Assembly: GCA_012729015.1 (NCBI GenBank) | Contig: JAAYDY010000054.1 | Location: 1 to 64,000 of the forward strand | Length of the DNA: 64,000 nt | From: Phycisphaerae bacterium | GTDB taxonomy: Bacteria > Planctomycetota > Phycisphaerae > FEN-1346 > JAACEH01 | Direction: 5' to 3' | Shown here: piece by piece, positions 1-64,000 of the stretch | Position numbering within the stretch: position 1 is the first letter of the stretch | Layout: each line of letters starts with the position of its first letter | Program-made: the position numbers and the translations under genes | Notes under the pieces: model-generated | Told to the model about the DNA's origin: nothing | Databases searched by the model: none | The model's input: the letters and a program-made list of their open reading frames with translations, nothing else

Positions 1-262
1 CCGTCGCCAACGCCGTCGTCAGGTTCGTCGCACCCGGACCGCTGGTGGCCAGGCACACCCCCACACGACCAGACGCCCGCGCGTAACCGTCCGCCGCATG
101 GCCCGCACCCTGCTCGTGACGGGTCAGCATGATTTCGATATCGGGGCAATCGTAAAGGACGTCGAAAATGGGGATGACGGCGGCCCCAGGATAGCCGAAA
201 ATGAGGTCAACCCCCTCCTGGCGGAGGACGTCCACCAGGAGTTGTGCGCCGGTGCGTTGCAC
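1..262 (-). CDS. ilvB: Acetolactate synthase large subunit, N-terminal part (cut by window edge)
   Basis: First enzyme of branched-chain amino acid synthesis: ThDP-dependent condensation of pyruvate to acetolactate. Only about 87 codons are in the window; the rest lies beyond position 1. The reading from the GTG at 262 begins [19 protein letters not shown], followed by the family signatures [12 protein letters not shown] (residues 23-34) and [18 protein letters not shown], in which Glu50 is the catalytic glutamate that activates ThDP, then [11 protein letters not shown] is chosen because an in-frame TGA lies 21 nt upstream and GTAGGGAG sits 8 nt before it. The other pathway gene here, ilvD, is about 5 kb away on the opposite strand. 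Confident on family; catabolic versus biosynthetic ALS cannot be decided from this piece. Confidence 0.93.
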
Positions 263-542
263 GGGCGTTCTCCCTACTACCCAGATTCACGTTGACCCGG
301 GGAGAACCCGCCGTGGCTCTCCGCAAGGCGACCCGCAGGTGGCCAAGCCGGCGGATACAGCGATCCGCCGCAAAGGTCCGGAGGGCGTCCCGCGACAGGG
401 TAGTTGTCGCAGACCGCCTTAACCGGTGAAGAAGACTGCCGAGGCGACCCCGGCACTGCCGCGCTGCCGCAGGAGCGGTCGGGCGACAGGACATATCATA
501 GCACAGCGGCCGGTCGGCCGCCAGAGCAAAGGCAAACGGCTG
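263..542 (-). promoter_or_regulatory. Upstream region of ilvB
   Basis: Gene-free stretch between the end of spoVG and the ilvB start. On the minus strand a good -10 box TATGAT lies at 495-500, but no convincing -35 is seen at 16-18 nt. That would give a leader of about 230 nt. I looked for a T-box (AGGGTGG...ACC) and for a leader peptide rich in Leu/Ile/Val codons and found neither. Regulation of ilvB therefore stays open. Confidence 0.35.
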
Positions 543-1034
543 TCAGAGGATGCCTTCGCCGAACTTGCGTCCCTTGCCGCGGGACGACTCGCCGTGGCTC
601 GGCTCGGGATGGTAATCGGTGTCATCCTCGTCCAGGGAGACCGGCCTGTAACCGGGCAGCTTGGACCGTTCGACTTCCTCGTGATAGGCCTTTTCGATGG
701 CCTTCTGAATCTTCTCACGGCAGGAGCTGTTGATCGGATGGGCGATGTCGGCATGGAGCTTGGGCCGCCCGTCCTTGTCGGTGCCTCCGCGCGTGTCGTC
801 GAGCTGGGCGCCGCAGTTGTTGCAGTGCCTGGCCCTCAGATGGTTCTTTCCGCCGCACGACGGGCAGCGGTCGGCGAGCTTGCGGCTCGGCATGGCCACA
901 AACAGGCCGCTGGTTCCTTCGATCAACTTGAGGTCGCGGACGACGAATTCGCCGTCCAAGGTCATGGTGCAGAACGCTTTGAGTCGATCTCGATTCGCCT
1001 CAACCAGTTTGACTTTGACTTCGGTCACGTCCAC
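543..1034 (-). CDS. spoVG: SpoVG family DNA-binding regulator with inserted zinc ribbon
   Basis: SpoVG proteins are small site-specific DNA-binding (and RNA-binding) regulators. Here residues 1-52 match the SpoVG N-terminus (VDVTEVKVKLVE, TLDGEFVVRDLKLIEG, GLFVAMPSRK) and residues 99-118 match its end (HPINSSCREKIQKAIEKAYH). Between them, where ordinary SpoVG has only a few residues, sits a Cys4 zinc-ribbon-like insert: Cys57-x2-Cys60 and Cys71-x2-Cys74. The tail (125-163) is acidic, then basic. Length is 163 aa against about 85-100 usually. The start is the GTG at 1034, preceded by AAGGGG, because homology begins exactly there. It overlaps the end of ispE by 10 bp, so the two are translationally linked. 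Family certain; role of the ribbon inferred as extra nucleic-acid or metal binding. Confidence 0.88.
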   Translation of the reverse strand: MDVTEVKVKLVEANRDRLKAFCTMTLDGEFVVRDLKLIEGTSGLFVAMPSRKLADRCPSCGGKNHLRARHCNNCGAQLDDTRGGTDKDGRPKLHADIAHPINSSCREKIQKAIEKAYHEEVERSKLPGYRPVSLDEDDTDYHPEPSHGESSRGKGRKFGEGIL

Positions 1035-1957
1035 GGCTGCCCCTTTCCCGAGTTGGCAGAGCTCGCAACAGAGTTCCATGGGGCCACGATATGCACTTCA
1101 GCGTCTGCTTCGAGATGCAGCCGCTGAGCAACCTGCCGTGCTTCCTCGCAGCTTGGCAGCAATGCGAACCAAGCACTGCCGCTGCCCGTCATGGAGACAC
1201 ACGACCCCCCAGCGTTCAGTAAGGCCTCTCGATACTGTCGTAACTCGCTGCGAAGTGACAATGCCGGCGCTTCAAGATCGTTGACCAGCGTCCGACCTAA
1301 GTCGCTAAGCTTCCCATCCCTCAGCAGCGACAACCAGAGTCTAGCCCCATTCCGGGCCGTTGTCAAGCCGCCCCCCCATCTGCCGTAAACATCTACGGTA
1401 GCAAGGGGAAACGGCGGAACGACCAACAAGACTCCCGTCGTGAGGCGGCAGTCCACGGGTTCCAGCACTTCCCCGCGACCACGCATCAGGCAAACCGGCC
1501 CCCGGAGAAAGAAGGGAACATCGCTGCCGAGCCGAGAGGCCAATTCAACCAGACGTGTCCGGTCCAGGCCGATCTGCCACAACTCGTTCAACACGACCAG
1601 GGCCGCGGCGGCATCGCTGGAACCGCCCCCCAATCCGCGTCCGGCCGGGATTTTTTTGTGGAGAGTGATGTAGGCTCCGGCGGCGATGCTGGCCTCCTGC
1701 CGCAGGAGCCGGGCCGCCCGGAGCACCAGATTGGAGTCGTCGGCTGGCACTTTACTCGTTTCGGGGAAGACACTTAGCGTCAGCCTGTCGTCCTCCGCGG
1801 GCCGGACCTCCAGGGTGTCGGCCAGGTCGATGGCCACGACGAGCGATTCGATCTCGTGATAGCCGTCGGCGCGCTTGCCCAGAACCCGAAGTCCCACGTT
1901 GATCTTGGCCGGGGTCCGGATTTCGAGAAGGTCGTTGTGACGTGTCATACTGAGCAT
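1025..1957 (-). CDS. ispE: 4-diphosphocytidyl-2-C-methyl-D-erythritol kinase
   Basis: GHMP-family kinase of the MEP isoprenoid pathway; phosphorylates the 2-hydroxyl of CDP-methylerythritol. The N-terminus carries the IspE signature TPAKINVGLRVLGKRADGYHE and the ATP-binding GHMP motif PAGRGLGGGSSDAAAAL at about residues 104-120; a C-terminal glycine-rich TGSGSAWFAL follows. The ATG at 1957 gives 310 aa, with AGCAGG a few bases upstream; an ATG at 1948 is a nearly equal alternative. It lies 108 nt after the DUF401 gene and overlaps spoVG, an arrangement also seen in Bacillus (ispE next to spoVG). A GATAAT -10-like box occurs in the upstream gap. Confidence 0.93.
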   Translation of the reverse strand: MLSMTRHNDLLEIRTPAKINVGLRVLGKRADGYHEIESLVVAIDLADTLEVRPAEDDRLTLSVFPETSKVPADDSNLVLRAARLLRQEASIAAGAYITLHKKIPAGRGLGGGSSDAAAALVVLNELWQIGLDRTRLVELASRLGSDVPFFLRGPVCLMRGRGEVLEPVDCRLTTGVLLVVPPFPLATVDVYGRWGGGLTTARNGARLWLSLLRDGKLSDLGRTLVNDLEAPALSLRSELRQYREALLNAGGSCVSMTGSGSAWFALLPSCEEARQVAQRLHLEADAEVHIVAPWNSVASSANSGKGQPWT

Positions 1958-2065
1958 CGGTGCCTGCTCGCTTCGCTGTACGGGCCCCGCGCACCCCATG
2001 AACACATGTATTATCGGGTCTTCCTGCGCAGGGAGACGTGGAAAACCCCGAATGCGTGGCATTTT

Positions 2066-3511
2066 CTACCGAACATCGAGAGACTCGGCCGTCCGACGAG
2101 CCGCTTCGACGGCGGCCTCGGCGCTGGTGGCCGGAATTTCGTGCGATCCGCGGCCCTGCCCCAGCCAGGGAAGAGCCACGCGGTACGCCTGGAACAGGAC
2201 AAGCCCCGCCACAATCAGCCCGAGCACCGGCACGGCCAGCCGTCGCAAGCTCGCGGTGGCGTTGAGTTTGAAGTAATGGTTGCTCTGGACCATGCAGATA
2301 TGCACGGGAGTGATCAGGATGCCGGCGTAGCCCGAAGCGAAGGCCAGGGCGCAGTAGGCCAGGGCCAGATGGTCGTTGGCCTCGTTGTGGACCATGAAGA
2401 GGATGATCTGGTAGGTCAGGACGACCATGTTCATGGTGATACCGGTGACGGCCCCGACCGTGAACGGCAGGACCACCGCCACGATCCACGTGGGAATGGC
2501 AAGATCGTGGAGCTGGCCGGCCACGGCGTGGGCGGCGCCGCTGCCGGTGAGGACGCCTCCGAAGACGATGATGCCGGCGGCGATGATGAAGTTGTCGAGC
2601 ATGTCACGTTGCCAGAAGACGCGGCCGATCTGCCTGAGGCCCATGCGGTTGCGCAGCCAGGTGTACAGGATGACCAGCACGACGGCCACGAGGAGATCGA
2701 CGTTCTTGGGCAGGCGGCCGACCAGTTCGCCCAGGGTCGAATCACTGGCACCCCAGCGACTTGCGGCAACCAGGAGCGACCGCAGGACGGCGAACATCAG
2801 AATGACCAGCCAGATGGGCGACGCCTGGCGAAGGAACTCGACGACGGCGCCGCGGCGGCCGTTGGGCACGGCGGGCGCGGCCTCGTCGGCCTCGCTGGGT
2901 CGGGCCTTCAGGTGCCGCACGTAGAAGAACCAGCCTTCGATGATGACGAAGACCATGAGCGGCGCCTGGGCCAGGCAGATGGCCAGGACCGAGTAGCCGG
3001 AGTAGACGGCCGAGAGCATGATGCCGGGATAGAGGGGCCAGGAGTATTCCCAGACGTGGCGGAACCAGTAGTTGACGAGGGTCTTGTCGCGGTCGTCCAC
3101 GTGGAGCATCTTGCCGGCGGTTTCGACCATGGGGGCGGAGAACAGGGCTCCTCCGGGCATGGGCAGCAGGCCGAGCAGAGCCGGGAAGAAAACAAGCGTG
3201 GTGCGCGGCCGTCGGGCGATGGCGAGGAACGAACTGACGATGCGGTCGATCTGGCCGCCCTCTTTGAGGGTGTGGTTGAGAATGAGGACCAGGAGAATGA
3301 GCGAGACGAGGATGGCGTAGGCTGGGTCGATGGCCGCGGCGGCGACGGAGCGAAGGATGTGGGAGGGCCCCTGGCGGAAGGCGAGGCCGCAGACGACGGC
3401 GCCGAGGCAGAGGGCCCAGCCGATGTTGATCCGCGCACGGATCAGCATGAGCATGAGGGCGAAGACGAAGCCCAGCTTGACCAGAGGCGGCAGGTTCAGT
3501 AGCCAGTCCAT
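2066..3511 (-). CDS. DUF401-type integral membrane protein (putative transporter)
   Basis: A 481-aa polytopic membrane protein with about 11-12 hydrophobic segments spread over the whole length, starting directly at the N-terminus (LVKLGFVFALMLMLI). The segment LLGLLPMPGGALFSAPMVE near residue 125, the broken helices and the repeat-like halves match what I recall of the DUF401 family (archaeal and bacterial transporters related to GntP/citrate-type carriers). Substrate unknown. A cytoplasmic loop rich in charged residues (about 205-225) splits the two halves. The ATG at 3511 follows GGATAG; promoter-like boxes lie at 3572-3599. Probably co-transcribed with ispE-spoVG, although a 108-nt gap and a -10-like box allow separate expression. 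Confidence 0.7.
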   Translation of the reverse strand: MDWLLNLPPLVKLGFVFALMLMLIRARINIGWALCLGAVVCGLAFRQGPSHILRSVAAAAIDPAYAILVSLILLVLILNHTLKEGGQIDRIVSSFLAIARRPRTTLVFFPALLGLLPMPGGALFSAPMVETAGKMLHVDDRDKTLVNYWFRHVWEYSWPLYPGIMLSAVYSGYSVLAICLAQAPLMVFVIIEGWFFYVRHLKARPSEADEAAPAVPNGRRGAVVEFLRQASPIWLVILMFAVLRSLLVAASRWGASDSTLGELVGRLPKNVDLLVAVVLVILYTWLRNRMGLRQIGRVFWQRDMLDNFIIAAGIIVFGGVLTGSGAAHAVAGQLHDLAIPTWIVAVVLPFTVGAVTGITMNMVVLTYQIILFMVHNEANDHLALAYCALAFASGYAGILITPVHICMVQSNHYFKLNATASLRRLAVPVLGLIVAGLVLFQAYRVALPWLGQGRGSHEIPATSAEAAVEAARRTAESLDVR

Positions 3512-3571
3512 AAGAGCCTATCCGGAAGCGCGGTGGCGTCGCCGCGGGGGCGACGGATCGACAAGGCGGCT

Positions 3572-3599
3572 ATTATGCCCCGGGGCTGCGCCGACGCAA
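3572..3599 (-). promoter_or_regulatory. Promoter for the DUF401 gene
   Basis: On the minus strand TTGCGT (3594-3599), a 16-nt spacer and CATAAT (3572-3577) precede the ATG at 3511 by about 60 nt. It lies back to back with the promoter of the response regulator. Confidence 0.55.
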
Positions 3600-3634
3600 C
3601 GCTAAAGTGCATGAAATCCTTTGTTTGAGTTGCC

Positions 3635-3663
3635 TTGACAGTGGCTGTGCGGCAGGGTACTGT
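3635..3663 (+). promoter_or_regulatory. Promoter for the response regulator gene
   Basis: Perfect -35 TTGACA (3635-3640), 17-nt spacer, TACTGT (3658-3663). The start codon follows 49 nt after the -10 box, with AGGGAGGA as ribosome binding site. Confidence 0.65.
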
Positions 3664-3711
3664 AGGCGTCCTGTAAGGGTGCTGTCACGGCCGCAGAGGG
3701 AGGAAGCCACG

Positions 3712-4101
3712 ATGGGCGAGGACGCGAAGAAGAAGATTCTCCTGGTAGACGACGAGCGGGACATCCTGGACGCGATGCAGGCCAACCTGGAGGGCCTGGG
3801 CCAAGAGATTCTGCTGGCCCACGACGGCAACGAGGCCGTGGAAATGGCCCTGGAACAGGATCCGGACATCATCGTGCTGGACCTGATGCTTCCGAAGCGC
3901 GGCGGGTTCCTGGTGCTTCAGAAGATCAAAGGGTCGCCGCAGAAAAAGGGCAAACGCCCGTTCGTGATCATGATTACCGGCAACGAAGGCCAGCGGCACA
4001 AAGTGTTCGCCCAAAGCCTCGGGGTGGACGAGTACCTGAACAAACCTTTCCGCATGGACCGCCTGAACGAACTGGTCCAGGGGTTCCTGGAGAAGTGCTG
4101 A
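3712..4101 (+). CDS. Single-domain response regulator (CheY-like receiver)
   Basis: 129-aa receiver domain without an output domain. All conserved positions are visible: acidic pair Asp13-Asp14 (LLVDDERDIL), phospho-acceptor Asp57 (IIVLDLMLP), Thr89 (MITGNEG) and Lys111 (LNKPF). It should be phosphorylated by a histidine kinase and act by protein contact; no kinase is encoded nearby, so it is an orphan. The start ATG has AGGGAGGA 6 nt upstream. A short segment SPQKKGKRP enlarges the loop before the fourth strand. It has its own promoter and is divergent from the DUF401 gene. Family certain, partner unknown. Confidence 0.92.
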   Translation: MGEDAKKKILLVDDERDILDAMQANLEGLGQEILLAHDGNEAVEMALEQDPDIIVLDLMLPKRGGFLVLQKIKGSPQKKGKRPFVIMITGNEGQRHKVFAQSLGVDEYLNKPFRMDRLNELVQGFLEKC

Positions 4102-4208
4102 GGGGGGACAACTTCCTAAAGCCGGACCGCCCCGCAGCCGATGGACACGCCGCCTGGGTCCGGTGGGATTCTCCCATACTCATTCATCGTCGCAAGGACA
4201 ATCTTGCC

Positions 4209-4772
4209 ATGGGCCGCCCCCGGAAACCTCGCAAGCAGAGACACCCCCAAGAAGTCGCCGACGGCTGGGGCCGATTCTGGCGTTTCTTGGGGTACACGTC
4301 CGCGATTGCCACAGTGTGTTCCTTGGTATTTGGTGTCGGCGAGTATTGGGGATACCGCAAAGCCAAGCGACATGAGTTTCGCGACTTCGCGACGTACCTA
4401 GAAGATATACGGCGATACGTGAGGATTATCGATGTAACATACGAACCGACAATCGCGCATCCGGGTGAGACAATACATCTGCAGGTCACCATAGCCAACG
4501 ATGGCCCACACGACTACGATCTCTGGCTTGGAGCAGAGAGCGTTGCCAGAGATGGCACTCGAGTGTGGAGTCCGGAGGAAGATAGGCGAATAGACCTTCC
4601 TGCACGCGGGGCAACACGAATCGAACGCCCCCTGACGCTTGCAGCGGCGACAGAACCTTCGAGCTATGATATTGTAGTCGCCGTGTGGTATGGAAGAGTG
4701 GCCGACCCGGAGCAGTCCATGCAGATATCAAGAATGAGCATCCGCGACGCCGTGAAGGTGTCTGCGAAGTGA
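4209..4772 (+). CDS. Hypothetical membrane-anchored protein with Ig-like domain, atypical composition
   Basis: 187 aa. A basic N-terminus (MGRPRKPRKQRHPQEV) precedes one membrane segment at about residues 27-45 (YTSAIATVCSLVFGVGEYW); the remainder looks like a CARDB/Ig-type beta-sandwich (DVTYEPTIAHPGETIHLQV ... ANDGPHDYDLWL). I do not recognise a specific family. The start at 4209 has AAGGA upstream; the open frame extends further up but without similarity. Its third codon positions and codons (ATA, AGA, ACA) are visibly richer in A/T than in all neighbours, which suggests recent acquisition. It lies 107 nt after the response regulator and is followed by a gene-free region of hairpins. Confidence 0.6.
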   Translation: MGRPRKPRKQRHPQEVADGWGRFWRFLGYTSAIATVCSLVFGVGEYWGYRKAKRHEFRDFATYLEDIRRYVRIIDVTYEPTIAHPGETIHLQVTIANDGPHDYDLWLGAESVARDGTRVWSPEEDRRIDLPARGATRIERPLTLAAATEPSSYDIVVAVWYGRVADPEQSMQISRMSIRDAVKVSAK

Positions 4773-4867
4773 TGTTTGACCGTGGGAACCATGAGGCGGC
4801 GGGTGCGGGGCTGCGGCGGCCGGTGTCCGGACCGAGCCTCCGGTATTCGAGCCCACCTCTCCCTTTG

Positions 4868-4924
4868 AGCCCTGAAGGGGCGCGACCTGTTTGGCCACAG
4901 AACGGGTCGCGCCCCTTCGGGGCT
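4868..4924. terminator. Long GC-rich hairpin, possible bidirectional terminator
   Basis: Arms GGGGCGCGACC (4877-4887) and GGTCGCGCCCC (4905-4915) are perfectly complementary and are extended by AGCCC (4868-4872) with GGGCT (4920-4924). The sequence after the stem is only weakly T-rich (TTCGGTTT). It follows the AT-richer gene and may end its transcript. Confidence 0.5.
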
Positions 4925-4947
4925 TCGGTTTCCTAGGGAGACCGTGA

Positions 4948-4994
4948 CCGGGGGCTGCGGCTCGACGGAACAGCCGTCGAGCCTCCGCCCCCGG
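4948..4994. other. Second strong hairpin in the gene-free region
   Basis: CCGGGGGC...CGGCTCGACGG (4948-4968) folds back on CCGTCGAGCC...GCCCCCGG (4974-4994) around a loop of about five bases. There is no T-run. The stretch 4773-5149 holds no credible gene; besides the two hairpins I see nothing in it. Confidence 0.45.
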
Positions 4995-5149
4995 CTTAAC
5001 TCTCGTCGGCCCTTCGGGCCTCAGATATTGGCGTATGAGGCGCTGACCTCGACAGTCTGCGGCTCAGGACCGCCCCCCCAACGAACGACCACCACGCGTG
5101 CTCTGGCGAACGACCGCCAGACGTGCCGAGATCTTCGGGCACACACAGT

Positions 5150-5171
5150 GTCAAATCGGCGTCAAATCGGC
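5150..5171. repeat. Tandem 11-bp direct repeat upstream of the ilvD promoter
   Basis: GTCAAATCGGC occurs twice head to tail (5150-5160, 5161-5171), ending 12 bp before the -35 box at 5184. An 11-bp period places both copies on the same face of the helix, as expected for an activator site. No regulator can be named. Confidence 0.6.
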
Positions 5172-5183
5172 GGATAAACGTCG

Positions 5184-5212
5184 TTGACAGGGCCGGGCGG
5201 GACGTGTATAGT
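5184..5212 (+). promoter_or_regulatory. Strong sigma-70-type promoter
   Basis: Perfect TTGACA (5184-5189), exactly 17 nt, then TATAGT (5207-5212). It is the best-scoring promoter in the window by eye. Transcription should start near 5219, about 285 nt before the ilvD start. Confidence 0.8.
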
Positions 5213-5218
5213 GTCGTG

Positions 5219-5502
5219 TCTTGCATGATCCCCTGTCTCCCACGGGGTCGGTTCGCTCAGGCGGACTATGGGGCCGGATGTGCGGCTGTTCGGCTCATGC
5301 CTCGGAGACAGGCTGACGGTGCCGCACCGTTCCATGGCCAGACCGGGTGCCGGTCTGCCGCCGGCCGCCGAAAGGCCGGATGATGTGCCCTGAAGCCTGT
5401 GATTGTGAGCCAGGCGCTGACCCACGGGATCGGCCGCGCTCGCTGGAGCGTGGCGAACCCGAGACACCGTTTGTTTGTTCGCCGGTCGGAGGCATACGAA
5501 TC
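5219..5502 (+). ncRNA. Structured 5' leader (or small RNA) upstream of ilvD
   Basis: About 285 nt between a strong promoter and ilvD. Complementary segments are CCTGTCTCC (5232-5240) with GGAGACAGG (5304-5312); GCATGA (5223-5228) with TCATGC (5295-5300), which crosses the first helix and so is either a pseudoknot or an alternative fold; ACGGTG/CACCGT (5316-5330); CAGACCGG/CCGGTCTG (5339-5357); and CCGGCC/GGCCGG (5361-5379). No T-run follows the last stem, so there is no obvious intrinsic terminator. It matches no RNA class I recognise: the GAGGAAAGUCCGGGC element of RNase P RNA and the tmRNA and SRP signatures are absent. A cis-regulatory leader of the isoleucine/valine pathway or an independent small RNA are both possible. 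Confidence 0.5.
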
Positions 5503-7209
5503 ATGGCCAAGACGACGCCGAAGCCGAAATCGGCCAAACCCAGAAGCGAGATGTTCCTGTCGGACTACAAGTTCGCCCCGAGCCGCGCGCTGTTCTATGC
5601 CACGGGGAAGTCGCCCGAGGATCTGAAGAAGCCGCTGATCGGGCTGTGCTCGTCGTTCACGGAGCTGGTTCCGGGCCACGTGGACATGCGTCGGCTGGAG
5701 CGAGACATCGAGAAAGGCATCCACTCGGGCGGGGGCGTGAGTTTCCTGTTCAGCGTTCCGGGCATCTGCGACGGGATCGCGATGGGCCACCAGGGGATGC
5801 ACTACAGCCTCCCGAGCCGCGAGCTGATCGCCGACATGGTCGAGTCGATCATGGAGGCGCACCGGCTGGACGGCATGGTGCTGCTGACCAACTGCGACAA
5901 GATCACGCCAGGGATGCTGATGGCGGCGGCGCGGCTGAACGTGCCGACGATCGTGGTGACGGCGGGACCGATGCTGGCGGGTCACTATGCGGGTCGGCGG
6001 CTGAGCCTGGTGCGTGACACATTCGAGGCGGTGGGGCTGCGTCAGGCGGGGAAGATCACGGACAAGGAGCTGGGGTGCCTGGAGTTGGAGGCGTGCCCCG
6101 GAGCGGGCAGTTGCCAGGGGATGTACACGGCGAACACGATGGCGTGCGTGACGGAGGCGTTGGGGATGAGCCTTCCGGGTTGCGCGACGGCGGTGGCCGT
6201 CAGTGCCCGCAAGCAGCGGATCGCATACGCCAGCGGCGAACGGATCGTGCAACTGGTTCGGGACAATGTGCTTCCTCGGAAGATCATGACCAAGAGCGCG
6301 TTCGAGAACGCGTTGGCGATTGACATGGCGCTGGGCGGGTCGACGAACACGTGCCTGCACATTCCGGCGATTGCGCACGAGGCGGAAGTGAATCTGCCGC
6401 TGGAGACGATCGATGCGGTGAGCCGTCGCACGCCGCATCTGTGCAACATGCGTCCGGGCGGCGAGCATATGATGGAAGACCTGGACCGTGCGGGGGGCAT
6501 TCCGGCGCTGATCAAGCGGCTGGGCAGCCGGCTGAACAACTGCACGCTGACGGTGTCGGGGTTGAGCACACGGCAGATTGCGCAACAGGCGTCGGTGGTG
6601 GATCCGGACGTGATTCGGGACATCAAGGAGGCGCATCGCAACGAGGGCGGCATCGCGGTGCTTCGGGGAAATCTGGCCGAGGATGGCTGCATCGTGAAGC
6701 AGTCGGCGGTGAGCGAGTCGATGCTTCGGTACGAAGGCAAGGCCGTGTGCTTCGACAACGAGGACGCGGCGATGAAGTACATCCTTGGCGGCAAGGCGAA
6801 GGCCGGCCAGGTGCTGGTGATTCGTTACGAAGGACCGCGCGGCGGGCCGGGGATGCGCGAGATGCTTGGACCGACGGCGGCACTGGTGGGCCAGGGTCTT
6901 GCGGACAAGGTGGCGTTGATCACGGACGGTCGCTTCAGCGGCGGGACACGCGGCCCGTGCATCGGGCACGTGTCGCCCGAGGCCGCATCGGGCGGGGTGA
7001 TCGCGCTGGTACACAACGGCGACACGATCTCGATCAACATCCCGGCGCGGAAGATCGCGCTGGAGGTGAGCGACGGAGAGTTGAAGTCGCGGGCCAAGGC
7101 GTTGAAACTGCCGAAGCCCCGGATTCAGACGGGATGGCTGGGTCGGTATGCGGCGATGGTGACCAGTGCGGCCACGGGCGCGGTGCTGGCGAGGCCGGAC
7201 GAGCAGTAA
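5503..7209 (+). CDS. ilvD: Dihydroxy-acid dehydratase
   Basis: Third common enzyme of Ile/Val/Leu synthesis; dehydrates 2,3-dihydroxy-3-methyl acids to 2-keto acids using an iron-sulfur cluster and Mg2+. The 568-aa protein has the three cluster cysteines of the IlvD/Edd family: Cys49 (IGLCSSF), Cys131 ([13 protein letters not shown]) and Cys204 ([14 protein letters not shown]). The C-terminal barrel includes [22 protein letters not shown]. Cys49 with Cys131 and Cys204 fits the [2Fe-2S] type. The start ATG at 5503 has GGAGG 8-9 nt upstream; the frame is open further up but belongs to the leader. Expressed from the promoter at 5184 behind a structured leader; tRNA-Gln follows 36 nt after the stop. 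Confidence 0.97.
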
Positions 7210-7245
7210 GCGGCCGCAAGCGGCCGACAGCGAACCGATGAGCGC

Positions 7246-7319
7246 TACCCGGTGGTGTAATGGTAACACAGAAGGTTTTGGTCCTTCTATTCCTGGTTCG
7301 AGTCCAGGCCGGGTAGCCA
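7246..7319 (+). tRNA. tRNA-Gln (anticodon TTG)
   Basis: 74 nt with all parts: acceptor TACCCGG/CCGGGTA with the U1-A72 pair typical of tRNA-Gln, D-arm GTGT/ACAC, anticodon stem GAAGG/CCTTC enclosing TTTTGGT (anticodon TTG), a 4-nt variable loop, T-arm CCTGG-TTCGAGT-CCAGG, discriminator G and an encoded CCA. It lies between ilvD and prs on the same strand. Confidence 0.97.
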
Positions 7320-7410
7320 GATTGTGCGAACAGGAACGAGGGCGGAAGGGTCGGCACGGCGAGGCGACAGAAAAGATAAGGGTCGCCACGTCAGGCCGGA
7401 AGCGTGAGTC

Positions 7411-8361
7411 ATGGACCGAGAACTGAAGATTTTTTCGGGCGGCAGCAACCCGCAGCTGACCCAGAAGATATGCGATTACCTCGACATTCCGATGGGGATG
7501 GCGACGATCAGCCATTTCCCGGACGGCGAGACGTTTATCAAGCTGGAAGAGGACGTTCGCGGCCGGGACATCTTCGTCGTGCAGAGCGTGGTGCATTCTC
7601 CGAACGACTACCTGATGGAGTTGCTGATCTACCTGGACTGCATCCGTCGGGCGTCGGCGCAGCGGATCACGGCGGTGCTGCCGTACTACGGCTACGCGCG
7701 TCAGGATCGCAAGGACGAGGGCCGCACGCCGATCACGGCGAAGCTGGTGGCGAACATGCTGGTGACGGCGGGGGCCGACCGGGTGCTGACGGTGGACCTG
7801 CACGCGAATCAGATTCAGGGGTTCTTCGACGTGCCGCTGGATCATCTGCTGCCGGAGCGGGTGTTTGTGGAGCATTTCCGGCAGATGAAGCTGAGCGACC
7901 TGACGATCGTGTCGCCGGACGTGGGCAGCGTGAAGCGTGCTCGACTGTACGGCAAGCATCTCGGGGGCGACCTGGCCATCGTGGACAAGGAGCGACTGGG
8001 CTCGGCGACGGTTCGTTCGGGTGGCCTGATCGGGTCGGTGGACGGCCGCAACGTGATCATTTTCGACGACATGATCTCGACGGCGGGGTCGGTGGCCTCG
8101 GCGGCGGTTCTGTTGAAGGAGCGTGGCGCCCGGGACATCTACGTGGCGGCGACGCACGGGATTCTGTGCGGCCCAGGGCCGCAGCGTCTGTCGGAGGCGC
8201 CGATCGAGCAGGTGGTGGTGACGGACACGGTTCCGCTGAAAGCCTGTGCGCAGGAGTTGAAGAATCTGACGGTTCTGAGCGTGGCGCCGCTGGTGGGTGA
8301 AGCCATCAGCCGGATCCACCGCCAGGAATCGGTGAGCAGTCTGTTTATGAGCGATGCGTGA
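7411..8361 (+). CDS. prs: Ribose-phosphate pyrophosphokinase
   Basis: Makes PRPP from ribose 5-phosphate and ATP for nucleotide, His and Trp synthesis. 316 aa, the normal length of class I enzymes. Visible signatures: IFSGGSNPQLTQKI at the N-terminus, FPDGET, the ATP-binding RQDRKDEGRTPITAKL, the metal/pyrophosphate segment DLHANQIQGFF and the PRPP loop VIIFDDMISTAGS near residue 215. GGAAGCG precedes the ATG. It begins a plus-strand run of housekeeping genes (prs-rplY-pth-rpsF-ssb-rpsR-rplI); prs-rplY-pth is a common bacterial order. Confidence 0.97.
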   Translation: MDRELKIFSGGSNPQLTQKICDYLDIPMGMATISHFPDGETFIKLEEDVRGRDIFVVQSVVHSPNDYLMELLIYLDCIRRASAQRITAVLPYYGYARQDRKDEGRTPITAKLVANMLVTAGADRVLTVDLHANQIQGFFDVPLDHLLPERVFVEHFRQMKLSDLTIVSPDVGSVKRARLYGKHLGGDLAIVDKERLGSATVRSGGLIGSVDGRNVIIFDDMISTAGSVASAAVLLKERGARDIYVAATHGILCGPGPQRLSEAPIEQVVVTDTVPLKACAQELKNLTVLSVAPLVGEAISRIHRQESVSSLFMSDA

Positions 8362-8420
8362 ACGAACGCCGGCCGCAGCGCGTGTGCCGGACGGGGACGC
8401 CTTGAAAGGAGTTTTTCGCG

Positions 8421-9080
8421 ATGAAGGATATTGTGACACTGGTGGCCGAGCGGCGTGAAACGATCGGCACAAGGGCCGCCCGGCGGGTCCGCGATACGGG
8501 CCGCGTGCCGTGCATCGTGTACGGCCACAAGCAGGACCCGGTGGCGATCACGGTGGACGGTCGGGAGCTGGATGCGGCAGTGCGTCAGCGTGCCCGCATG
8601 CTGGACCTGGATCTGGACGGCAAGAAGGATCGGGTGCTGGTGGCGGACTTGCAGCACGACATGTTCAACCGCGGCATTGTTCACGCGGACTTCCTTCGCG
8701 TGGCGATGGATGAGGTGGTCCGGGTGGGCGTGCCGATCGTGATGCGTGGCAAGGCCAAGGGCGAGCAGCATGGCGGCGTGACGGAGCAGTTGATGGCCGA
8801 GGTGGAAGTGGAGTGCTTGCCGGGCGACATTCCGGAATCGGTGACGGTGGTGGTGGCCGACCTGGACCTGGGCGACGCGATCCACGTGAGCGACTTGCAG
8901 GTTCCGGCGGGAGTGAAGGTGGTGTCGCCGGGGACGCAGTTGGTGGTCACGGTGGCGATGACACGCATTGCGGCGACGGAGACGGAGACGGCCGCGCCGG
9001 ACGCCGAGGCGGCCACTGCCGAACCGGAGGTCATCGCCCGCGGCAAGGCGGAAGAGGAAGAAGAGGAAGAGACCAAGTAG
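8421..9080 (+). CDS. rplY: 50S ribosomal protein L25, long (general stress protein Ctc) form
   Basis: Binds 5S rRNA. 219 aa: the N-terminal L25 domain (about 1-95; VAERRETIGTRAARRVRDTG, VPCIVYGHKQ) is followed by the C-terminal TL5/Ctc beta domain (about 100-185; VRVGVPIVMRGKAKG, VEVECLPGDIPESVTVVVADL) and a low-complexity acidic tail of Glu residues. Strong ribosome site AAAGGAG. It sits 59 nt after prs and 78 nt before pth, the usual rplY-pth neighbourhood. Confidence 0.96.
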   Translation: MKDIVTLVAERRETIGTRAARRVRDTGRVPCIVYGHKQDPVAITVDGRELDAAVRQRARMLDLDLDGKKDRVLVADLQHDMFNRGIVHADFLRVAMDEVVRVGVPIVMRGKAKGEQHGGVTEQLMAEVEVECLPGDIPESVTVVVADLDLGDAIHVSDLQVPAGVKVVSPGTQLVVTVAMTRIAATETETAAPDAEAATAEPEVIARGKAEEEEEEETK

Positions 9081-9158
9081 CCGTCGCCAGCGGACGCCGC
9101 AGGCCGTGGCAGCAAGGCGGCCCGCGACGGGCTCCGTGGTGTGCCGAAGGAACTGCCG

Positions 9159-9740
9159 ATGCACGTGGTGGTGGGACTGGGAAACCCGGGAAAGCAATAC
9201 GACCAGACGCGGCACAACCTCGGGTTTCGCGTCTGCGGCGAGTTGCGTGAGAGGTTGCCGGGTGGGACATCGCGAGAGCGGTTCAGTTCGCGAGTGACGG
9301 AGACCGGCGGCCCCGGAGGCAAGGTGCTGCTGATTGAGCCGCAGACGTACATGAACCTGTCGGGCCGGGCCGTGGCCGAGGCGATCGGGTTCTACAAGGT
9401 GCCGCTGCCTGACGTGCTGGTGGTGTGCGACGATTTCAACCTGGCGCTGGGACGTCTGCGTCTTCGTCGCGACGGGAGCCACGGAGGGCACAACGGACTG
9501 CGGAACGTGATCGAGTGCCTGGGCGACGACGAGTTCGCCCGGTTGAGGATGGGGATCGGCCCCCTGGAGGGGCGAGACCCTGTGGGGTTCTGCCTGGGGA
9601 CGTTCCGCCAGGAGGAGTTGGACGAGGTGGACCGGATGATTCGGACGGCGGCCGACGCTGTCCTGTGTTGGCTGGACGCGGGGCTGGATGCGGCGATGAA
9701 CCGCTTCAACACGACGGGAACAGCCCGCGAGACGCAGTGA
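9159..9740 (+). CDS. pth: Peptidyl-tRNA hydrolase
   Basis: Recycles peptidyl-tRNA released by stalled ribosomes. Signature VVGLGNPGKQYDQTRHNLGF contains the catalytic His of TRHN; EPQTYMNLSGRAV, VVCDDFNLALGRLRLRRDGS with the catalytic Asp, and GGHNGLRNV follow. From the ATG at 9159 it has 193 aa; this start is preferred over an ATG 18 nt upstream because AAGGA lies at the right distance and homology begins there. Part of the rplY-pth-rpsF run. Confidence 0.96.
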   Translation: MHVVVGLGNPGKQYDQTRHNLGFRVCGELRERLPGGTSRERFSSRVTETGGPGGKVLLIEPQTYMNLSGRAVAEAIGFYKVPLPDVLVVCDDFNLALGRLRLRRDGSHGGHNGLRNVIECLGDDEFARLRMGIGPLEGRDPVGFCLGTFRQEELDEVDRMIRTAADAVLCWLDAGLDAAMNRFNTTGTARETQ

Positions 9741-9778
9741 ACGGAAGGCCCGAGGGCCTCATAAGGAGGAAGCAGGTC

Positions 9779-10240
9779 GTGAAGAACTACGAAGGACTGT
9801 TTTTGCTCGACAGCGGTTACGCGTCGGCCAACTGGGACGCCGTCGTGAAGGAGATCGTCGGCATTCTGGAGCGTCGCGGGGCGGAGATCATCCGCCTGGT
9901 GAAATGGGATGACCGTCGCCTGGCGTATGAAATCCGCCATCACAAGCGCGGGACGTACGTGCTGGTGTTCTTCAAGGCGCCTGGCAAGGCACTGCGCGAG
10001 ATCGAGCGCGACGCGCAGCTCTCGGAGACGATTCTGCGGCTGCTGATCGTTCGTCGCGAGCGCATGAACGAGCAGGCCATGCTGAGTTGCCCGATTCCGT
10101 CGGGTGAGGCGAACGTGATTGGCGCGGCGCCGGAACCTGTGGCCGTTGCGGAGCCCGTGGCGGCGGCCAAGCCGGCCGCACAGGCCGAGGGCGGCGAGGG
10201 CGGCGAAGGCAACACTGACGACGCAGGCGACGCGGAATAG
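9779..10240 (+). CDS. rpsF: 30S ribosomal protein S6
   Basis: Small-subunit protein that pairs with S18. GTG start at 9779 with an excellent AAGGAGG; homology starts at KNYEGLFLLDSGYA. The conserved KWDDRRLAYEIRHHKRGTYVLVFF and the ERDAQLSETILRLLIVRRE helix are present. 153 aa; after residue 100 there is an Ala/Glu/Gly-rich tail (AEPVAAAKPAAQAEGGEGGEG) longer than in E. coli. Gene order rpsF-ssb-rpsR-rplI is the classic bacterial operon. Confidence 0.96.
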   Translation: MKNYEGLFLLDSGYASANWDAVVKEIVGILERRGAEIIRLVKWDDRRLAYEIRHHKRGTYVLVFFKAPGKALREIERDAQLSETILRLLIVRRERMNEQAMLSCPIPSGEANVIGAAPEPVAVAEPVAAAKPAAQAEGGEGGEGNTDDAGDAE

Positions 10241-10312
10241 CAGGCCAGGCATGGTCGCGTGCCGTCGAGGCGGCACGGCGGCAATCTCGGACCCAGGCAA
10301 GGAGAGACGGAC

Positions 10313-10780
10313 ATGGCCAACTACAACAAGGTTCTCCTGATCGGCAACCTCACTCGGGATCCGCAGTTGCGGTACACCCCGAACCAGATGGCTGTCTGCG
10401 ACTTTGGTCTGGCCGTGAACCGACGTTCGCGCACCACGTCGGGCGAGCAGCGCGAGGAGGTCTGCTTCGTAGACGTGACGGCCTGGGGCAAACAGGCGGA
10501 GACGTTGTCGAAGTATGTGACCAAGGGGCGTCAGTTGTTCGTCGAGGGGCGTCTGACCTACGACCAGTGGGAAGGCCAGGACGGCCAGAAGCGCAGCAAG
10601 CTGAAGGTGACGCTGGAAGGGTTCCAGTTCCTTGACGGCGGCGCGGGAGGCGGTGGCGGCGGTGGGGCCGGAGGCGCTCGCGGAGGACGCTCGCAGGCGC
10701 CTCAGGGCGGTCCGCAGCCGACGGGCGGGCAGGATGAAGGGTACAACCAGGATCTCGACGACGACACGATTCCGTTCTGA
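10313..10780 (+). CDS. ssb: Single-stranded DNA-binding protein
   Basis: Protects ssDNA and recruits repair/replication proteins. 155 aa: OB fold 1-110 (NKVLLIGNLTRDPQLRYTP, CFVDVTAWGKQAET, GRQLFVEGRLTYDQWE), a Gly-rich linker, and the acidic protein-interaction tip DLDDDTIPF at the very end. ATG at 10313 has AAGGAGA upstream. Lies between rpsF and rpsR. Confidence 0.97.
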   Translation: MANYNKVLLIGNLTRDPQLRYTPNQMAVCDFGLAVNRRSRTTSGEQREEVCFVDVTAWGKQAETLSKYVTKGRQLFVEGRLTYDQWEGQDGQKRSKLKVTLEGFQFLDGGAGGGGGGGAGGARGGRSQAPQGGPQPTGGQDEGYNQDLDDDTIPF

Positions 10781-10875
10781 AAGGACGGGGTCGGAGCCCG
10801 ATCGGAGACGTCGAGCGGCCTGCAAACAGAAGTCAGTCATGGGGTGTTTTGCGACTCAGGGAGGTAGTTAGATCG

Positions 10876-11103
10876 ATGGCGAAGAAACGGGTTGTATACA
10901 AGTCCGGAACCAAGTGCCGGTTCTGCCGCGACAAGATTACGGAGATCGACTACAAGGACACGTCGTCCTTGCAGAAGCTCGTGACGGGCCAGGGCAAACT
11001 GTTCTCGCGGAAGCGCAGCGGCAACTGCGCGCGGCACCAGCGAAGCGCCCGTCGGGCGTTGAAGCGGGCGCGGTTCATGTCGCTGATGCCGTTCGTCAGT
11101 TAG
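10876..11103 (+). CDS. rpsR: 30S ribosomal protein S18
   Basis: 75 aa. It carries the zinc-binding form (C+) of S18: Cys-x2-Cys in KCRFCRDKI and Cys-x2-His in NCARHQRS. The core IDYKDTSSLQKLVTGQGKL and the C-terminal RRALKRARFMSLMPFV are typical. The ATG at 10876 is taken because MAKKRVVYKSG fits the family start; GGGAGG lies about 11 nt upstream. Member of the rpsF-ssb-rpsR-rplI operon. Confidence 0.95.
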   Translation: MAKKRVVYKSGTKCRFCRDKITEIDYKDTSSLQKLVTGQGKLFSRKRSGNCARHQRSARRALKRARFMSLMPFVS

Positions 11104-11201
11104 TTGCGGCGACAGCCGGCGGCCAAGGCGTCGCGCGCCGCGAGGGCGCGGCGTCGTTACGAGCCGTCGCGTCGCCCGTTAAAAGAACTCGGAGGAGAGC
11201 C

Positions 11202-11651
11202 GTGAAACTGTTATTGGCAGAAGACGTCCGACACCTGGGCAAGGCCGGCGACATCGTCAACGTGCGCGACGGCTATGCCCGGAACTACCTGGTGCCGCAG
11301 GGCCTGGCCCTGATACCGACCCAGGGGAACATCGAGCGCGTCGAGGAGTTGAAGAAGAAGCGCGCCGCGGATATCGAGGCTCGCAAGGCCCGTCTGGCCG
11401 AGGCGGCCGCGATCCTGGAAGGCACCAGCATCACGATCAAAGCCCAGGCCAACGAGCAGGGTCACCTGTTCGGGTCGGTGACGCAGAAGGACATCGCCGC
11501 CGCCCTTCAGGCCATGGGGCACAAGATCAGCGAGAGCCAGGTGCTGCTGGCCGAGCCCATCCGCATGCTGGACCGGTTCCACATTCCGGTGCGGCTGGAG
11601 GAAGGGTTCGAGGCCAACATCGACCTGTGGGTCGTTCCGGAAGAGGCCTGA
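11202..11651 (+). CDS. rplI: 50S ribosomal protein L9
   Basis: 149 aa, usual length. N-terminal domain KLLLAEDVRHLGKAGDIVNVRDGYARNYL ... P, the long connecting helix rich in Lys/Arg/Glu (about 43-72) and the C-terminal domain (ANEQGHLFGSVTQKDIAAAL). The start is GTG at 11202 behind GGAGGAG. Last gene of the ribosomal operon; a strong terminator follows 41 nt after its stop. Confidence 0.96.
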   Translation: MKLLLAEDVRHLGKAGDIVNVRDGYARNYLVPQGLALIPTQGNIERVEELKKKRAADIEARKARLAEAAAILEGTSITIKAQANEQGHLFGSVTQKDIAAALQAMGHKISESQVLLAEPIRMLDRFHIPVRLEEGFEANIDLWVVPEEA

Positions 11652-11692
11652 GCCGCTTCCCGCGGGCGCACACAGTGACCATGAATGTTGCG

Positions 11693-11727
11693 GCCGGCGC
11701 AGGGATGCCCCTGCGCCGGCGTTCTTT
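11693..11727 (+). terminator. Intrinsic terminator of the rplI operon
   Basis: Perfect 12-bp stem GCCGGCGCAGGG / CCCTGCGCCGGC (11693-11720) with a 4-nt loop, followed by GTTCTTT. It separates rplI from dnaB. Confidence 0.8.
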
Positions 11728-11753
11728 GCGCCAGAGACGCCGTCTTCGTCACA

Positions 11754-11854
11754 GGGTGTATTAACGTTTCGGAGAGAGCAGGGGCAGGATGCCCCTGCCA
11801 CTCACGGGCAAGATGCCCGTGCCACGGTACGGCCCCCCAAACGTTAATGCACCC
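11754..11854. mobile_element. MITE-like element, 101 bp, with inverted termini and flanking direct repeats
   Basis: Left end GGGTGTATTAACGTTT (11754-11769) and right end AAACGTTAATGCACCC (11839-11854) are inverted copies with one mismatch in 16. They are flanked directly by TTCGTCACA (11745-11753) and TTCGTCATA (11855-11863), a 9-bp direct repeat with one mismatch that looks like a target-site duplication. The inside holds two palindromes, CAGGGGCAGGATGCCCCTG and CACGGGCAAGATGCCCGTG-like, of the kind found elsewhere in the window. No coding capacity. It lies between the rplI terminator and the dnaB promoter. Confidence 0.65.
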
Positions 11855-11870
11855 TTCGTCATACAACACC

Positions 11871-11899
11871 TTGCCGACGGCGTTGGCACTCGCTATACT
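11871..11899 (+). promoter_or_regulatory. Promoter for dnaB
   Basis: TTGCCG (11871-11876), 17 nt, TATACT (11894-11899), 49 nt ahead of the dnaB ATG and only 16 bp after the MITE-like element. Confidence 0.65.
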
Positions 11900-11947
11900 C
11901 AGCGCTCGAAATTGATGTCCCCGCTCCAGAGAAACGGTCGCGAATCC

Positions 11948-13312
11948 ATGGCCAAGCGCACTACCCAACCTCCTGCCTCCCCTGCCCCATCGCTGGAGCA
12001 CGTGCCGCCGCACAGCGTCGAGGCCGAGATGAGCGTCCTGGGCTCGATGATGCTGGATCGTCACGCCTGCGGCGAGGCACTGCTGCTGGTCAAGCCGGAG
12101 GACTTCTACGTTCCGTCGCACCAGACGATCGCGGCGACGCTGATCCGGCTGTACGAGCGTAACGTACCGATCGATTTTGTGACGGTGCTGGACTCACTGC
12201 GCGAACAGGGCGGCGTCGAGGAGGTGGGCGGGGGCGAGTACCTGGCGCGGCTGGCCGAGAGCGTGCCGTCGGCTGCCAACGCCGAGCACTACGCCCGGAT
12301 CGTGCGCAACAAGAGCCTTCTGCGGACGTTCATCAGCGCCACGGGCCAGTTGATCTCGGAGGCGTTCGCCGAGGGCCGCCCGGTGGAGGAGTTCCTGGAC
12401 CACGCCGAGCAGACGATCTTCGACGTGACCGAGCGCAAGGAGACCGGGCAGGCCGAAGGGATCAAGGACATCCTGCGGGTCACGTTCGAGGAGATCGAGA
12501 AGGCGGCTCACGACGGGCAGACGGGGCTGCGGACCAACTTCTACAAGCTGGACGACGTGCTGGGCGGCCTCCAGCGCGGCGAGATGATCGTGCTGGCCGC
12601 GCGGCCGTCGGTCGGCAAGACGGCCCTGGCCATGAACCTGGCCGAGAACATCGCCGTGGACGAGAAGGCGGCCACGGTGCTGTTCTCGCTGGAAATGGGT
12701 AAGACGGAAATCGCGAAGCGGTTGCTTTCGTCGCGAGCGGGCATCAATTCGTCGAAGCTGAAGGGACACCTGACCGACGAGGAGTACGGCCAGTTGATGA
12801 AGACGGCCGGCGAGCTGGCCGAGGCGAAGCTCTTCATCGACGACACCCCGGGGCAGACCATTCTGGACATGCGCGCGAAGTGCCGCCGGCTGAAGGCGAT
12901 GCACGACATCCAACTGGTGGTGATCGACTATCTGCAACTGGTGAGCCCGCCGAAAGGCGAGAACCGGCAGGTGCAGGTGGCGGAAATGTCGCGCGGCGTG
13001 AAGGCCCTGGCGCGGGAGCTGCGCATTCCCGTGCTGTGCCTGTGCCAGCTCAACCGCGAGGTGGAACACGCGGAGCGCCTGCCGCGTCTGGCGGACATCC
13101 GCGAGTCGGGCGCCATCGAGCAGGACGCGGACGTGGTGCTGCTGTTGCACCGGCCGCAGGAAAAGTATGTGTCGCCCGAGACCGGCGTCAGCAGCGACGC
13201 CTGTATCGTGGTCGGCAAGAACCGCAACGGGCCGACGGGGGTGGTTCCCGTGAACTTCCACGCGGAGTGCGTGCGGTTCGTAAACCCATCGATGGAACAC
13301 TCCCCGGCCTGA
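11948..13312 (+). CDS. dnaB: Replicative DNA helicase
   Basis: Hexameric 5'-3' helicase at the replication fork. 454 aa: DnaB N-terminal domain (about 15-120; PPHSVEAEMSVLGSMMLD, PSAANAEHYARIVRNKSL) and RecA-like C-terminal domain with Walker A ARPSVGKTALAMNLA, Walker B LVVIDYLQL, KALARELRIPVLCLCQLNR and IEQDADVVLLLHR. No intein is seen at the usual insertion sites. The ATG at 11948 is used; one at 11915 is possible but adds non-homologous residues. Own promoter; a weak hairpin overlaps its stop codon. Confidence 0.97.
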   Translation: MAKRTTQPPASPAPSLEHVPPHSVEAEMSVLGSMMLDRHACGEALLLVKPEDFYVPSHQTIAATLIRLYERNVPIDFVTVLDSLREQGGVEEVGGGEYLARLAESVPSAANAEHYARIVRNKSLLRTFISATGQLISEAFAEGRPVEEFLDHAEQTIFDVTERKETGQAEGIKDILRVTFEEIEKAAHDGQTGLRTNFYKLDDVLGGLQRGEMIVLAARPSVGKTALAMNLAENIAVDEKAATVLFSLEMGKTEIAKRLLSSRAGINSSKLKGHLTDEEYGQLMKTAGELAEAKLFIDDTPGQTILDMRAKCRRLKAMHDIQLVVIDYLQLVSPPKGENRQVQVAEMSRGVKALARELRIPVLCLCQLNREVEHAERLPRLADIRESGAIEQDADVVLLLHRPQEKYVSPETGVSSDACIVVGKNRNGPTGVVPVNFHAECVRFVNPSMEHSPA

Positions 13313-13325
13313 GGCCGTTTTTGTT
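13305..13325 (+). terminator. Short terminator overlapping the dnaB stop
   Basis: CGGCC-TGA-GGCCG (13305-13317), the loop being the stop codon, followed by TTTTTGTT. The stem has only 5 bp plus flanking pairs, so termination may be partial and bamA may be read through. Confidence 0.45.
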
Positions 13326-13449
13326 CGTGCAATCGTCGCAGCGGTCCGGTAGAATCGTGCCGTTGCCGCCGGGCGTCCCCTGACCCGGAACGTGTCGCCC
13401 GGCAAGAATCGTTTCTCGAACCGACGCCTCCACTGGTCCCATCGCGCCC

Positions 13450-15765
13450 ATGAAACGAACCCATTTCGCACGCTCCACCGTCCTGATCGTTCTGTGTGTC
13501 GCGGCGGCCCTGGCCGCAGGGGCAGATCGCGCTGTCGCACAGGGCGCCGCCGCGGAGAACACCATCGCCGCGGTCGTCATCGAAGGCAACCAGCGGGTGG
13601 ACGCCCACCGCATCCTCGCCCAGATGACGTTGCGGCAAGGATCGGTCTACACGCCAGCGGCCGGCAACGAAGACTTCAAACGCATCTACGCCCTGGGCGA
13701 GTTCGACAACGTGGTCCTGGCGGCTGAGCCGATGGATGGCGGGTTGCGCCTCCGCGTGACCGTGACCGAGCGGCCGCTGCTGGCTTCCATTGAGTTCGCC
13801 GGCGCCAAGAGCATCAAGGAGTCCAAGCTCCTGTCGCTGACGGGCCTGAGCCAGGGCATGCCCCTGGACAGGCACCGCCTGATGTCGGCCTCGCAGTTGA
13901 TCGTGGACGAGTACAAGCGCAGCGGCTTCTACTTCGCCGAGGCGACGCTGGACCGCGAGCGGCTGGACAGCGAAGGCGCGGCCCGGTTCACCATCAGCGA
14001 GGGACCGAAAGTCCGGGTGCGCAAGGTGCTGTTCAGCGGCAACGACTCTGTGCCGGGCCGGACGCTGGGCGGCAAGATCGACACGAAGGCCCGGTTCTGG
14101 CCTTTCGCCTCGGGCGAGTTCTCGGTCGAGCAGCTCGACCAGGATGTGGCCAAGTTGCGGTCCTACTATGTGTCGCAGGGATTCCTCGACGTGGAGGTCG
14201 GTCGGCAGCTCGAGTTCGACGCCGCCCGGTCGAAGGTCACGGTGACGTTTGTGGTGAGCGAGGGAACGCGGTACCGGGTGTCGTCGGTGTCGGTGCGCGG
14301 GGCCGACAAGGTCAGCCCGGCGTACCTGGCGGAGCGTTTCAAGCTCCAACCGGGCGATTTCTACACGGCCGACGCCCTGAAGGCCGACAGCGAGGAGATC
14401 ACGCGCAGCTACGGCCGCATCGGCTACGTGCATGCCGCCTCGCGTCCGGACGTTCAGTACACGTCGCAGTCGGGGCAGTTGGACATCGTGTTCGATGTGG
14501 ACGAAGGGCCGAAGATCACGATCGGCGAGATCATCCCGTCGGGCAACCGGATCACGCAGCAGAAGGTGCTGCTGCGGGAACTGGACCTGGAGCCTGGCGA
14601 CACGGCCGACAGCCAGGCCATTGAAGACGCCCGCAAGCGACTGATGGCCCTCCAACTGTTCAGCGACGTGGACCTGTCGCTGCTGCCGACGCACCGGGAG
14701 AATGTCGAGAACCTGCTGATCAACGTGGAGGAGGCCGACACGGCGCAACTGGTGTTCGGCGCGGGCGTCAGCAGCAATGCGGGACTGATCGGCAACATTT
14801 CGCTTCGGCAGAAGAACTTCGACTGGGCCCGCTGGCCTCGAGGCTGGAACGACCCAGGTGCGTTCCGCGGGGCCGGGCAGCAGTTTCGCATCGTCCTGGA
14901 GCCGGGCACCGAGCGGCAACAGTACACCGTCGGCTTCACGGAGCCGTACCTGTTCGACCGGGCCATTCAGTTCGACACATCGGGATCGTACTTCGATCGG
15001 GACCGCGGCGCGTACGACGAGCAGCGTCTGGGCGGGCAGGCGTCGTTGGGCAAGAACCTGCGGAAGCACTGGTTCGGCTCGCTCGGGCTGCGGATGGAAG
15101 ATATCGACATCGACGACGTGGATGCCGACGCTCCGGACGACGTGTTCGACGTGGAGGGCAACAGCTACCTGTCGGCGGCGGTGCTGAAGGTGATCCGCGA
15201 CAAGACGGACAGCTACTTTGTGCCGACGACGGGCAGCCGCGCGACGGCGGTCGTGGAGCAGGCCGGCGCCCTTGGCGGCGACTACACGTTCACGAAGATC
15301 ACGCTCGACGGCCAGCGGTACTGGACAGTGACCGAGGACGTGCTCGGCCGGCGAAGCGTCCTGAAGCTGCGCGGTCGCGTGGGCTTCGCGCCGGGCGACC
15401 CGCCGATTTTCGAGCGGTTCTACGCCGGCGGCCAAGGCTCGATCCGCGGTTTCGAGTATCGCGGCGTGGGTCCGTACCAGCGCGGGGAGCCGATCGGCGG
15501 CGATTTCCTCCTGCTGATGGGCGGCGAGTACGAGTTCCCGCTGTTCGGCAAGAACTTCTCGGGCGTCGTGTTCGTGGATTCCGGCACAGTCGAGGAGGAC
15601 ATGCGCATCGGCACGATGCGTGCCTCGGCCGGGTTCGGTCTGCGGTTCACGGTGGACATGCTTGGGGCCCCGGTGCCGTTTGCGCTGGACTTCGGCTTCC
15701 CGCTGGCCAAAGAGGATGACGACGAGGAACAGGTGTTCAGTTTCTCGATTGCGTGGAATTTCTAG
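13450..15765 (+). CDS. bamA: Outer membrane protein assembly factor BamA
   Basis: Central component of the machine that inserts beta-barrel proteins into the outer membrane. 771 aa: signal peptide (1-31, MKRTHFARSTVLIVLCVAAALA ... VAQ cut to the relevant core), five POTRA-like repeats over about 38-420 (recurring ISEGP, VSEGTRYRV, VDEGPKITIGEI motifs) and a C-terminal barrel (about 430-771). The barrel contains the Omp85 signature GGQGSIRGFEYRGVGP and ends in Phe (FSIAWNF), the usual C-terminal sorting residue. Followed 45 nt later by skp, the standard bamA-skp pair; the lpx genes that normally continue this operon lie on the opposite strand here. Confidence 0.95.
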   Translation: MKRTHFARSTVLIVLCVAAALAAGADRAVAQGAAAENTIAAVVIEGNQRVDAHRILAQMTLRQGSVYTPAAGNEDFKRIYALGEFDNVVLAAEPMDGGLRLRVTVTERPLLASIEFAGAKSIKESKLLSLTGLSQGMPLDRHRLMSASQLIVDEYKRSGFYFAEATLDRERLDSEGAARFTISEGPKVRVRKVLFSGNDSVPGRTLGGKIDTKARFWPFASGEFSVEQLDQDVAKLRSYYVSQGFLDVEVGRQLEFDAARSKVTVTFVVSEGTRYRVSSVSVRGADKVSPAYLAERFKLQPGDFYTADALKADSEEITRSYGRIGYVHAASRPDVQYTSQSGQLDIVFDVDEGPKITIGEIIPSGNRITQQKVLLRELDLEPGDTADSQAIEDARKRLMALQLFSDVDLSLLPTHRENVENLLINVEEADTAQLVFGAGVSSNAGLIGNISLRQKNFDWARWPRGWNDPGAFRGAGQQFRIVLEPGTERQQYTVGFTEPYLFDRAIQFDTSGSYFDRDRGAYDEQRLGGQASLGKNLRKHWFGSLGLRMEDIDIDDVDADAPDDVFDVEGNSYLSAAVLKVIRDKTDSYFVPTTGSRATAVVEQAGALGGDYTFTKITLDGQRYWTVTEDVLGRRSVLKLRGRVGFAPGDPPIFERFYAGGQGSIRGFEYRGVGPYQRGEPIGGDFLLLMGGEYEFPLFGKNFSGVVFVDSGTVEEDMRIGTMRASAGFGLRFTVDMLGAPVPFALDFGFPLAKEDDDEEQVFSFSIAWNF

Positions 15766-15810
15766 GGGTGTCACGGCCGCCGGCCGCGACCGACGGAAGG
15801 AGAACAACCG

Positions 15811-16425
15811 ATGCGAAAGACATGGACGACAGTGGTGGTTCTGGCAGGCCTGGCGGCCCTTCTGGTCGGCGCCAACGGCGGCAAGCCCGAGCCGAGTCGC
15901 GTGGCCGTGTGCGATCTGGCGAGGGTGGTGGACGACTACAAGCGCGTGCAGAGCCTCCAGGCGGAACTGGCCCAGAAGGAGAAGGTCCGCGTCGAGGAGG
16001 TCAAGCGCCGCAGCGACGTGATCGAGCTGATGGCCAAGCAGATGGACGACCTGAAGGAAGGGTCGGAGGATCGCAAGAAGCTGGAGGAAACGGCCTGGGA
16101 GAAGATGTACGAGTTGAAGGCCTACCGCGAGACCGAGCAGGGCCGCCTTCAGCGGCAGAGCCGCGACGGACTGCTGAGCTGCTACGAGGAGATCGTGGCG
16201 TTCATCAAGCAGTACGCCGAGACCAACGGCATCGACCTGGTGATCTACAAGGAGCAACTGGACCAGCAACTGAAGGCCGCGCAGAACACTCAGGAGCTCA
16301 AGGCGATGATCAACACGCGTCGCGTGCTCTACAATGGCGCCCCGCTGGACATCACGGAGAACGTCATCGCGGCGTTGAACGCGAAGTGGACGGCGGAGCA
16401 CCCCGAGGCGGTTCCCGCGCAGTAA
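15811..16425 (+). CDS. skp: OmpH/Skp family periplasmic chaperone
   Basis: Holds unfolded outer-membrane proteins on their way to BamA. 204 aa with a signal peptide (hydrophobic 6-22), a short beta strand PSRVAVCDLARVVDDYKRVQ that matches the OmpH start, and a long charged coiled-coil (about 50-140) ending in the second strand NGIDLVIYKEQLD. Preceded by GGAAGGAGAA. It sits directly after bamA; a terminator follows 36 nt after the stop. Overall similarity of this family is low, but the context is decisive. Confidence 0.88.
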   Translation: MRKTWTTVVVLAGLAALLVGANGGKPEPSRVAVCDLARVVDDYKRVQSLQAELAQKEKVRVEEVKRRSDVIELMAKQMDDLKEGSEDRKKLEETAWEKMYELKAYRETEQGRLQRQSRDGLLSCYEEIVAFIKQYAETNGIDLVIYKEQLDQQLKAAQNTQELKAMINTRRVLYNGAPLDITENVIAALNAKWTAEHPEAVPAQ

Positions 16426-16460
16426 GCGCCCCGGGCCGCGCAACGGCATGACAAGAAGAA

Positions 16461-16495
16461 GGCGTGACGGGTCGATGACCTGTCACGCCTTTGTC
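16461..16495. terminator. Bidirectional terminator between skp and the lpx operon
   Basis: GGCGTGAC-GGT...ACC-GTCACGCC (16461-16489) followed by TTTGTCGTT. It lies between the converging skp gene and the Gfo/Idh gene. Confidence 0.7.
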
Positions 16496-16514
16496 GTTGG
16501 TTCGCGATTGTCGC

Positions 16515-17525
16515 TCAGCGTCTGGCGGGACGGGCTCGGACGGCGTCGGCGATGCGCGTGGCCAGGTCCACGGCCCGGCGTCCGTCGTCGCCGCTCACAA
16601 CGACGGGCCCCTGCCCGCGCACGGCGAGGATGAAGCTGTCGAGCTGTCTGCCCAGGGCGTCGTGCTCGTCGATCTCGATCCGCTCGGTCTCCAGCAGGTC
16701 CTGGAACTCGGTCTGCCCGATGCGGCTCGCGTCGAACGCCCCCTTCCTCAGAGACGATTCCAGAAGCTCGGCCATCCTGCGGCCGGGCCGGATCACGACG
16801 CCCTGCTTCGCGTTGAAATCGACCCCGGCGTAAGCGTTGTCGGCGAAGACGCGGATGCGACGTTCGACCTTCAGGGAGGCGCGGCTCGCCATCAGGTCGG
16901 CCACCGCTCCGTTGGCAAAGCGGACGCGGGCGTTGGCCATGTCTTCGGTCGTGCCCAGGACATTGACGCCCACGGCATCGACGCTCACAACCTCGCTGCG
17001 GACCATGCTGAGCACCAGGTCGATGTCGTGGATCATCATGTCCATGACGACGCCGACGTCCATGCTCCGGAAGCGGCACGGGCTGATGCGTTCGGTCTCG
17101 ATGAAGCGAGGACTGAGCTTGTAACGGGCCAAGGCCATGAAGGCCGGGTTGAACCGCTCGCTGTGTCCCACCTGGAGGACGGCCTTGCCGCGTTCGGCGG
17201 CGCGGACCAGGGCGGCCGCGGCGTCGGCCGTGACGGCCAGCGGCTTCTCGACGAGGCACGCCACGCCGCGCGACAGCAGCGGCTCGGCCACCTGGACATG
17301 GGCGGTGGTCGGCACGGCGACCACGGCGGCCTCCGGCGCTGAGGCGAGCGACTCGACCGATGCGGCCGCGGGCACGCCATGGCGACCGGCGACCTCGGCG
17401 GCGCGGGCCTCGTCGGTGTCCACGACGCCGACCAGTTCCACGTCGGGACGCTCGTGGCAGACGCGGGCGTGGAATCCGCCCATTCGCCCGGCGCCGATGA
17501 CCGCCATGCGCAGCTTCTGACTCAT
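16515..17525 (-). CDS. Gfo/Idh/MocA family NAD(P)-dependent oxidoreductase, lpxA-linked
   Basis: 336 aa. Rossmann motif AVIGAGRMGGFHARV at 8-22, VVDTDEARA for the nucleotide ribose, catalytic EKPLAV (Lys near residue 95), and the C-terminal domain with DMMIHDIDLVLSM, the Gfo/Idh His motif. The start at 17525 (GAGGATACG upstream) is 7 nt past the lpxA stop, so both share a transcript. In Acidithiobacillus the lpxA-neighbour gnnA is an oxidoreductase of this family that oxidises UDP-GlcNAc at C3 so that GnnB can aminate it and lipid A becomes amide-linked at C3. GnnA-like function is suggested by context only; no GnnB-type aminotransferase is in the window. Confidence 0.8.
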   Translation of the reverse strand: MSQKLRMAVIGAGRMGGFHARVCHERPDVELVGVVDTDEARAAEVAGRHGVPAAASVESLASAPEAAVVAVPTTAHVQVAEPLLSRGVACLVEKPLAVTADAAAALVRAAERGKAVLQVGHSERFNPAFMALARYKLSPRFIETERISPCRFRSMDVGVVMDMMIHDIDLVLSMVRSEVVSVDAVGVNVLGTTEDMANARVRFANGAVADLMASRASLKVERRIRVFADNAYAGVDFNAKQGVVIRPGRRMAELLESSLRKGAFDASRIGQTEFQDLLETERIEIDEHDALGRQLDSFILAVRGQGPVVVSGDDGRRAVDLATRIADAVRARPARR

Positions 17526-17532
17526 CGTATCC

Positions 17533-18330
17533 TCATTTCCGGAGTGATTCGCGATAGCGGCCGTGCTTGCCCAGGTCGCTCCGCCGCAGGCTGGCCAGCA
17601 GGTGCTGCACTTCTTCGGGCTGATCGGCATGGGCTTCGAGCTGCGGCAGCGTGAGGCTCCGCGGCTGGCCGTAGCAGTACAGGTGGCGGTAGGCCTCGAC
17701 GAGCCTCGACACGGTCTCTTCGGCCACGCCGTGCCGCCGCAGGCCGACCACGTTGACGCCGCGAACGCGGGCCGGGTGGCCCTCGACCTTCATGTAGGGC
17801 GGCACGTCGTGAACGATCCGCGTCAGGCCGCCGACGAAGCTGAAGCAGCCGACGGTCGTAAAGTGGTGCATGGCCGCGCCGCCGCTGACGACGGCGTGAT
17901 GCTCCACATGAATGTGCCCGGCCAGAAGCACATTGTTCTCCAGGAGCACGTGGTCCTCGATCAGGCAATCGTGGGCCACATGGGCCATGACCATCAGAAA
18001 ATTGTGGCTTCCGATGGTCGTGACGCCCCCGCCCTTCTCGGTGCCGCGGTGGATCGTGACGTACTCGCGGATCAGGTTATCGTCGCCGATCTCGACGCGC
18101 GTGTCGGCGTCGTGGTACGTGATGTCCTGCGGCGGGAGTCCGATGCAGGCGCCCGGGAACACGTGGTTGTCGCGGCCAAGGGTCGTCTGTCCGTCGATCG
18201 AGACGCGCTCGTGCAGACGGCACCCGGCGCCGATTCGGACGCGCGGCCCGATGACACAGTACGGACCGATCTCGACGCTGCCGTCGATCTCGGCCTTCGG
18301 GTCCACCAATGCTGTAGGATGAATGACCAT
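17533..18330 (-). CDS. lpxA: Acyl-ACP--UDP-GlcNAc O-acyltransferase
   Basis: First acylation of lipid A synthesis; transfers an acyl chain to the 3-position of UDP-GlcNAc. 265 aa left-handed beta-helix of hexapeptide repeats, with the LpxA signatures GLPPQDITYHDADTRVEIGD, IREYVTIHRGT, LMVMAHVAHDC (catalytic His120, equivalent to His125 of E. coli) and VPPYMKVEGHPA. C-terminal helical domain present. It lies 31 nt after lpxC/fabZ and 7 nt before the oxidoreductase. Whether its acceptor carries OH or NH2 at C3 is not determined. Confidence 0.95.
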   Translation of the reverse strand: MVIHPTALVDPKAEIDGSVEIGPYCVIGPRVRIGAGCRLHERVSIDGQTTLGRDNHVFPGACIGLPPQDITYHDADTRVEIGDDNLIREYVTIHRGTEKGGGVTTIGSHNFLMVMAHVAHDCLIEDHVLLENNVLLAGHIHVEHHAVVSGGAAMHHFTTVGCFSFVGGLTRIVHDVPPYMKVEGHPARVRGVNVVGLRRHGVAEETVSRLVEAYRHLYCYGQPRSLTLPQLEAHADQPEEVQHLLASLRRSDLGKHGRYRESLRK

Positions 18331-18361
18331 CGTCAGCCCGCTTTCTTCTTGCGGCGCCCGG

Positions 18362-19678
18362 TCACGACCCGGCGTCGATCAGCATGAACCGCAACTCGGC
18401 CTCGCCCGACGCATCGCCCCCGACCGTGGCCGTGCAGCGAACATGGGCCCGGCTGCCGCGGGCCTTGACCACTTCGGCCTCCAGACGCAACTGGTCCCCC
18501 GGAACCACCGGCCGGCGCAGACGCACCTTGTCGATGCTGATCAGCACGGCCACCTGACCCGTGTGCTCCAGCTTCCGCAGCAGCAGCACGCCGGCCAACT
18601 GGGCCATCGCCTCGACAATCAACACGCCCGGCATGATCGGCGTGCCGGGGTAATGCCCCTGGAAGAACTGCTCGTTGATCGTGCAGTTCTTGATGCCCAC
18701 GACGCGCTCGTCGCCGATCATCTCGACGATGCGGTCCACCATGAGCATCGGATACCGATGCGGCAGCACCTTCTGGATCTGGCGGATGTCCATCAAGGTC
18801 TGCGTTTCGGCGATCAGGCGGTTCTCGTCGCGGCGGATCAGGCCCTGGAGCTTGCGGACCAGTCCCTGGTGCAGCCGGTGACCGCCGCGGATCGCCACGA
18901 TGCGCCCGCGAATGTCGCGGTTCAGCAGCATCAGGTCGCCGATCAGATCGAGCACCTTGTGCCGCACGGGCTCGTCGGGAAAACGCAGCGTGTTCTGGAT
19001 GACGCCCTCGGGGCCGAAGACGAGGATGTCCTCGTAGGTCAGCCCCTCGCCGTAACCCATCGAGCGGAGCTTGTCCACCTCGTCCTCGAAGACGAAGGTG
19101 CGGCTGGCGGCCACCTCGCGGGCGAAGTTCTCGCGGTCGAGATTGATCGAGAACGTCTGCGGCCGCACGGGGCTGCCGGGACCGTAGTCGAGCTGATAGA
19201 TGATGCTCAGGTGGTCGCCGTCGCTGGGCAGCGCGGCGACCATGGCGCCACCCTCTTCGACAGTGACGGGCTCGGTGACGACGAAAGTGCGCCGCGGGGC
19301 TTCCTGGGCGGCGATGCCGGCCTGCTTGAACAGGCGGACATACGACGCTGCGCTGCCGTCGCAGGCCGGAAACTCGTCGGCATCGAGTTCGACGATGAGG
19401 TTGTCGATGCCCAGCCCGCCGACGGCCGCCAGGAAGTGCTCGGCCGTATGAATCTGGACCTCGCCGTTGCCGAGGCTGGTGCGCTGGAAGGCCGACACCA
19501 CGTTGTCGATCGTGGCGGGAATCCGCAGGGACGGATCGATGTCCGGGCGACACAGGATCACGCCGGTGTTCTCGGGCGCGGGCTTGAACCGCACGGTCAC
19601 CGGCCTGCTGGAAAAGAGGCCCTGGCCCTCGATTTCCGCCTCACGCTCGATCGTGTGTTGCATCCGCGTCTCTGCCAC
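18362..19678 (-). CDS. lpxC/fabZ: Bifunctional LpxC (UDP-3-O-acyl-GlcNAc deacetylase) / FabZ (3-hydroxyacyl-ACP dehydratase)
   Basis: A 438-aa fusion. Residues 1 to about 285 are LpxC, the zinc deacetylase that commits to lipid A: zinc-site motif [10 protein letters not shown] with His81, [11 protein letters not shown] with His240 and Asp244, and His270 (RGGHRLHQG). Residues about 290-438 are Fab[17 protein letters not shown] with His307 and [23 protein letters not shown] with the catalytic His342 and Glu356. The same fusion is known from Bacteroidetes and other groups. It couples lipid A commitment to the competing fatty-acid step. The stop of lpxD lies 4 nt upstream of its ATG, so the two are translationally coupled. 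Confidence 0.96.
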
Positions 19679-19682
19679 GGAC

Positions 19683-20723
19683 TCACGCTCCCTGTCTGTC
19701 GTGTGCGACCTGCGACAGCCGTTGCTCGATGGTTTCCAGTCGCTTCGAGACTCCCGCCAGCTTGCGCATCTCGGCCGTCATCTTCAGATCCTGCCGGTGG
19801 TCCTGCGCCGGGAAGCCGCTGATGACCGAGTTCGACGGCACGTCCTTGGTCACGCCGCTCTTGGCGGCGATCATGACGTTGTCGCCGATGGTCAGGTGCC
19901 CGTCGATGGCCACCTGGCCGCCCAGGACGCAGTGGCGCCCCAGGGTGGTGCTGCCGGCGATCGCACACAACGACACGATCACCGTGTCCTGACCGATCTG
20001 GACATTGTGCGCGATCTGCACCAGGTTGTCGATCTTCACGCCGCGACCGATCACCGTCCGGTCGAACCGGGCCCGGTCGATGGTCACGTTGGCGCCGATC
20101 TCGGCGTCGTCTTCAATCAGGACACCGCCCAGTTGTGGAATTTTCTCGCGGCGGCCGCCGCTGACCGTGTAGCCGAACCCGTCGGCCCCGATCACCGTGC
20201 CGGCATGGACAATCACCCGGTCACCCAGGGTCGTGCCCTCGCGGAGCGTGACGTTCGGATAGATCAGGCAGTCGGCGCCGACCTGAACGCCCGGCCCGAC
20301 GTACACGCATCCCCTGACAACGGTCCGGTCGCCGATGACGGCCCCCGGCTCGATGACCGCCAGCGGCCCGATGCTGACGCCCTTGCCGAGGCGTACGCCC
20401 TCGGCCACGACCGCCGACGGATGGACGCCCGGAGGCTCGATCCGCGGCGGCGGCGCGAACTCGGCCGCCACGCGGGCGAATGCCGCATCGGGGTTGGCCG
20501 CACGAATCAGGACGGCCCGTGCAGGAGCTGCAAACCCCGGCCCGACGATCAGGGCGCCGGCATGGCTCTCGGCGGCACGGTGGGCGTACTTCGGATTCGC
20601 CACGAACGAAATCAGATCGCCTGTGGCGCTACCGAGGCTGCCGACGCCGCGTATGGACACGGTGCCGTCGCCTTCCACGCTGCCACCGACGAGTTCGGCC
20701 AGTTCGGCCACCGTTCTGGTCAC
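19683..20723 (-). CDS. lpxD: UDP-3-O-acylglucosamine N-acyltransferase
   Basis: Third enzyme of lipid A synthesis; N-acylates the amine exposed by LpxC. 346 aa from the GTG at 20723: uridine-binding N-terminal domain (TVAELAELVGGSVEGDG, ISFVANPKYAHRA), hexapeptide-repeat helix with GVHPSAVVAEGVRLGKG, DGFGYTVSGGRREKIPQLG, IGANVTIDRARFDRTVIG and catalytic His in DNLVQIAHNVQIG, then a C-terminal helix rich in Lys/Arg. First gene of the lpxD-lpxC/fabZ-lpxA-oxidoreductase operon. The frame is open for a further 600 nt upstream, but homology starts here. Confidence 0.95.
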   Translation of the reverse strand: MTRTVAELAELVGGSVEGDGTVSIRGVGSLGSATGDLISFVANPKYAHRAAESHAGALIVGPGFAAPARAVLIRAANPDAAFARVAAEFAPPPRIEPPGVHPSAVVAEGVRLGKGVSIGPLAVIEPGAVIGDRTVVRGCVYVGPGVQVGADCLIYPNVTLREGTTLGDRVIVHAGTVIGADGFGYTVSGGRREKIPQLGGVLIEDDAEIGANVTIDRARFDRTVIGRGVKIDNLVQIAHNVQIGQDTVIVSLCAIAGSTTLGRHCVLGGQVAIDGHLTIGDNVMIAAKSGVTKDVPSNSVISGFPAQDHRQDLKMTAEMRKLAGVSKRLETIEQRLSQVAHDRQGA

Positions 20724-20789
20724 GCTCGGCGTCCCCAGGTCTCGCAAACAGGCACAAGCCGACCCGCGGGCCGGCGCCTCAAGACGCCC

Positions 20790-20817
20790 ATTATACCCCC
20801 AGCACTCTCGAAAACAA
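20790..20817 (-). promoter_or_regulatory. Promoter of the lpx operon
   Basis: Minus strand TTGTTT (20812-20817), 16 nt, perfect TATAAT (20790-20795); the leader to the lpxD GTG is about 60 nt. Confidence 0.7.
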
Positions 20818-20873
20818 CCCCGTTCGCAGGCCAGTCTGGCGGCCAGGCGGCGATTCAGAGGCATGATCAGCAC

Positions 20874-20902
20874 TTTACATCGGGCGGCCAAGGGACTAAA
20901 AT
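20874..20902 (+). promoter_or_regulatory. Promoter of the SPASM radical SAM gene
   Basis: TTTACA (20874-20879), 17 nt, TAAAAT (20897-20902), divergent from the lpx promoter; about 100 nt before the ATG at 21004. Confidence 0.6.
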
Positions 20903-21003
20903 GCCGCATCGTATTCGATCCGCCCGCAGCCGCGGGGACGGGCGGGCCGCCCTCGACGGCGCGGTCTGTCGGTCGCACACGAAATCCTTGTACAGGAGCC
21001 GTC

Positions 21004-22335
21004 ATGAGCAAGATTACCGGTGCCATGCTGAAGCACATCAAGATCGTTTCCACGCAGGCGGCGCCCACGGTGACCGAGACCCGCGTCACGGGCCCCCTGG
21101 GTGTCAAACTGGTGAAGATGACCACCCGCGTCGTGGACGGCAACAAGATCGCCTGCGACCTGGAGGGCCCCGCCGCGGCACAAGTGCAGCCCATGGTGGA
21201 CCGGTTCCTGTCGGTCATCAACCGCATCAAGGTGATCGGGACGGTGGACGGGCGGCTCGTGTACAACCTGTACAACCCGCCGATGCCGAGTCCGGCGGCC
21301 CTGCGGCCGTTCGAGCGCAAGCTGCGCAGCCAGGCGCTCGGCTACGTGCTGCCGGCCACGGCCACCCTGTCGGTCACGCCGCACTGCCCGTGCAAGTGCG
21401 TTCACTGTTCGGCCGACCGCTTCGTGACCCAAGAGGGGCAGATGCTTTCGACCGAGGAACTGGCTTCGGTGGTGGACCAGACTCTGGACCTGGGCGTCTG
21501 CACGCTGATCTTCACGGGCGGCGAGCCGATGGCCCGCAAGGACCTCTACGACCAGATCGCCCGCGTGGACAAGAACCTCGCCCACGTGATGATGTTCACG
21601 TGCGGGGCATTCCTGAACGCCGAGAACGTCGCGCGGCTGAAGGAGGCGGGGCTGGGGTCGATGAATGTGTCGATCGACTCGGACCGCCCGGAAGAGCACG
21701 ACGAGTTCCGTCGCCGGCCCGGCACGTTCAAGCAGGCCGTCGAAGGTGCCCGCATGGCCCGCGAGGCCGGGATCATGGTCGGCGTCTCCACCTACGCCAC
21801 CCACGAAAACATCACGAGCGGCCGGCTGGAACACCTGCTCCAGATCGCCCGCGACGAGGGCTTCCACGAGGTGACGATCTTCGACTGCGTGCCGACGGGC
21901 AAGTTCCTGCACCGGGGCGACCTGGTGCTCGGCCGCAAGGACATCGAGGCCGTCCGGGCCCTGGCCGACAAGTACAATCGCGACAGCGCCCCCTTCGGCG
22001 TCACGGCCCAGGCCCAGGCCAACGCCCCCGACGGCGGCGGGTGCTTCGGCAGCTTCAGCCAGTTCTACATGACCTGCTACGGCGACATCGACCCGTGCGA
22101 CTTCAACCCGGTCAGCTTCGGCAACGTGCGCAACGCGCCGCTGGCGGAGATCTGGAAGAAAATGGTCTCGCACCCGGAGTTCTGCGGCCATCGGATGTCG
22201 TGCCGCATGCAGTCGCAGCGCTACCGCCGCATGTACATCGACCCGCTCACGGACGACGAAGTGCTGCCGGTGCTCATCGACCGCCTGCCGGGCGACGGCA
22301 CGATCCTGCCGAAGGAAGAGGTCGCGGCGAAGTAG
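21004..22335 (+). CDS. Radical SAM protein with SPASM-like C-terminus, function unknown
   Basis: 443 aa. A ~120-residue N-terminal extension (VTETRVTGPLGVKLVKM ...) precedes the radical SAM barrel with the cluster motif Cys128-x3-Cys132-x2-Cys135 (HCPCKCVHCSADR; an extra Cys130 lies inside), the SAM-binding GGEP (FTGGEPMARKDL) and SIDSDRPEEHDEF. The C-terminal part has the spaced cysteines of a SPASM/twitch domain: CFGSFSQFYMTCYGDIDPCDF, PVSFGNV and C-terminal Cys residues in EFCGHRMSCRM. Such proteins install peptide or cofactor modifications, or act in carbohydrate chemistry; no precursor peptide gene is evident next to it. Start supported by ACAGGAG. Monocistronic, with its own promoter and a long hairpin after the stop. 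Confidence 0.85.
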   Translation: MSKITGAMLKHIKIVSTQAAPTVTETRVTGPLGVKLVKMTTRVVDGNKIACDLEGPAAAQVQPMVDRFLSVINRIKVIGTVDGRLVYNLYNPPMPSPAALRPFERKLRSQALGYVLPATATLSVTPHCPCKCVHCSADRFVTQEGQMLSTEELASVVDQTLDLGVCTLIFTGGEPMARKDLYDQIARVDKNLAHVMMFTCGAFLNAENVARLKEAGLGSMNVSIDSDRPEEHDEFRRRPGTFKQAVEGARMAREAGIMVGVSTYATHENITSGRLEHLLQIARDEGFHEVTIFDCVPTGKFLHRGDLVLGRKDIEAVRALADKYNRDSAPFGVTAQAQANAPDGGGCFGSFSQFYMTCYGDIDPCDFNPVSFGNVRNAPLAEIWKKMVSHPEFCGHRMSCRMQSQRYRRMYIDPLTDDEVLPVLIDRLPGDGTILPKEEVAAK

Positions 22336-22354
22336 TTGCCCGCGGAGAGGCCCC

Positions 22355-22418
22355 GTAGGGTGGCTGCTCCGCAACCACGCGGTCGTTGACATCGGCGGCT
22401 GCGGAGCAGCCGCCCTAC
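22355..22418. repeat. Long palindromic repeat (class GTAGGG) after the radical SAM gene
   Basis: GTAGGGTGGCTGCTCCGCA (22355-22373) pairs with TGCGGAGCAGCCGCCCTAC (22400-22418) over 19 bp with a single G-U wobble. It belongs to a class whose other members lie at 22779, 56296 and 56333. It may end both converging transcripts, but has no T-run. Confidence 0.6.
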
Positions 22419-22447
22419 ATGCCGGTCGCAGAGTTCGGCGCCGCCCC

Positions 22448-22753
22448 TCACACCTTGTACGCTGCGCGGAGGCGTTTGGCCAGACTGGACGCGAAGACGC
22501 AGCCGAGCAGGCAGACCATCGCGATGAGTTTCATCAGGCCGACCGAGACCATGAGTACCTGGTGGGCCGTCTCGTAGTCCGTGCCCCACACCGTGAGCAA
22601 TAATCCCCGAAACGCCTCGGAGAACCTGAAGGCCAGGAACACCAGGCCCGTCAGTACCGTGATGGCCACGGCAACGCCCAAAGTCCGCCAGGCCGCCCCC
22701 GCCGCCGCGCCGACGCAATCCGCATGAGCCTTCTTCAGTTCGTCGATCTCCAT
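22448..22753 (-). CDS. Small membrane protein, two TM segments
   Basis: 101 aa starting at MEIDELKKAHADC with GGCAGGGCG upstream. Hydrophobic segments at about 22-42 (LGVAVAITVLTGLVFLAF) and 63-85 (LMVSVGLMKLIAMVCLLGCVF) are joined by a short loop; the N- and C-termini are short and charged. I do not recognise the family. It lies between two palindromic repeats and may be a lineage-specific gene. Confidence 0.6.
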   Translation of the reverse strand: MEIDELKKAHADCVGAAAGAAWRTLGVAVAITVLTGLVFLAFRFSEAFRGLLLTVWGTDYETAHQVLMVSVGLMKLIAMVCLLGCVFASSLAKRLRAAYKV

Positions 22754-22778
22754 CGCCCTGCCCTCCCAATGGTCAGCC

Positions 22779-22806
22779 GTAGGGTGGGTCCACCGGACCC
22801 ACGCAG
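22779..22806. repeat. Palindromic repeat, class GTAGGG
   Basis: GTAGGGTGGGTCCACCGGACCCACGCAG; the core GTGGGTCC/GGACCCAC (22784-22802) is a perfect 8-bp stem. The remaining gap to mdh (to 22924) holds a further inverted fragment ending GGCCACCCTACACGCGG near 22896-22912. Confidence 0.55.
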
Positions 22807-22924
22807 ATTCTCGCTCGGTGACGGACCTTCTGAGTCGCCGCCATCGCAACTGCCGCGTGGCTGCCCCTCAACGGTGCTCGGGAACTGCGTCAAGCGGCCA
22901 CCCTACACGCGGCCCGTTCAATGG

Positions 22925-23854
22925 CTAGAGCTTGATCGAGGCCACGAGTTGCCGCACGTGTTCGGTGCTGGCGTCGAAGGCGGCGCGTTCGGCCGCATCG
23001 AGCTCGACCTCGATGATCTGTTCGATCCCGTCGGCGCCGAGCTTTGCGGGCACGCCGACGTAATAGCCGCCCACACCGTACTCCTTCTGGCAGAAGGCCG
23101 CACAGGGCATGATGCGTTTCTTGTCGCGGACGATGGCCTCGGCCATTTCCACGGCGGCCAGGCTCGGGGCGTAGTAGGCGCTGCCGGTTTTCAGCAGGGC
23201 GACAATCTCCGCGCCGCCGTTGCGGGTGCGCGTGACCAGTTCGTCGATCTTCGCCGCCGACATCATCTGCGCCAGCGGCACGCCGCCGACCGAGCAGTAG
23301 CGGACGAGCGGCACCATCGAGTCGCCGTGGCCGCCGAGGACCAGGGCCGTAACGTCCTCGACGCTCACGTCGAGTTCGGCCGCGATGAAGCAGCGGAATC
23401 GTGCCGAGTCGAGCACGCCGGCCATGCCGATGACGTTCCGGTGGGTGAAGCCGCTGGTCCTCTGCGCCACATAGACCATGGCGTCGAGCGGATTGGAGAC
23501 GACAATCAGCTTGGCGGCCGGGCTGCGGCGAGCGACTTCGGCCGTCACGGACGAAACGATCTGGGTGTTCTTGATCAGCAGGTCGTCGCGGCTCATGCCG
23601 GGCTTGCGGGCCAGCCCTGCGGTGATGATGACCACCTCGCTGCCGGCGGTGGCGTCGTAATCGTTCGCCCCGGCCACCGTCACGTCCCACCCGGCCACGG
23701 GCATCGCCTGAGCCAGGTCCAGGGCCTTGCCTTGCGGCATGCCTTCGACCACGTCCACCAGGACAACGTCGCCCAGTTCCTTGACAGCCGCCCAGTGGGC
23801 ACACGTGGCCCCGACATTGCCGGCGCCGATCACGCTGATCTTGGGTCGTTTCAC
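22925..23854 (-). CDS. mdh: Malate dehydrogenase (LDH-like type)
   Basis: Interconverts malate and oxaloacetate with NAD. 309 aa from the GTG at 23854 (GGAGA upstream): Rossmann motif [15 protein letters not shown] at 6-20, Asp34 for the NAD ribose, substrate arginines in [14 protein letters not shown] (Arg83, Arg89), [12 protein letters not shown], and catalytic His176 in [10 protein letters not shown]. Arg83 in the LARKPGMSR loop, where lactate dehydrogenases have Gln, supports malate specificity. Monocistronic with its own promoter. Confidence 0.94.
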
Positions 23855-23896
23855 TGTCTGTCTCCGTTTGTGTCGATGGCCAGAAGAACCGGCGCG

Positions 23897-23924
23897 ATTA
23901 TAGCCGCCGGCCATGCCAAGGCAA
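23897..23924 (-). promoter_or_regulatory. Promoter of mdh
   Basis: Minus strand TTGCCT (23919-23924), 16 nt, perfect TATAAT (23897-23902), about 43 nt before the GTG. Confidence 0.65.
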
Positions 23925-23980
23925 GGCGGTTCCCGACGCGGGCAGGACGAGGGGCACCGCCGTGTATGTCCGTGACGTCG

Positions 23981-24880
23981 TCAGGCCCGAGGGTGGAACC
24001 GCTTGTGGATGGCCTTGAGGCGGTCCTGGTCGATGTGGGTGTAGATCTGCGTGGTGGCGATATCGACGTGGCCGAGCATCTCCTGGACGCTTCGCAGGTC
24101 GGCGCCGCCGGCCAGCAGGTGTGTGGCGAAACTGTGACGCAAGGTGTGCGGCGACACGCGGGCGCTCAGGCCCACGCGGCGGGCGTACTTCTTGACGACG
24201 CGCCAGATGCTCTCCCGGCTGAGGCGGTTGCCGCTCTTGGTCAGGAACGTGTAGCTGGTGACCTTGCCGTGCGCCAACCGCGGGCGTTCGTCCTCAAGAT
24301 AGCGACGAAGCACCTGGAGATCGCGCTCGGCCATGGGCACGATACGCTCCTTGGACCCCTTGCCGAAGCACCGGACGTAACGGTACTCGAAGTTCACGTC
24401 CTCAATCTTCAGGGCGACCACTTCGCTGGCCCGGGTGCCGGTAGCGTACATGGTGGCCAGGATGGCCCTGTCGCGCAGGCCCATGCGCTCCGACTCCTGC
24501 GGCGCGCCCAGCAGACGTTCCACCTCGGCCTTGTTCAGCAGGTCGGGCAACGTGTGCCAGATGCGCGGGCTGTCGAGAACGGCCGTGATGTCGCGGCTGA
24601 GTCGCGATTCCATGACCAGAAACCGGAAGAGCATCTTGATGGCGACAAGGCTGCGGCTGATGGAGGTGATGGCCTGGCCGTCGTTCTTCTCGGCCGCCAG
24701 GAACCCCACCACGTCGTCGGAGGTGACGCGGTCGGGGTGCTCCAGATGGTCGTCGCCCAGGAAGCGGCCGAACTTGGCCAGATCGCTGCGATAGGCGAGG
24801 ATGGTGTTGGGACTCAGGCCGCATTCAACGGTCATGTAGTCGATGAACCCATCCACGGGCGACAATGCGGTCTGAACCAC
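23981..24880 (-). CDS. xerD: Tyrosine recombinase, XerD type
   Basis: Site-specific recombinase that resolves chromosome dimers at dif together with a partner. About 299 aa: SAM-like N-terminal domain (FIDYMTVECGLSPNTILAYRSDL) and catalytic domain with Arg in ATGTRASEVVAL, HTLRHSFATHLLAGG and the nucleophile Tyr in TTQIYTHID. The length and the GLSPNT start favour XerD over integrases. The start is uncertain: GTG at 24880 (GGGGTG upstream) fits the family length; an ATG at 24946 adds about 22 unrelated residues. No integrated element or att site is seen beside it, so a housekeeping role is likely. Confidence 0.9.
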   Translation of the reverse strand: MVQTALSPVDGFIDYMTVECGLSPNTILAYRSDLAKFGRFLGDDHLEHPDRVTSDDVVGFLAAEKNDGQAITSISRSLVAIKMLFRFLVMESRLSRDITAVLDSPRIWHTLPDLLNKAEVERLLGAPQESERMGLRDRAILATMYATGTRASEVVALKIEDVNFEYRYVRCFGKGSKERIVPMAERDLQVLRRYLEDERPRLAHGKVTSYTFLTKSGNRLSRESIWRVVKKYARRVGLSARVSPHTLRHSFATHLLAGGADLRSVQEMLGHVDIATTQIYTHIDQDRLKAIHKRFHPRA

Positions 24881-25138
24881 GCCACACCCCACAAAGGGCC
24901 GCGCGCAGCCGCCGGACACAGGACCGGGGCGCAGCGGGCCGGACATCTTCAAGCATCGACCGAAACGGGCATGTTGCTTGAGGCAAAGCGTCCGATAAGT
25001 CGCCGGGGGGCAAGCGGTCGCGGGCCGGAGAGACGAATTCGCAGGACGGTCTGGATTTCCGACGCGCTCCGGTGTAGCCTGAGGGGAAGGCCAGAGACGT
25101 CACAGGCGAGTCAACGCGGACGGCGAAGGAGGAAACCA

Positions 25139-25648
25139 ATGAACGTCATGGAAGCCATCTCGCACCGGCGGAGCATCCGCTCGTACACGGATGAGGCGGT
25201 GAGTCCGGAGCATCTGCGTCAGGTGCTGGAGGCCGGCCGCCTGGCCCCCAGCGGCAGCAATCGGCAGGAATGGGTATTCGTGGTCGTTCGCGACGCGGCC
25301 CGTCGCAAGCAACTGGCCGAGGCATGTCATCGTCAGCAGTTCATCGCCCAGGCGCCCGTGGTCATCGTGGCCTGCGCCACCGACGCGAAGCGCACCATGA
25401 GCAGCGGCCTTCAGGGCGCCGCCGTGGACACGACCATCGCGGTGGACCACATGACGCTGGCCGCCACGGAGCTGGGGCTGGGAACGTGCTGGATCGGCGC
25501 CTTCGACGCCGCCGCGGTCGCCAAGGTCATCGGCCTGCCCGCCGGGGTGGCCGTGACGCATGTGCTGCCGTTGGGGCATCCGGCCGAGTCGCCGACAGCT
25601 CGCCCGCGCAAGGCCCTGGAAGACATTGTGCGCTACGATACATACTGA
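25139..25648 (+). CDS. Nitroreductase family protein
   Basis: FMN-dependent oxidoreductase fold, 169 aa. The N-terminal MEAISHRRSIRSYTDEAV carries the FMN-phosphate arginines of the family, followed by LEAGRLAPSGSNRQEWVFVVV, the central AAVDTTIAVDHMTLAATELGLGTCWIGAF and the C-terminal LPLGHPAESPTARPRKALEDIV. Substrate cannot be told; the family reduces nitro compounds, quinones or flavins. Start with AAGGAGG. Alone between divergent xerD and the next plus-strand gene. Confidence 0.9.
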   Translation: MNVMEAISHRRSIRSYTDEAVSPEHLRQVLEAGRLAPSGSNRQEWVFVVVRDAARRKQLAEACHRQQFIAQAPVVIVACATDAKRTMSSGLQGAAVDTTIAVDHMTLAATELGLGTCWIGAFDAAAVAKVIGLPAGVAVTHVLPLGHPAESPTARPRKALEDIVRYDTY

Positions 25649-25784
25649 GACGAGTCGACGCCGCCGGGGGAAATTCCTTGTCGGCGGGCCCTTCCACAGC
25701 TTACCATATCCTTGGCGCAGCATCGCTCAGGCCGTGCCGCCATGGCGGCACGCGCATCCCGGGTGGACGTACTGAGACCGACAG

Positions 25785-27986
25785 ATGAGCACACTGGAAG
25801 CATCCTCGACGAGGTCACAGCAGCCGTACGGATGGCTGCGGGCGCTCCTGGGCTCCGTCGGCATGGCCGAGGCCATCGTCCTGGCGATCTACGGCCTGTG
25901 CACCGCGCGGCTGGTGATCCGGGCCCGGACCGCCGCACCGAAGACCATGGAGGAGATCACCGGCCGGTTTCTCCCCTACGCCGTCATGGAATCGGCCCTC
26001 ATCCTCGTCGGATACGTTGTCATCGGCCTGGCGATGGGCGTGTTCGCGTGGTTGATGCTCTGGTCGCTCTGCTCGACGCTCGGCCGCCCGATGACCCGGC
26101 GGCTGGTCCGCTGGGGCGCCCCGGCCGTGGTCCTGACGGTTTTGCTGCTGAAGGCCGTCTCCAGCGCCGTCATCACCCCCCGCATCCTCGAAAATGTCTG
26201 CCGCACCAGTTTCGGCATCTGGCTCATCGGCGCCACGGGCGACGTGGTCAGGCCCTGGATGCTGACCACCGTGCAGGCCGTCGGACTGACGTTCATGTGC
26301 CTTCTGGTGGTGGCGGGCGTAGCCCGATCGTTCCGCCGGCTTCAGCGGCACGTGCGGCTCACGGTGATCGCCCTGGCCGCGGTGCTGCCGATCCTGATCG
26401 CGGGCCTCGGGCTGATCGGCGTCTTGGAGCGGCTGCCGGCTGAACCGCGCAACGACGGTCGCCCGAACATCCTCATCCTGGCCAGCGACGGTCTCCGTCC
26501 GGACCATCTGGGCGCCTACGGCTACGCGCGGCCGACCAGCCCGAACCTCGACCGGCTCAGCCGCGACGGCATCCGGTTCGAGAACGTCTATGTGCCGCAG
26601 GCCCGGACCCTGCCGAGCCTGACCACGATCATGACCGGAACCTACCCGCACACGCACGGGCAGCGCTACACCTGGCCGCGCGAGCGACACATCAAGCTCC
26701 CGCTGCCGACCCTGTGCCGCGAACTGAAGAACAAGGGCTACGAGTCGTATGTCCTGAGCGACTGGGCGGGCGGCGACTTCGCGAAGGCCGATTTCGGATT
26801 CGACGTCGTCGAGGTGGGCGAAGAGGCCTGGAACATCCGGACGTGGATCGAACAGGAAGCCTGCCGCGGGCATCCGCTGCTGGTGGCTTTCGGCGACAAT
26901 CCGCTGGGATTCAGCCTGTATCCGGGCATGAGGGGCATGCCCGTCACGCCCACACCGCAATCGGTGACCCAGACGGCCGTCAACTGCCTTGAGGACGCGG
27001 CCCGGCGGCGGCAACCGTTCTTCATGGTCGTCTTCTACAGCGAGACCCACCTGCCCTACTCGACATCGTACCCCTACTATCGCATGTTCTCGCAGCCGGG
27101 CTACGAGGGTCCGCACAAGCTGAGCGTGAACATCGACAGCTACGAGCGCGTGGCCAGCGCAGGAGTGGATGCGGGCACGTTCTTCGATCCGGTCCAGGCG
27201 ACGGCCCTGTATGACGGAGCCGTTCGCAGCTTCGACGACCAGGCGGGCGAAATCCTCGACTCGGTCCGCGAGCTGAACCTGTGGGACGACACCGTGATCA
27301 TGGTCATGTCGGACCACGGCGAAGACCTGCTCGACGCAGAGGACCGGTCGTGGGGGCACGGGCGGTTTCTGTTCGGCGACGACTACGACAGCCGCATCCC
27401 GCTGATCATCTCCGATCCGCAGTGGCGCGGGCGGCCTCGGATTGTCAGTGAACTGACCAGCACGCTCGACCTCATGCCGACACTGCTGGACCGCGTGGGA
27501 GCGGCCGTGCCGCCGACATGCGAGGGCGAGTCGCTGATGGGGCTGATCCGTGGCGAGCGGCAGGAACGCCCACGCGAGGTGTTCGCCGAGAGCGGCGTAC
27601 TGCTGTGCGGCGACATGCAAGCCCGCGGAGCGCAGTACCTGAGCTATCCGCCGCTGGTGGACATGCTCGAAGTGACCGAGCCGGACACCGGGCAGGTGGG
27701 CATCAAAAGCGAGTACCTGGACCTGCTGGTGACCGCGCGGCAACGGATGATCCGGACGCCCGAGTGGAAACTGCTCTACACGCCACTGACGGAGCACCAC
27801 GGCGCCGAGTACCAGCTGTACGACCTGAAAGCCGATCCGCAATGCCGCCGGGACGTCGCCGCGCAGCACCCGGACGTGCTGACGGACCTGAAGGCGCGCC
27901 TGTGGCAGTGGATGGAACGGGACCCCGTGCGCAGCCGCCAGGGAGACCACATCGTTCGCCGGCACGCCGAAGGCACATCGCTGTAA
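25785..27986 (+). CDS. Membrane-anchored sulfatase/alkaline-phosphatase superfamily protein with Thr in the nucleophile position
   Basis: 733 aa. About five membrane segments (25-45, 66-95, 112-131, 160-180, 192-214) precede a large extracytoplasmic enzyme domain beginning NILILASDGLRPDHLGAYGY (metal site Asp235) and including the nucleophile region ARTLPSLTTIMTGTYPHTHG and the metal motif VMSDHGEDLLD. True sulfatases need Cys or Ser in C/S-x-P-x-R for formylglycine; here the aligned residue is Thr275 (T-L-P-S-L). This resembles Thr-dependent phosphoethanolamine or glycerol-phosphate transferases. A role in transferring or removing phosphate- or sulfate-bearing groups on envelope polymers is inferred. 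Ribosome site weak. Confidence 0.8.
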   Translation: MSTLEASSTRSQQPYGWLRALLGSVGMAEAIVLAIYGLCTARLVIRARTAAPKTMEEITGRFLPYAVMESALILVGYVVIGLAMGVFAWLMLWSLCSTLGRPMTRRLVRWGAPAVVLTVLLLKAVSSAVITPRILENVCRTSFGIWLIGATGDVVRPWMLTTVQAVGLTFMCLLVVAGVARSFRRLQRHVRLTVIALAAVLPILIAGLGLIGVLERLPAEPRNDGRPNILILASDGLRPDHLGAYGYARPTSPNLDRLSRDGIRFENVYVPQARTLPSLTTIMTGTYPHTHGQRYTWPRERHIKLPLPTLCRELKNKGYESYVLSDWAGGDFAKADFGFDVVEVGEEAWNIRTWIEQEACRGHPLLVAFGDNPLGFSLYPGMRGMPVTPTPQSVTQTAVNCLEDAARRRQPFFMVVFYSETHLPYSTSYPYYRMFSQPGYEGPHKLSVNIDSYERVASAGVDAGTFFDPVQATALYDGAVRSFDDQAGEILDSVRELNLWDDTVIMVMSDHGEDLLDAEDRSWGHGRFLFGDDYDSRIPLIISDPQWRGRPRIVSELTSTLDLMPTLLDRVGAAVPPTCEGESLMGLIRGERQERPREVFAESGVLLCGDMQARGAQYLSYPPLVDMLEVTEPDTGQVGIKSEYLDLLVTARQRMIRTPEWKLLYTPLTEHHGAEYQLYDLKADPQCRRDVAAQHPDVLTDLKARLWQWMERDPVRSRQGDHIVRRHAEGTSL

Positions 27987-28050
27987 ACGTTGCCCACTGA
28001 TCGACCAAGCCTGAAGGTGGCCGTGACAAACGGCTGGAGAGTTCTACGGG

Positions 28051-28076
28051 GGCTGCCGCCCGACGGCGCGGCAGCC
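28051..28076. other. Hairpin in the gap after the sulfatase-like gene
   Basis: GGCTGCCGC (28051-28059) and GCGGCAGCC (28068-28076) form a perfect 9-bp stem without T-run. Nothing else is recognisable in 27987-28217. Confidence 0.4.
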
Positions 28077-28217
28077 CACGGCCTCCCCATCCCATCCTGG
28101 CTCGACACAGCCCACGCAGCCGATTCGAGGCCAGCCCATCGCCCGGAGACGGCGCCCGTGGCCGGCGGCGGACCGCGCGGGTCACAACGGACGCATCCAG
28201 AGCCGTCGCAGCGTCGC

Positions 28218-28520
28218 TCAGCGCTCGAACCGCTTGCGAATGCTCTGACCGATGCAGTTCAGAAAATCGGGCACACAGGACATCGCCACTTCGTAGTAGA
28301 CGTTCAGTCCTCGTTTGTTCGCGTTGAGGATGCCGGCGCGTTTCAGGATCGCCAGGTGCCTCGACACATTCGAAGGATCGACGCCGAAGTGTTCGATGAT
28401 GTCGGACACAGAGCGTTCCTTCTGTTTCAGGTAGCCGACAATCTCGATGCGCAATGGATGCCCGAGCGCTTTGACGACATCGGCCTGAAAAGTAACAAGT
28501 TCATTGGACAGCGAAGCCAT
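28218..28520 (-). CDS. ArsR family winged-helix repressor
   Basis: 100 aa. Winged helix KALGHPLRIEIVGYLKQKERSVSDI, then the recognition helix VDPSNVSRHLAILKRAGILN and the wing KRGLNVYYEV, as in ArsR/SmtB proteins. Cysteines occur only late (MSCVPDFLNCIG), not in the ELCVCDL motif of metal sensors, so a thiol- or sulfide-responsive role (BigR/SqrR-like) is conceivable but unproven. It lies 226 nt downstream of a small sulfite reductase gene on the same strand, which may be its target. Confidence 0.88.
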   Translation of the reverse strand: MASLSNELVTFQADVVKALGHPLRIEIVGYLKQKERSVSDIIEHFGVDPSNVSRHLAILKRAGILNANKRGLNVYYEVAMSCVPDFLNCIGQSIRKRFER

Positions 28521-28746
28521 GGATCGTTTCTCCCTGCTAGGTTTGTGGAATCAGTCGAATACAGACATCCGCAGCATGTCCGCAACCGTGCGACGCACCG
28601 GCCAAGACACTGCCAGAAACACCGGTTTCGGAGACAAGGGACCCCGCGCCGCCTCCTCGCAGCACCCCAGGAGACGGGCGACACAGGCGACATCGTCGTC
28701 GGGCGGCACGCTGCACGCCGGAGATGCCTGCCGATTCGCGACATGG
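28521..28746. other. Gap between the sulfite reductase and arsR genes
   Basis: 226 bp without a credible gene, terminator or promoter. Open frames here have no coding character. Confidence 0.3.
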
Positions 28747-29445
28747 TTACAGCGATGCTTTGCCGATCACTGCCTCCACAAAAGGTTCCCATCCAGCGCG
28801 ATCAATCAGTCGCCCGAGGCGGTCCCGGTGCTGAGCGTTCTTGACGAAGAACTGGACGACGCGGTCCACAATCGCCAGGACTTCGTCGGCCGACTCGACC
28901 GAGGCCAGTTCGCGTCCCATCCGCGGACGAGGGCCGAGACAGCCGCCCACCAGAATCTTCCAGTGGCGCGGCGTGCCCTGAATGCCGATGTCCCGAACCG
29001 GCGCCGCGACGCAGTTCATCGGGCATCCGGCCACGGCAAACTTGAACTTCCCAGGCAACTCCATCCCATGGTACTTCTCGTCAAGCTTCAGGCCCAGGCC
29101 CATCGAGTCCTGTTGCCCAAGCTTGCAGAACGTCGTTCCGGGGCACATTTCGACGCTGCGAACGCACAGGCCGATGGCCGCCCCGGGCTTCATCTTCAGT
29201 TCGGACCAGACCTGGTCCAACTGCTCTTCCTTGAAACCGATGATGGCGATCCGCTGCGCTCCGGTGATCTTCATCGCCTGAATGTCGTAGCGGTCGAACA
29301 AGTCGGCGTAACGGAGCAGAATCTCCTTGGTCAGCAGCCCCCCTGGCAGATGGGGAGCGATGGCATACGTCTGCCGATCCCGCTGAATAATGGCTCCCTT
29401 TTCAGGAAGATCCTTTTTCCTGGCCCCTCCTCCGTCCACGTTCAT
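28747..29445 (-). CDS. Small sirohaem/[4Fe-4S] sulfite (nitrite) reductase-like protein
   Basis: 232 aa, a single sulfite/nitrite reductase half-domain plus the cluster domain. The four ligands of the coupled sirohaem-[4Fe-4S] centre are Cys101-x5-Cys107 (CPGTTFC) and Cys141-x3-Cys145 (GCPMNC). The LTKEILLRYADLFDRYDIQAMKITGAQR region (split here) matches the ferredoxin-like half domain. Size and layout resemble the low-molecular-weight assimilatory-type sulfite reductase of Desulfovibrio. The ATG at 29445 has GGGAGTGAGC upstream. Near an ArsR regulator. Sulfite reduction or detoxification is inferred; nitrite is an alternative. Confidence 0.82.
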   Translation of the reverse strand: MNVDGGGARKKDLPEKGAIIQRDRQTYAIAPHLPGGLLTKEILLRYADLFDRYDIQAMKITGAQRIAIIGFKEEQLDQVWSELKMKPGAAIGLCVRSVEMCPGTTFCKLGQQDSMGLGLKLDEKYHGMELPGKFKFAVAGCPMNCVAAPVRDIGIQGTPRHWKILVGGCLGPRPRMGRELASVESADEVLAIVDRVVQFFVKNAQHRDRLGRLIDRAGWEPFVEAVIGKASL

Positions 29446-29492
29446 GCTCACTCCCGCATTTGCAGCAAGACCCACAAGTCATCACTGACGTT

Positions 29493-29521
29493 AATGTAAG
29501 GTTACTTCCGTCTGGAGTCAA
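29493..29521 (-). promoter_or_regulatory. Promoter of the sulfite reductase-like gene
   Basis: Minus strand TTGACT (29516-29521), 17 nt, TACATT (29493-29498), about 48 nt before the ATG. Confidence 0.6.
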
Positions 29522-29588
29522 TAGCTTGCCGGGCGGCGGCCCCCACGCCCCCGCCCGCAAGGCCATGCCGCGCGGACGCGGAAATTCC

Positions 29589-29617
29589 TTGAAATGTCTC
29601 TGCAAACCCGGTATTTT
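29589..29617 (+). promoter_or_regulatory. Promoter of rpsU
   Basis: TTGAAA (29589-29594), 17 nt, TATTTT (29612-29617), 85 nt before the rpsU ATG. Confidence 0.6.
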
Positions 29618-29701
29618 ACGTGCTTTGAGTGCTGGTCGCACGGCCGGCGTCAACGGAGTGGGTCTGTACTGGGACAATTGGAAAGGTAGGTCGAGGGCCT
29701 G

Positions 29702-29884
29702 ATGATCAAGATACGAGCCCGTGGCAATGAGACAGTGGAACAGATGATCAAGCGGTTCAAGAAGCTCTGCGAGAAGGAAGGGCTGATCCGCGACATCAAG
29801 CGCAACGCCTATTACGAGAAGCCGAGCGAGCGGCGACGTCGCAGCATGCGCAAGAGCCGCCGCACGACCGGAGCGCCTCAGTAG
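29702..29884 (+). CDS. rpsU: 30S ribosomal protein S21
   Basis: 60 aa, strongly basic. The N-terminus IKIRARGNETVEQMIKRFKK and the following CEKEGLIRDIKRNAYYEKPSE (split) match bS21, which contacts the anti-Shine-Dalgarno region of 16S rRNA. The C-terminal RRRRSMRKSRR is typical. Own promoter; the ABC transporter genes follow after 30 nt and may be co-transcribed. Confidence 0.93.
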   Translation: MIKIRARGNETVEQMIKRFKKLCEKEGLIRDIKRNAYYEKPSERRRRSMRKSRRTTGAPQ

Positions 29885-29914
29885 TCTGATACCCCGCCGG
29901 TAGAGGAAAACGCC

Positions 29915-30784
29915 TTGGAGCCGGTTGCCGCGGCCGAGATCAAGCAGCTCGTCAAAATCTACACCGACTTCTGGGGTCGGTCGAAGGTTCACGCTCTGAA
30001 CGGCCTGAACCTGACGATCCGCCAGGGAGAGATCTTCGGCCTGCTCGGGCCCAACGGTTCCGGCAAGACAACCACCATCAAGCTGCTGCTCGGGCTCCTG
30101 CGGCCCACGGGCGGCAGCGTCAGCGTCCTCGGCTATCCAGCCGCCCACGTCAGCAAGAACGCCCTGATCGGATACCTTCCCGAAGAGAGCTATCTGTACC
30201 GCTTCCTGACCGGGGAAGAGACGCTGGTGTTCTACGGCCGCCTCTTCGGGCTCCGGGGCGAGGCCCTGCGGCGGCGGGTCAACGAACTGCTGGACCTGGT
30301 GCGGCTGGACCGCCGCGCCAGGAAGCGAGCCCTCAAAGAGTACTCCAAGGGCATGAGCCGCCGCATCGGCCTGGCCCAGGCCCTGATCAACAATCCGAAG
30401 TTCGTCCTGCTCGACGAGCCCACCACGGGCCTCGACCCCGTGGGCACCCGCGAGATGAAGGACCTGATCCTGGCCATGAAGGCCGAGGGCCGCACCGTCC
30501 TCATGAGCAGCCACCTGCTGGCCGACGTCGAGGACGTGTGCGACCGCATTGCGATCCTCGTCCGCGGCGACATGCGCGAGTGCGGCGACGTCAAGGAACT
30601 GCTCCTGGTGCGAGACATTGTGCAGCTGCGGGCCCGGAACGTGCGGGCGGACGTGGTTCGCCAGGTGCAGGCCTTGCTGGCCGACAGCGGCGCCCAGGAC
30701 GTGGAGACCTCGCACCCGCGCATGACGCTGGAAGAGCTCTTCCTCAACGTGATCTCCCAGGACGGGCGGCCGCCGGCCCCCTGA
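29915..30784 (+). CDS. ABC transporter ATP-binding protein (exporter type)
   Basis: 289 aa nucleotide-binding subunit: Walker A GLLGPNGSGKTTT at about 42-54, signature YSKGMSRRIGLAQ, Walker B KFVLLDEPTTGLD and the H-loop SSHLL. Of the multidrug/polysaccharide-export class whose partners are separate ABC-2 type permeases. TTG start at 29915 with AGAGGAAA upstream; no in-frame ATG fits. The permease follows 32 nt later. The substrate is unknown. Confidence 0.93.
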   Translation: MEPVAAAEIKQLVKIYTDFWGRSKVHALNGLNLTIRQGEIFGLLGPNGSGKTTTIKLLLGLLRPTGGSVSVLGYPAAHVSKNALIGYLPEESYLYRFLTGEETLVFYGRLFGLRGEALRRRVNELLDLVRLDRRARKRALKEYSKGMSRRIGLAQALINNPKFVLLDEPTTGLDPVGTREMKDLILAMKAEGRTVLMSSHLLADVEDVCDRIAILVRGDMRECGDVKELLLVRDIVQLRARNVRADVVRQVQALLADSGAQDVETSHPRMTLEELFLNVISQDGRPPAP

Positions 30785-30816
30785 CGCCGACCGCTCGCCC
30801 GCAACGGACAGACCCT

Positions 30817-32712
30817 ATGGAGAACGCCGGAACACCCCAGGTGCCGCACGCCACGGACCCCAAGGGCGTCTCCACCGCCCCGGCCCGCAGGCCGCGATCC
30901 GCCGGCTTCGCCGTCGCCGTGGCCGCCGACCTGATCCGGTTCTCCCCGAGCCGAACCGGCGCCATCGCGTGGCTCGCCGTCCGCGAAGCCATGCGGCTGC
31001 GGTTGTGGATCGTCCTGGCCGTCGGCATGGGCGCCGTCCTCGTGGCCGACCTGACCACCGTGTACTTCGACCCCGTGTTCCAGACCGCCGCGGGCCTGAT
31101 CGGCAACAGCCAGTTGGCCATCACCCTCGTCGGCATCGCCGTCGCCCTCTTCCTGTCCACCTACAGCATCCCCCGCGAACTGACCTCCAGGACCGTCTAC
31201 AGCCTGGTCACCAAGCCCGTGTCCCGGCTGGAGATTGTGGCCGGCAAGATGCTTGGCCTGGCCGTCGTCCTGGGCGTCATCACGTTCGGCCTCGGGCTGG
31301 CCTGCTACGGCTACATGGCGTTTCGCGGCGACCACGTGCGCGAACTGGCCCGCCAGAGGCTGGAAGCGGTTCCGGCCTCCGAGCCCCTGCCTCCGGCGTT
31401 ACAGGACATCGCCGATCACGGCCCCTTCAGGGCCGTCGTCTACCAGCAGCCGACCGAGCCGCTGACGCTGGTTCACCTGGAGGGCTCCGGGCCGGTCGAG
31501 TGGCTGTCGGGCTATCCGACGCACCGCGCTCACTGGGGCTTCAGCGGCTTGCCGATGGACCAGCTCAATACGGGCCGCACGCGAGTCGTCATCCACCTCG
31601 ACTGGCACTCGTCCGCCCAGCCGACAACCGACGCACAGCGCACGGTTCGAGTCCAGCTCTACGACCCGCATCGCAAACGGGACGACTCGTTCGCCCGGCG
31701 GCTGGTGGCGGATGCCGACGGCACCGTGCAACTGGCCATTCCGGGCGTGATTCCCGGCCGCGAGGGCTTCTACACGGGCGACCGCCTGTGGGTGAGCCTG
31801 TGCGGCGACGGGCACGAACCGCTGGGCGTCAGGGCAGATTCCTGCGAGATCGTTCTGCCTGACGGAAGCCGCATGACAGCCGCCAGCGGCCTGAAACTGA
31901 CGACGAGTTTCTCGTCCAACAAGTACTGGATCGGCGGCGGCGGTTCGAACCGCATGGTCATCGGTCGCGCGCGATTCGCCTCGCCCGGCAGCGACGCCTC
32001 GGCCCGGGCGACGCTTCAGATCGACGTGGCGGTGCCGACGGCCAGCGACACGCCCGCCGACGCCAGGGCCCAGGTGACCATCGTCAACGAGGAGGGGGAC
32101 CGCCAGGAAGCCGCGTTCCGCCCCGAGAAAGGATCGACCGTGCTGGTTCCCCTGGAGCCGGAGCTCGTCCGTGGCGGCGATCTGACGGTGTACCTGCGGT
32201 CGGCCGACCCGCGGGTGGAGATCGGCGTCGCGGAAGAGAGCCTTCGCCTCCAGGTGGACCGCCGACCGTTCCTGCTCAATTGGGCCAAGGCCCTGACGAT
32301 GATGTGGCTGAGCTTCTGCGTCATTGCGGCCATGGGGCTCTGCGTCAGCACACTGGTCGGCTGGTATGTCGCGGTGCTGCTGACGTCGGTGGCGCTGGTG
32401 CTCTGTCACATCTGGCAGAACCTGGTCCACACCGTCCTGCGGCACGGCTTCTCGGACATCGGGGTCACGCGCGGCGGCGAGTTTGACCAGACCCTGTCGC
32501 GCTGGTACTCGGGCATGCTCTGGGTGGTCGGCCACCTGTTGCCCGATTTCGACCGGCTGGACTACGGCGGCGTAGTGGCCGGCGGCGTCAACGCGCCGCT
32601 GTCGGCGTTGCTGGCTCTGCCCCACGGGGCCGTCTGGCACGCGCTGTTCTACATTGCGGCCCTGGTGGCGATCGGGTACCTGATCTTCCGCTACAGGGAG
32701 GTGGCCCGATGA
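30817..32712 (+). CDS. ABC transporter permease with large extracytoplasmic domain
   Basis: 631 aa. TM segments near 46-75 (WLAVREAMRLRLWIVLAVGMG), 95-115, 145-165, then a large soluble region (about 180-480) rich in beta structure, then TM segments at about 488-510, 515-535 and near the C-terminus. The N-terminal half matches ABC-2 type permeases (VPRELTSRTVYSLVTKPVSR-like: SIPRELTSRTVYSLVTKP). It overlaps the next gene by 4 nt (ATGA) and follows the ATPase, so the three act together. The large domain suggests interaction with envelope substrates. Confidence 0.82.
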   Translation: MENAGTPQVPHATDPKGVSTAPARRPRSAGFAVAVAADLIRFSPSRTGAIAWLAVREAMRLRLWIVLAVGMGAVLVADLTTVYFDPVFQTAAGLIGNSQLAITLVGIAVALFLSTYSIPRELTSRTVYSLVTKPVSRLEIVAGKMLGLAVVLGVITFGLGLACYGYMAFRGDHVRELARQRLEAVPASEPLPPALQDIADHGPFRAVVYQQPTEPLTLVHLEGSGPVEWLSGYPTHRAHWGFSGLPMDQLNTGRTRVVIHLDWHSSAQPTTDAQRTVRVQLYDPHRKRDDSFARRLVADADGTVQLAIPGVIPGREGFYTGDRLWVSLCGDGHEPLGVRADSCEIVLPDGSRMTAASGLKLTTSFSSNKYWIGGGGSNRMVIGRARFASPGSDASARATLQIDVAVPTASDTPADARAQVTIVNEEGDRQEAAFRPEKGSTVLVPLEPELVRGGDLTVYLRSADPRVEIGVAEESLRLQVDRRPFLLNWAKALTMMWLSFCVIAAMGLCVSTLVGWYVAVLLTSVALVLCHIWQNLVHTVLRHGFSDIGVTRGGEFDQTLSRWYSGMLWVVGHLLPDFDRLDYGGVVAGGVNAPLSALLALPHGAVWHALFYIAALVAIGYLIFRYREVAR

Positions 32713-33887
32713 ACCATTCTCTGCGACAGGCGGCGCTGCTGATTGCGGCCGGGGCGGTGTTCGCCGCCACGTACCACCTGGAAACGCGCGTCGTGGAGCC
32801 GCGACGGCTCCGCATGCAGGGGTACCGGGCCGCCCTGCCCCACGCACTGCTGCACGCCGCCTCGTACGACGCGGCGCGGGCAGGCGGACAGTCGCCGCGA
32901 TTCCTGCCGGGCGAGCAGCGCCTCGACATCAGCGACCTGCCCAGCCGGGCCGCCGCCCTGAGCCTCGGCGGGCTGCGCGGATTCTTCGCCGTCTACCTCT
33001 GGATCGAGGCCGAGGACGAGAAGAACCTGAAGATTCACGACGACCTGCTCGACAAGTACTACCGCCTGGCGTCGCTCCAGCCGAACATCCCGTTCGTCTG
33101 GTCGCACAACAGCTGGAACCTGACGCACAACCTCTCGGTACAGTGGTCCACGGTGGAGCGTCGCTACGACTGGGTCCGCTACGGGATCGATTTCCTGGCC
33201 GAGGGCATCCGTCGCAACCCGGGCAACGTCGAGTTGCAGGAAGTGATGGGGCGCATCTACTTCTGGCGAATCGCCAACAACGGCAACGAGGCCGACCGCG
33301 AGTACTTCTGCCGCAAGGTGATCGAGGACGACGGGGCGGACGCCCTGCTGATGGCCTACCAGTGGTATGATCGAGCCCGGCGGATCCAGGACGAAACGTC
33401 GGCGTCGCATCCGATGTTCCAGCCGGTGATTCTGCACGATCAGGCGTGCCACGCCATGCACGCCTACGCCAAGGAGATGACGCGGCAGGCCATGACCCGC
33501 CTGGGCGCTGCGGCGGAGTTGAAACTGGCCGGACCACCGGCCGGCGCCGATGCGGCGGCACGACAGGAATACGATATTCGCATTCGCGAGGCGTTCCAGG
33601 ACGGCCGACGGTTGCTCGACAGGGCCCTGGACGCCTGGCAGGCAGCCCGGGACGAGTGGGCGGCTCAGTATCGACGTTTCCCCGACGATGGAAATGCGGT
33701 CATTTTCGGCCAGGGGGCGGCTCGGGCCGGGGGCCTGCTTGAGGCGTTTGCGGCCCACGCGACACCGGAGCAACTCGAGAGCGACCCGCATTCGTTCCAG
33801 GTTCGCGTCCGGTCGGTCTTGCAGTACGACCTGCTGGTCAAGCCCTTCATGAATCTGGAACCGCGCATTCACACCGTGGAACCCTGA
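32709..33887 (+). CDS. Conserved hypothetical, signal-anchored helical protein coupled to the ABC permease
   Basis: 392 aa. One N-terminal hydrophobic segment (7-22, AALLIAAGAVFAATYH) with a soluble, mostly helical remainder. It has the segment SLGGLRGFFAVYLWIEAEDEKN and Trp-rich LQPNIPFVWSHNSWNLTHNL; TPR-like helical pairs are possible (NVELQEVMGRIYFWRIANN). I do not recognise the family. The ATGA overlap with the permease stop implies translational coupling, so it is probably an accessory subunit of this exporter. Confidence 0.72.
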   Translation: MNHSLRQAALLIAAGAVFAATYHLETRVVEPRRLRMQGYRAALPHALLHAASYDAARAGGQSPRFLPGEQRLDISDLPSRAAALSLGGLRGFFAVYLWIEAEDEKNLKIHDDLLDKYYRLASLQPNIPFVWSHNSWNLTHNLSVQWSTVERRYDWVRYGIDFLAEGIRRNPGNVELQEVMGRIYFWRIANNGNEADREYFCRKVIEDDGADALLMAYQWYDRARRIQDETSASHPMFQPVILHDQACHAMHAYAKEMTRQAMTRLGAAAELKLAGPPAGADAAARQEYDIRIREAFQDGRRLLDRALDAWQAARDEWAAQYRRFPDDGNAVIFGQGAARAGGLLEAFAAHATPEQLESDPHSFQVRVRSVLQYDLLVKPFMNLEPRIHTVEP

Positions 33888-33895
33888 TTTTTCAC

Positions 33896-33924
33896 TTGCC
33901 GTAAAGGCCCCGATCCGCTATTAG
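33896..33924 (+). promoter_or_regulatory. Promoter of hppA
   Basis: TTGCCG (33896-33901), 17 nt, TATTAG (33919-33924), 75 nt before the GTG. Confidence 0.55.
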
Positions 33925-33998
33925 TTGTGGCCAATTACCGGGGTCGTACCCATCTGGGACGGACGAAACAATCTCTTCACTAGTCACGGGAGGTTACA

Positions 33999-36716
<2,718 letters not shown>

Positions 36717-36744
36717 TGCCGGCGACGAAGTGCATCCGGTACAG

Positions 36745-36786
36745 TTGACGCAACCAGCGGCGCTCGGTTATCATCGGGCGCCGCTG
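36745..36786 (+). promoter_or_regulatory. rsfS-argS promoter with a 9-bp inverted repeat around the -10 box
   Basis: TTGACG (36745-36750), 18 nt, TATCAT (36769-36774). CAGCGGCGC (36755-36763) and GCGCCGCTG (36778-36786) are perfect inverted copies flanking the -10 box, so a repressor or an RNA hairpin at the start of the transcript is possible. Confidence 0.5.
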
Positions 36787-36808
36787 ATGCTTATAAAGGA
36801 GACGTACC

Positions 36809-37207
36809 ATCGAGAGCAAGGAACTGGCAATTCGTATGGCGCGGCTGGCCGCCGAGAACCGGTGTCGCGACGTGGTGGTTCTGGACCTGCGTGAAATCAG
36901 CCCCGTGACGGACTTCTTCGTCGTGGCCACGGGCACCAGCCGTCGGCAGATGCAGACGGTGCTGGCCAAGGTCGCCGACGCGATCAAGGCCGAGCCGGAC
37001 GTGTCCACACCGTACGGCACCGAGGGGGTCGGCAGCGACCACTGGGCCCTGGTGGACATGGTGGACGTCATTGTCCACGTGTTCGCACCCGAGGCCCGCA
37101 GCTACTACGCCCTGGAGATGCTCTGGGGCGACTCGCCGCGCGTCGACTGGCAGGACGGGTGGCAGCCCCCTGCCGCCGTCAGGGCAGACCTGGAGCAGGC
37201 GCCATGA
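36809..37207 (+). CDS. rsfS: Ribosome silencing factor RsfS, apparent AUC start
   Basis: Binds L14 of the large subunit and blocks subunit joining under starvation. Core: RCRDVVVLDLREISPVTDF, FVVATGTSRRQMQTVLAKV, TEGVGSDHWALVDMVDVIV, and the C-terminal RSYYALEMLWGDSP. The first Met (36836) would cut off part of the conserved first helix. Reading upstream in frame gives ESKELAIRMARLAAENR, as in the family, and reaches ATC at 36809 exactly 7 nt after AAGGAG; an in-frame TAA follows at 36794. No ATG, GTG or TTG lies between. So AUC at 36809 is the likely start (132 aa), as AUU is for infC. Its stop overlaps argS (ATGA). Confidence 0.85.
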   Translation: MESKELAIRMARLAAENRCRDVVVLDLREISPVTDFFVVATGTSRRQMQTVLAKVADAIKAEPDVSTPYGTEGVGSDHWALVDMVDVIVHVFAPEARSYYALEMLWGDSPRVDWQDGWQPPAAVRADLEQAP

Positions 37208-38919
37208 ACCTTCAGCAGGAACTCACCCAACGCCTCGCGCGAGCCATCGCCGCCGCGTTTCCCGACGCCTCCGACGCCGAGCCCATGGTGACCGCTGCGC
37301 AGAATCCGCAATTCGGCGATTACCAGGCCAACTGCGCCATGGGCCTGAGCAAACGCCTGAAGAGCAACCCTCGCGCGATCGCCCAGAGCATCGTCGCCGC
37401 CCTGGACGCCGGCGACCTGATCGACGAGCCGACGATTGCCGGCCCCGGCTTCATCAACATGCGTCTGCGGCCGGAGTTTTTGGAGCGGCAGGCGGCTGCC
37501 GTCGGCGCCGACGAGCGGTTGGGGCTGCCCGTGGCCGAGACGCCGCGCACCGTCGTCGTGGACTTCAGTTCGCCGAACACCTGCAAGCCCATGCACATCG
37601 GCCACGTGCGGAGCATGGTCATCGGCGACGCCATCTGCCGGCTGTTGCGGCTGCTGGGCCATCGCGTCGTGGCCGACAACCACCTCGGCGACTGGGGCAC
37701 GCAGTTCGGCCTGCTGATCGTGGGCTTCCGGATGTTCGGCCACGAGGTGCCCGAGCGGGACGATCCCCTGCTGCGGCTCGTGGAGATCTACAAGCGGGCT
37801 CACGCCGCCGCCGAGGCCGACGAAACCGTCCGCGACCAGGCCCGGGCCGAGCTCGCCAGACTCCACGCCGGCGACCAGGAGAACTACCGTCAGTGGCAGC
37901 AATACTGCCGCTGGAGCATGGAGCACTTCAACCAGATTTACCGCCGCATGGACGTGCATTTCGACGAGACTCTCGGCGAGAGCTTCTACAACGACCTGCT
38001 GCCTGGCGTCGTGGACGAGTTAGCTGCCGCCGGCCTGGCCCGGCCGAGCGAGGGCGCGATGTGCGTCTTCTGGGACGATGACAGCCTGCCCCCGCTGCTG
38101 GTGCGCAAGAAGGACGGCGCGTTCCTCTACGCCACGACCGACCTGGCGACGTTGAAGTACCGCCGCGACCGCTGGCATCCCGACGAGATCGTGTACCTGA
38201 CCGATGCGAGGCAGCAACTGCATTTCCGCCAGATCTTCAGCGTGGCCGAGCGGTGGGGCGTGGCCGAAGGCATGCGGCTGCGGCACGTCTGGTTCGGCAC
38301 GATCCTGGGACCGGACGGCACCCCGCTGAAGACGCGTAGCGGCGACCTCGTGGAATTGGCCGACGTACTGGACGAGGCGGAGCGGCGAGCCGTGGAAGTC
38401 GTCCGTGAGAAGACTCCCGACCTGGACGACGCCGAGGCCGGCGAGATCGCCCGGGCCGTCGGCCTTGGCGCCATCAAGTACGCCGACCTGTCGCAGAACC
38501 GTCAGAGCGATTTCGTCTTCGACTGGGACAAGATGCTCTCGATGCAGGGCAACACGGCGCCGTACCTCCAGTACGCCTACGCCCGTATCCGAAGCATCTT
38601 CCGCAAAGGCGCCGAGTCGGGCTGCCGCCCGGGCGAGACGGGCGTGTCGGTGGCCGAGCCGGCCGAACGCGCCCTGGCGCTGAAGCTGCTCCAGTGGCCC
38701 GAGGCCGTCGCAGCAGCCGGCGACGACTATCGCATGAACCTCATCTGCAATTACCTCTACGAACTGAGCTCCGTCTTCACGAGCTTCTACGAGTCGTGCC
38801 CGGTGCTCAAGAGCGAGCCCGCGCAGCGCGACAGTCGCCTGCAACTGTGCGACCTGACGTCGCGCGTGCTGAAGACCGGCCTGGACGTCCTGGGCATCCA
38901 GGTGCTGGAACGCATGTGA
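37204..38919 (+). CDS. argS: Arginyl-tRNA synthetase
   Basis: Class I aminoacyl-tRNA synthetase. 571 aa: N-terminal additional domain (FGDYQANCAMGLSKRLK), catalytic core with the HIGH motif at 131-134 (FSSPNTCKPMHIGHVRS), DNHLGDWGTQFGLLIVG, LYATTDLATLKYR, and the C-terminal anticodon-binding DALR domain (APYLQYAYARIRSIFR). No canonical KMSKS; the segment LKTRSGDLVEL takes its place, as common in ArgRS. Overlaps rsfS by 4 nt. Confidence 0.97.
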   Translation: MNLQQELTQRLARAIAAAFPDASDAEPMVTAAQNPQFGDYQANCAMGLSKRLKSNPRAIAQSIVAALDAGDLIDEPTIAGPGFINMRLRPEFLERQAAAVGADERLGLPVAETPRTVVVDFSSPNTCKPMHIGHVRSMVIGDAICRLLRLLGHRVVADNHLGDWGTQFGLLIVGFRMFGHEVPERDDPLLRLVEIYKRAHAAAEADETVRDQARAELARLHAGDQENYRQWQQYCRWSMEHFNQIYRRMDVHFDETLGESFYNDLLPGVVDELAAAGLARPSEGAMCVFWDDDSLPPLLVRKKDGAFLYATTDLATLKYRRDRWHPDEIVYLTDARQQLHFRQIFSVAERWGVAEGMRLRHVWFGTILGPDGTPLKTRSGDLVELADVLDEAERRAVEVVREKTPDLDDAEAGEIARAVGLGAIKYADLSQNRQSDFVFDWDKMLSMQGNTAPYLQYAYARIRSIFRKGAESGCRPGETGVSVAEPAERALALKLLQWPEAVAAAGDDYRMNLICNYLYELSSVFTSFYESCPVLKSEPAQRDSRLQLCDLTSRVLKTGLDVLGIQVLERM

Positions 38920-38948
38920 AGGAGGCCGCGACCTCGCCCGGCCGCCGA

Positions 38949-39593
38949 ATGCCGATGAACCTGCGCGTCTGTGAGATCTTCCGCAGCATCCAGGGCGAAT
39001 CGACCCGTGCCGGGCAACCGTGCTCGTTCGTTCGCCTGGCGGGGTGCGACGCCGGCTGCACCTACTGCGACACGCCGCAGGCCCAGGATCCCGCCGCCGG
39101 ACGCGACATGACTGTGGCGTCGGTGGCCGCCGCAGTGACCGACCTCGGCGAATCCCTGGTCGAGATCACCGGCGGCGAGCCCCTGCTCCAGCGCGATGGC
39201 GTCGCGGCGCTGGCGGCCCGACTGCTGGACGCCGGCTGCACCGTGATGCTCGAAACCAACGGATGCCACGACGTGTCGCCGCTCGATCCACGCATCGAAA
39301 TCGTCATGGACGTGAAGACTCCCGGCAGTGGCGTCGCCAAACGGCTGTGTCGGGCCAATCTCGACGTGCTGGACGGCAATGACGAGGTGAAGTTCGTCCT
39401 GACCGGCCGCGAGGACTACCTGTGGGCCCGCGAATTCGTCGCCCGGACACCGCAACTGTCCCGCGTGCGGGCGATTCATTTCAGTCCGGTGTGGGAAACG
39501 TTGCCGGCAGCCGCACTGGCCGCGTGGCTCCGCGCCGACGGCGGGGCGGCCCGCCTGGCCGTCCAGTTGCACAAGCTGCTCGGGGTGCAGTAG
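38949..39593 (+). CDS. queE: 7-carboxy-7-deazaguanine synthase
   Basis: Radical SAM enzyme that makes the 7-deazapurine core of queuosine. 214 aa with the QueE start VCEIFRSIQGESTRAGQPCSF-type motif (EIFRSIQGEST), cluster motif Cys-x3-Cys-x2-Cys in GCDAGCTYCDT, the SAM motif ITGGEPLLQ, ETNGC and VMDVKTPGSG. The spacing of the Cys motif is the standard CX3CX2C. Start uncertain between ATG 38949 and 38955. It follows argS by 29 nt. No other queuosine gene is visible in the window. Confidence 0.93.
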   Translation: MPMNLRVCEIFRSIQGESTRAGQPCSFVRLAGCDAGCTYCDTPQAQDPAAGRDMTVASVAAAVTDLGESLVEITGGEPLLQRDGVAALAARLLDAGCTVMLETNGCHDVSPLDPRIEIVMDVKTPGSGVAKRLCRANLDVLDGNDEVKFVLTGREDYLWAREFVARTPQLSRVRAIHFSPVWETLPAAALAAWLRADGGAARLAVQLHKLLGVQ

Positions 39594-39613
39594 GGCCGCC
39601 ACAACGATACGGC

Positions 39614-39642
39614 TGGACCCGTGACGGGGGATTCACTATCAT
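39614..39642 (+). promoter_or_regulatory. Promoter of the BFN-family gene
   Basis: TGGACC (39614-39619), 17 nt, TATCAT (39637-39642), 40 nt before the ATG. Confidence 0.45.
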
Positions 39643-39682
39643 GACGCAGTAGCGGCGGTGCGGGCCCGGGAGGAAACGATCC

Positions 39683-40096
39683 ATGGAGATTCCCGTTGAG
39701 CTGGTGCGGATACTGATCAACGAGGGTGGCGAAACACAGGTCATCGTGGTCCGGGAAGTGGACGGCGACCGCGAACTGCCGATCAGCATCGGTTTCTTCG
39801 AGGCGGCCGCGATCGACCGGCGTCTGAAGGAGATACCCATTCCGCGCCCGATGACCCACGAACTGATTGAGAACGTGATCGAGGCCCTGGGCGGCCGCCT
39901 GGCGCGCATCGTCATCTGCGACCTGGTGGATCACACGTTCATCGGCAAACTCGTCATCGAGCGCAATGGCATGGAGGTGGACGTTGACTGCCGCCCGAGC
40001 GACGCTATTGCCCTGGCCGTCGGCCGCCGCGTGCCCATCCACTGCGAAGACCATGTGCTGCGCGCCGGCAACCCGCGGCCGCACGAGTCCGACTGA
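39683..40096 (+). CDS. Bifunctional nuclease (BFN, DUF151) family protein
   Basis: 137 aa. Family signature: RELPISIGFFEAAAIDRRL near the start, RPMTHELIENVIEALGG, and CRPSDAIALAVGRRVPIHCEDHVL at the end. Members in plants and bacteria have RNase/DNase activity in vitro; the cellular role in bacteria is unclear. Clear ribosome site GGGAGGA. Monocistronic by spacing; the next gene has its own promoter. Confidence 0.9.
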   Translation: MEIPVELVRILINEGGETQVIVVREVDGDRELPISIGFFEAAAIDRRLKEIPIPRPMTHELIENVIEALGGRLARIVICDLVDHTFIGKLVIERNGMEVDVDCRPSDAIALAVGRRVPIHCEDHVLRAGNPRPHESD

Positions 40097-40125
40097 GCCC
40101 CTGCCTTTTGCGCTCCGGGCGGCCG

Positions 40126-40154
40126 TTGCGACGCCGCCTCCGGGCCGCTATAAT
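40126..40154 (+). promoter_or_regulatory. Promoter of the B12-type radical SAM gene
   Basis: TTGCGA (40126-40131), 17 nt, perfect TATAAT (40149-40154), 51 nt before the ATG. Confidence 0.7.
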
Positions 40155-40204
40155 GCCCCCGGCCGGAAGCTCCCGGTGGCCGCAACGGCATTAAGGAACC
40201 ACGG

Positions 40205-41692
40205 ATGACCTGGAAACGCGTACTGTGCCTCTATCCCTATGCGCCGGACAAGAAGAGCGAGCAGATGTACGGCGGCATGGCGATCATCAACCCGATCGGG
40301 CTCGAAGTGGTGGCCACGGCCGCCGCGCGCCACGCCGAGGTGATGGTGGTGGACCTGCGGCTGGAGACCGAGCCGCTGGATCGCCTGATTGCCGACTTCC
40401 GGCCCGACCTGATCGCCGTCAGCATCAACTGGGGCCGCGATGAGTACATCGACGCCGTCGTCCGCGCCCTGCCGGCCGATACCACCCTGCTCGTCGGCGG
40501 CCTGCACCCGACGCGCTATCCGGACGAGTACCTGGACGCCTACCCGCAGATGGACATGCTCTCGTTCGGCTACGGCGAGAAGACCATGGCCGAGTTGCTC
40601 GTCGCGGGTTCGCCCGAGAACGTGCCCGGCCTGTGGTACCGACAGCGGCCCAAGGCCTTTCCGCCGCAGGCCCGCGCCGTGATGCCCGAGGCGACCGGCG
40701 CCGAGCTGGTCCGTAACGAGTGCCGCTACGACGTGGACGTGTCGAGCTTCCACGTCAACCGGTCGCTGCGCCGCTACAAGTACCCCTGGATGAACCTCAA
40801 GGGCGACAACATCGCCACGAGCATCGGGTGCCCGATGGTCTGCGCGTTCTGCGGATGGCGGACGAACATCTACGGCGAGCCGCAGAAATGGATCCCCCGC
40901 CCCGCCGAGGACGTGGTGGACGAGATCGCCGAGACCGACGCCGACGTCGTTCACATCGTGGATGCCAACTTCGCCCACGACCCCGAGCGCGTCGAGCGCA
41001 TCTGCGACCTGCTGATCGAACGCGACATCCGACGGCTGTTCGCCTGCGAGATCCGCGTCAACGCCCTGTCCCACAGCCCCGAACTGGTCCGCAAGATGGA
41101 GCAGGCCGGCTTCTTCATGTTCATGGTCGGCGTGGAGTCCACCAGCGACGAGTACCTGAAGCAGATGAAGAAGGGCTACACGGTGAAGATGTGCCGCGCG
41201 GCCTTCGAAAACCTGCGCCGGACGCACATTCTGACGCTGGGCAACTTCATCATCGGCATGCCGGGCCAGAGCCGCGAAGACATGCTCTACGTGGCCCGAT
41301 ACGCCCGCGAGCTGGGCCTGGACTTCATCAGCCCGAACAAGCTCTATGCGTACCCGAACTCGGCGTTTCACGAGTGGGTGATGCAGCACCCGGGGTACCA
41401 CATCGAGGGCCGCCGGCATTACGTCGTCAGCGACACGATGGACCTCAAGAAGATGAAGCGGATTCAGCGGAAGATTTACTTCCGCTTCTTCACGCCGTCG
41501 CACATCTGGCGGTTCTACCGCAAGGCGCTGTCGCACCCCATGGTCGTCAAGATGGGCCGCACGCGCATCAAGCGGGCCATGCTCCGGACGCTGTGGAACC
41601 ACCTGTCAGACACCCGGTTCCGCAGGCGACTCATCAAGAAGCTGTTCGGCCGGTTCGACTCGAAGCGCCGCGGCCGCGCGGCTTCCCTCTGA
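40205..41692 (+). CDS. B12-binding-domain radical SAM protein
   Basis: 495 aa. The N-terminal 140 residues form a cobalamin-binding-like Rossmann domain (NPIGLEVVATAAARHAEVMVV, LIAVSINWGRDEYIDAVV, LLVGGLHPTRYPDEYL) without the classic DxHxxG, as in BchE/HpnP-type proteins. The radical SAM domain has Cys209-x3-Cys213-x2-Cys216 (GCPMVCAFCGW), FMVGVESTSDEYL and GNFIIGMPGQSRED. The C-terminal 90 residues are basic and helical (MKRIQRKIYFRFFTPSH). Such enzymes do methylations, ring or lipid modifications; the specific reaction is unknown. Followed 24 nt later by aroDE. Confidence 0.88.
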   Translation: MTWKRVLCLYPYAPDKKSEQMYGGMAIINPIGLEVVATAAARHAEVMVVDLRLETEPLDRLIADFRPDLIAVSINWGRDEYIDAVVRALPADTTLLVGGLHPTRYPDEYLDAYPQMDMLSFGYGEKTMAELLVAGSPENVPGLWYRQRPKAFPPQARAVMPEATGAELVRNECRYDVDVSSFHVNRSLRRYKYPWMNLKGDNIATSIGCPMVCAFCGWRTNIYGEPQKWIPRPAEDVVDEIAETDADVVHIVDANFAHDPERVERICDLLIERDIRRLFACEIRVNALSHSPELVRKMEQAGFFMFMVGVESTSDEYLKQMKKGYTVKMCRAAFENLRRTHILTLGNFIIGMPGQSREDMLYVARYARELGLDFISPNKLYAYPNSAFHEWVMQHPGYHIEGRRHYVVSDTMDLKKMKRIQRKIYFRFFTPSHIWRFYRKALSHPMVVKMGRTRIKRAMLRTLWNHLSDTRFRRRLIKKLFGRFDSKRRGRAASL

Positions 41693-41716
41693 CCTCCGAT
41701 CTCCTCAGGAGCAGCC

Positions 41717-43201
41717 ATGACCCGATTGTGCGTGGCGATTCGGCCGAAGACCACCGCCGAGGCCATCGACCAGATGAAACGCCTGGGCCGGCAGGCCGAC
41801 CTGCTGGAACTGCGCGTGGACGCCATGGACGAGTGCGACCTGGGGCGCGTGCTGGCGGCCCGCGCCGCGCCGCTCATCGTGACCAACCGCGCCGCCAACG
41901 AGGGCGGCTTCCGCCCCCAGGACGAGGCCCGCCGCCTCGAGGTGCTGGTCGAGGCCGTGCGGCTCGGAGCCGATTACGTGGACGTGGAGCTGGCCGCCCT
42001 GACGCGGTTTCAGCAACTGGCCGACGCCGTGCCGCGAGAACGCACCAGGCTGATCGTCAGTTGCCACAATTTCCAGCGGATGCCCGACGACCTGGTGGCC
42101 ACGGCCCGGCGCATCGATGCCACGGCGGCGGCCGATGTGGTCAAGGTGGTGGGAACCGCTCGCATGCCGGAGGATAACCTTCCCTGCTTCGAGGCGCTGC
42201 GGTCGGTGCGCAAGCCCGCCGTCGCCCTGGCCATGGGCGAAGCCGGACAGCCGAGCCGCATCCTGGCCGGCAAGTTCGGGGCTTGGCTGACCTATGCCAG
42301 CGAGGCCGCCGGCGCCGAGAGCGCCCCGGGACAAATCACCCTGGAGCAGATGCGGAGCCTCTACCGGGCCGACCGCGTGGGCCCCGCAACAGCCGTGTAC
42401 GCCGTCATGGGCAACCCCGTCGGCCACAGCCTGAGTCCGGCCATCCACAATGCGGCCTTCAAGGAACTGGGCATCGACGCCGTGTACGTGCGGCTGAAGG
42501 TCGAGGGCGACCCAGCCGCCGCTGTGCGCGCCCTCAGTGCCGTCCCGATCGACGGCTACAGCGTCACGATTCCGCACAAACAGGCCGTCATGGCGGCGTG
42601 CGTCGAAGTCGATCCGACGGCTCGCCGGATCGGGGCCGTTAACACGCTCATCCGCCGCGACGACGGTTACCATGCCACCAACACCGACGTGACCTCGGCG
42701 ATGCGGGTGCTCGCCGGCGCCATGGGCAGCGACGATTTCACGGGCAAGCGAGCCCTGGTCGTCGGCGGCGGCGGCGTCGGGCGGGCCTATGTGTACGGCC
42801 TGATCGGTCGCGGCGCCACAGTGCACGTGTCGGACATCGACGCCGCGCGGCGGGAACAGTTGGCCTCCGAAGCCGGCGCCACGGCCGTCGCGCCGGACCA
42901 CCTGGGCAACGTGCGGGCGGATATCCTCATGAACGGGTCGCCCGTAGGCATGTGGCCCAAGGTGGACGATACGCCGGTCGATGCGTCGCTCCTGCGACCG
43001 GGCATGGTGGTCTTCGATGCCGTGTACAATCCCCGGGAAACGCGGCTGCTGCGCGAGGCCCGGGCCGCCGGGGGCGTGACGATCAGCGGCGTGGAGCAGT
43101 TTGTCGGCCAGGCCGTCGAGCAGTTCGAGCTCTGGACGCAGCAGCGAGCCCCCTTCCAACTGATGCGGCAGGTGGTGCTGGACGCGCTTCAGTCTCACTG
43201 A
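41717..43201 (+). CDS. aroDE: Bifunctional 3-dehydroquinate dehydratase (type I) / shikimate dehydrogenase
   Basis: Fusion of two consecutive shikimate-pathway enzymes, 494 aa. Residues 1 to about 215 are type I AroD: ADLLELRVDAMDEC, LIVSCHNFQRMP with the catalytic His, ADVVKVVGTAR with the Schiff-base Lys, and MGEAGQPSRILAGKFGAWLTY. Residues about 225-494 are AroE: AVMGNPVGHSLSPAIHNAAF, DGYSVTIPHKQAV with the catalytic Lys, IGAVNTLI, TNTDV, NADP loop VVGGGGVGRA and NGSPVGMWP. The same domain order occurs in plants and chlamydiae. It allows direct transfer of dehydroshikimate. Confidence 0.96.
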   Translation: MTRLCVAIRPKTTAEAIDQMKRLGRQADLLELRVDAMDECDLGRVLAARAAPLIVTNRAANEGGFRPQDEARRLEVLVEAVRLGADYVDVELAALTRFQQLADAVPRERTRLIVSCHNFQRMPDDLVATARRIDATAAADVVKVVGTARMPEDNLPCFEALRSVRKPAVALAMGEAGQPSRILAGKFGAWLTYASEAAGAESAPGQITLEQMRSLYRADRVGPATAVYAVMGNPVGHSLSPAIHNAAFKELGIDAVYVRLKVEGDPAAAVRALSAVPIDGYSVTIPHKQAVMAACVEVDPTARRIGAVNTLIRRDDGYHATNTDVTSAMRVLAGAMGSDDFTGKRALVVGGGGVGRAYVYGLIGRGATVHVSDIDAARREQLASEAGATAVAPDHLGNVRADILMNGSPVGMWPKVDDTPVDASLLRPGMVVFDAVYNPRETRLLREARAAGGVTISGVEQFVGQAVEQFELWTQQRAPFQLMRQVVLDALQSH

Positions 43202-43212
43202 CCAGCGGGCAC

Positions 43213-43253
43213 GAAAGAAAACGGGCGGCCTCGTCGTCGACGAAGCCGCCCGT
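43213..43253 (-). terminator. Intrinsic terminator of tatA (also ends aroDE region)
   Basis: Arms at 43221-43229 and 43245-43253 (ACGGGCGGC / GCCGCCCGT) extend inward; on the minus strand the stem is followed by TTTTCTTTC (43212-43220). Confidence 0.75.
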
Positions 43254-43278
43254 GGATCAACTGTCGTTCTCTGTGGCG

Positions 43279-43482
43279 TCAGGCCCCCTGCCCTTTGTTG
43301 CCGTTGTCGGCGTCGCGGTCGATGTCGTCGCTGACGTCCTTCAATCCCTTCTTGAACTCGACAATGCCCCGACCCAGACTGCGACCCACTTCGGGCAGGC
43401 GACGGCCGAAAAGGAGCAGTCCGATGATAGCCACGACCACCAGCTCCCACGGGCCGATGTTCAGAAAGCCCAGAGTCTCCAT
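43279..43482 (-). CDS. tatA: Sec-independent protein translocase subunit TatA
   Basis: 67 aa: one N-terminal TM helix (GPWELVVVAIIGLLLFG), the TatA hinge FGRRLPEVGRSLG and an amphipathic helix FKKGLKDVSDD, then a charged tail. The short tail and FG-xxx-LP favour TatA/E over TatB. GGAGGATG ribosome site and an own promoter; no tatC is nearby. Confidence 0.92.
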   Translation of the reverse strand: METLGFLNIGPWELVVVAIIGLLLFGRRLPEVGRSLGRGIVEFKKGLKDVSDDIDRDADNGNKGQGA

Positions 43483-43509
43483 GCGTCATCCTCCGATGGG
43501 TCAACGTGC

Positions 43510-43538
43510 ATTATAGTCGTTCACCCGAAGACCCACAA
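43510..43538 (-). promoter_or_regulatory. Promoter of tatA
   Basis: Minus strand TTGTGG (43533-43538), 17 nt, perfect TATAAT (43510-43515); leader about 20 nt. Confidence 0.65.
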
Positions 43539-43563
43539 GCCCAGAACACACGCCTGCCGGCCG

Positions 43564-44916
43564 TCACACCTTCGGCAATCCCTTCATCGACGTGGCAATG
43601 GCCTCCTCGGGATACTCGTAGTCGTGCAGCTTGCCGGCGAAGTAGTCGTCGTACGCCGTCAGGTCGAGGTGGCCGTGGCCCGAGAGCAGGAACGTGATGT
43701 CCTTGGCCTGACCTTCCTCCTTGGCCCGCAGCGCCTCGTCGATGGCCACACGAATGGCATGCGACGACTCGGGCGCCGGGATGATGCCCTCGGTCTTGGC
43801 AAACATGATGGCGGCCTCGAAACAGGCCAACTGGTGACGATTGACCGGCTCGACGAGTCCCTGGTCAATCAGGATCGACACCAGCGGGGCCATGCCGTGG
43901 TACCGCAGGCCGCCGGCGTGAATGCCCGGCGGAATGAAATCGTGACCGAGCGTGTACATCTTCAGCAGCGGCGTCAGCTTGCCGGTGTCGCCGAAATCGT
44001 AGGCAAAGACGCCCTTGGTCATGGTCGGGCAGGCCGACGGCTCCACGGCGACCATGCGTATCTTCTTGCCTTCCAGACGATCGGGGACGAACGGGAACAC
44101 CAGGCCGGCGAAATTCGACCCGCCGCCACAGCAGCCGATCAGCACGTCCGGCTTCACGCCGCCCAGGGCCATCTGCTTCTTCACTTCCAGACCGGTGACC
44201 GTCTGATGCAGCAACACATGATTCAACACCGATCCGAGCGAGTACCTGGCATCGTCATGCGCGATGGCGTCCTCGACGGCCTCGCTGATGGCGATGCCGA
44301 GCGAGCCGGGCGTATCGGGCATGCGGGTCAGAATGTCGCGACCGGCCTTGGTCTTGTCGGACGGGCTGGGAATGACCTCGGCTCCGAACATGTTCATCAT
44401 CGACTTGCGGAACGGCTTCTGCTCGAACGACTTGCGGACCATGTAGACGGTGCATTCGAGGCCGAAGTGGTTCGTCGCATAGGCCAGGGCCGACCCCCAC
44501 TGCCCGGCGCCGGTCTCGGTGGTCAGACGCCGGACGCCCGCCACCTTGTTGTAGTACGCCTGCGGAATGGCCGTGTTGGGCTTGTGCGAGCCGGCGGGCG
44601 ACACCGACTCGTTCTTGTAGAAGATCCGCGCCGGGGTGCCCAGAAACTTCTCCAGCCGCCGCGCTCGCACCAACGGCGACGGACGGTAGACCACCAGGGC
44701 CTCCAGCACTTCCTCGGGAATGTCGATCCATCGCTCAACCGACATTTCCTGTTCGATCAGGTTCTCGGGGAAAATGGCCGCCAGTTTTGACGGGTCCATC
44801 GGTTTGGCGTTGGCCGGGTCCAGCGGCGGGGTGAGCCACTGCTTGATGTCTGCCGCCACGTTGTACCACTGCCGGGGCATGTCGTCGTTTGTCAGATACA
44901 TTTTGTCCTGTGCCAC
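43564..44916 (-). CDS. trpB: TrpB2-type tryptophan synthase beta-like PLP enzyme
   Basis: 450 aa, the length and sequence type of TrpB2 rather than TrpB1 (about 400 aa). PLP Lys112 in [18 protein letters not shown], phosphate loop [31 protein letters not shown] and [16 protein letters not shown]. TrpB2 enzymes make Trp from indole and Ser without needing TrpA; trpA is not nearby. The start is GTG at 44916 with AGGGAGG upstream. Monocistronic. Confidence 0.94.
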
Positions 44917-45004
44917 GCGTGACCTCCCTTAGTTACAGACTCTCGAGCAATTCCAGGCAATGCCCTGATCGGCAGAACCTCCATGACACCAAGGCTGTCT
45001 GGCA

Positions 45005-45033
45005 AGTGTAAACCGCGAGGGACACAAAAGCAA
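45005..45033 (-). promoter_or_regulatory. Promoter of trpB
   Basis: Minus strand TTGCTT (45028-45033), 17 nt, TACACT (45005-45010), 89 nt before the GTG. Confidence 0.5.
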
Positions 45034-45143
45034 GCCCCACCGAGCCTCTCTGGACGTGGCGTTTCTGGAGAAGCCGAGGGCGAATCCGGCTTTCCGGACA
45101 CACGCGGAGAAGGCCCCGGCAAGCAACGGGCGGCGAAGAAACC

Positions 45144-45172
45144 TTGACAGAGAGGCCCGGAAAGGGTATGAA
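45144..45172 (+). promoter_or_regulatory. Promoter of the 25-codon basic ORF
   Basis: Perfect TTGACA (45144-45149), 17 nt, TATGAA (45167-45172). A leader hairpin CGCCCCC-GGCGA-GGGGGCG (45193-45211) followed by TCTTT lies between it and the start codon. The gap 44917-45244 otherwise holds only the divergent trpB promoter. Confidence 0.65.
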
Positions 45173-45244
45173 GGCGGCTTGAATTGGCTTGTCGCCCCCG
45201 GCGAGGGGGCGGCTGTCTTTGTGGGGTGACCAAGGGAGGGGCCT

Positions 45245-45322
45245 ATGCCCAGAAAGTGCAGACGACGTCGTAAGATCGGCAGCAAGAAGCGTGCCCAGCG
45301 TCGCAAACAGCGCAAGCACTAG
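45245..45322 (+). CDS. Very small, highly basic protein (25 aa), possible ribosome-associated peptide
   Basis: ATG at 45245, TAG at 45320-45322; begins MPRKCRRRRKIGSKK and ends RRKQRKH. 16 of 25 residues are Arg, Lys or His. It has a very strong ribosome site (AGGGAGGGG, 4 nt before ATG) and a TTGACA/TATGAA promoter, so translation is credible in spite of the size. The composition resembles the tiny ribosomal proteins of the bS22/AURKAIP1-COX24 type known from actinobacteria and mitochondria, but I cannot claim homology. Alternative: a nucleic-acid-binding peptide. Confidence 0.6.
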   Translation: MPRKCRRRRKIGSKKRAQRRKQRKH

Positions 45323-45469
45323 CGACAAGCCGCCGGAAGGCTGCCGAGCCAAGCGGGCTGCCCGCTGTCGTGATGCCACAGAGCGGCGGGGAAAGCCCGT
45401 TTTCGTGCATGGCAAGCTTCTGCGCGGATAGCGGCTGGGACGTGGATACAAGTGGAGCCTGAATGACGG

Positions 45470-45475
45470 TATAAT
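45470..45475 (+). promoter_or_regulatory. -10 box upstream of the UVR-motif gene
   Basis: Perfect TATAAT, 45 nt before the GTG at 45520; no good -35 at 16-18 nt. Confidence 0.4.
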
Positions 45476-45519
45476 GGCGCAAGGGCAAGGCTCCTTGTTG
45501 TGGTGAAAGGCAGGTGGCC

Positions 45520-46320
45520 GTGTCATCGAAAGACGACATTTCCGGCCTGATGCGGCGATGGCCGTTCGATCCGGACAATTACCTGAGACGGATTGTCGGG
45601 GCAGACGGGCGGCCGAAACTCCAGGTGCGGTTTCCGATGGGACTCGAGCAGTATGAGCTGGACGGGCGACCGGACGGTCTGCGCCCCATGGACTGCGAGT
45701 CCTACCTCGACTACTATCAGCAGTTGCGCGATGCCGCCGTCGCCACGAGCGGCAAACAGGACTCGTTCGGCCTGACTCCGGGCGACTGCGAGCATCTTCG
45801 CCTGGAGGCGGACATCTACCATTACCGCCTGGGCCTGCTTTACCGGGAGCGAGACTACGAGCGAGCCGCGGCGGATGCGGCGCGCAACCTCCGGGTCTTC
45901 GATTTCGTAGCGCAGTGCGCCGAACGCGCCGAGGACTCCGAGCTGTTCGATCGGCATCGGGCGTATACGGTCCGCGTGCTGGCGGTCAGCCGGGCCATGA
46001 TCTGGCTGCGGCGGGGCGCCTACGAAGAGGCCTTTCGCCATGTGCGCCAGGGGCTCCAGCAGTTGGAGCAGATGGCGTCGCACCTGGACGACCGCGACCG
46101 GCGTCAGTGGCGTCAGTCGCTGGCCCGCCTGCGGCGGCTGGCGAGGCACATTCAGCGCAACAAGCCGCTGACGCCGCGACAGCGGCTGCAAAGGGATCTG
46201 AAGGCGGCCGTGGATCGGGAAGACTACGAGTCCGCGGCGCGACTTCGCGACCAGTTGGCCGCGATGCCACAGGCGGCGGCCGAAACGCCGCCGCCCGGGT
46301 TGCCGCCCAATGCCCCGTAG
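45520..46320 (+). CDS. UVR-motif protein, otherwise uncharacterised
   Basis: 266 aa. N-terminal region LMRRWPFDPDNYLRRIVGADG, FPMGLEQYELDGRPDGLRP; the middle is helical and TPR-like (GLLYRERDYERAAADAARNL, RGAYEEAFRHVRQGLQQLE). The C-terminus has a UvrB/UvrC motif, LKAAVDREDYESAARLRDQL at about 229-248, as in McsA-type or UvrB partners. GTG at 45520 is preferred over the GTG 6 nt upstream because of the AAAGG spacing. Planctomycete-type conserved hypothetical by my recollection. Role unknown, perhaps protein-protein contacts. A terminator follows at 46403. Confidence 0.72.
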   Translation: MSSKDDISGLMRRWPFDPDNYLRRIVGADGRPKLQVRFPMGLEQYELDGRPDGLRPMDCESYLDYYQQLRDAAVATSGKQDSFGLTPGDCEHLRLEADIYHYRLGLLYRERDYERAAADAARNLRVFDFVAQCAERAEDSELFDRHRAYTVRVLAVSRAMIWLRRGAYEEAFRHVRQGLQQLEQMASHLDDRDRRQWRQSLARLRRLARHIQRNKPLTPRQRLQRDLKAAVDREDYESAARLRDQLAAMPQAAAETPPPGLPPNAP

Positions 46321-46359
46321 CGGGGAACACGTGCGGCAGGGCGGCGCATCTCTGAGGAT

Positions 46360-46387
46360 TCAAAAGCTCCGTATAGCATGCTTTTGA
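46360..46387. other. Hairpin after the UVR-motif gene
   Basis: TCAAAAGC (46360-46367) and GCTTTTGA (46380-46387) form a perfect 8-bp stem; it precedes the terminator. Confidence 0.4.
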
Positions 46388-46402
46388 GAGATTGAGGGCC
46401 GG

Positions 46403-46427
46403 AATCCTCAAGAGGATTTGTTTTTTG
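46403..46427 (+). terminator. Intrinsic terminator
   Basis: AATCCT-CAAG-AGGATT (46403-46418) followed by TGTTTTTTG. Confidence 0.7.
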
Positions 46428-46440
46428 CAGCCTTTTTTTC

Positions 46441-46708
46441 TTGCTTGGCCATAAGCTCTGGTCTAATATAGAGTTGAAGCGAGGGACGCAAAAAGCGCCT
46501 AGTCTGTGCGGTATCGCGCGTAATGAACTCATATCTGACTTGGAGCGTCCCGAGGCAAGTCTGACGAGTTTCGTGCCGACAGAAGATACTGGCGGGGTGA
46601 CAATGCGGTGGTGATACGCGCACGGTCTGTGCCGTGGTGTAGCGTACACCGGGTGTTCGTGTCTGGTGAAGGAGTGCGTGTTCTCAGTCTCTAGAACAGG
46701 GGCCGGCA
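46441..46708 (+). promoter_or_regulatory. Promoter and long leader of the HU gene
   Basis: TTGCTT (46441-46446), 17 nt, TAATAT (46464-46469) gives a start near 46476 and a leader of about 230 nt, with lower GC than the surroundings. It contains the perfect hairpin GGTGTA-GCG-TACACC (46636-46650). No conserved small ORF is seen (a 13-codon frame at 46525 lacks a ribosome site). Confidence 0.5.
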
Positions 46709-47077
46709 ATGCAAACCATAACGAAGAAGCAACTTACTGATCGGATTGCGGACCGCATGAAGGAAAAGCGGGTCCTGGTCAAGCAGATCGTCCAGTTGTT
46801 CCTGGACGACGTGATCGACGAGCTCGCAGCCGGCAATCGGCTCGAATTCCGCGATTTCGGCGTCTTCGAAACTCGACGTCGCAAACCTCGCGTCGCCCAG
46901 AATCCCCGCACGCTCGAGCGGGTGCATGTCCCGGTGAAGTGGACCGTGAAGTTCAAAGTCGGCCGCCTCATGAAGCAGAAGGTCCAGGAAGCCATCGACA
47001 AAGGCATAGGCCAGACGGATGACGCCGCGCCGCAGCAGATTGCGGCCAAGGCCGATGGCAAGGGCCCGGTGGCCTGA
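46709..47077 (+). CDS. hup: HU/IHF family DNA-bending protein
   Basis: 122 aa: TITKKQLTDRIADRMKEKRV and the dimer core QLFLDDVIDELAAGNRLEFRDFGVFETR (split), the beta-arm RRKPRVAQNPRTLERVHVP with the intercalating Pro, and VKWTVKFKVGRLMKQKV. After residue 95 there is a tail of about 25 residues (GIGQTDDAAPQQIAAKADGKG) absent in classical HU. Generic HU versus IHF cannot be decided. The ribosome site is AGGGG 7 nt before the ATG. Confidence 0.9.
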   Translation: MQTITKKQLTDRIADRMKEKRVLVKQIVQLFLDDVIDELAAGNRLEFRDFGVFETRRRKPRVAQNPRTLERVHVPVKWTVKFKVGRLMKQKVQEAIDKGIGQTDDAAPQQIAAKADGKGPVA

Positions 47078-47189
47078 GTCCGACGGCAGCACAATGCCCT
47101 GATCTGAGAGATTCGTTCCCGCGTCGAACCCGCGTTCCGCGCCGGCATCGCCGGTGTGGCGGCATGTTTGATCCACTGACAACGACTCG

Positions 47190-47250
47190 CCAGGAGCGTC
47201 CTGCTCCTGGCACGCCTGGGGCCGGCGACTGTGCCAACGCACGGTGGCAC
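47190..47250. repeat. Pair of palindromic elements
   Basis: CCAGGAGCGTCCTGCTCCTGG (47190-47210, shown here as the palindrome with arms CCAGGAGC/GCTCCTGG) is an inverted-orientation variant of the CAGGGGCAGGATGCCCCTG class. A second stem GTGCCA...TGGCAC lies at 47231-47250. Gap 47078-47474 has no gene otherwise. Confidence 0.5.
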
Positions 47251-47306
47251 GCCGCCGACAGACCGGCTGCCCCCAGGGTGTGACGATGGACGACGTTGGA
47301 AACGGG

Positions 47307-47334
47307 TTGACGTCTCTGGCGACGGCAATAGAAT
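47307..47334 (+). promoter_or_regulatory. Promoter of the YchF-like gene
   Basis: TTGACG (47307-47312), 16 nt, TAGAAT (47329-47334); leader about 135 nt. Confidence 0.5.
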
Positions 47335-47474
47335 GGCGGCGGCGAGGACGCATGTGAAGAGTGTGGCAGCCCGGCACGGCGTGCGTGTGCGGCCGGGCGT
47401 CGAATGGAATCCCAGCAGGAGCCGATGCATCGGGCCGGTGTGCCCGGCGGCAGGCGGCTCAGTGAGGTGCTGCG

Positions 47475-48566
47475 TTGAGAGTTGCTTTGGCCGGCCTGAG
47501 CATGTCCGGCAAGACCGCCCTGTTCGATGCCCTGAGCGGCCATGCGCTGGATTCGCAGAGCCATCCCGCGAGGGCCGATCATCCCAACGTCGCCACGATC
47601 CGGGTGCCCGACGAGCGTGTTGATTTTCTGGCCGAGTTGCACAAGTCGGCCAAGGTGGTTCACGCCACGACGGAACTGGCGGACCTGCCGGGGATGATTC
47701 TCGACAGCGGCCCCGGTGCCGCCGAACGCCCGCGCATCATCGCCCAGTTGCGACAGGCCGACGCGATCGTCTGCTGCCTGAGGGCGTTCCACAGCGACGC
47801 CGTGCCGCCGCCCAAGGGGTCGGTCGATCCGCGGCGCGACTACGACGACATCCGCAGCGAGTTCTTCCTGGCCGACCTCGAGCTGGTCGTCCGCCGCATC
47901 GAGAAGGTCGAGTCGACGCTGAAGAAGCCCCTGCCGAAAAAGGACCGCGAACAGCACGAGCGCGAAGCCCATCTCCTGGCACGTTGCCGCGAAGCGCTGG
48001 AGGCCGAGCAGCCGTTGCGGCCGCTGCTGGAACGCCCCGAGGACGAGATTCTGCTGCGGAGCTTCGGCTTTCTGACGCAGAAACCGACTATCCTCGTTCT
48101 CAACGTGGATGAGTCGCAGGCGGCCCAGATGGCGACGATCACGGCATCGTGGGCCGACGTTGGCCTGCCGGTGCATGCCATCAGCGCCAAGGCCGAGAGC
48201 GACATCCTGGAGTTGCCCGAGGACGAGCGACCGCTGTTCATGGAAGAGTTGGGCATCGCCGCGCTTCAGAGCGAACGCCTGGTGCGCGACATCTGCCGCG
48301 AGCTGGACCAGGTGGTGTTCCTGACGACCGGCCCCGACGAGACGCGCGCCTGGCCGATTCCGAAGAACTCCACCGCCGTGGAAGCCGCCGGGGCCATTCA
48401 CAGCGACCTGGCGCGAGGCTTTATCCGGGCCGAGGTTTTCTCCTACGACGATCTGAAGGCGGCCGGCAGCGAGAAGGCCGTTCGCGCCGCCGGCAAGTTC
48501 CGCCTGGAAGGCAAGGACTACATCGTCCAGGACGGCGATATCCTGGTCATCCGTTTCAGCGTCTAG
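47475..48566 (+). CDS. ychF: Divergent YchF-type (Obg family) GTPase/ATPase
   Basis: 363 aa. P-loop GLSMSGKTALFDALSG (7-22) replaces the usual GLPNVGKSTLFNALT; the switch region NVATIRVPDERVDFLAEL corresponds to NTGVVPVPDPRLDALAEI of YchF; G3 ADLPGMILDSGPG; NVDES stands for the NxxE motif that makes YchF prefer ATP. A coiled insertion (about 140-190) and a C-terminal TGS domain (FLTTGPDETRAWPIPKNST, GKDYIVQDGDILVIRFSV) complete the YchF layout. TTG start at 47475 with GTGAGGTG upstream. Departure from the consensus P-loop suggests a paralogue rather than the universal YchF. Followed by cinA after 28 nt. Confidence 0.82.
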   Translation: MRVALAGLSMSGKTALFDALSGHALDSQSHPARADHPNVATIRVPDERVDFLAELHKSAKVVHATTELADLPGMILDSGPGAAERPRIIAQLRQADAIVCCLRAFHSDAVPPPKGSVDPRRDYDDIRSEFFLADLELVVRRIEKVESTLKKPLPKKDREQHEREAHLLARCREALEAEQPLRPLLERPEDEILLRSFGFLTQKPTILVLNVDESQAAQMATITASWADVGLPVHAISAKAESDILELPEDERPLFMEELGIAALQSERLVRDICRELDQVVFLTTGPDETRAWPIPKNSTAVEAAGAIHSDLARGFIRAEVFSYDDLKAAGSEKAVRAAGKFRLEGKDYIVQDGDILVIRFSV

Positions 48567-48594
48567 GCGACGCCACCTTCGGCGGCAACCGACC

Positions 48595-49854
48595 ATGCAT
48601 ACCGAAACTCTCTCTGTCGGCACCGAACTGACCAGCGGCAGCACGATCGACACGAACGTCGCATGGCTGGCCGGACAACTGGCGCAGCTCGGTCTCACCA
48701 TCCGTCGTCACACGACTCTGCCCGATGATCTGGCGTCGCTCGTGGCCCACGTGCGTGGCCTCCGCGCCGGCGCGTCGGAGCCGACGCTGCTGGTCGTCAC
48801 CGGAGGCCTCGGGCCGACGCTTGACGACCTGACGCGCGACGCCGTGGCCGCGGCGCTGGAGTTGCCGCTCGTCGAGGACACCGCCTGTCGCCAGGCCATC
48901 GAGGCCATGTTCCGTCATCGCGGCTGGCCGATGGCGTCGAGCAATCTGCGACAGGCCCAGTTGCCCCAGGGGGCCACCGCCCTGCCGAACTCGTGCGGCA
49001 CGGCTCCGGGCTTCTACGTTCACAGCGACCGCCTGCACATCGTCGTCATGCCCGGCGTGCCCTACGAGATGAAGGCCATGTACGCCGAGCAGGTCGAGCC
49101 GATCGTTCGTCGCCTGGCGCCCGGCGGCCGCGTCGTGGCGGCCAGAATCCTGCACACGTTCGGCCTCGGCGAGTCGACGGTCGGCCAGACGATTGCCGAC
49201 AACATGGCCCGCGGCCGCAACCCGAACGTCGGCACCACCGCCGCCTCGGGCATGGTCTCGGTCCGCATCTGGGCCTCCGCCGCGTCGGCCGACGAGGCCG
49301 CCGCCATGCTCGACGCCGAGGAAGCCGACCTTCGCCGCAAGCTGGGCCATGCCGTGGTCGGCTGCGGCGAGGAGGGGTTGCCGCAGGCGGTGGCGCAACT
49401 GCTGACCACGTCCGGGGCGACGGCGGCCGTGGCCGAGTCGTGTACGGGCGGCCTCGTCAGCAAGCTCCTCACGGACGTGCCCGGATCCTCGGCGTTCTTC
49501 CTGGAGACTGCTGTCACCTACACAAACGCCGCGAAGACCGCCCGCCTCGGCGTGCCGACCGAGTGGATCGCCCAACACGGAGCCGTCAGCGAACCGGTGG
49601 CCCGGTCCATGGCCGAAGGCATGCGGTCTCTGAGCGGCGCCGACTATGCGCTGGCGACCACCGGCATCGCCGGTCCTTCGGGCGGCACGGACGCCAAACC
49701 TGTGGGCCTGGTGTTCGTCGCATTGGCCTCCGCCGACGGGACCGTGGTCCGCAGGCTCCATCTGCCCGGCGACCGGGACCGCGTGCGGCACCGAACCGCA
49801 CTGGCCGCACTGAACCTGCTCAGGCTTCGTCTCCTGAACGTCCCGCTCGAATAG
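48595..49854 (+). CDS. cinA: CinA: MoaB/MogA-like domain plus NMN amidohydrolase domain
   Basis: 419 aa. Residues 1-170 are the MoCF-like domain (ETLSVGTELTSGSTIDTN, VVTGGLGPTLDDLTRD, LPNSCGTAPGF, MPGVPYEM) with ADP-ribose pyrophosphatase-type activity in relatives; residues about 255-415 are the NMN deamidase domain (AESCTGGLVSKLLTDVPGSS, AVSEPVARSMAEG, TTGIAGPSGGTDAKPVGLVF). Together they recycle pyridine nucleotides. Complete and of normal length; weak ribosome site. Probably co-transcribed with the YchF-like gene. Confidence 0.94.
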   Translation: MHTETLSVGTELTSGSTIDTNVAWLAGQLAQLGLTIRRHTTLPDDLASLVAHVRGLRAGASEPTLLVVTGGLGPTLDDLTRDAVAAALELPLVEDTACRQAIEAMFRHRGWPMASSNLRQAQLPQGATALPNSCGTAPGFYVHSDRLHIVVMPGVPYEMKAMYAEQVEPIVRRLAPGGRVVAARILHTFGLGESTVGQTIADNMARGRNPNVGTTAASGMVSVRIWASAASADEAAAMLDAEEADLRRKLGHAVVGCGEEGLPQAVAQLLTTSGATAAVAESCTGGLVSKLLTDVPGSSAFFLETAVTYTNAAKTARLGVPTEWIAQHGAVSEPVARSMAEGMRSLSGADYALATTGIAGPSGGTDAKPVGLVFVALASADGTVVRRLHLPGDRDRVRHRTALAALNLLRLRLLNVPLE

Positions 49855-49968
49855 CGACAGATTCCCTTCCCGTGTCGCGCCTGCCATCGTCGCCGCTTGC
49901 AGCCCCCTGCGGCTGCGGACGGATGGCCCTGTCGTACGGCTCAACGGACAGTACGCGGTTCACCGAGA

Positions 49969-50223
49969 TCACTTGTTGCGCAGGAAGATTTCGCGGATGT
50001 CGCGGAGTGTGTAACCGTGGGCGAGAAGCTCGCGGATGAGCTTCAGCCGGGTGATAACGTCGGCATCGAAAAGACGATGCCCGCCTGGCGTGCGTCCGGC
50101 CTCACGAATCAGTCCGTACATGCAGTAGCTGGAGACCATCTGCCGCGAGAGCCCGCTCTGGCGGCAGACGTCGCCGATCTTCATGAGCGGCGATGCGTTG
50201 GGTGGCGTCTTGGCGTGGGACAT
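49969..50223 (-). CDS. MerR family helix-turn-helix protein (DNA-binding domain only)
   Basis: 84 aa. MKIGDVCRQSGLSRQMVSSY and the following winged part (GLIREAGRTPGGHRLFDADV, LKLIRELLAHGYTLRDIREIF) are the MerR HTH; there is no C-terminal sensor domain. Such short forms act as simple regulators or with partner proteins. The start at 50223 has GGGAGCG upstream. Flanked by cinA (convergent) and a phosphodiesterase gene upstream. Confidence 0.85.
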   Translation of the reverse strand: MSHAKTPPNASPLMKIGDVCRQSGLSRQMVSSYCMYGLIREAGRTPGGHRLFDADVITRLKLIRELLAHGYTLRDIREIFLRNK

Positions 50224-50423
50224 ACTCGCTCCCGTCAAACCGGACTGCTGGCATAGCGACAGCGGCTGCCCGGCCGACCAGTGCTGTTATCGTGTGTGGC
50301 CATACCGCAACTTGAACCCAACTGGGCCGCAACGCGCCGGCGCCGATCCGGCATATGGCAGCGCAATGCGTGAGGTCGCACGGGAGAGCGGCCCCGCCCG
50401 CCGTGTTGCCGTCCAGGCAGAGC

Positions 50424-52112
50424 CTAACGATTCTTCACTTCCGGCAGGACGCGGCCGTCGAGGTCGGCGGGGATCGGCCGCCCGAGCAGGTACAGCAGCG
50501 TAGGCACCAGGTCGACGGTCTGGGCGACGTTCACCGTGCCGCGCGGCACGCCGGGCCCGGCCAACAGCATCGGCACCAGCATGTCCGCGGGCCGCAGGCC
50601 GCCGTGACCAGCGCGGTTCTGTGTGCGGAAGTCCCAACCCGGAGCGGCAAAGACCGCCAGGTCCCCTGCCCTGCGGGCTCGGAAGTAGGCCACGAGCTGC
50701 GCCGGAAGGCCGGGGAACTCGGTGGCGACCGTCGCCGCGAGCCACTCCTCAGGCGAGTGGGCCGATCCGTCGAGCATGGCCGCCGGCACGTGCCCCTGCC
50801 AACCGAGCGGATCGTCGCCCGCGATCCGATGATAGCTGATTCCCGCGCCGCGGCCGCCCGGCTGCCGGAACTCCACTTCGCCGCCCTTGCGGACCAGTCG
50901 GACCACCTCCGGCCCGACGGCATACGCCACGGCGTCAACGGCTTCCTCCTCAACCAGGGTGGCCATGAGGTTCACGCGGCTTCCGTCGCAGGTCGGGTAG
51001 TCGGCCATATCGGACGCATCGGGCCGCACGGGCCACGCGGCGAAAGCGGACTTGCCGTCCGCCCCGTCCACGGGCTTGCGCAGGCATAGGGCCCAGTAGC
51101 AGTCCCCGCTTCCGTACAGGACGGTGGAGAAGCGTTCATAGTAGTCGCGCCGATCCTGGAAACTCGTTTTCTCCCACAGGGTCTTGTCGGCAATGTCCAG
51201 CCCCACGCGCTGCTTCAGGAAGTCGTGTATCGGAAAGTGCTGCGTGACCTCGCACAGGCTGTGGTCGCTGACCAGGGCGAGGGTGATCTTGTCGATCAAT
51301 CCGGCACGCTCGATGTCGCCGAGCACGCGGCCGATCTGCCGGTCGGTGTGAACGAGCGCCTTGCGGTACACGTCCGACTCGACGCCGAGGCCGTAGGCGC
51401 GGAAGTCGGGCGCCAGCAGATAGACCACTGTGATAGCGGGAAACTCGCGCCGCACCACGGCCGTGTCGATCACCTCGTTGAGGCGATACAAGGTCAGGCG
51501 GTCGACGAACTCGAACCACCCAAAGAAGAACGGCGGCCCGGCGGAAGTCCAGTTCTCAAAGAAGTGCGTGCTGCCGCGATGGGCCTGGAGAAACAGGCTG
51601 AAGGTCGTCCGGTCGGGAAACTGCTCGTAAAGGGTCGCCGCCCGGTGGTCGGTGTCCAGGTGGTTCTTCTGGCTGATCGTCTCGTAGTTGCGCCACACCA
51701 GCCGGTTGCGGTCGAACCAGTTGATGCCGGTGATGCCGTGATGACCGGGAAACTGCCCCGTCATGACGCTGGTTTCGTTGGCCAGGGTGACCGAGGGGAT
51801 GTTGACTACGGTTCGCGGCGCGTAGAGCCCACGATCCACGAAGTACTTGCGAATGGCCGGCAGTTGGCCGGCATCGAGCATCTCCTGGAAGATGAACGGG
51901 TTGACGCCATCGACGAAGAACACGATGGCCCCGTCCACCTGGTCCGTAACGCGGGCGACGCGGTCGAACGGAAGGAAGTATGTGTCGGCCGGCCCGTCGG
52001 CCGAGGGAACGCCGCAACCGGCCAGGGCGGCCAGGAGCACCAGGACCCATACCAGGAGAAGGGTTGCCGGCGGAAAAAGACAACGCGAGGCTCGTTTCTG
52101 CATGAGGCTCAC
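50424..52112 (-). CDS. Lipoprotein, type I phosphodiesterase/nucleotide pyrophosphatase family
   Basis: 562 aa. Signal peptide with lipobox LAALAGC (Cys near residue 33). The AP-superfamily core has metal Asp in IVFFVDGVNPFIFQEML, the nucleophile Thr in IPSVTLANETSVMTGQFPGHHGI (split; cf. NPP FPTLTFPNHYTLVTG), ALVSDHSLCEV (metal Asp-His) and the late NRAGHGGLRPADMLVPML His. Likely hydrolyses phosphodiester bonds outside the cytoplasm. 31 nt downstream of another phosphatase-like lipoprotein gene; same strand, probable operon. Confidence 0.82.
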   Translation of the reverse strand: MSLMQKRASRCLFPPATLLLVWVLVLLAALAGCGVPSADGPADTYFLPFDRVARVTDQVDGAIVFFVDGVNPFIFQEMLDAGQLPAIRKYFVDRGLYAPRTVVNIPSVTLANETSVMTGQFPGHHGITGINWFDRNRLVWRNYETISQKNHLDTDHRAATLYEQFPDRTTFSLFLQAHRGSTHFFENWTSAGPPFFFGWFEFVDRLTLYRLNEVIDTAVVRREFPAITVVYLLAPDFRAYGLGVESDVYRKALVHTDRQIGRVLGDIERAGLIDKITLALVSDHSLCEVTQHFPIHDFLKQRVGLDIADKTLWEKTSFQDRRDYYERFSTVLYGSGDCYWALCLRKPVDGADGKSAFAAWPVRPDASDMADYPTCDGSRVNLMATLVEEEAVDAVAYAVGPEVVRLVRKGGEVEFRQPGGRGAGISYHRIAGDDPLGWQGHVPAAMLDGSAHSPEEWLAATVATEFPGLPAQLVAYFRARRAGDLAVFAAPGWDFRTQNRAGHGGLRPADMLVPMLLAGPGVPRGTVNVAQTVDLVPTLLYLLGRPIPADLDGRVLPEVKNR

Positions 52113-52143
52113 TCCATGGCAGTCTGCGCCGTGCGGCCCGGGG

Positions 52144-53625
52144 TCACCGATTCGTCGGCCACGGGGCGCCGGTCAGATTGCTCATCTGGCGGGGAATGTC
52201 GCTCGACCGCATCAACTCGGGCAACGGCCCGATGGTGGACATGATGAACGTGGTGCTGTTGGTGCGCCTCAGGCTGCCGTGGGTCGATGCTACGGGGACG
52301 GTTCCGGCGAACCCTTTGGCGCCGCTGTAGGATCTGTCCTTGAGAGAACACAGAACGTCGGGCGGATTCTCGACCAGGCCGACATGGGCCCGCCACAGCC
52401 GCTCCAGCGACGCCGGATACGCATGAAGCGCCGTGGCCCGCAGCAGCGCGTCGGCCCCGAAGAAACCGTCGGCGTCCGCCTGGCCGGCCATCCCGTCGAG
52501 CACGGGCTTGAGTTCCAGCGGATCGCCTTCGAGCGGCTCGTAGGCAAACCGGCCGTTGCGGTGCCGTACCACGGCCCGCTGGCCGCCGGGGGCCAGAACC
52601 ACCACCGTTTCGCCGTCGGCGTAGCTGGCCAACTCCACCGCATCGAGCTGGACCATGTCGGCGGCCAGGGCGGCCGGCCGCTGAGTGCAGAAGGCTGCAT
52701 AGGTGACCAGGCCGAACGGGGCGTAGACCACGTCCTGCGGGCCGCTGAGCGACCCCCGCAGACGCCAGCCCTTGTCCTTCAGGAACGATTCGATCGGCGC
52801 TCGCGTCGCCGGCGTGTACGTGTGGCCGTGGTCGGCCATGAGGGTCAGCTTGACCAGTCCGTGGGTCTCCCAGAGCACCTGGTGGACCAGGCGCTCCACC
52901 TCGCGGAGGCACTGCCGCTGGCCTTCAGCGCCGAGCCGCGTCCCGACGCCCGCCGAGCTGACGAAATAGGCGATGAACTCCTGCGTCTCGGCGCGGTCGA
53001 ACTTGCGCTTCGCGTCGTTGAGCTCCTTGCCGAACACCTCGGTAGGCATCACGTACCCGATGGCGTCCCAGAGCAGGTCGGCGCGGTAATCGAGCAGCCG
53101 GTTGTAGGGCTGGCTGCGTCCGCTCATGTACTCGCCGGCCCCGCCCACCACGAGGTTGCGCCGCCGGTCGAAATACGCGGCCTCGATGCCGCGGCACGCG
53201 ATGTACCCGAGGGTGTCCTCCAGACAAGGATCGGACATGGTCGGATACCCGGTAATGACCCGCGACGGGGCATGGAACACCCTCAGGCCGCCCTCGTCGT
53301 AGTAGGCCTTCACCAGGTCGTAGCTGAATCCGTCGAGGATGATCACCAGGTGCCGGCAGCTCGCCGGCGGCAGCTCGTCCAGCCGCGTGACGTGGTCGGC
53401 CCTGCCGTCGCCGCCGGTGTCGTAGCCGATGCGGTCGGCGCGGCCGGTCTCGGTGTCGGCAAACGTGAAGAAGTCGGCCAGCCCGTCGCCGTCGGTGTCG
53501 TAGGCGGCCAACGCCTGCGATTGCAGCGCGGCATCGCCCATCGACTCCGCCGGAAAATGGACCGGCTTCTGGCAGCCGCACAACGAGGCCAGTGCAGCCA
53601 CAACTACGAACGCCACTGCTCTCAT
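52144..53625 (-). CDS. Lipoprotein with EF-hand-like repeats and alkaline-phosphatase-like domain
   Basis: 493 aa. Start MRAVAFVVVAALASLCGC with lipobox at Cys18 (GGAGAGG upstream). Two calcium-loop-like repeats, DTDGDGLADFF and DTGGDGRADHV, lie at about 43-76. A phosphatase-superfamily domain follows: HLVIILDGFSYDLVKAYYDE, VITGYPTMSDPCLEDTLGYI, and LTLMADHGHTYTPATR (metal DHGH). The usual nucleophile Ser/Thr may be Thr in YPTMSDP. Substrate unknown. Paired with the next lipoprotein gene; both may work on one surface substrate. Confidence 0.75.
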   Translation of the reverse strand: MRAVAFVVVAALASLCGCQKPVHFPAESMGDAALQSQALAAYDTDGDGLADFFTFADTETGRADRIGYDTGGDGRADHVTRLDELPPASCRHLVIILDGFSYDLVKAYYDEGGLRVFHAPSRVITGYPTMSDPCLEDTLGYIACRGIEAAYFDRRRNLVVGGAGEYMSGRSQPYNRLLDYRADLLWDAIGYVMPTEVFGKELNDAKRKFDRAETQEFIAYFVSSAGVGTRLGAEGQRQCLREVERLVHQVLWETHGLVKLTLMADHGHTYTPATRAPIESFLKDKGWRLRGSLSGPQDVVYAPFGLVTYAAFCTQRPAALAADMVQLDAVELASYADGETVVVLAPGGQRAVVRHRNGRFAYEPLEGDPLELKPVLDGMAGQADADGFFGADALLRATALHAYPASLERLWRAHVGLVENPPDVLCSLKDRSYSGAKGFAGTVPVASTHGSLRRTNSTTFIMSTIGPLPELMRSSDIPRQMSNLTGAPWPTNR

Positions 53626-53680
53626 GCTATCCTCTCCGGGAATCCCAAACGCCGCAGGATCAGACGGCGGCGTGCGGCAG

Positions 53681-54343
53681 CTATTCACGGCTGTCCGTGA
53701 CGGGTTCGGCCGGCTCGCTTGCAGGCCCCACCGACGGCGTGGCAGGCAATTCCGAATCGCCCTGTGGCCGCGGCGTCGCCAGAAGAACCCGCGTCTGCTC
53801 CGGCGTCAGCTCCCTGCTGATCAATTCGGTGTATCGCCGGTTCATCTCGTTCGTAATCTCCTGCCGCCGCTGAACCAGGGCCCACAGCTCCTGCTTGAGC
53901 TGCCGGACCCGCTCCGGGTCCGACGCTGCGGTCCGCTCGGCGGCTTCGGCCTGACGGCGGAGTTCCTCCTGCGACGCACGGGTCTCGCGGAGCGCCTCGT
54001 CGGCCATCCGGGCGACGGACTCGTTGACGGCCACGAGCCGCTCGCGCTGCTCGTCGCTCAATCGCGTGGCGTCGTCGTCGGTGCGACTCAGCCACTGCAG
54101 CCGCGACGCCGCGGCCAGATGGTACTCCTGCCGAAGGGTCTCGATGGACCGATCCAGCGGCGAGCCGGCGGGCAGCGCGCCCGTGTTGCCGTCGCCGCCG
54201 GACGTCGTTGCCTCGGCCGCCCGACCCGACCCGGATGCGGGCGCAACGTCGCCCGGCGATCCGTCGCCGCCCAGAAACACCCACGCCCCCACAATGGCCA
54301 GCACGCCGATCCCGGCCAATACCAGCAGAGTCGTCGACTTCAC
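53681..54343 (-). CDS. Membrane-anchored coiled-coil protein with LTxxQ-type motif
   Basis: 220 aa from GTG 54343 (GGGGGGAAGC upstream). N-terminal TM/signal anchor (STTLLVLAGIGVLAIVGAWVFL), Gly/Ser-rich linker, then a long helix (about 85-190) with Glu/Arg/Gln and ELTPEQTRVLLA, which resembles the LTxxQ motif of Spy/CpxP-type periplasmic proteins. Ends in a Pro-rich tail. No specific function recognised. 55 nt before the EF-hand lipoprotein gene. Confidence 0.65.
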   Translation of the reverse strand: MKSTTLLVLAGIGVLAIVGAWVFLGGDGSPGDVAPASGSGRAAEATTSGGDGNTGALPAGSPLDRSIETLRQEYHLAAASRLQWLSRTDDDATRLSDEQRERLVAVNESVARMADEALRETRASQEELRRQAEAAERTAASDPERVRQLKQELWALVQRRQEITNEMNRRYTELISRELTPEQTRVLLATPRPQGDSELPATPSVGPASEPAEPVTDSRE

Positions 54344-54433
54344 TGCTTCCCCCCTGACGAATCGTCTCCCCGGCCGGGTCACGATACGTACACGGTCTGC
54401 GCCGCGCGCAGACGCCGCCGGCAGGCCTCCGGG

Positions 54434-55504
54434 CTACTTCACCCGGATCAGCTCATAGTCCCGCGAGCCCAGGCCAATGGCCTCAGCGTGGCGGACCTGC
54501 ACGTCGCACTCGATCTCCGGACGCATGTGCGTGAAGAGGTTGCCGCCGGCCTCCTGCTTGAGCAAGTCCAGCGTGGCCTGGTCCACGGCCACGGGATCGT
54601 CGCCGGCCAGGATGCCCACGTCGTCGCAGGCTGCCTTCTGTTTGGTGCCGAAGCAGTCGCAGTCGCGGGTAATGTGCGTCGCGAAGTTGAAGTAGACCAT
54701 CTTGCCGTCGTGGTGCTTGTGCACCGCGAGGCAATGCTCGGCCATTTTCTCCTGGAGCTCCGCCGGCGCGACGCCCCAGTCGAAGCCCACCGCGCCGAAC
54801 CGGCACACCGCCAGACACTCGCCGCACCCGATACACTTGGCCTTGTCGAGCACGGCTGCCTTCTTCACCGTGATCGCCTCGGCCGGACACCACCGGGCAC
54901 ACGCGCCGCAGGCGGTGCACTTCTCGGACTTGAAGATCGGATACGAGCCGTGATGCTGGCTCATCTTGCCCGCGCGGCTCACGAGGCCCATGGCCACGTT
55001 CTTGATCGACGCGCCGAAACCCGCCGCCACGTGGCCCGTCACGTGCGTCAGCACGACGAACCCGTCGGCGTGGTACGCCACGCTGGCAATCGGCACCTGG
55101 CTGTAGTGCTTGCCCTTGACCGGCATCATGACCTGGCTGTTGCCGCGCAACCCGTCGGCGATGATCACCGGACAGCCGAGTGTCTCGCTCGTGAAGCCAT
55201 GGGCCTGGCAGAGGTTGAGGTAGTCCACGGCATCGGCCCGCTGGCCGCGATAGAGCGTCGTGGAGTCGGTGACGAATGGCTTGGAGCCGCCCGCGGCAAG
55301 AACCTTCGCGAAGGCCTTCGCAATCGGCGGCCGCAGGTATCCGTTGCCGCCCTTCTCGCCAAGGTGCTGCTTGATGCCGATCAGTTCTTCCTTGCCGAAC
55401 CGCTTGGCGAAGCCGGCTTTCTGGTACAGTTTCAGGGCCTTGCGGGCGTGCTGCTCGGGCGTCTCGCCCTGGCCGACCGGAATGAAATACACCGTGCTTT
55501 TCAT
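54434..55504 (-). CDS. DUF362 family protein with two [4Fe-4S] ferredoxin clusters
   Basis: 356 aa. DUF362 domain (KSTVYFIPVGQGETPEQHA, LGEKGGNGYLRPP, PFVTDSTTLYRGQRADAV, VIIADGLRGN) and, at about 195-250, two ferredoxin motifs CTACGACARWCPAEAI and CIGCGECLAVCRFGAV. Members of this family are uncharacterised iron-sulfur proteins. The ATG at 55504 (GGAG upstream) is used; the upstream frame is non-homologous. It heads the minus-strand run DUF362-LTxxQ-phosphatase-phosphodiesterase. Confidence 0.85.
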   Translation of the reverse strand: MKSTVYFIPVGQGETPEQHARKALKLYQKAGFAKRFGKEELIGIKQHLGEKGGNGYLRPPIAKAFAKVLAAGGSKPFVTDSTTLYRGQRADAVDYLNLCQAHGFTSETLGCPVIIADGLRGNSQVMMPVKGKHYSQVPIASVAYHADGFVVLTHVTGHVAAGFGASIKNVAMGLVSRAGKMSQHHGSYPIFKSEKCTACGACARWCPAEAITVKKAAVLDKAKCIGCGECLAVCRFGAVGFDWGVAPAELQEKMAEHCLAVHKHHDGKMVYFNFATHITRDCDCFGTKQKAACDDVGILAGDDPVAVDQATLDLLKQEAGGNLFTHMRPEIECDVQVRHAEAIGLGSRDYELIRVK

Positions 55505-55652
55505 CGTCAACAGACTCCGTTTTCGCCGAATCGACTGCTTCGTTTCACCGGGCCGCGCCGCCGGCGCTCGGCGTCTTCGGCACAGACGCCCTCCGTACGG
55601 CTGCAAACTGGACGGATCGTCACGGTGCTGATACTACAACGCTGCATCGTGG

Positions 55653-55754
55653 CATGGGCATCCTGCCCATGCGTCCCACGGGCATCTTGCCCATGGACGA
55701 ACCGCGCGGTGCAGGGCCAAGATGGCCCTGCGACTCACGGGCAGGATGCCCGTG
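55653..55754. repeat. Cluster of four short palindromes
   Basis: CATGGGCATCCTGCCCATG (55653-55671), CACGGGCATCTTGCCCATG (from 55677), CAGGGCCAAGATGGCCCTG (55712-55730) and CACGGGCAGGATGCCCGTG (55736-55754). Each is a hairpin around a 3-5 nt loop, and arms differ while keeping complementarity, except for one mismatch in the second. Confidence 0.65.
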
Positions 55755-55786
55755 CCACAGTAAAAAGGCCGCGTGGCGTCGCGGTG

Positions 55787-56110
55787 CTAAGCAAACGGCC
55801 CCTTGCCGGGATTCTCCTGATCGTCCTCGTCCTCGCCCTCGTCGCCTTCCCAATCGGATTTCCACTTGTCGCTCTCGTCGATGTCGTCCATCTCGCGCTC
55901 CATGAACTTCATCATCTTCTCCTGGAGCGGCGCCAGGCGGCGGTATTGCATGAGCTGCGCCGCATAGGCCTGGTTCAGCCCATCCAGCCTCAGCAATTGC
56001 CATTTCAGCAGGCACTCCGGCTCCTTGATATTCGAAAACGGGTTGCACCGCAACCGCACTTCGCCGTGCGGCCCAATGTCGCCGAATTCGCATTCGCTGC
56101 ACTGTAGCAT
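55787..56110 (-). CDS. Small conserved hypothetical with Cys-rich N-terminus and acidic tail
   Basis: 107 aa. MLQCSECEFGDIGPHGEVRL and CNPFSNIKEPECLLKWQLL (joined by R) place four cysteines (Cys-x2-Cys, then two) in the first 40 residues, plausible for zinc. The middle is helical (YRRLAPLQEKMMKFMEREM) and the tail is acidic (DEGEDEDDQEN). Strong GGAGG before the ATG. I recall similar proteins from planctomycetes only; no function known. Confidence 0.7.
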   Translation of the reverse strand: MLQCSECEFGDIGPHGEVRLRCNPFSNIKEPECLLKWQLLRLDGLNQAYAAQLMQYRRLAPLQEKMMKFMEREMDDIDESDKWKSDWEGDEGEDEDDQENPGKGPFA

Positions 56111-56251
56111 GGCTGCCTCCTCCACCAACCGCCCCGCCCTGCAAACAGCAGCCTCCGCGCCGCCGCCCGCACACAGGACACAATCATTCTACACTCCGAA
56201 CGGCCGGCGCTCTATGATTAAAGGACAAGCTGCCGTGGCCGCCCGGGGTGG

Positions 56252-56462
56252 CATGGTCTGGCCGTCCGCCAGACCATGACGATGCGCAGCAGGACGTAGG
56301 GTGGCTGCTTGCAGCCACGCGGAAAGAGATGCAGGGTGGGTCCCCCGGGACCCACGCGGCAGGAACGACGCCAGGGGCAGGATGCCCCTGGCACGCACGG
56401 GCAAGATGCCCGTGCCACGGTACAACCCCTGGTGGCATGGTCTGGCCGAAGGCCAGGCCATG
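56252..56462. repeat. Composite palindrome array upstream of the pterin dehydratase gene
   Basis: In order: CATGGTCTGGC...GCCAGACCATG (56252-56278); GTAGGG class with GTGGCTGC-TT-GCAGCCAC (56296-56322); AGGGTGGGTCCC/GGGACCCAC (56333-56359); CCAGGGGCAGGATGCCCCTGG (56371-56391); CACGGGCAAGATGCCCGTG (56396-56414); CATGGTCTGGCC-GAA-GGCCAGGCCATG (56436-56462). First and last are near copies with the same flank (GCGCAGCA). The gap 56111-56491 holds nothing else. Confidence 0.65.
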
Positions 56463-56491
56463 AAGACGCGCAGCAACAAGGAGCAACGTCC

Positions 56492-56830
56492 ATGGAATGC
56501 AGCCTGACACAGAAATCGTGTGTGCCCTGCCGCGGCGGCATACCCCCGTTGGAGCCTGAGAAGATCAAGCAGTTGCTCGCCGAACTGGGCAACGATTGGC
56601 AGGTGGTGGACGGCCCTCGCCTGGAGAAGACCTACAAGTTCAAGGACTTCAAGCAGGCCCTGGCCTTTGTCAACCGCGTCGGCGCCGTGGCCGAGGCCGA
56701 AGGCCACCACCCGGTGATCACCTTCACCTGGGGCCGCGCGACTCTGCAACTGTGGACCCACAAGATCCACGGCCTCCACGAAAACGATTTCATCCTCGCC
56801 GCCAAAGCCGATGCGGTGGCGGAGGGGTAA
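56492..56830 (+). CDS. phhB: 4a-hydroxytetrahydrobiopterin dehydratase (PCD/DCoH)
   Basis: 112 aa with the active-site signature EGHHPVITFTWGRATLQLWTH (two His of HHP and the later His) and the helix FKQALAFVNRVGAVAE. Dehydrates the 4a-carbinolamine formed by aromatic amino acid hydroxylases; also found in bacteria without such hydroxylases, where it may serve molybdopterin metabolism. AAGGAG before the ATG. Sits directly downstream of the palindrome array. Confidence 0.92.
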   Translation: MECSLTQKSCVPCRGGIPPLEPEKIKQLLAELGNDWQVVDGPRLEKTYKFKDFKQALAFVNRVGAVAEAEGHHPVITFTWGRATLQLWTHKIHGLHENDFILAAKADAVAEG

Positions 56831-56840
56831 TACGGGGGTG

Positions 56841-57656
56841 TCACCACCACGGGAAGATGGATCGCATCACCCGATTGGGGGATGTCTCGCACCAATCAAG
56901 CCATTTCAGCAGAGTGATGAACCCAAAGCTGAGCAGCAGCATCCCGGGCAGGATCCAGACCAGCCGGCGCTCCCACTTGGCCCGGTGCTCTCCGCGCCAG
57001 ATGCGCCACGCCGCCAGAGTCGATACCCCTACCGCAAGTGCCGACCCTGCCGTCACGATCAACGGATTGTCCGGCAGAAGCCCAATGACCGCCACAACGA
57101 CGACCAGGCGCCACAGGGCAGGCAGAAGACGCAATCTGGGTTTCGGCCGCGACGGCCGCCACGTCCGCACATGCTCACAGAGCGTATCGAAGTCTACGAC
57201 GTAAGACGGAACTACCAGGTCGCTGGACCAATGCCCGGCCATCTCAATGCAGACCATCTCCTCGGTGATCAGAACCGACACGGCCTCGTCCTGCCGCACT
57301 ACCAGCGGAGGGCGGCCTTCGATGCGACTGATGATGCAGTCGGGCCACACTTCCACCCGGGTCACTCTGCCGAATCTCACACTCCACCAGTACCCGACGA
57401 GGAATATCACCGCCACGAACACAGCACAAGCGCAGGTGCATGCCAGGACAAAGCCCAGCCCGTCGAACCAGTCGGTCCGGCCCCGCACGATAACCAGAAC
57501 GACATGAACCGCGCCCAACACAACGGCTACGCTCGCAAGCGCCCGTGCGGCCTCTCGCACCTGCCGACCAAACGAGACCCGAAACGCCTCCTCGTCGAAC
57601 GTGTGTACGCTCAGCAGCTGGGGGATGAAGGTGTTCGGGCTCGACGAATCGCCCAT
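56841..57656 (-). CDS. Hypothetical membrane protein, four TM segments
   Basis: 271 aa. TM segments at about 40-58 (ALASVAVVLGAVHVVLVIV), 66-90, 185-215 and 240-260; a soluble beta-rich segment lies between the second and third (VEVWPDCIISRIEGRPPLVV). I do not recognise it. Encoded 7 nt upstream of priA? No: it lies just beyond the priA stop on the same strand, so it may be read from the priA transcript. Confidence 0.6.
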   Translation of the reverse strand: MGDSSSPNTFIPQLLSVHTFDEEAFRVSFGRQVREAARALASVAVVLGAVHVVLVIVRGRTDWFDGLGFVLACTCACAVFVAVIFLVGYWWSVRFGRVTRVEVWPDCIISRIEGRPPLVVRQDEAVSVLITEEMVCIEMAGHWSSDLVVPSYVVDFDTLCEHVRTWRPSRPKPRLRLLPALWRLVVVVAVIGLLPDNPLIVTAGSALAVGVSTLAAWRIWRGEHRAKWERRLVWILPGMLLLSFGFITLLKWLDWCETSPNRVMRSIFPWW

Positions 57657-57663
57657 GGGCGCC

Positions 57664-59934
57664 TCAGAGGGTGCTGGTCGGGTCGATGTCCACGGCGATG
57701 GCCAGATCGTCGTTGCCGGGGGTCAGGCTGTCGCGCACCCGGTCGAAGAGGTCCATGATGCCGCGGGCCTTAGGGGCCTTCACGAGCACCTGGTAACGGA
57801 ACTGGCGGTTGATCCGCGTGATCGGGCACGGCGCCGGGCCGAGCACCTGGATGGGGCCCGACGGGACCGCCGCGGCCACGTCGCGCAGACACTGCGTCAC
57901 GTCGCGACAGTGGGCCAGCACCTGGTCCTCGTTGCCGCCGCGAACGATGATCCGCGCCAGTCGCGTAAACGGCGGATAGCCGAACGTGCGGCGGTGCTCC
58001 AGTTCCATGGCGGCAAAGCCCTCGTAATCGTGGGCCGCGGCCAGACGGACCGCCTCGTGATCGGGGTTGAAGGTCTGAACCAGGATGCGGCCGCCCTTGG
58101 GCCCGCGGCCCGCGCGGCCGGCCACTTGGCTGATGAGCTGGAACGTCCGCTCGCTGGCCCGGAAATCCGGCAGGTTCATCGAGACGTCCGCATTGATCAC
58201 CCCTACCAGCGTCACGTTCGGGAAGTCCAGCCCCTTGGCGATCATCTGCGTGCCGATCAGCACGTCCACCTGCCGGTCGCGCACGGCCGTGAGCACCTGG
58301 TTGTGCGCGCCGCGGCTGCGCATCGTGTCGCTGTCCATGCGGGCGATCCGGGCCAGCTCGAACTTGCGCTTGACCTCTTCCTCCAGCCGCTCGGTGCCCA
58401 GGCCGAAGAAGTTCATCGACGGCGATCCGCACGCCGGACACTTCTCGGGCGGCGCGACGGCCCGGTCGCAGTAGTGGCAGCGGCACTCGTTCGCCTCGCG
58501 GTGGAACGTCATCGAGACGTCGCAGTCGGTGCAGCGAAGCGTGTAACCGCACGACGGGCAGAACACGTAGGTCGAGAATCCGCGACGGTTCAGGAACAGG
58601 ATCACCTGCTCCTGGCGGTCGAGGGTCTCGGCGATGGCCTTTTCCAGGGCCATGCTCAGGGCGTGGTAGCCCTTGCGTTCGCGCGACGTCAGTCGCAGAT
58701 CGACGATTTCGACCGGCGGCATGGGCCGCCCCTGGACGCGGGCCGTGAGCCGCGTCTCAGCGTAATGGTCGTGCGTGGTGCAGTTGTGTTTCGACTCCAG
58801 GCTCGGCGTGGCCGAGCCGAGGATCACCGGGACGCCGAGCAGGTGGGCCCTGACCAGGGCCACGTCGCGCGCGTGGTACCGCGGCGCGGTCTCCTGCTTG
58901 AACGACGTTTCGTGCTCCTCGTCGATCACGATCAGCCGCAGGTTCCCCGCCGGGGCGAACACGGCGCTGCGCGCCCCGACGATCACCTGGGCCCGCCCGT
59001 CGCGGATGTCGCGCCACTCGCGGTGCCGCTCCACGTCCGTCAGGTGCGAGTGCAGCACGGCCACCTCGGTGAACCGCTGGCGGAACCGGCGGATGGTCTG
59101 CGGCGTCAGGGCAATCTCCGGCACCAGGACAATCGCCTGCCCCCCCGCGGCCACCACCTGCTCGATGGCACGCAGGTAGATCTCCGTCTTGCCCGAGCCC
59201 GTCACGCCGTTGACCACCACGCAGCCGAACTCGCCCTTGGCGATCAGGGCCTTGATCCGCTGGAGGGCCAGCCGCTGCTCGTTGTTCAGCTCCGGCGGCG
59301 TCTCCGATTCCACCGGCACGTACAGGTCGCGGGCGAATTCCTCGGTCTGTTTCGTGACGATCCTGACCAGGCCCTTCTGCTCCAGGGCCTTGATGACGGC
59401 CGTGGTGCAGCCGGCCATGCGGGCCAGCTCGCGCGGCGTCACGGGGTTGTCCAGCGCGTCCAGCCGATCGAGCACGCGCTGCTGCTTCGACAGCACGCGG
59501 TCCATGTCGGCCTCGGTCCTCTCGCCGCGGACCACGAGCCGCACCGTCTTGAACCCGGCCTGCTTCTTCACCGCCGCCGGCAGAATGGCCGTAAGCACCT
59601 GCCCCAGCGGGGTAACGTAGTAATGGGCCATCCACCGGGCCAGGGCCATCAGGTCGGGCCCGATCAGCGGCCCGTCGTCCACCGGGCCGCGCAGTTCCTT
59701 GACCTCGGGCAGCTCGCAACGGTCCAGCACCTCGGCCACGTAGCCGACCATGGGCTTGTTGCCGCGGCCGAACGGCACCTCGACGCGCATCCCCGGGGCG
59801 ATTTGGCCGCTCATGGCCGGGGGCACCGCGTACGTATAGAGGCGGTCCAGGGGCAGATCGAGGGCCACGCTGACGAATCGTGCTTCGGTGGCTTGCTCGG
59901 CTGGGGTCATGACGCTCGTTTCGGGTTCGCTCAT
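57664..59934 (-). CDS. priA: Primosomal protein N' (replication restart helicase)
   Basis: 756 aa superfamily 2 helicase that reloads the replisome at stalled forks. DNA-binding N-terminal domain, Walker A GVTGSGKTEIYLRA, DEEHE box (IVIDEEHETSFKQ), RYHARDVALVRA, the zinc modules CPSCGYTLRCTDC, CHYC and CPACGS, and IGTQMIAKGLDFPNVTLVGV. The ATG at 59934 (AGAAG upstream) is the first that fits the homology. Flanked by the hypothetical membrane protein downstream and by the divergent protease gene upstream. Confidence 0.96.
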   Translation of the reverse strand: MSEPETSVMTPAEQATEARFVSVALDLPLDRLYTYAVPPAMSGQIAPGMRVEVPFGRGNKPMVGYVAEVLDRCELPEVKELRGPVDDGPLIGPDLMALARWMAHYYVTPLGQVLTAILPAAVKKQAGFKTVRLVVRGERTEADMDRVLSKQQRVLDRLDALDNPVTPRELARMAGCTTAVIKALEQKGLVRIVTKQTEEFARDLYVPVESETPPELNNEQRLALQRIKALIAKGEFGCVVVNGVTGSGKTEIYLRAIEQVVAAGGQAIVLVPEIALTPQTIRRFRQRFTEVAVLHSHLTDVERHREWRDIRDGRAQVIVGARSAVFAPAGNLRLIVIDEEHETSFKQETAPRYHARDVALVRAHLLGVPVILGSATPSLESKHNCTTHDHYAETRLTARVQGRPMPPVEIVDLRLTSRERKGYHALSMALEKAIAETLDRQEQVILFLNRRGFSTYVFCPSCGYTLRCTDCDVSMTFHREANECRCHYCDRAVAPPEKCPACGSPSMNFFGLGTERLEEEVKRKFELARIARMDSDTMRSRGAHNQVLTAVRDRQVDVLIGTQMIAKGLDFPNVTLVGVINADVSMNLPDFRASERTFQLISQVAGRAGRGPKGGRILVQTFNPDHEAVRLAAAHDYEGFAAMELEHRRTFGYPPFTRLARIIVRGGNEDQVLAHCRDVTQCLRDVAAAVPSGPIQVLGPAPCPITRINRQFRYQVLVKAPKARGIMDLFDRVRDSLTPGNDDLAIAVDIDPTSTL

Positions 59935-60112
59935 GGTCTTCTGGGATCGCCTGAAAGGACAACGCTCGTGCAAGGTATCGCGCCTGCCCTCCGACGTCAA
60001 GGGGCGCACCGTCCAACTGTCTATTAGGTTCGGCCAGAAGCCGTGCCGGGATTCGGAGAAACCGGCCCCGGAGGCCAATAATTCGGCGGCTGAAACGTCT
60101 GACAAATCGGTA

Positions 60113-60141
60113 TTGCACGTGAAACTGACCCGCGGTATACT
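60113..60141 (+). promoter_or_regulatory. Promoter of the NfeD-like gene
   Basis: TTGCAC (60113-60118), 17 nt, TATACT (60136-60141), 90 nt before the ATG. Confidence 0.7.
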
Positions 60142-60231
60142 TCATCAAAGGATGCGGCAATGATGCGACAGGTGCAGACGAATCACTTCGCGGGCGGGTG
60201 CGCTGTCTGACTTACTGGGAGGGTTCATGCC

Positions 60232-61575
60232 ATGACCGAGACGTGTCGGCGTGCAGTGCGTGGCGTACTGCTGGCGGCCTGTATCGTGCTGTTGGCCGGT
60301 GCAGCGGCAAATGCAGCCGTTCTGAAGCACAAGCAGACGGGTGAGAAGCTCCAGGGCACGCTGACCGACCAGGTGATCAGCGGCATGACCCTGTTCAACC
60401 TCGACGATGGCGGCACCCGGTTCCTGAAGATGGAGGAATGGGACGTCGTCCAGGCCGACGCGCCCGCGCCGACGACGGCGGACGCCCCGGCCGCCCCCGC
60501 AGCAGAAGACTCGGCGGCCGCGGCCGCCGATGACACCGCCAGGAAATACAAAGTCTACGTGATCCCGATCTCGGGAGCCATCGAGAGCATGGCGCTGTCG
60601 GCCGCCGTAAAGCGAGGCCTGGACGAGGCCAAGCGGTGGAAGGCCGACGTGGTCGTCTTCCGGATGGACACCCCCGGCGGCGCGCTGCACGTTGCCAACG
60701 CCATTGTCGATTCGATTCAGTCGGTCGATTGGGCCAGGGTGGTGGCCTGGGTCAACGGCGGAGAAGACCGGGCACTGTCGGCCGGAGCGTTCATCTGCCT
60801 GTCCTGCGAGGAGATCTACATGTCCCCAGGCACGACGATCGGGGCCGCCACACCGTATCGTATGGTCCAGGGATCGGCCGAGGTCGAGGAGAAGATGCAG
60901 AGCGCCTTCCGGGCCCGGTTCCGCGCCCTGTCGGAGAAGCACGGCATCCCCGCTCCCCTGGCCGACGCCATGGTCGATTCCAGCACGTCGGTGATCCAGG
61001 TCTTCGTGGAAGGCCAGCAGAAGTTCGTCAGTGAGGAAGAGGCCAAGCAACTGGCCACCGACCACAAGGGAACCGACAAGTTCCGCCGAGGCAAGACCGT
61101 GTCGCAGCAGGGCAAGATTCTCACCATGACCGCCAACGAGGCCCTCGAGTACAAACTGATCAAGGGACTGGCGGCCGACATGCCGGGCCTGATGGAAGTC
61201 ATGGACATCGACAGCTACCAGGCCAAGGAAGCCGACTGGCTGACCGGCTGGGTCGAGAAGACCTCCAAGTTGAACAAGGACAAGTTCGAGAAACTGCGGG
61301 CCGAGTTCAACAGCCAGATGAAGCTTGCCCAGCAGAATGATCCGATGATGAACGTGTACTCGTTCAGCGACGGCGGCAAACGGTGGCGCGAGTACTCCAA
61401 CCTGTGCCTGAAGCATCTGAAGAAGTGCGCCGACGCACTGAAGCAGATCGAGGCCATGGCCAAGGACGAATCGGCCGATGTCCATGTCCAGGATGAGATG
61501 ATCAACGACCTGAAGACCAACCTGAACACGCTGTACCAGCGGGTGAACGCCAACAAGAACCGTACGACCCCTTAG
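60232..61575 (+). CDS. Secreted NfeD/ClpP-class serine protease-like protein
   Basis: 447 aa. Signal peptide (1-28), a short beta module VLKHKQTGEKLQGTLTDQVI with EEWDVVQ, a linker of Ala/Pro, then a ClpP-class domain (about 105-330): VYVIPISGAIESMALSAAVKR, VVFRMDTPGGALH, and the Ser nucleophile in RALSAGAFICLSC. The N-terminal protease half of NfeD has this order; the membrane and OB-fold C-terminal parts of NfeD are absent and replaced by a helical region with Lys/Glu. GGGAGGG stands 8 nt before the ATG. Probably quality control in the periplasm. Followed 108 nt later by a TPR protein with a similar N-terminal module. Confidence 0.8.
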   Translation: MTETCRRAVRGVLLAACIVLLAGAAANAAVLKHKQTGEKLQGTLTDQVISGMTLFNLDDGGTRFLKMEEWDVVQADAPAPTTADAPAAPAAEDSAAAAADDTARKYKVYVIPISGAIESMALSAAVKRGLDEAKRWKADVVVFRMDTPGGALHVANAIVDSIQSVDWARVVAWVNGGEDRALSAGAFICLSCEEIYMSPGTTIGAATPYRMVQGSAEVEEKMQSAFRARFRALSEKHGIPAPLADAMVDSSTSVIQVFVEGQQKFVSEEEAKQLATDHKGTDKFRRGKTVSQQGKILTMTANEALEYKLIKGLAADMPGLMEVMDIDSYQAKEADWLTGWVEKTSKLNKDKFEKLRAEFNSQMKLAQQNDPMMNVYSFSDGGKRWREYSNLCLKHLKKCADALKQIEAMAKDESADVHVQDEMINDLKTNLNTLYQRVNANKNRTTP

Positions 61576-61683
61576 CCGCCGGGCCGTGACACAGACGCAC
61601 CTCCTTGAGCTATCGCGACCGGGCGGCGCCATCAAGTGCCGCCCGTCGCTGTTGCCGGCCGGGCTGAGCAGGAGACGCTGGCC

Positions 61684-63327
61684 ATGCGACACCCACAAGT
61701 CCTGATCGCCGCGATTGCCCTGTGGCTGGCTATGCCCGTCGGGCTCCATGGCGACACGGTGGTGCTGAAAGACGGCCGCCGCGTCGAAGGCCAGACGGTC
61801 GAATCGGGCGACACGGTGATCGTCTCCACGCCGGACGGCATCAGGAGCTTCCGCCGCGACGAGATCGACCGCATCGAACCCGACCTGCTGAAACAGGCTG
61901 ACGCGCCGACCCGGGCGGCGTTCCACCTGGCCCGCAAGGAAGCCCTGCGCCGCGCCACGGCCGCCGAAGCCGTAACGGTCTGGCAGCAGTACATGGCCGA
62001 CCATCCCCAGAGTTCGCTCCTGCCCAAGGCACAAGACGAGTTGGATCGGTGGCAACGCGCCGCAGCCGACGGCCACGTCATCTGGGGCGGCAAAGCCATG
62101 TCACCCCAGGACCGCGACCGCATCAAGGCCCAGGTGTACGAACTGATCGACAGCGGCCTCGAACGGATCGCCGCCGGCGACTTCGCCGCGGCCAGGCGGG
62201 ACCTGACGCGAGCCGAAGGCCTCTGGACGGACCATCCGACGGCCCATTTCTATCTGGGCGACGTGTGGCGGCACCTGCGCAATCCCATCACTGCGGCCAA
62301 GCACTACGACGCCGTCGTGGGCGAGTTGCCGGACCACGTGCCCGCGCTGAACAACTGCGCGTGCGTGTGCGCACAGGTCAAGGACTACCGCACCGCCGTG
62401 ACGTACCTGGCCCGCGCCATCCGTCGCGACGACCAGAACGACCTTCTGGCCGACAACGCGTGGGAAATGCTTCACATGCTCGAGCTCGACAAGCAGGGGC
62501 CGGGCCTGCGGCTGGACTTCTTCAAGGTCTCGGTGGACGACACGAAGACCCTGGAGGCGGCGTGCCGCGCGCGGCAGGAACGGATGAAGGCTCAGGACAA
62601 GATGCGCTGGGGCAGCCGCTGGGTGAGCGGCGCGGAATACGCCACGCTCCTGGGTGAGCAGAAGGACGCAGACCGCCGCATGGCCGAGTTGGCCTCCGAA
62701 ATCAAGACGCTCGATGCCGAGATTGCGCGAATGCAGGGACGCCTTGACACGCTCGTGCGCATGCGGAATCAGTTGACGCGGTCGGGGTCCGACGCGCGTC
62801 TGACGACGTTCCATCGGGAAGTCCGTGAGCTTCTGGAGGACATCCAGGATCGCAAGGCCGAGCGGGCCCCACTGGCCAAGGAGGCCAAGGACGTGGCCGC
62901 CAAACGCCCCGAACCGCAGTGGTCGCACAACCTGGTGCTGCTGCCGGTGACCAGTCCCGTGGAGGGCATGGCCGGACATGTTCCCGACGATCCGTCGGTG
63001 CGCGAGGCCCTGCTGTCGCACAAGGCCGTGCTGGTGGCCCGGGACGGCACCTTCCTCGGCCGCCTGACCGCCGCCAGGCACGACACCGAGAGCCTCTGGA
63101 ATCCGCTGGGAGAGTACGGATCCCCGTACAGCCCGACCAGCGTCTTCAGCCCGTTGTCGCGGTTCGGCCCCGGCGGCGGTGACGAGAGCGTCTGGAACCC
63201 CTCCGCCTCGCGTCCGCCGGTCATACGGGTGGGCGAAGCCCAGGTGGCCCACGTGACGGCCAACGCCTCGCTCACCCCGGGCATCCGCATCGAAGACCTG
63301 GTGATCGGCCTGAAACAGTTGCCCTGA
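61684..63327 (+). CDS. Secreted TPR/coiled-coil protein, N-terminal module shared with the upstream protease
   Basis: 547 aa. Signal peptide (1-23, RHPQVLIAAIALWLAMPVG), a module VVLKDGRRVEGQTVESGDTV ... RRDEIDRIE (24-66), TPR-like helices (about 150-270; AAGDFAAARRDLTRAEGL, YLGDVWRHLRNPITAAKHY, VKDYRTAVTYLARAIRRD), a coiled coil (about 325-400) and a C-terminal region with GTFLGRLTAARHDTESLWNP. No catalytic motif recognised. Likely part of an envelope complex with the protease; that is inference from proximity and the shared module. Confidence 0.7.
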   Translation: MRHPQVLIAAIALWLAMPVGLHGDTVVLKDGRRVEGQTVESGDTVIVSTPDGIRSFRRDEIDRIEPDLLKQADAPTRAAFHLARKEALRRATAAEAVTVWQQYMADHPQSSLLPKAQDELDRWQRAAADGHVIWGGKAMSPQDRDRIKAQVYELIDSGLERIAAGDFAAARRDLTRAEGLWTDHPTAHFYLGDVWRHLRNPITAAKHYDAVVGELPDHVPALNNCACVCAQVKDYRTAVTYLARAIRRDDQNDLLADNAWEMLHMLELDKQGPGLRLDFFKVSVDDTKTLEAACRARQERMKAQDKMRWGSRWVSGAEYATLLGEQKDADRRMAELASEIKTLDAEIARMQGRLDTLVRMRNQLTRSGSDARLTTFHREVRELLEDIQDRKAERAPLAKEAKDVAAKRPEPQWSHNLVLLPVTSPVEGMAGHVPDDPSVREALLSHKAVLVARDGTFLGRLTAARHDTESLWNPLGEYGSPYSPTSVFSPLSRFGPGGGDESVWNPSASRPPVIRVGEAQVAHVTANASLTPGIRIEDLVIGLKQLP

Positions 63328-63364
63328 CGGACACGCCCTGCCCGCCAATCTACTGGTTTTATAG

Positions 63365-63393
63365 TTGACCAGTCGGGGATCCCCGGGTATGCT
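63365..63393 (+). promoter_or_regulatory. Promoter of the prenyltransferase-repeat gene
   Basis: TTGACC (63365-63370), 17 nt, TATGCT (63388-63393), about 120 nt before the ATG at 63515. Confidence 0.55.
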
Positions 63394-63514
63394 GCGTGTA
63401 CATGGGGCGCTTGGGTGCCGCCGCAGGCCTCTGCTCTGCCGATGACGACAGCGTCGGCACGAGCCAACGCTTGGCCGGAGGGCTGGCCCCAGGGCATCCC
63501 GCAAGGAGCCACGC

Positions 63515-64000
63515 ATGAGACGGCGGATCATCCGGTGGTGTGGCACGGCATGCGTCGCAGCAGCCTTGGTGGCCGTGTGCCGCGGCGAGGCACGAGCCGA
63601 CAACGATCGGGCGCCTGCCGGCGCCGCCATAGACGTGCTGTCGCCCGAGCAGCAGCGCGGCATGGAAGCCTCCATTGACCGGGCCCTGGCCTGGATGGCC
63701 ACGCAGCAGCAGAAAGACGGCTCGTTCGCGGGCCACGAAGGCGGCCAGCCCGGCATCACGTCGCTGTGCATCATGGCCTTCCTCAGCCGCGGACACTTGC
63801 CCGGCCGTGGGCCGTACGGCGCCCACCTGAACAAGGCCCTTGAGTTCGTGCTCTCATGCCGAAAACCCGACGGTCTGATCTGCAAGCTCACCCCCGGACC
63901 GACCTACGGAGGACAGGAGGACGCCTCTCACTCCGGACTCTACAATCACGCCATCAGCGGCCTGATGCTGTGCGAGGCGTACGGCACTACCGACGCCGAG
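63515..64000 (+). CDS. Prenyltransferase/squalene-oxidase-repeat protein, N-terminal part (cut by window edge)
   Basis: 162 codons are in the window, still open at 64000. A signal peptide (1-28, RRRIIRWCGTACVAAALVAV) is followed by the first alpha/alpha-toroid repeats: LAWMATQQQKDGSFAGHEGG, GITSLCIMAFLSRGH, ALEFVLSCRKPDGLICK and HSGLYNHAISGLMLCEAYG. The QxxDGSF turns are those of squalene-hopene-cyclase-like repeats as found in many secreted planctomycete proteins without a cyclase active site. Whether a DxDD motif follows is unknown. AAGGAG before the ATG. Confidence 0.82.
   Translation, partial: MRRRIIRWCGTACVAAALVAVCRGEARADNDRAPAGAAIDVLSPEQQRGMEASIDRALAWMATQQQKDGSFAGHEGGQPGITSLCIMAFLSRGHLPGRGPYGAHLNKALEFVLSCRKPDGLICKLTPGPTYGGQEDASHSGLYNHAISGLMLCEAYGTTDAE

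Follow-up and report, generated by a model that had tools for sequence, protein, structure and literature searches.

Near-cognate start codons recur in rsfS of Planctomycetota and may place the gene under start-codon proofreading by IF3

The gene for ribosomal silencing factor, rsfS, in the window (the whole 64,000-nucleotide stretch of Phycisphaerae DNA that was analysed) is predicted to begin at an AUC codon behind a Shine-Dalgarno sequence, and near-cognate codons recur at the equivalent place in its relatives. The start at AUC 36809 and its conservation are well supported, in the absence of protein or expression data. We put at about two in three the probability that rsfS, like infC, is kept at low output by IF3 start-codon proofreading, so that both anti-association factors would be under one control.

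Results

The rsfS start in the window

The window frame matches the RsfS family model PF02410 over profile positions 3-98 of 98, and also matches 13 distinct solved sequences, those of RsfS and its mitochondrial counterpart (Table 1). The preliminary description had proposed that the gene begins at AUC, that an in-frame TAA closes the frame to earlier starts, and that the conserved first helix is encoded 5′ of the first methionine. The observation was borne out: the TAA at 36794-36796 was read in frame, there is no ATG, GTG or TTG in the rsfS frame between this TAA and the conserved first helix, ATC 36809 stands 7 nt from AAGGAG, and the first in-frame ATG sits within the conserved helix (ELAIR-MARLAAENRC). 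With the ATC as residue 1, residue numbers nearly coincide with those of RsfS chains of known structure (query 12 facing chain 12 in 2o5a and 15 facing 15 in 2id1; further alignments begin at query 18 = chain 18 in 30qz and 11 = 10 in 9q40), and the predicted ATC-initiated protein would be close to ordinary N-terminal length, with the reservation that the chains compared may carry tags.

Table 1 Features of the rsfS region in the window
Feature	Position	Strand	Remarks
hppA, membrane H+-translocating pyrophosphatase, gene upstream of rsfS	33999..36716	+	Pfam PF03030, 9.8e-261
Putative sigma-70-like promoter, TTGACG-18-TATCAT	36745..36774	+	Consensus match only; 1 found vs 0.1 expected in shuffles
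14-bp hairpin (inverted repeat) between hppA and rsfS	36755..36786	+	z -2.85 for 36717-36850
In-frame TAA	36794..36796	+	Rules out any earlier start in the rsfS frame
Shine-Dalgarno AAGGAG	36796..36801	+	7 nt before ATC (aligned spacing 6)
rsfS, ribosomal silencing factor	36809..37207	+	132 codons plus TGA; Pfam PF02410, 3e-27
Predicted AUC start codon of rsfS	36809..36811	+	Frame, spacing, homologous ATT in G001
First in-frame ATG of rsfS	36836..36838	+	10th codon, within helix 1; rejected start; not conserved in G001
argS	37204..38919	+	Pfam arginyl-tRNA synthetase domains

An hppA-like protein is also encoded 5′ of rsfS in three other genomes (G001, G126 and G055; translations judged by eye). 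The start of argS overlaps the end of rsfS by ATGA (37204-37207) in the window, and G001 has an argS-like frame 3′ of rsfS with no overlap (judged by eye); given the overlap, a weak rsfS start in the window may also limit coupled translation of argS. The putative promoter would give a leader of approximately 25-30 nt before the ATC, with little room for anything besides the Shine-Dalgarno sequence. The hairpin lies 5′ of the Shine-Dalgarno sequence and overlaps the -10 region of the putative promoter, and would be intact in RNA only with read-through from hppA.

Nearest relatives of the window gene

The order of the window is represented by eight genomes in the collection, and its family (f1) has one further member, G001, from another genus and 58% identical. 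In the G001 gene the homologous codon is ATT, which follows GGAG at an aligned spacing of 6, as in the window, with a stop 12 codons 5′ of the ATT; ATG, GTG and TTG are absent from this upstream stop to the core and through the next 44 codons. Both genomes of the family therefore carry a near-cognate start, ATC in the window genome (G000) and ATT in G001. In the sister family of the same order (f2, five genomes read), the rsfS start, ATG or GTG, lies five or six codons nearer the 5′ end, so that f2 has no ATG at the place of the window ATC. The preliminary description had held that an ATG here in relatives would refute the AUC start; on alignment of the codon in relatives no ATG was found at this place, G001 having ATT and f2 starting further upstream.

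Survey of class and phylum

In the class survey an rsfS match was obtained in 279 of 298 genomes, and 158 distinct sequences (160 loci) were read, plus 15 more from family f7; in the phylum survey, the draw for which included some class members, a match was obtained in 188 of 199 genomes, and 89 distinct sequences (90 loci), all outside the class, were read. Both sets consist of best-scoring matches, and the phylum set omits some with very long upstream frames, so the proportions given here are not unbiased estimates.

No canonical start was found upstream of the core in 37 of 262 distinct planctomycete rsfS sequences, which fall in 20 families by family labels and include the single-contig genomes G381 and G363. 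Among the other 225, a canonical codon occurs somewhere upstream in 223 and the frame is cut by a contig end in two. Within the class, 9 of 158 sequences lack a canonical start from stop to core (ATC in G000, G021, G126 and G193; ATT in G001; CTG in G011, G013 and G201; G073 ambiguous), as do 27 of 89 outside it, with ATC, ATT, ATA or CTG, plus ACG in families f68 and f96. Elsewhere in the class and phylum, one of these five codons occupies the Shine-Dalgarno-aligned place in a number of families.

A one-base neighbour of AUG stands at Shine-Dalgarno distance in 34 of the 37 (ATC 12, ACG 9, ATA 6, ATT 4, CTG 3). The test, which scored CTG, ACG, ATA, ATC or ATT at an aligned spacing of 4-10 from the strongest Shine-Dalgarno sequence, compared this with 50 of 222 shifted downstream windows (binomial p 4e-19); the sequences are related, so this p value overstates their independence. 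A narrower test, in which the codon nearest a spacing of 6.5 was forced, placed the near-cognate at that position in 22 of 37 and at the following codon in 12 of 37. Spacing is short, at 4, in L136 (CTG) and long, at 10, in L016 (CTG). The three genes missed by the 4-10 test are L271 and L329, which have CTG and ATC, respectively, at a spacing of 6 from another Shine-Dalgarno run, and L108, for which there is no explanation.

The near-cognate start is thus recurrent without being universal, since 223 of 262 sequences have ATG, GTG or TTG upstream of the core. Many of these probably use that codon, among them f2, some f20 genes with TTG, and E. coli, also with TTG. Three loci with other labels (L034-L036) likewise offer a canonical start before the core begins. 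The contig of L034 is titled Candidatus Kuenenia stuttgartiensis, and its rsfS leader is the same as that of L043, from a genome placed in the class of the window; the record may be mislabelled. A further rsfS match (G359:C1012:2137-2427) contains an internal in-frame TAA.

In six genes (L016, L013 (f6), L020, L017 (f8), L136 (f22) and L011 (f10)) CTG GCN stands near the Shine-Dalgarno sequence, resembling the ATG GCC AAR start of other families, and CUG is apparently the start codon; a contig end truncates L013, and L017 and L011 also have TTG further upstream.

Families with a conserved near-cognate codon

Family f7 supplied 24 genomes with an rsfS match (two more sampled genomes had none). 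A near-cognate at an aligned spacing of 5-7 is present in 19 of the 24, namely ATC in 16 (G012, G021, G030, G037, G043, G049, G055, G085, G091, G097, G103, G114, G126, G150, G162 and G168), ATT in two (G120 and G144) and ATA in one (G108); four (G061, G067, G073 and G132) have no assigned codon and G156 is cut by a contig end. The exact arrangement GGAGG-N6-ATC/ATT occurs in 15 of the 24 genomes, in ten of them as GGAGGTG-N4. A canonical codon is present elsewhere in the frame of most f7 genes, so the claim for this family rests on the conserved block of Shine-Dalgarno sequence plus codon. G108 has a second, partial rsfS match (G108:C289:8947-9162), a duplicate or contaminant.

Genus g147 of family f20 has ATC (G193), ATT (G279), TTG (G282), and TTG or ATA (G231) at the rsfS place. 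At the rsfS start place of f68 (seven sequences: L254, L255, L262, L263, L266, L268 and L280) and f96 (two sequences: L251 and L269) ACG is invariant, and the codon after it is TTA in seven of the nine and ATA in two. We take the ACG to be the start, given its invariance at this place and its one-base difference from ATG; ATA at a spacing of 9-10 (L254, L280) or TTA is not excluded as the start. If this is correct, ACG would serve these families as a conserved and dedicated start codon, which would be very unusual in bacteria.

Comparison with infC, rbfA and hpf

Three control genes were read in 29 genomes picked for their rsfS (27 without a canonical start, plus G352 and G318) and in 30 picked by family membership, and the comparison is valid within those picked sets only. 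Partial second hits of infC (L219, L220), rbfA fragments (G156, G434) and weak second hits of rbfA, second copies of hpf, and genomes without a fetched hpf locus (G430, G482) were left out.

A canonical start is lacking in 28 of 54 infC loci, and in all 28 a near-cognate stands at the Shine-Dalgarno sequence (ATT 18, ATC 5, ACG 3, CTG 2). The window genome has ATC after GGAGG in infC, the sole canonical alternative being a GTG one codon before the core, and infC of G001 also has ATC, so that infC and rsfS share a start class in both genomes. No rbfA locus of the 51 read lacks a canonical start, and in 35 of the 51 the nearest start lacks a Shine-Dalgarno run of four; nor does any of the 30 loci of hpf, which encodes a ribosome-inactivating factor, lack one (ATG, GTG and TTG are used). 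Of the four genes compared, it is therefore infC and rsfS that show the near-cognate habit. The pair is not in agreement in every family: where rsfS has ATC or ATA (f48/f56), infC has ATG upstream in f48 and GTG or TTG upstream in f56, and in f20 genus g147 infC has GTG with ATC, ATT or TTG in rsfS.

At Shine-Dalgarno distance infC has ACG in L344 (G312), L362 (G373) and L367 (G406), which offer no canonical start before the core, and in L364 (G306) and L359 (G390), where the nearest canonical codon is a TTG 45 codons upstream. For infC of G120, the test picks a far-upstream CTG although ATC stands where relatives have ATT.

Discussion

Proposed control of rsfS by IF3

In the portions of the cited papers available, IF3 is described as rejecting initiation complexes unless their codon is AUG, GUG or UUG, and infC as controlling itself through its start codon, AUU in E. 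coli and AUC in Streptomyces (PMC5472188); AUA is given as the infC start in S. aureus (PMC13009471). RsfS is described as binding the 50S subunit and blocking joining, like IF3 on the 30S subunit, and in E. coli without RimM the two factors are stated to rise together and jointly block joining (PMC13246957, likewise seen in part).

In the mechanism that we propose, translation of rsfS would start at AUC 36809, positioned by AAGGAG and decoded by initiator tRNA. The AUC would be kept on purpose as a codon that, like AUU or AUC of infC, IF3 tends to reject, so RsfS would be made sparingly while IF3 is abundant, and in larger amounts once 30S subunits outrun the supply of free IF3. Because RsfS on the 50S subunit and IF3 on the 30S subunit both block subunit joining, one sensor would set both. 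We infer, without expression, ribosome-profiling or peptide data, that ribosomes start at this AUC, that in these bacteria IF3 discriminates against it, and that the purpose is coordination. The parallel with infC drawn in the preliminary description gains from the infC ATC in the window genome and from a habit found in infC and rsfS and not in rbfA or hpf; control of rsfS by IF3 stays inferred. The rsfS pattern is wider than had been proposed there, and IF3 control is plausible.

Alternatives to IF3 control

The main rival, which we think somewhat unlikely and do not dismiss, accepts the AUC start and makes of it a fixed brake without feedback: RsfS must be scarce, any weak codon (UUG, CUG, AUH or ACG) serves, and IF3 is no meaningful regulator. 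A weak codon alone could keep RsfS low, and the spectrum of weak rsfS codons does include TTG, in several f20 genomes and in E. coli. The occasional parting of the infC and rsfS habits (f48, f56 and f20 genus g147) also fits a fixed brake, for which pcnB, attenuated by a weak start with no known feedback, offers a precedent (cited in PMC1780047, of which part was available). Against it, the habit is common to infC and absent from the two other ribosome factors, and a clear Shine-Dalgarno sequence is retained, which would be surprising if the only need were for low output. Moreover, genes without a canonical start carry almost exclusively codons that differ from AUG by one base and are not among the accepted three. 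These are the IF3-sensitive codons, and UUG is far less sensitive to IF3 than they are.

The remaining alternatives deny the AUC start itself. Initiation at ATG 36836, without the first nine residues, would use the first canonical codon in frame and is the start given in the list of open reading frames; it is nonetheless very improbable, as this ATG has no Shine-Dalgarno sequence at the proper distance, cuts helix 1 and leaves conserved columns upstream of it (column 5 is Ala in 50 of 53 seeds). G001, moreover, offers no canonical start in the 44 codons after its core begins, and in 25 of the 37 genes that have no upstream start, a canonical codon is met only after more than eight codons of the core or is absent from the stretch read. 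A sequencing or assembly error giving ATC for ATG could be imagined in a draft genome of 122 contigs, and deserves still less credence: the ATT at the same place and spacing in a different genus, with no canonical start nearby, makes such an error very unlikely, and rsfS without a canonical start was found in 20 families, single-contig genomes among them. Least credible is translation from upstream in another frame, for instance from the ATG at 36787, followed by a frameshift, since that ATG precedes the Shine-Dalgarno sequence, G001 has no ATG in any frame in the 45 bases before its ATT, and unrelated leaders would each require a shift. The possibility that the protein is longer and the ATC merely encodes an Ile within it was rejected: in 37 genes a stop closes the frame and leaves no canonical start, and other families have CTG or ACG there.

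Known systems compared

IF3 autocontrol of infC, with AUU, AUC or AUA, is among the known systems closest to the proposed control of rsfS: in both genes a near-cognate start follows a good Shine-Dalgarno sequence, the product stops subunit joining, and the codon recurs in relatives, with infC of this type present in the window genome and in others surveyed. The two differ in that infC regulates its own product, whereas the regulator of rsfS would be the product of another gene, and in that control of infC is proven by experiment (PMC5472188 and PMC1780047, each available in part) and that of rsfS is not.

According to the accessible text of PMC5472188, IF3 also represses the non-canonical start of a gene that is not infC, sigR of Streptomyces, as is proposed for rsfS; unlike rsfS, sigR encodes a stress sigma factor, has a GTC codon, and its repression was shown by experiment. 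Conserved AUA or AUU starts with an extended Shine-Dalgarno sequence, resembling those of rsfS, are described for ccpN of S. aureus and B. subtilis and cvfC1 of S. aureus, with a reporter output of about 10-30% of that of AUG (PMC13009471, from the part at hand); unlike RsfS, the products, a transcriptional repressor and a small protein, respectively, are not ribosome factors. The same gene in E. coli (ybeB) has a weak UUG start (PMC10917681, seen in part; also read in the K-12 record), but UUG is one of the three accepted start codons. Apart from infC, few bacterial genes are known with an IF3-rejected start, and rsfS is not among them in the literature matches listed, which contain no report of an AUU, AUC, AUA or ACG start for rsfS; most subscription papers fall outside their coverage.

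Implications

An ORF caller limited to ATG, GTG and TTG cannot place the rsfS start in such genomes, and the open reading frame listed for the window is short by nine residues. A broader proposal, which we hold only tentatively and with the odds somewhat against it, is that infC and rsfS form a small translational regulon across much of Planctomycetota, both starting from IF3-rejected codons and both rising as free IF3 per 30S subunit falls, with ACG as the rsfS start in f68 and f96; by slowing 50S joining RsfS would give IF3 longer to reject the AUC, and so would restrain its own synthesis. If IF3 control of rsfS is true, one simple sensor would couple the amounts of the anti-association factors on the 30S and the 50S side, and the reason for the joint rise of IF3 and RsfS in growth arrest could be tested directly.

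Follow-up and report, generated by a model that had tools for sequence, protein, structure and literature searches.

Does a reading frame of 25 codons in planctomycete DNA encode a protein and, if so, of what kind? Tiny ribosomal proteins are missed in inventories because gene finders skip them and because their low complexity defeats homology searches. An earlier note on the 64 kb of DNA analyzed here (the window) had proposed that this frame could specify such a protein, one perhaps peculiar to its lineage, since its size and charge are those known from bS22/COX24-like proteins.

The open reading frame and its signals

The coding sequence occupies positions 45245–45322 of the forward strand, from an ATG at 45245 to a TAG at 45320–45322, and is assigned on the basis of its translation, its homologues and their synonymous-only variation. 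Its product, MPRKCRRRRKIGSKKRAQRRKQRKH, is 25 residues long, and 15 of these (60%) are Lys or Arg. The description of an extremely basic 25-codon frame is borne out, and the frame is the sole one in the window, on either strand, with at least 50% Lys plus Arg (ATG, GTG or TTG starts, 20–40 amino acids). Thirty first-order Markov copies of the window contained a mean of 0.03 such frames, none of which reached 60%.

Upstream on the same strand, a −35 element TTGACA (45144–45149) and a −10 element TATGAA (45167–45172), both read directly, are separated by a spacer of 17 bases. The promoter that had been claimed for the gene is present in this sense, although "near-perfect" overstates a −10 that matches at 4 of 6 positions, and a simple promoter scan of the window did not list the site because this element lacks its final T. 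The ribosome site, AGGGAGGGG (45233–45241), which had also been called near-perfect, does contain the Shine-Dalgarno core GGAGG (45235–45239, forward strand, read directly), ending 5 bases ahead of the ATG, but is not the full AGGAGGU.

Between promoter and ORF, in what is presumably the 5′ leader, lies a strong GC-rich hairpin (45191–45213, forward strand) with TGTCTTTGTG, a T-containing tail, behind it. It was picked up by a scan for terminator-like sequences and by folding, looks like a terminator and could be a leader control element of the window species only. Across 112 loci there was no conserved RNA structure in the 5′ leader, and a comparison with Rfam gave no match above threshold.

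Evidence for a coding gene

A search of 101 genomes identified the peptide in the nearest relative (G001, the other member of the taxonomic family), where the ORF is intact and its product identical at 24 of 25 residues (96%). The stops or frameshifts in close relatives that the earlier note had named as grounds for refutation were looked for here and not found. The two coding sequences are distinguished by 7 synonymous sense-codon changes, a single Cys/Ser change and a TAG/TAA difference at the stop, and the sequence flanking them has strongly diverged. In the same search, RRRRK[IV]GSKKR was seen in short open frames across the class to which the source genome belongs. The 86 distinct homologous peptides, of 24–28 amino acids, were gathered partly via the motif; within this set KxRRRRK[IV]GSKKR is essentially invariant, with 11 consecutive residues fixed except for an Ile/Val exchange, and Arg and Lys are never swapped.

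Of the pairwise codon differences among 127 distinct core DNA sequences, 52219 are synonymous and 3162 non-synonymous when read in the coding frame, compared with 3949/48923 and 1278/50994 in the two shifted frames, the pairs not being independent and part of the set having been collected with the core motif. Taken with the full-length profile matches, this difference between frames is strong evidence that this family of ORFs codes. That the 25-codon ORF is a genuine gene is near certain.

Expression signals across homologues

An SD-like tetramer lies just 5′ of the start at 127 of 132 loci, compared with 13% of control positions. Among 112 distinct upstream regions, 67 have a promoter score of at least 9/12 where 22.6 are expected from a simple base shuffle, and 23 score at least 10/12 (3.7 expected). 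In the nearest relative, TTGACA-17-TACAAA stands roughly as far from the start codon as the promoter does here. The gene is thus usually equipped with its own promoter. Hairpins 3′ of the stop, somewhat enriched (28% of loci with z < −1.5; mean z −0.94), fit an independent transcript. Codon usage is suggestive of high expression: CGT accounts for 4 of the 9 Arg codons of the ORF, a small sample, compared with 8% in six window genes, and for approximately 20–30% in many genes of the ribosomal protein cluster of the same genome.

Distribution in the Planctomycetota

Of the 296 class genomes with completeness of at least 90%, 125 proved in profile searches (E ≤ 0.001) to carry the family, nearly always in one copy. 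A pattern scan of GTDB genomes returned at least 117 contigs, nearly all with planctomycete names; one Syntrophaceae contig among the matches listed (L081) proved on translation not to contain the motif. Since the scan pattern encodes the motif and the matches listed are a lower bound, the taxonomic limit and the invariance of the motif are in part conditioned by the search, a bias of which the profile matches, including those in the 125 genomes, are free. Within the class, carriers belong to families such as f1, f2, f5, f7, f9, f11, f13, f16, f20 and f115. Outside it, longer sister peptides such as MGTKKTGKGRRKIGRKKRRMRAKIRHRK are found in families f45, f86, f95 and f32, with the form GTKKTGKGRRKIGRKKR in f45 and a further form, AFKPRRRRKIGSKKR, in f67. 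As a whole the protein family spans 24–31 amino acids.

Searches recovered no recognizable copy in several sister families (f3, f4, f15, f18 and f21), in f14 and in others of the class, nor in the near-complete genomes of two close relatives, one from the genus of a carrier (G068) and one from a family of carriers (G056). A DNA synteny search for the absent copy in these two genomes gave nothing informative, and the gap amounts to either recent loss or rapid divergence. The protein is therefore not universal even within its own class, as is also true of the accessory ribosomal proteins S21, L25, L30 and Thx (PMC3353972).

Genomic neighborhood

The downstream neighbor of the window ORF (45514–46320, forward strand) encodes 268 amino acids with a C-terminal UvrB/UvrC motif (Pfam PF02151). 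The same gene follows the ORF at 191 bases in the window and at 147 bases in the nearest relative (locus L002), and the genes upstream differ. The common downstream gene indicates that the locus is orthologous, and the expectation of a conserved ORF at the same locus in relatives holds for this pair. More widely, neighbors change from lineage to lineage, so that the function is a standalone one. Downstream genes are often on the opposite strand. No ribosomal protein, rRNA or tRNA gene was recognized beside family members in the lineages sampled.

Two further features of these regions were recorded. In one sublineage, a conserved protein of approximately 100 amino acids (MIQCxxCELCExGPDGRxxFKCDPF...ECIAKWQLxRLDML; no Pfam match) is encoded divergently from the tiny gene, just upstream and on the opposite strand, at loci L104, L138, L078, L170 and some 60 more; after it come genes for ECF-sigma-like and for membrane-anchored, anti-sigma-like proteins. 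At 41717–43201 the window itself contains a gene in which type I 3-dehydroquinase is fused to shikimate dehydrogenase (Pfam PF01487, PF08501 and PF18317).

A probable ribosomal protein

A peptide with fixed Arg and Lys residues that is too short to be an enzyme and is encoded by a mostly single-copy, standalone gene is best accounted for by a near-invariant partner, for which rRNA is the obvious candidate. The distinction of Arg from Lys at invariant sites suits specific contacts with rRNA. Size, charge, single copy, an own promoter, the Arg/Lys-specific invariance and, on few codons, an Arg codon use suggestive of ribosomal protein genes all fit such a role, and the family is probably a lineage-specific ribosomal protein. 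The earlier note's proposal to this effect is supported as regards a tiny basic protein that is translated, strongly conserved and specific to its lineage, and plausible as regards the ribosome. Searches of Pfam, NCBIfam and PDB sequences with single peptides and profiles gave no match, and we found no planctomycete ribosome structure in the literature. These negative searches count against the ribosomal reading, as do the neighborhoods free of recognized ribosomal protein, rRNA and tRNA genes and the gaps in sister families and in two close relatives.

Ribosome binding, site, mechanism and abundance are what we infer for the peptide. It would be made in quantity from its own promoter and captured during assembly of the 30S subunit or the 70S ribosome, where it would lie as a short basic rod, probably helical, in an rRNA groove. 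RRRRK and SKKR would bind the rRNA, the fixed Arg and Lys residues making base- and phosphate-specific contacts that stabilize the groove. As to the site, a single pocket between helices h27, h44 and h45 of 16S rRNA accommodates bS22 in bacteria, mS38 in mitochondria and eL41 in eukaryotes and archaea (PMC10085706), and by analogy with these proteins we tentatively place the family there, at somewhat short of even confidence. In that pocket, located at the neck and the interface between subunits, the peptide would make the upper part of h44 more rigid and bridge the two subunits at one more point, as has been described for mS38 and bS22 (PMC6582356, PMC10085706). Taken as a whole, the account that we favor, by a modest measure, is of a usually single-copy, probably highly expressed gene with its own promoter encoding an Arg/Lys-rich ribosomal protein of the Planctomycetota, with h27/h44/h45 as its likeliest site.

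Relationship to bS22 and mS38

Tests failed to show membership in bS22/COX24. PF08213 (COX24_C) matched none of 18 family members and nothing in the source genome, a weak negative because the same model also misses the experimentally seen bS22 of F. johnsoniae and B. burgdorferi. Run on the family and bS22 profiles, hhalign paired KIG with KIN/MSK, which is the register expected, at a raw E of 0.0055. Under column permutation, comparison with 12 classical bS22 sequences gave p = 0.55 for the ungapped score and p = 0.26 for hhalign, and shuffled-sequence scores gave p values of 0.08–0.6. As the similarity does not reach significance under control for composition, membership is not claimed. A profile merging bS22 with the new family retrieved no bridging sequence beyond those known already.

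Classical bS22 genes do occur in 7 other planctomycete genomes (families f25, f31, f41, f61, f69 and f94), for example MPCGRKRRRAKINRHKRKKRSRQNRHKKR and MSSVIKKRRKKMNKHKHKKLRSRMRHKSKRKK. These genes (loci L177, L178, L179, L214, L215, L216 and L217, around 1501) are of two types, MPCGRKRR...NRHKK and xSVIKKRRKKM..., the former falling below the Pfam COX24_C cut-off. The new family was detected in 39 of the 195 genomes among which these 7 were found (E ≤ 0.003), and in none of the 7. An overlap of zero where approximately 1.4 is expected is compatible with one protein replacing the other but is not significant, and genome families are not independent samples.

Alternative readings

It is conceivable, at perhaps one chance in three, that the family is a new ribosomal protein of the Planctomycetota that shares no descent with bS22, eL41 or mS38 and has come independently to fill either the h27/h44/h45 site or a new pocket. 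Rather less likely is a ribosomal protein, likewise unrelated by descent, at an rRNA site other than that of bS22, whether new or resembling that of bL37 or Thx. Such a reading draws on the lack of a significant sequence link to bS22, on a 7-residue match to bL37, K.G[RS]KKR (p = 0.05, 1 of 5 tests), and on the report of Thx in one planctomycete (PMC3353972). The bL37 match fails multiple-test correction and the DRK..NHGKRPN tail is absent, so full-length likeness was rejected; Thx (bS31) was rejected in turn, its RGKIxxGxxGxxRP motif being absent (p = 0.94). Among the sequences used in these comparisons, PDB entries confirmed those of bS22, yeast eL41 and Thx. The C terminus of E. coli bS21 was also tried and rejected: p = 0.007 in 1 of 11 tests became 0.65 by permutation.

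A nucleic acid binder acting outside the ribosome, as a DNA-compacting or RNA-chaperone peptide, seems unlikely. A composition of 60% Lys and Arg would suit any polyanion binder, and an HU-like gene lies approximately 1.4 kb downstream of the window ORF; this gene was not seen adjoining the ORF in relatives, and the run of fixed residues without Arg/Lys swaps argues against a role of this kind, as DNA condensers that act by charge only usually tolerate such swaps. Very improbable is a regulatory leader peptide (uORF) through which attenuation or arrest would control the gene downstream. A co-directional gene does follow at the short distances given above, and a different one does so in many Sedimentisphaerales, but against this stand the variation of downstream genes by lineage and their frequent opposite orientation, selection on the whole peptide, and the hairpins beyond the stop, which are expected of an independent transcript. 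An untranslated chance ORF, for which small size is the only argument, is ruled out by the homologues, the synonymous-only variation and the conservation of SD and start.

Comparison with known tiny basic proteins

Like bS22/mS38 of M. smegmatis, C. acnes, F. johnsoniae and B. burgdorferi, the probable ribosomal protein described here is tiny, highly basic and encoded by a standalone gene; bacterial bS22 proteins have 28–33 amino acids, are approximately 55–65% basic and are often missed by annotation. The two can be aligned through a basic run, one hydrophobic residue (Ile, Val or Met), then a small one and a second basic stretch, in a register no better than chance for such compositions. The family lacks both signatures of bS22, MGSVIKKRRK..KKK and MPxGxKRK...HKRKK...NRHKK. 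Plausibly, and by analogy, the family works like bS22, with no claim that it is bS22.

Such proteins are close precedents for the family, both in size and in how they came to light. In mycobacteria and C. acnes, bS22 and bL37 were discovered only as cryo-EM density (PMC10085706), and bS22 of B. burgdorferi lacked an annotation before its density was interpreted (PMC10618245). The actinobacterial bL37, found only by cryo-EM, resembles the present family in being basic, lineage-specific and 24 amino acids long, but differs in its acidic and Asn-His-Gly-Lys-Arg-Pro-Asn parts; Thx/bS31, a protein of the 30S subunit, is similarly basic, with 25–27 amino acids. If the family is ribosomal, the parts list of the ribosome of a large phylum changes, and a sequence stands ready for unassigned density.

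Similar in size and charge is eL41/aL41 (now also eS32), which has 25 amino acids and occupies the pocket proposed here, but is confined to eukaryotes and archaea. Its similarity to the family is nothing beyond composition (p = 0.82). With human eL41 as the query, C. acnes yielded no match, even though both occupy that site (PMC10085706), so there is precedent for a sequence-unrelated peptide in the pocket. The placement proposed here, if true, would test whether one rRNA pocket repeatedly takes unrelated basic helices, and, should the family be unrelated to bS22, eL41 and mS38, it would be one more instance in which a short basic helix of separate origin takes up one conserved rRNA groove.
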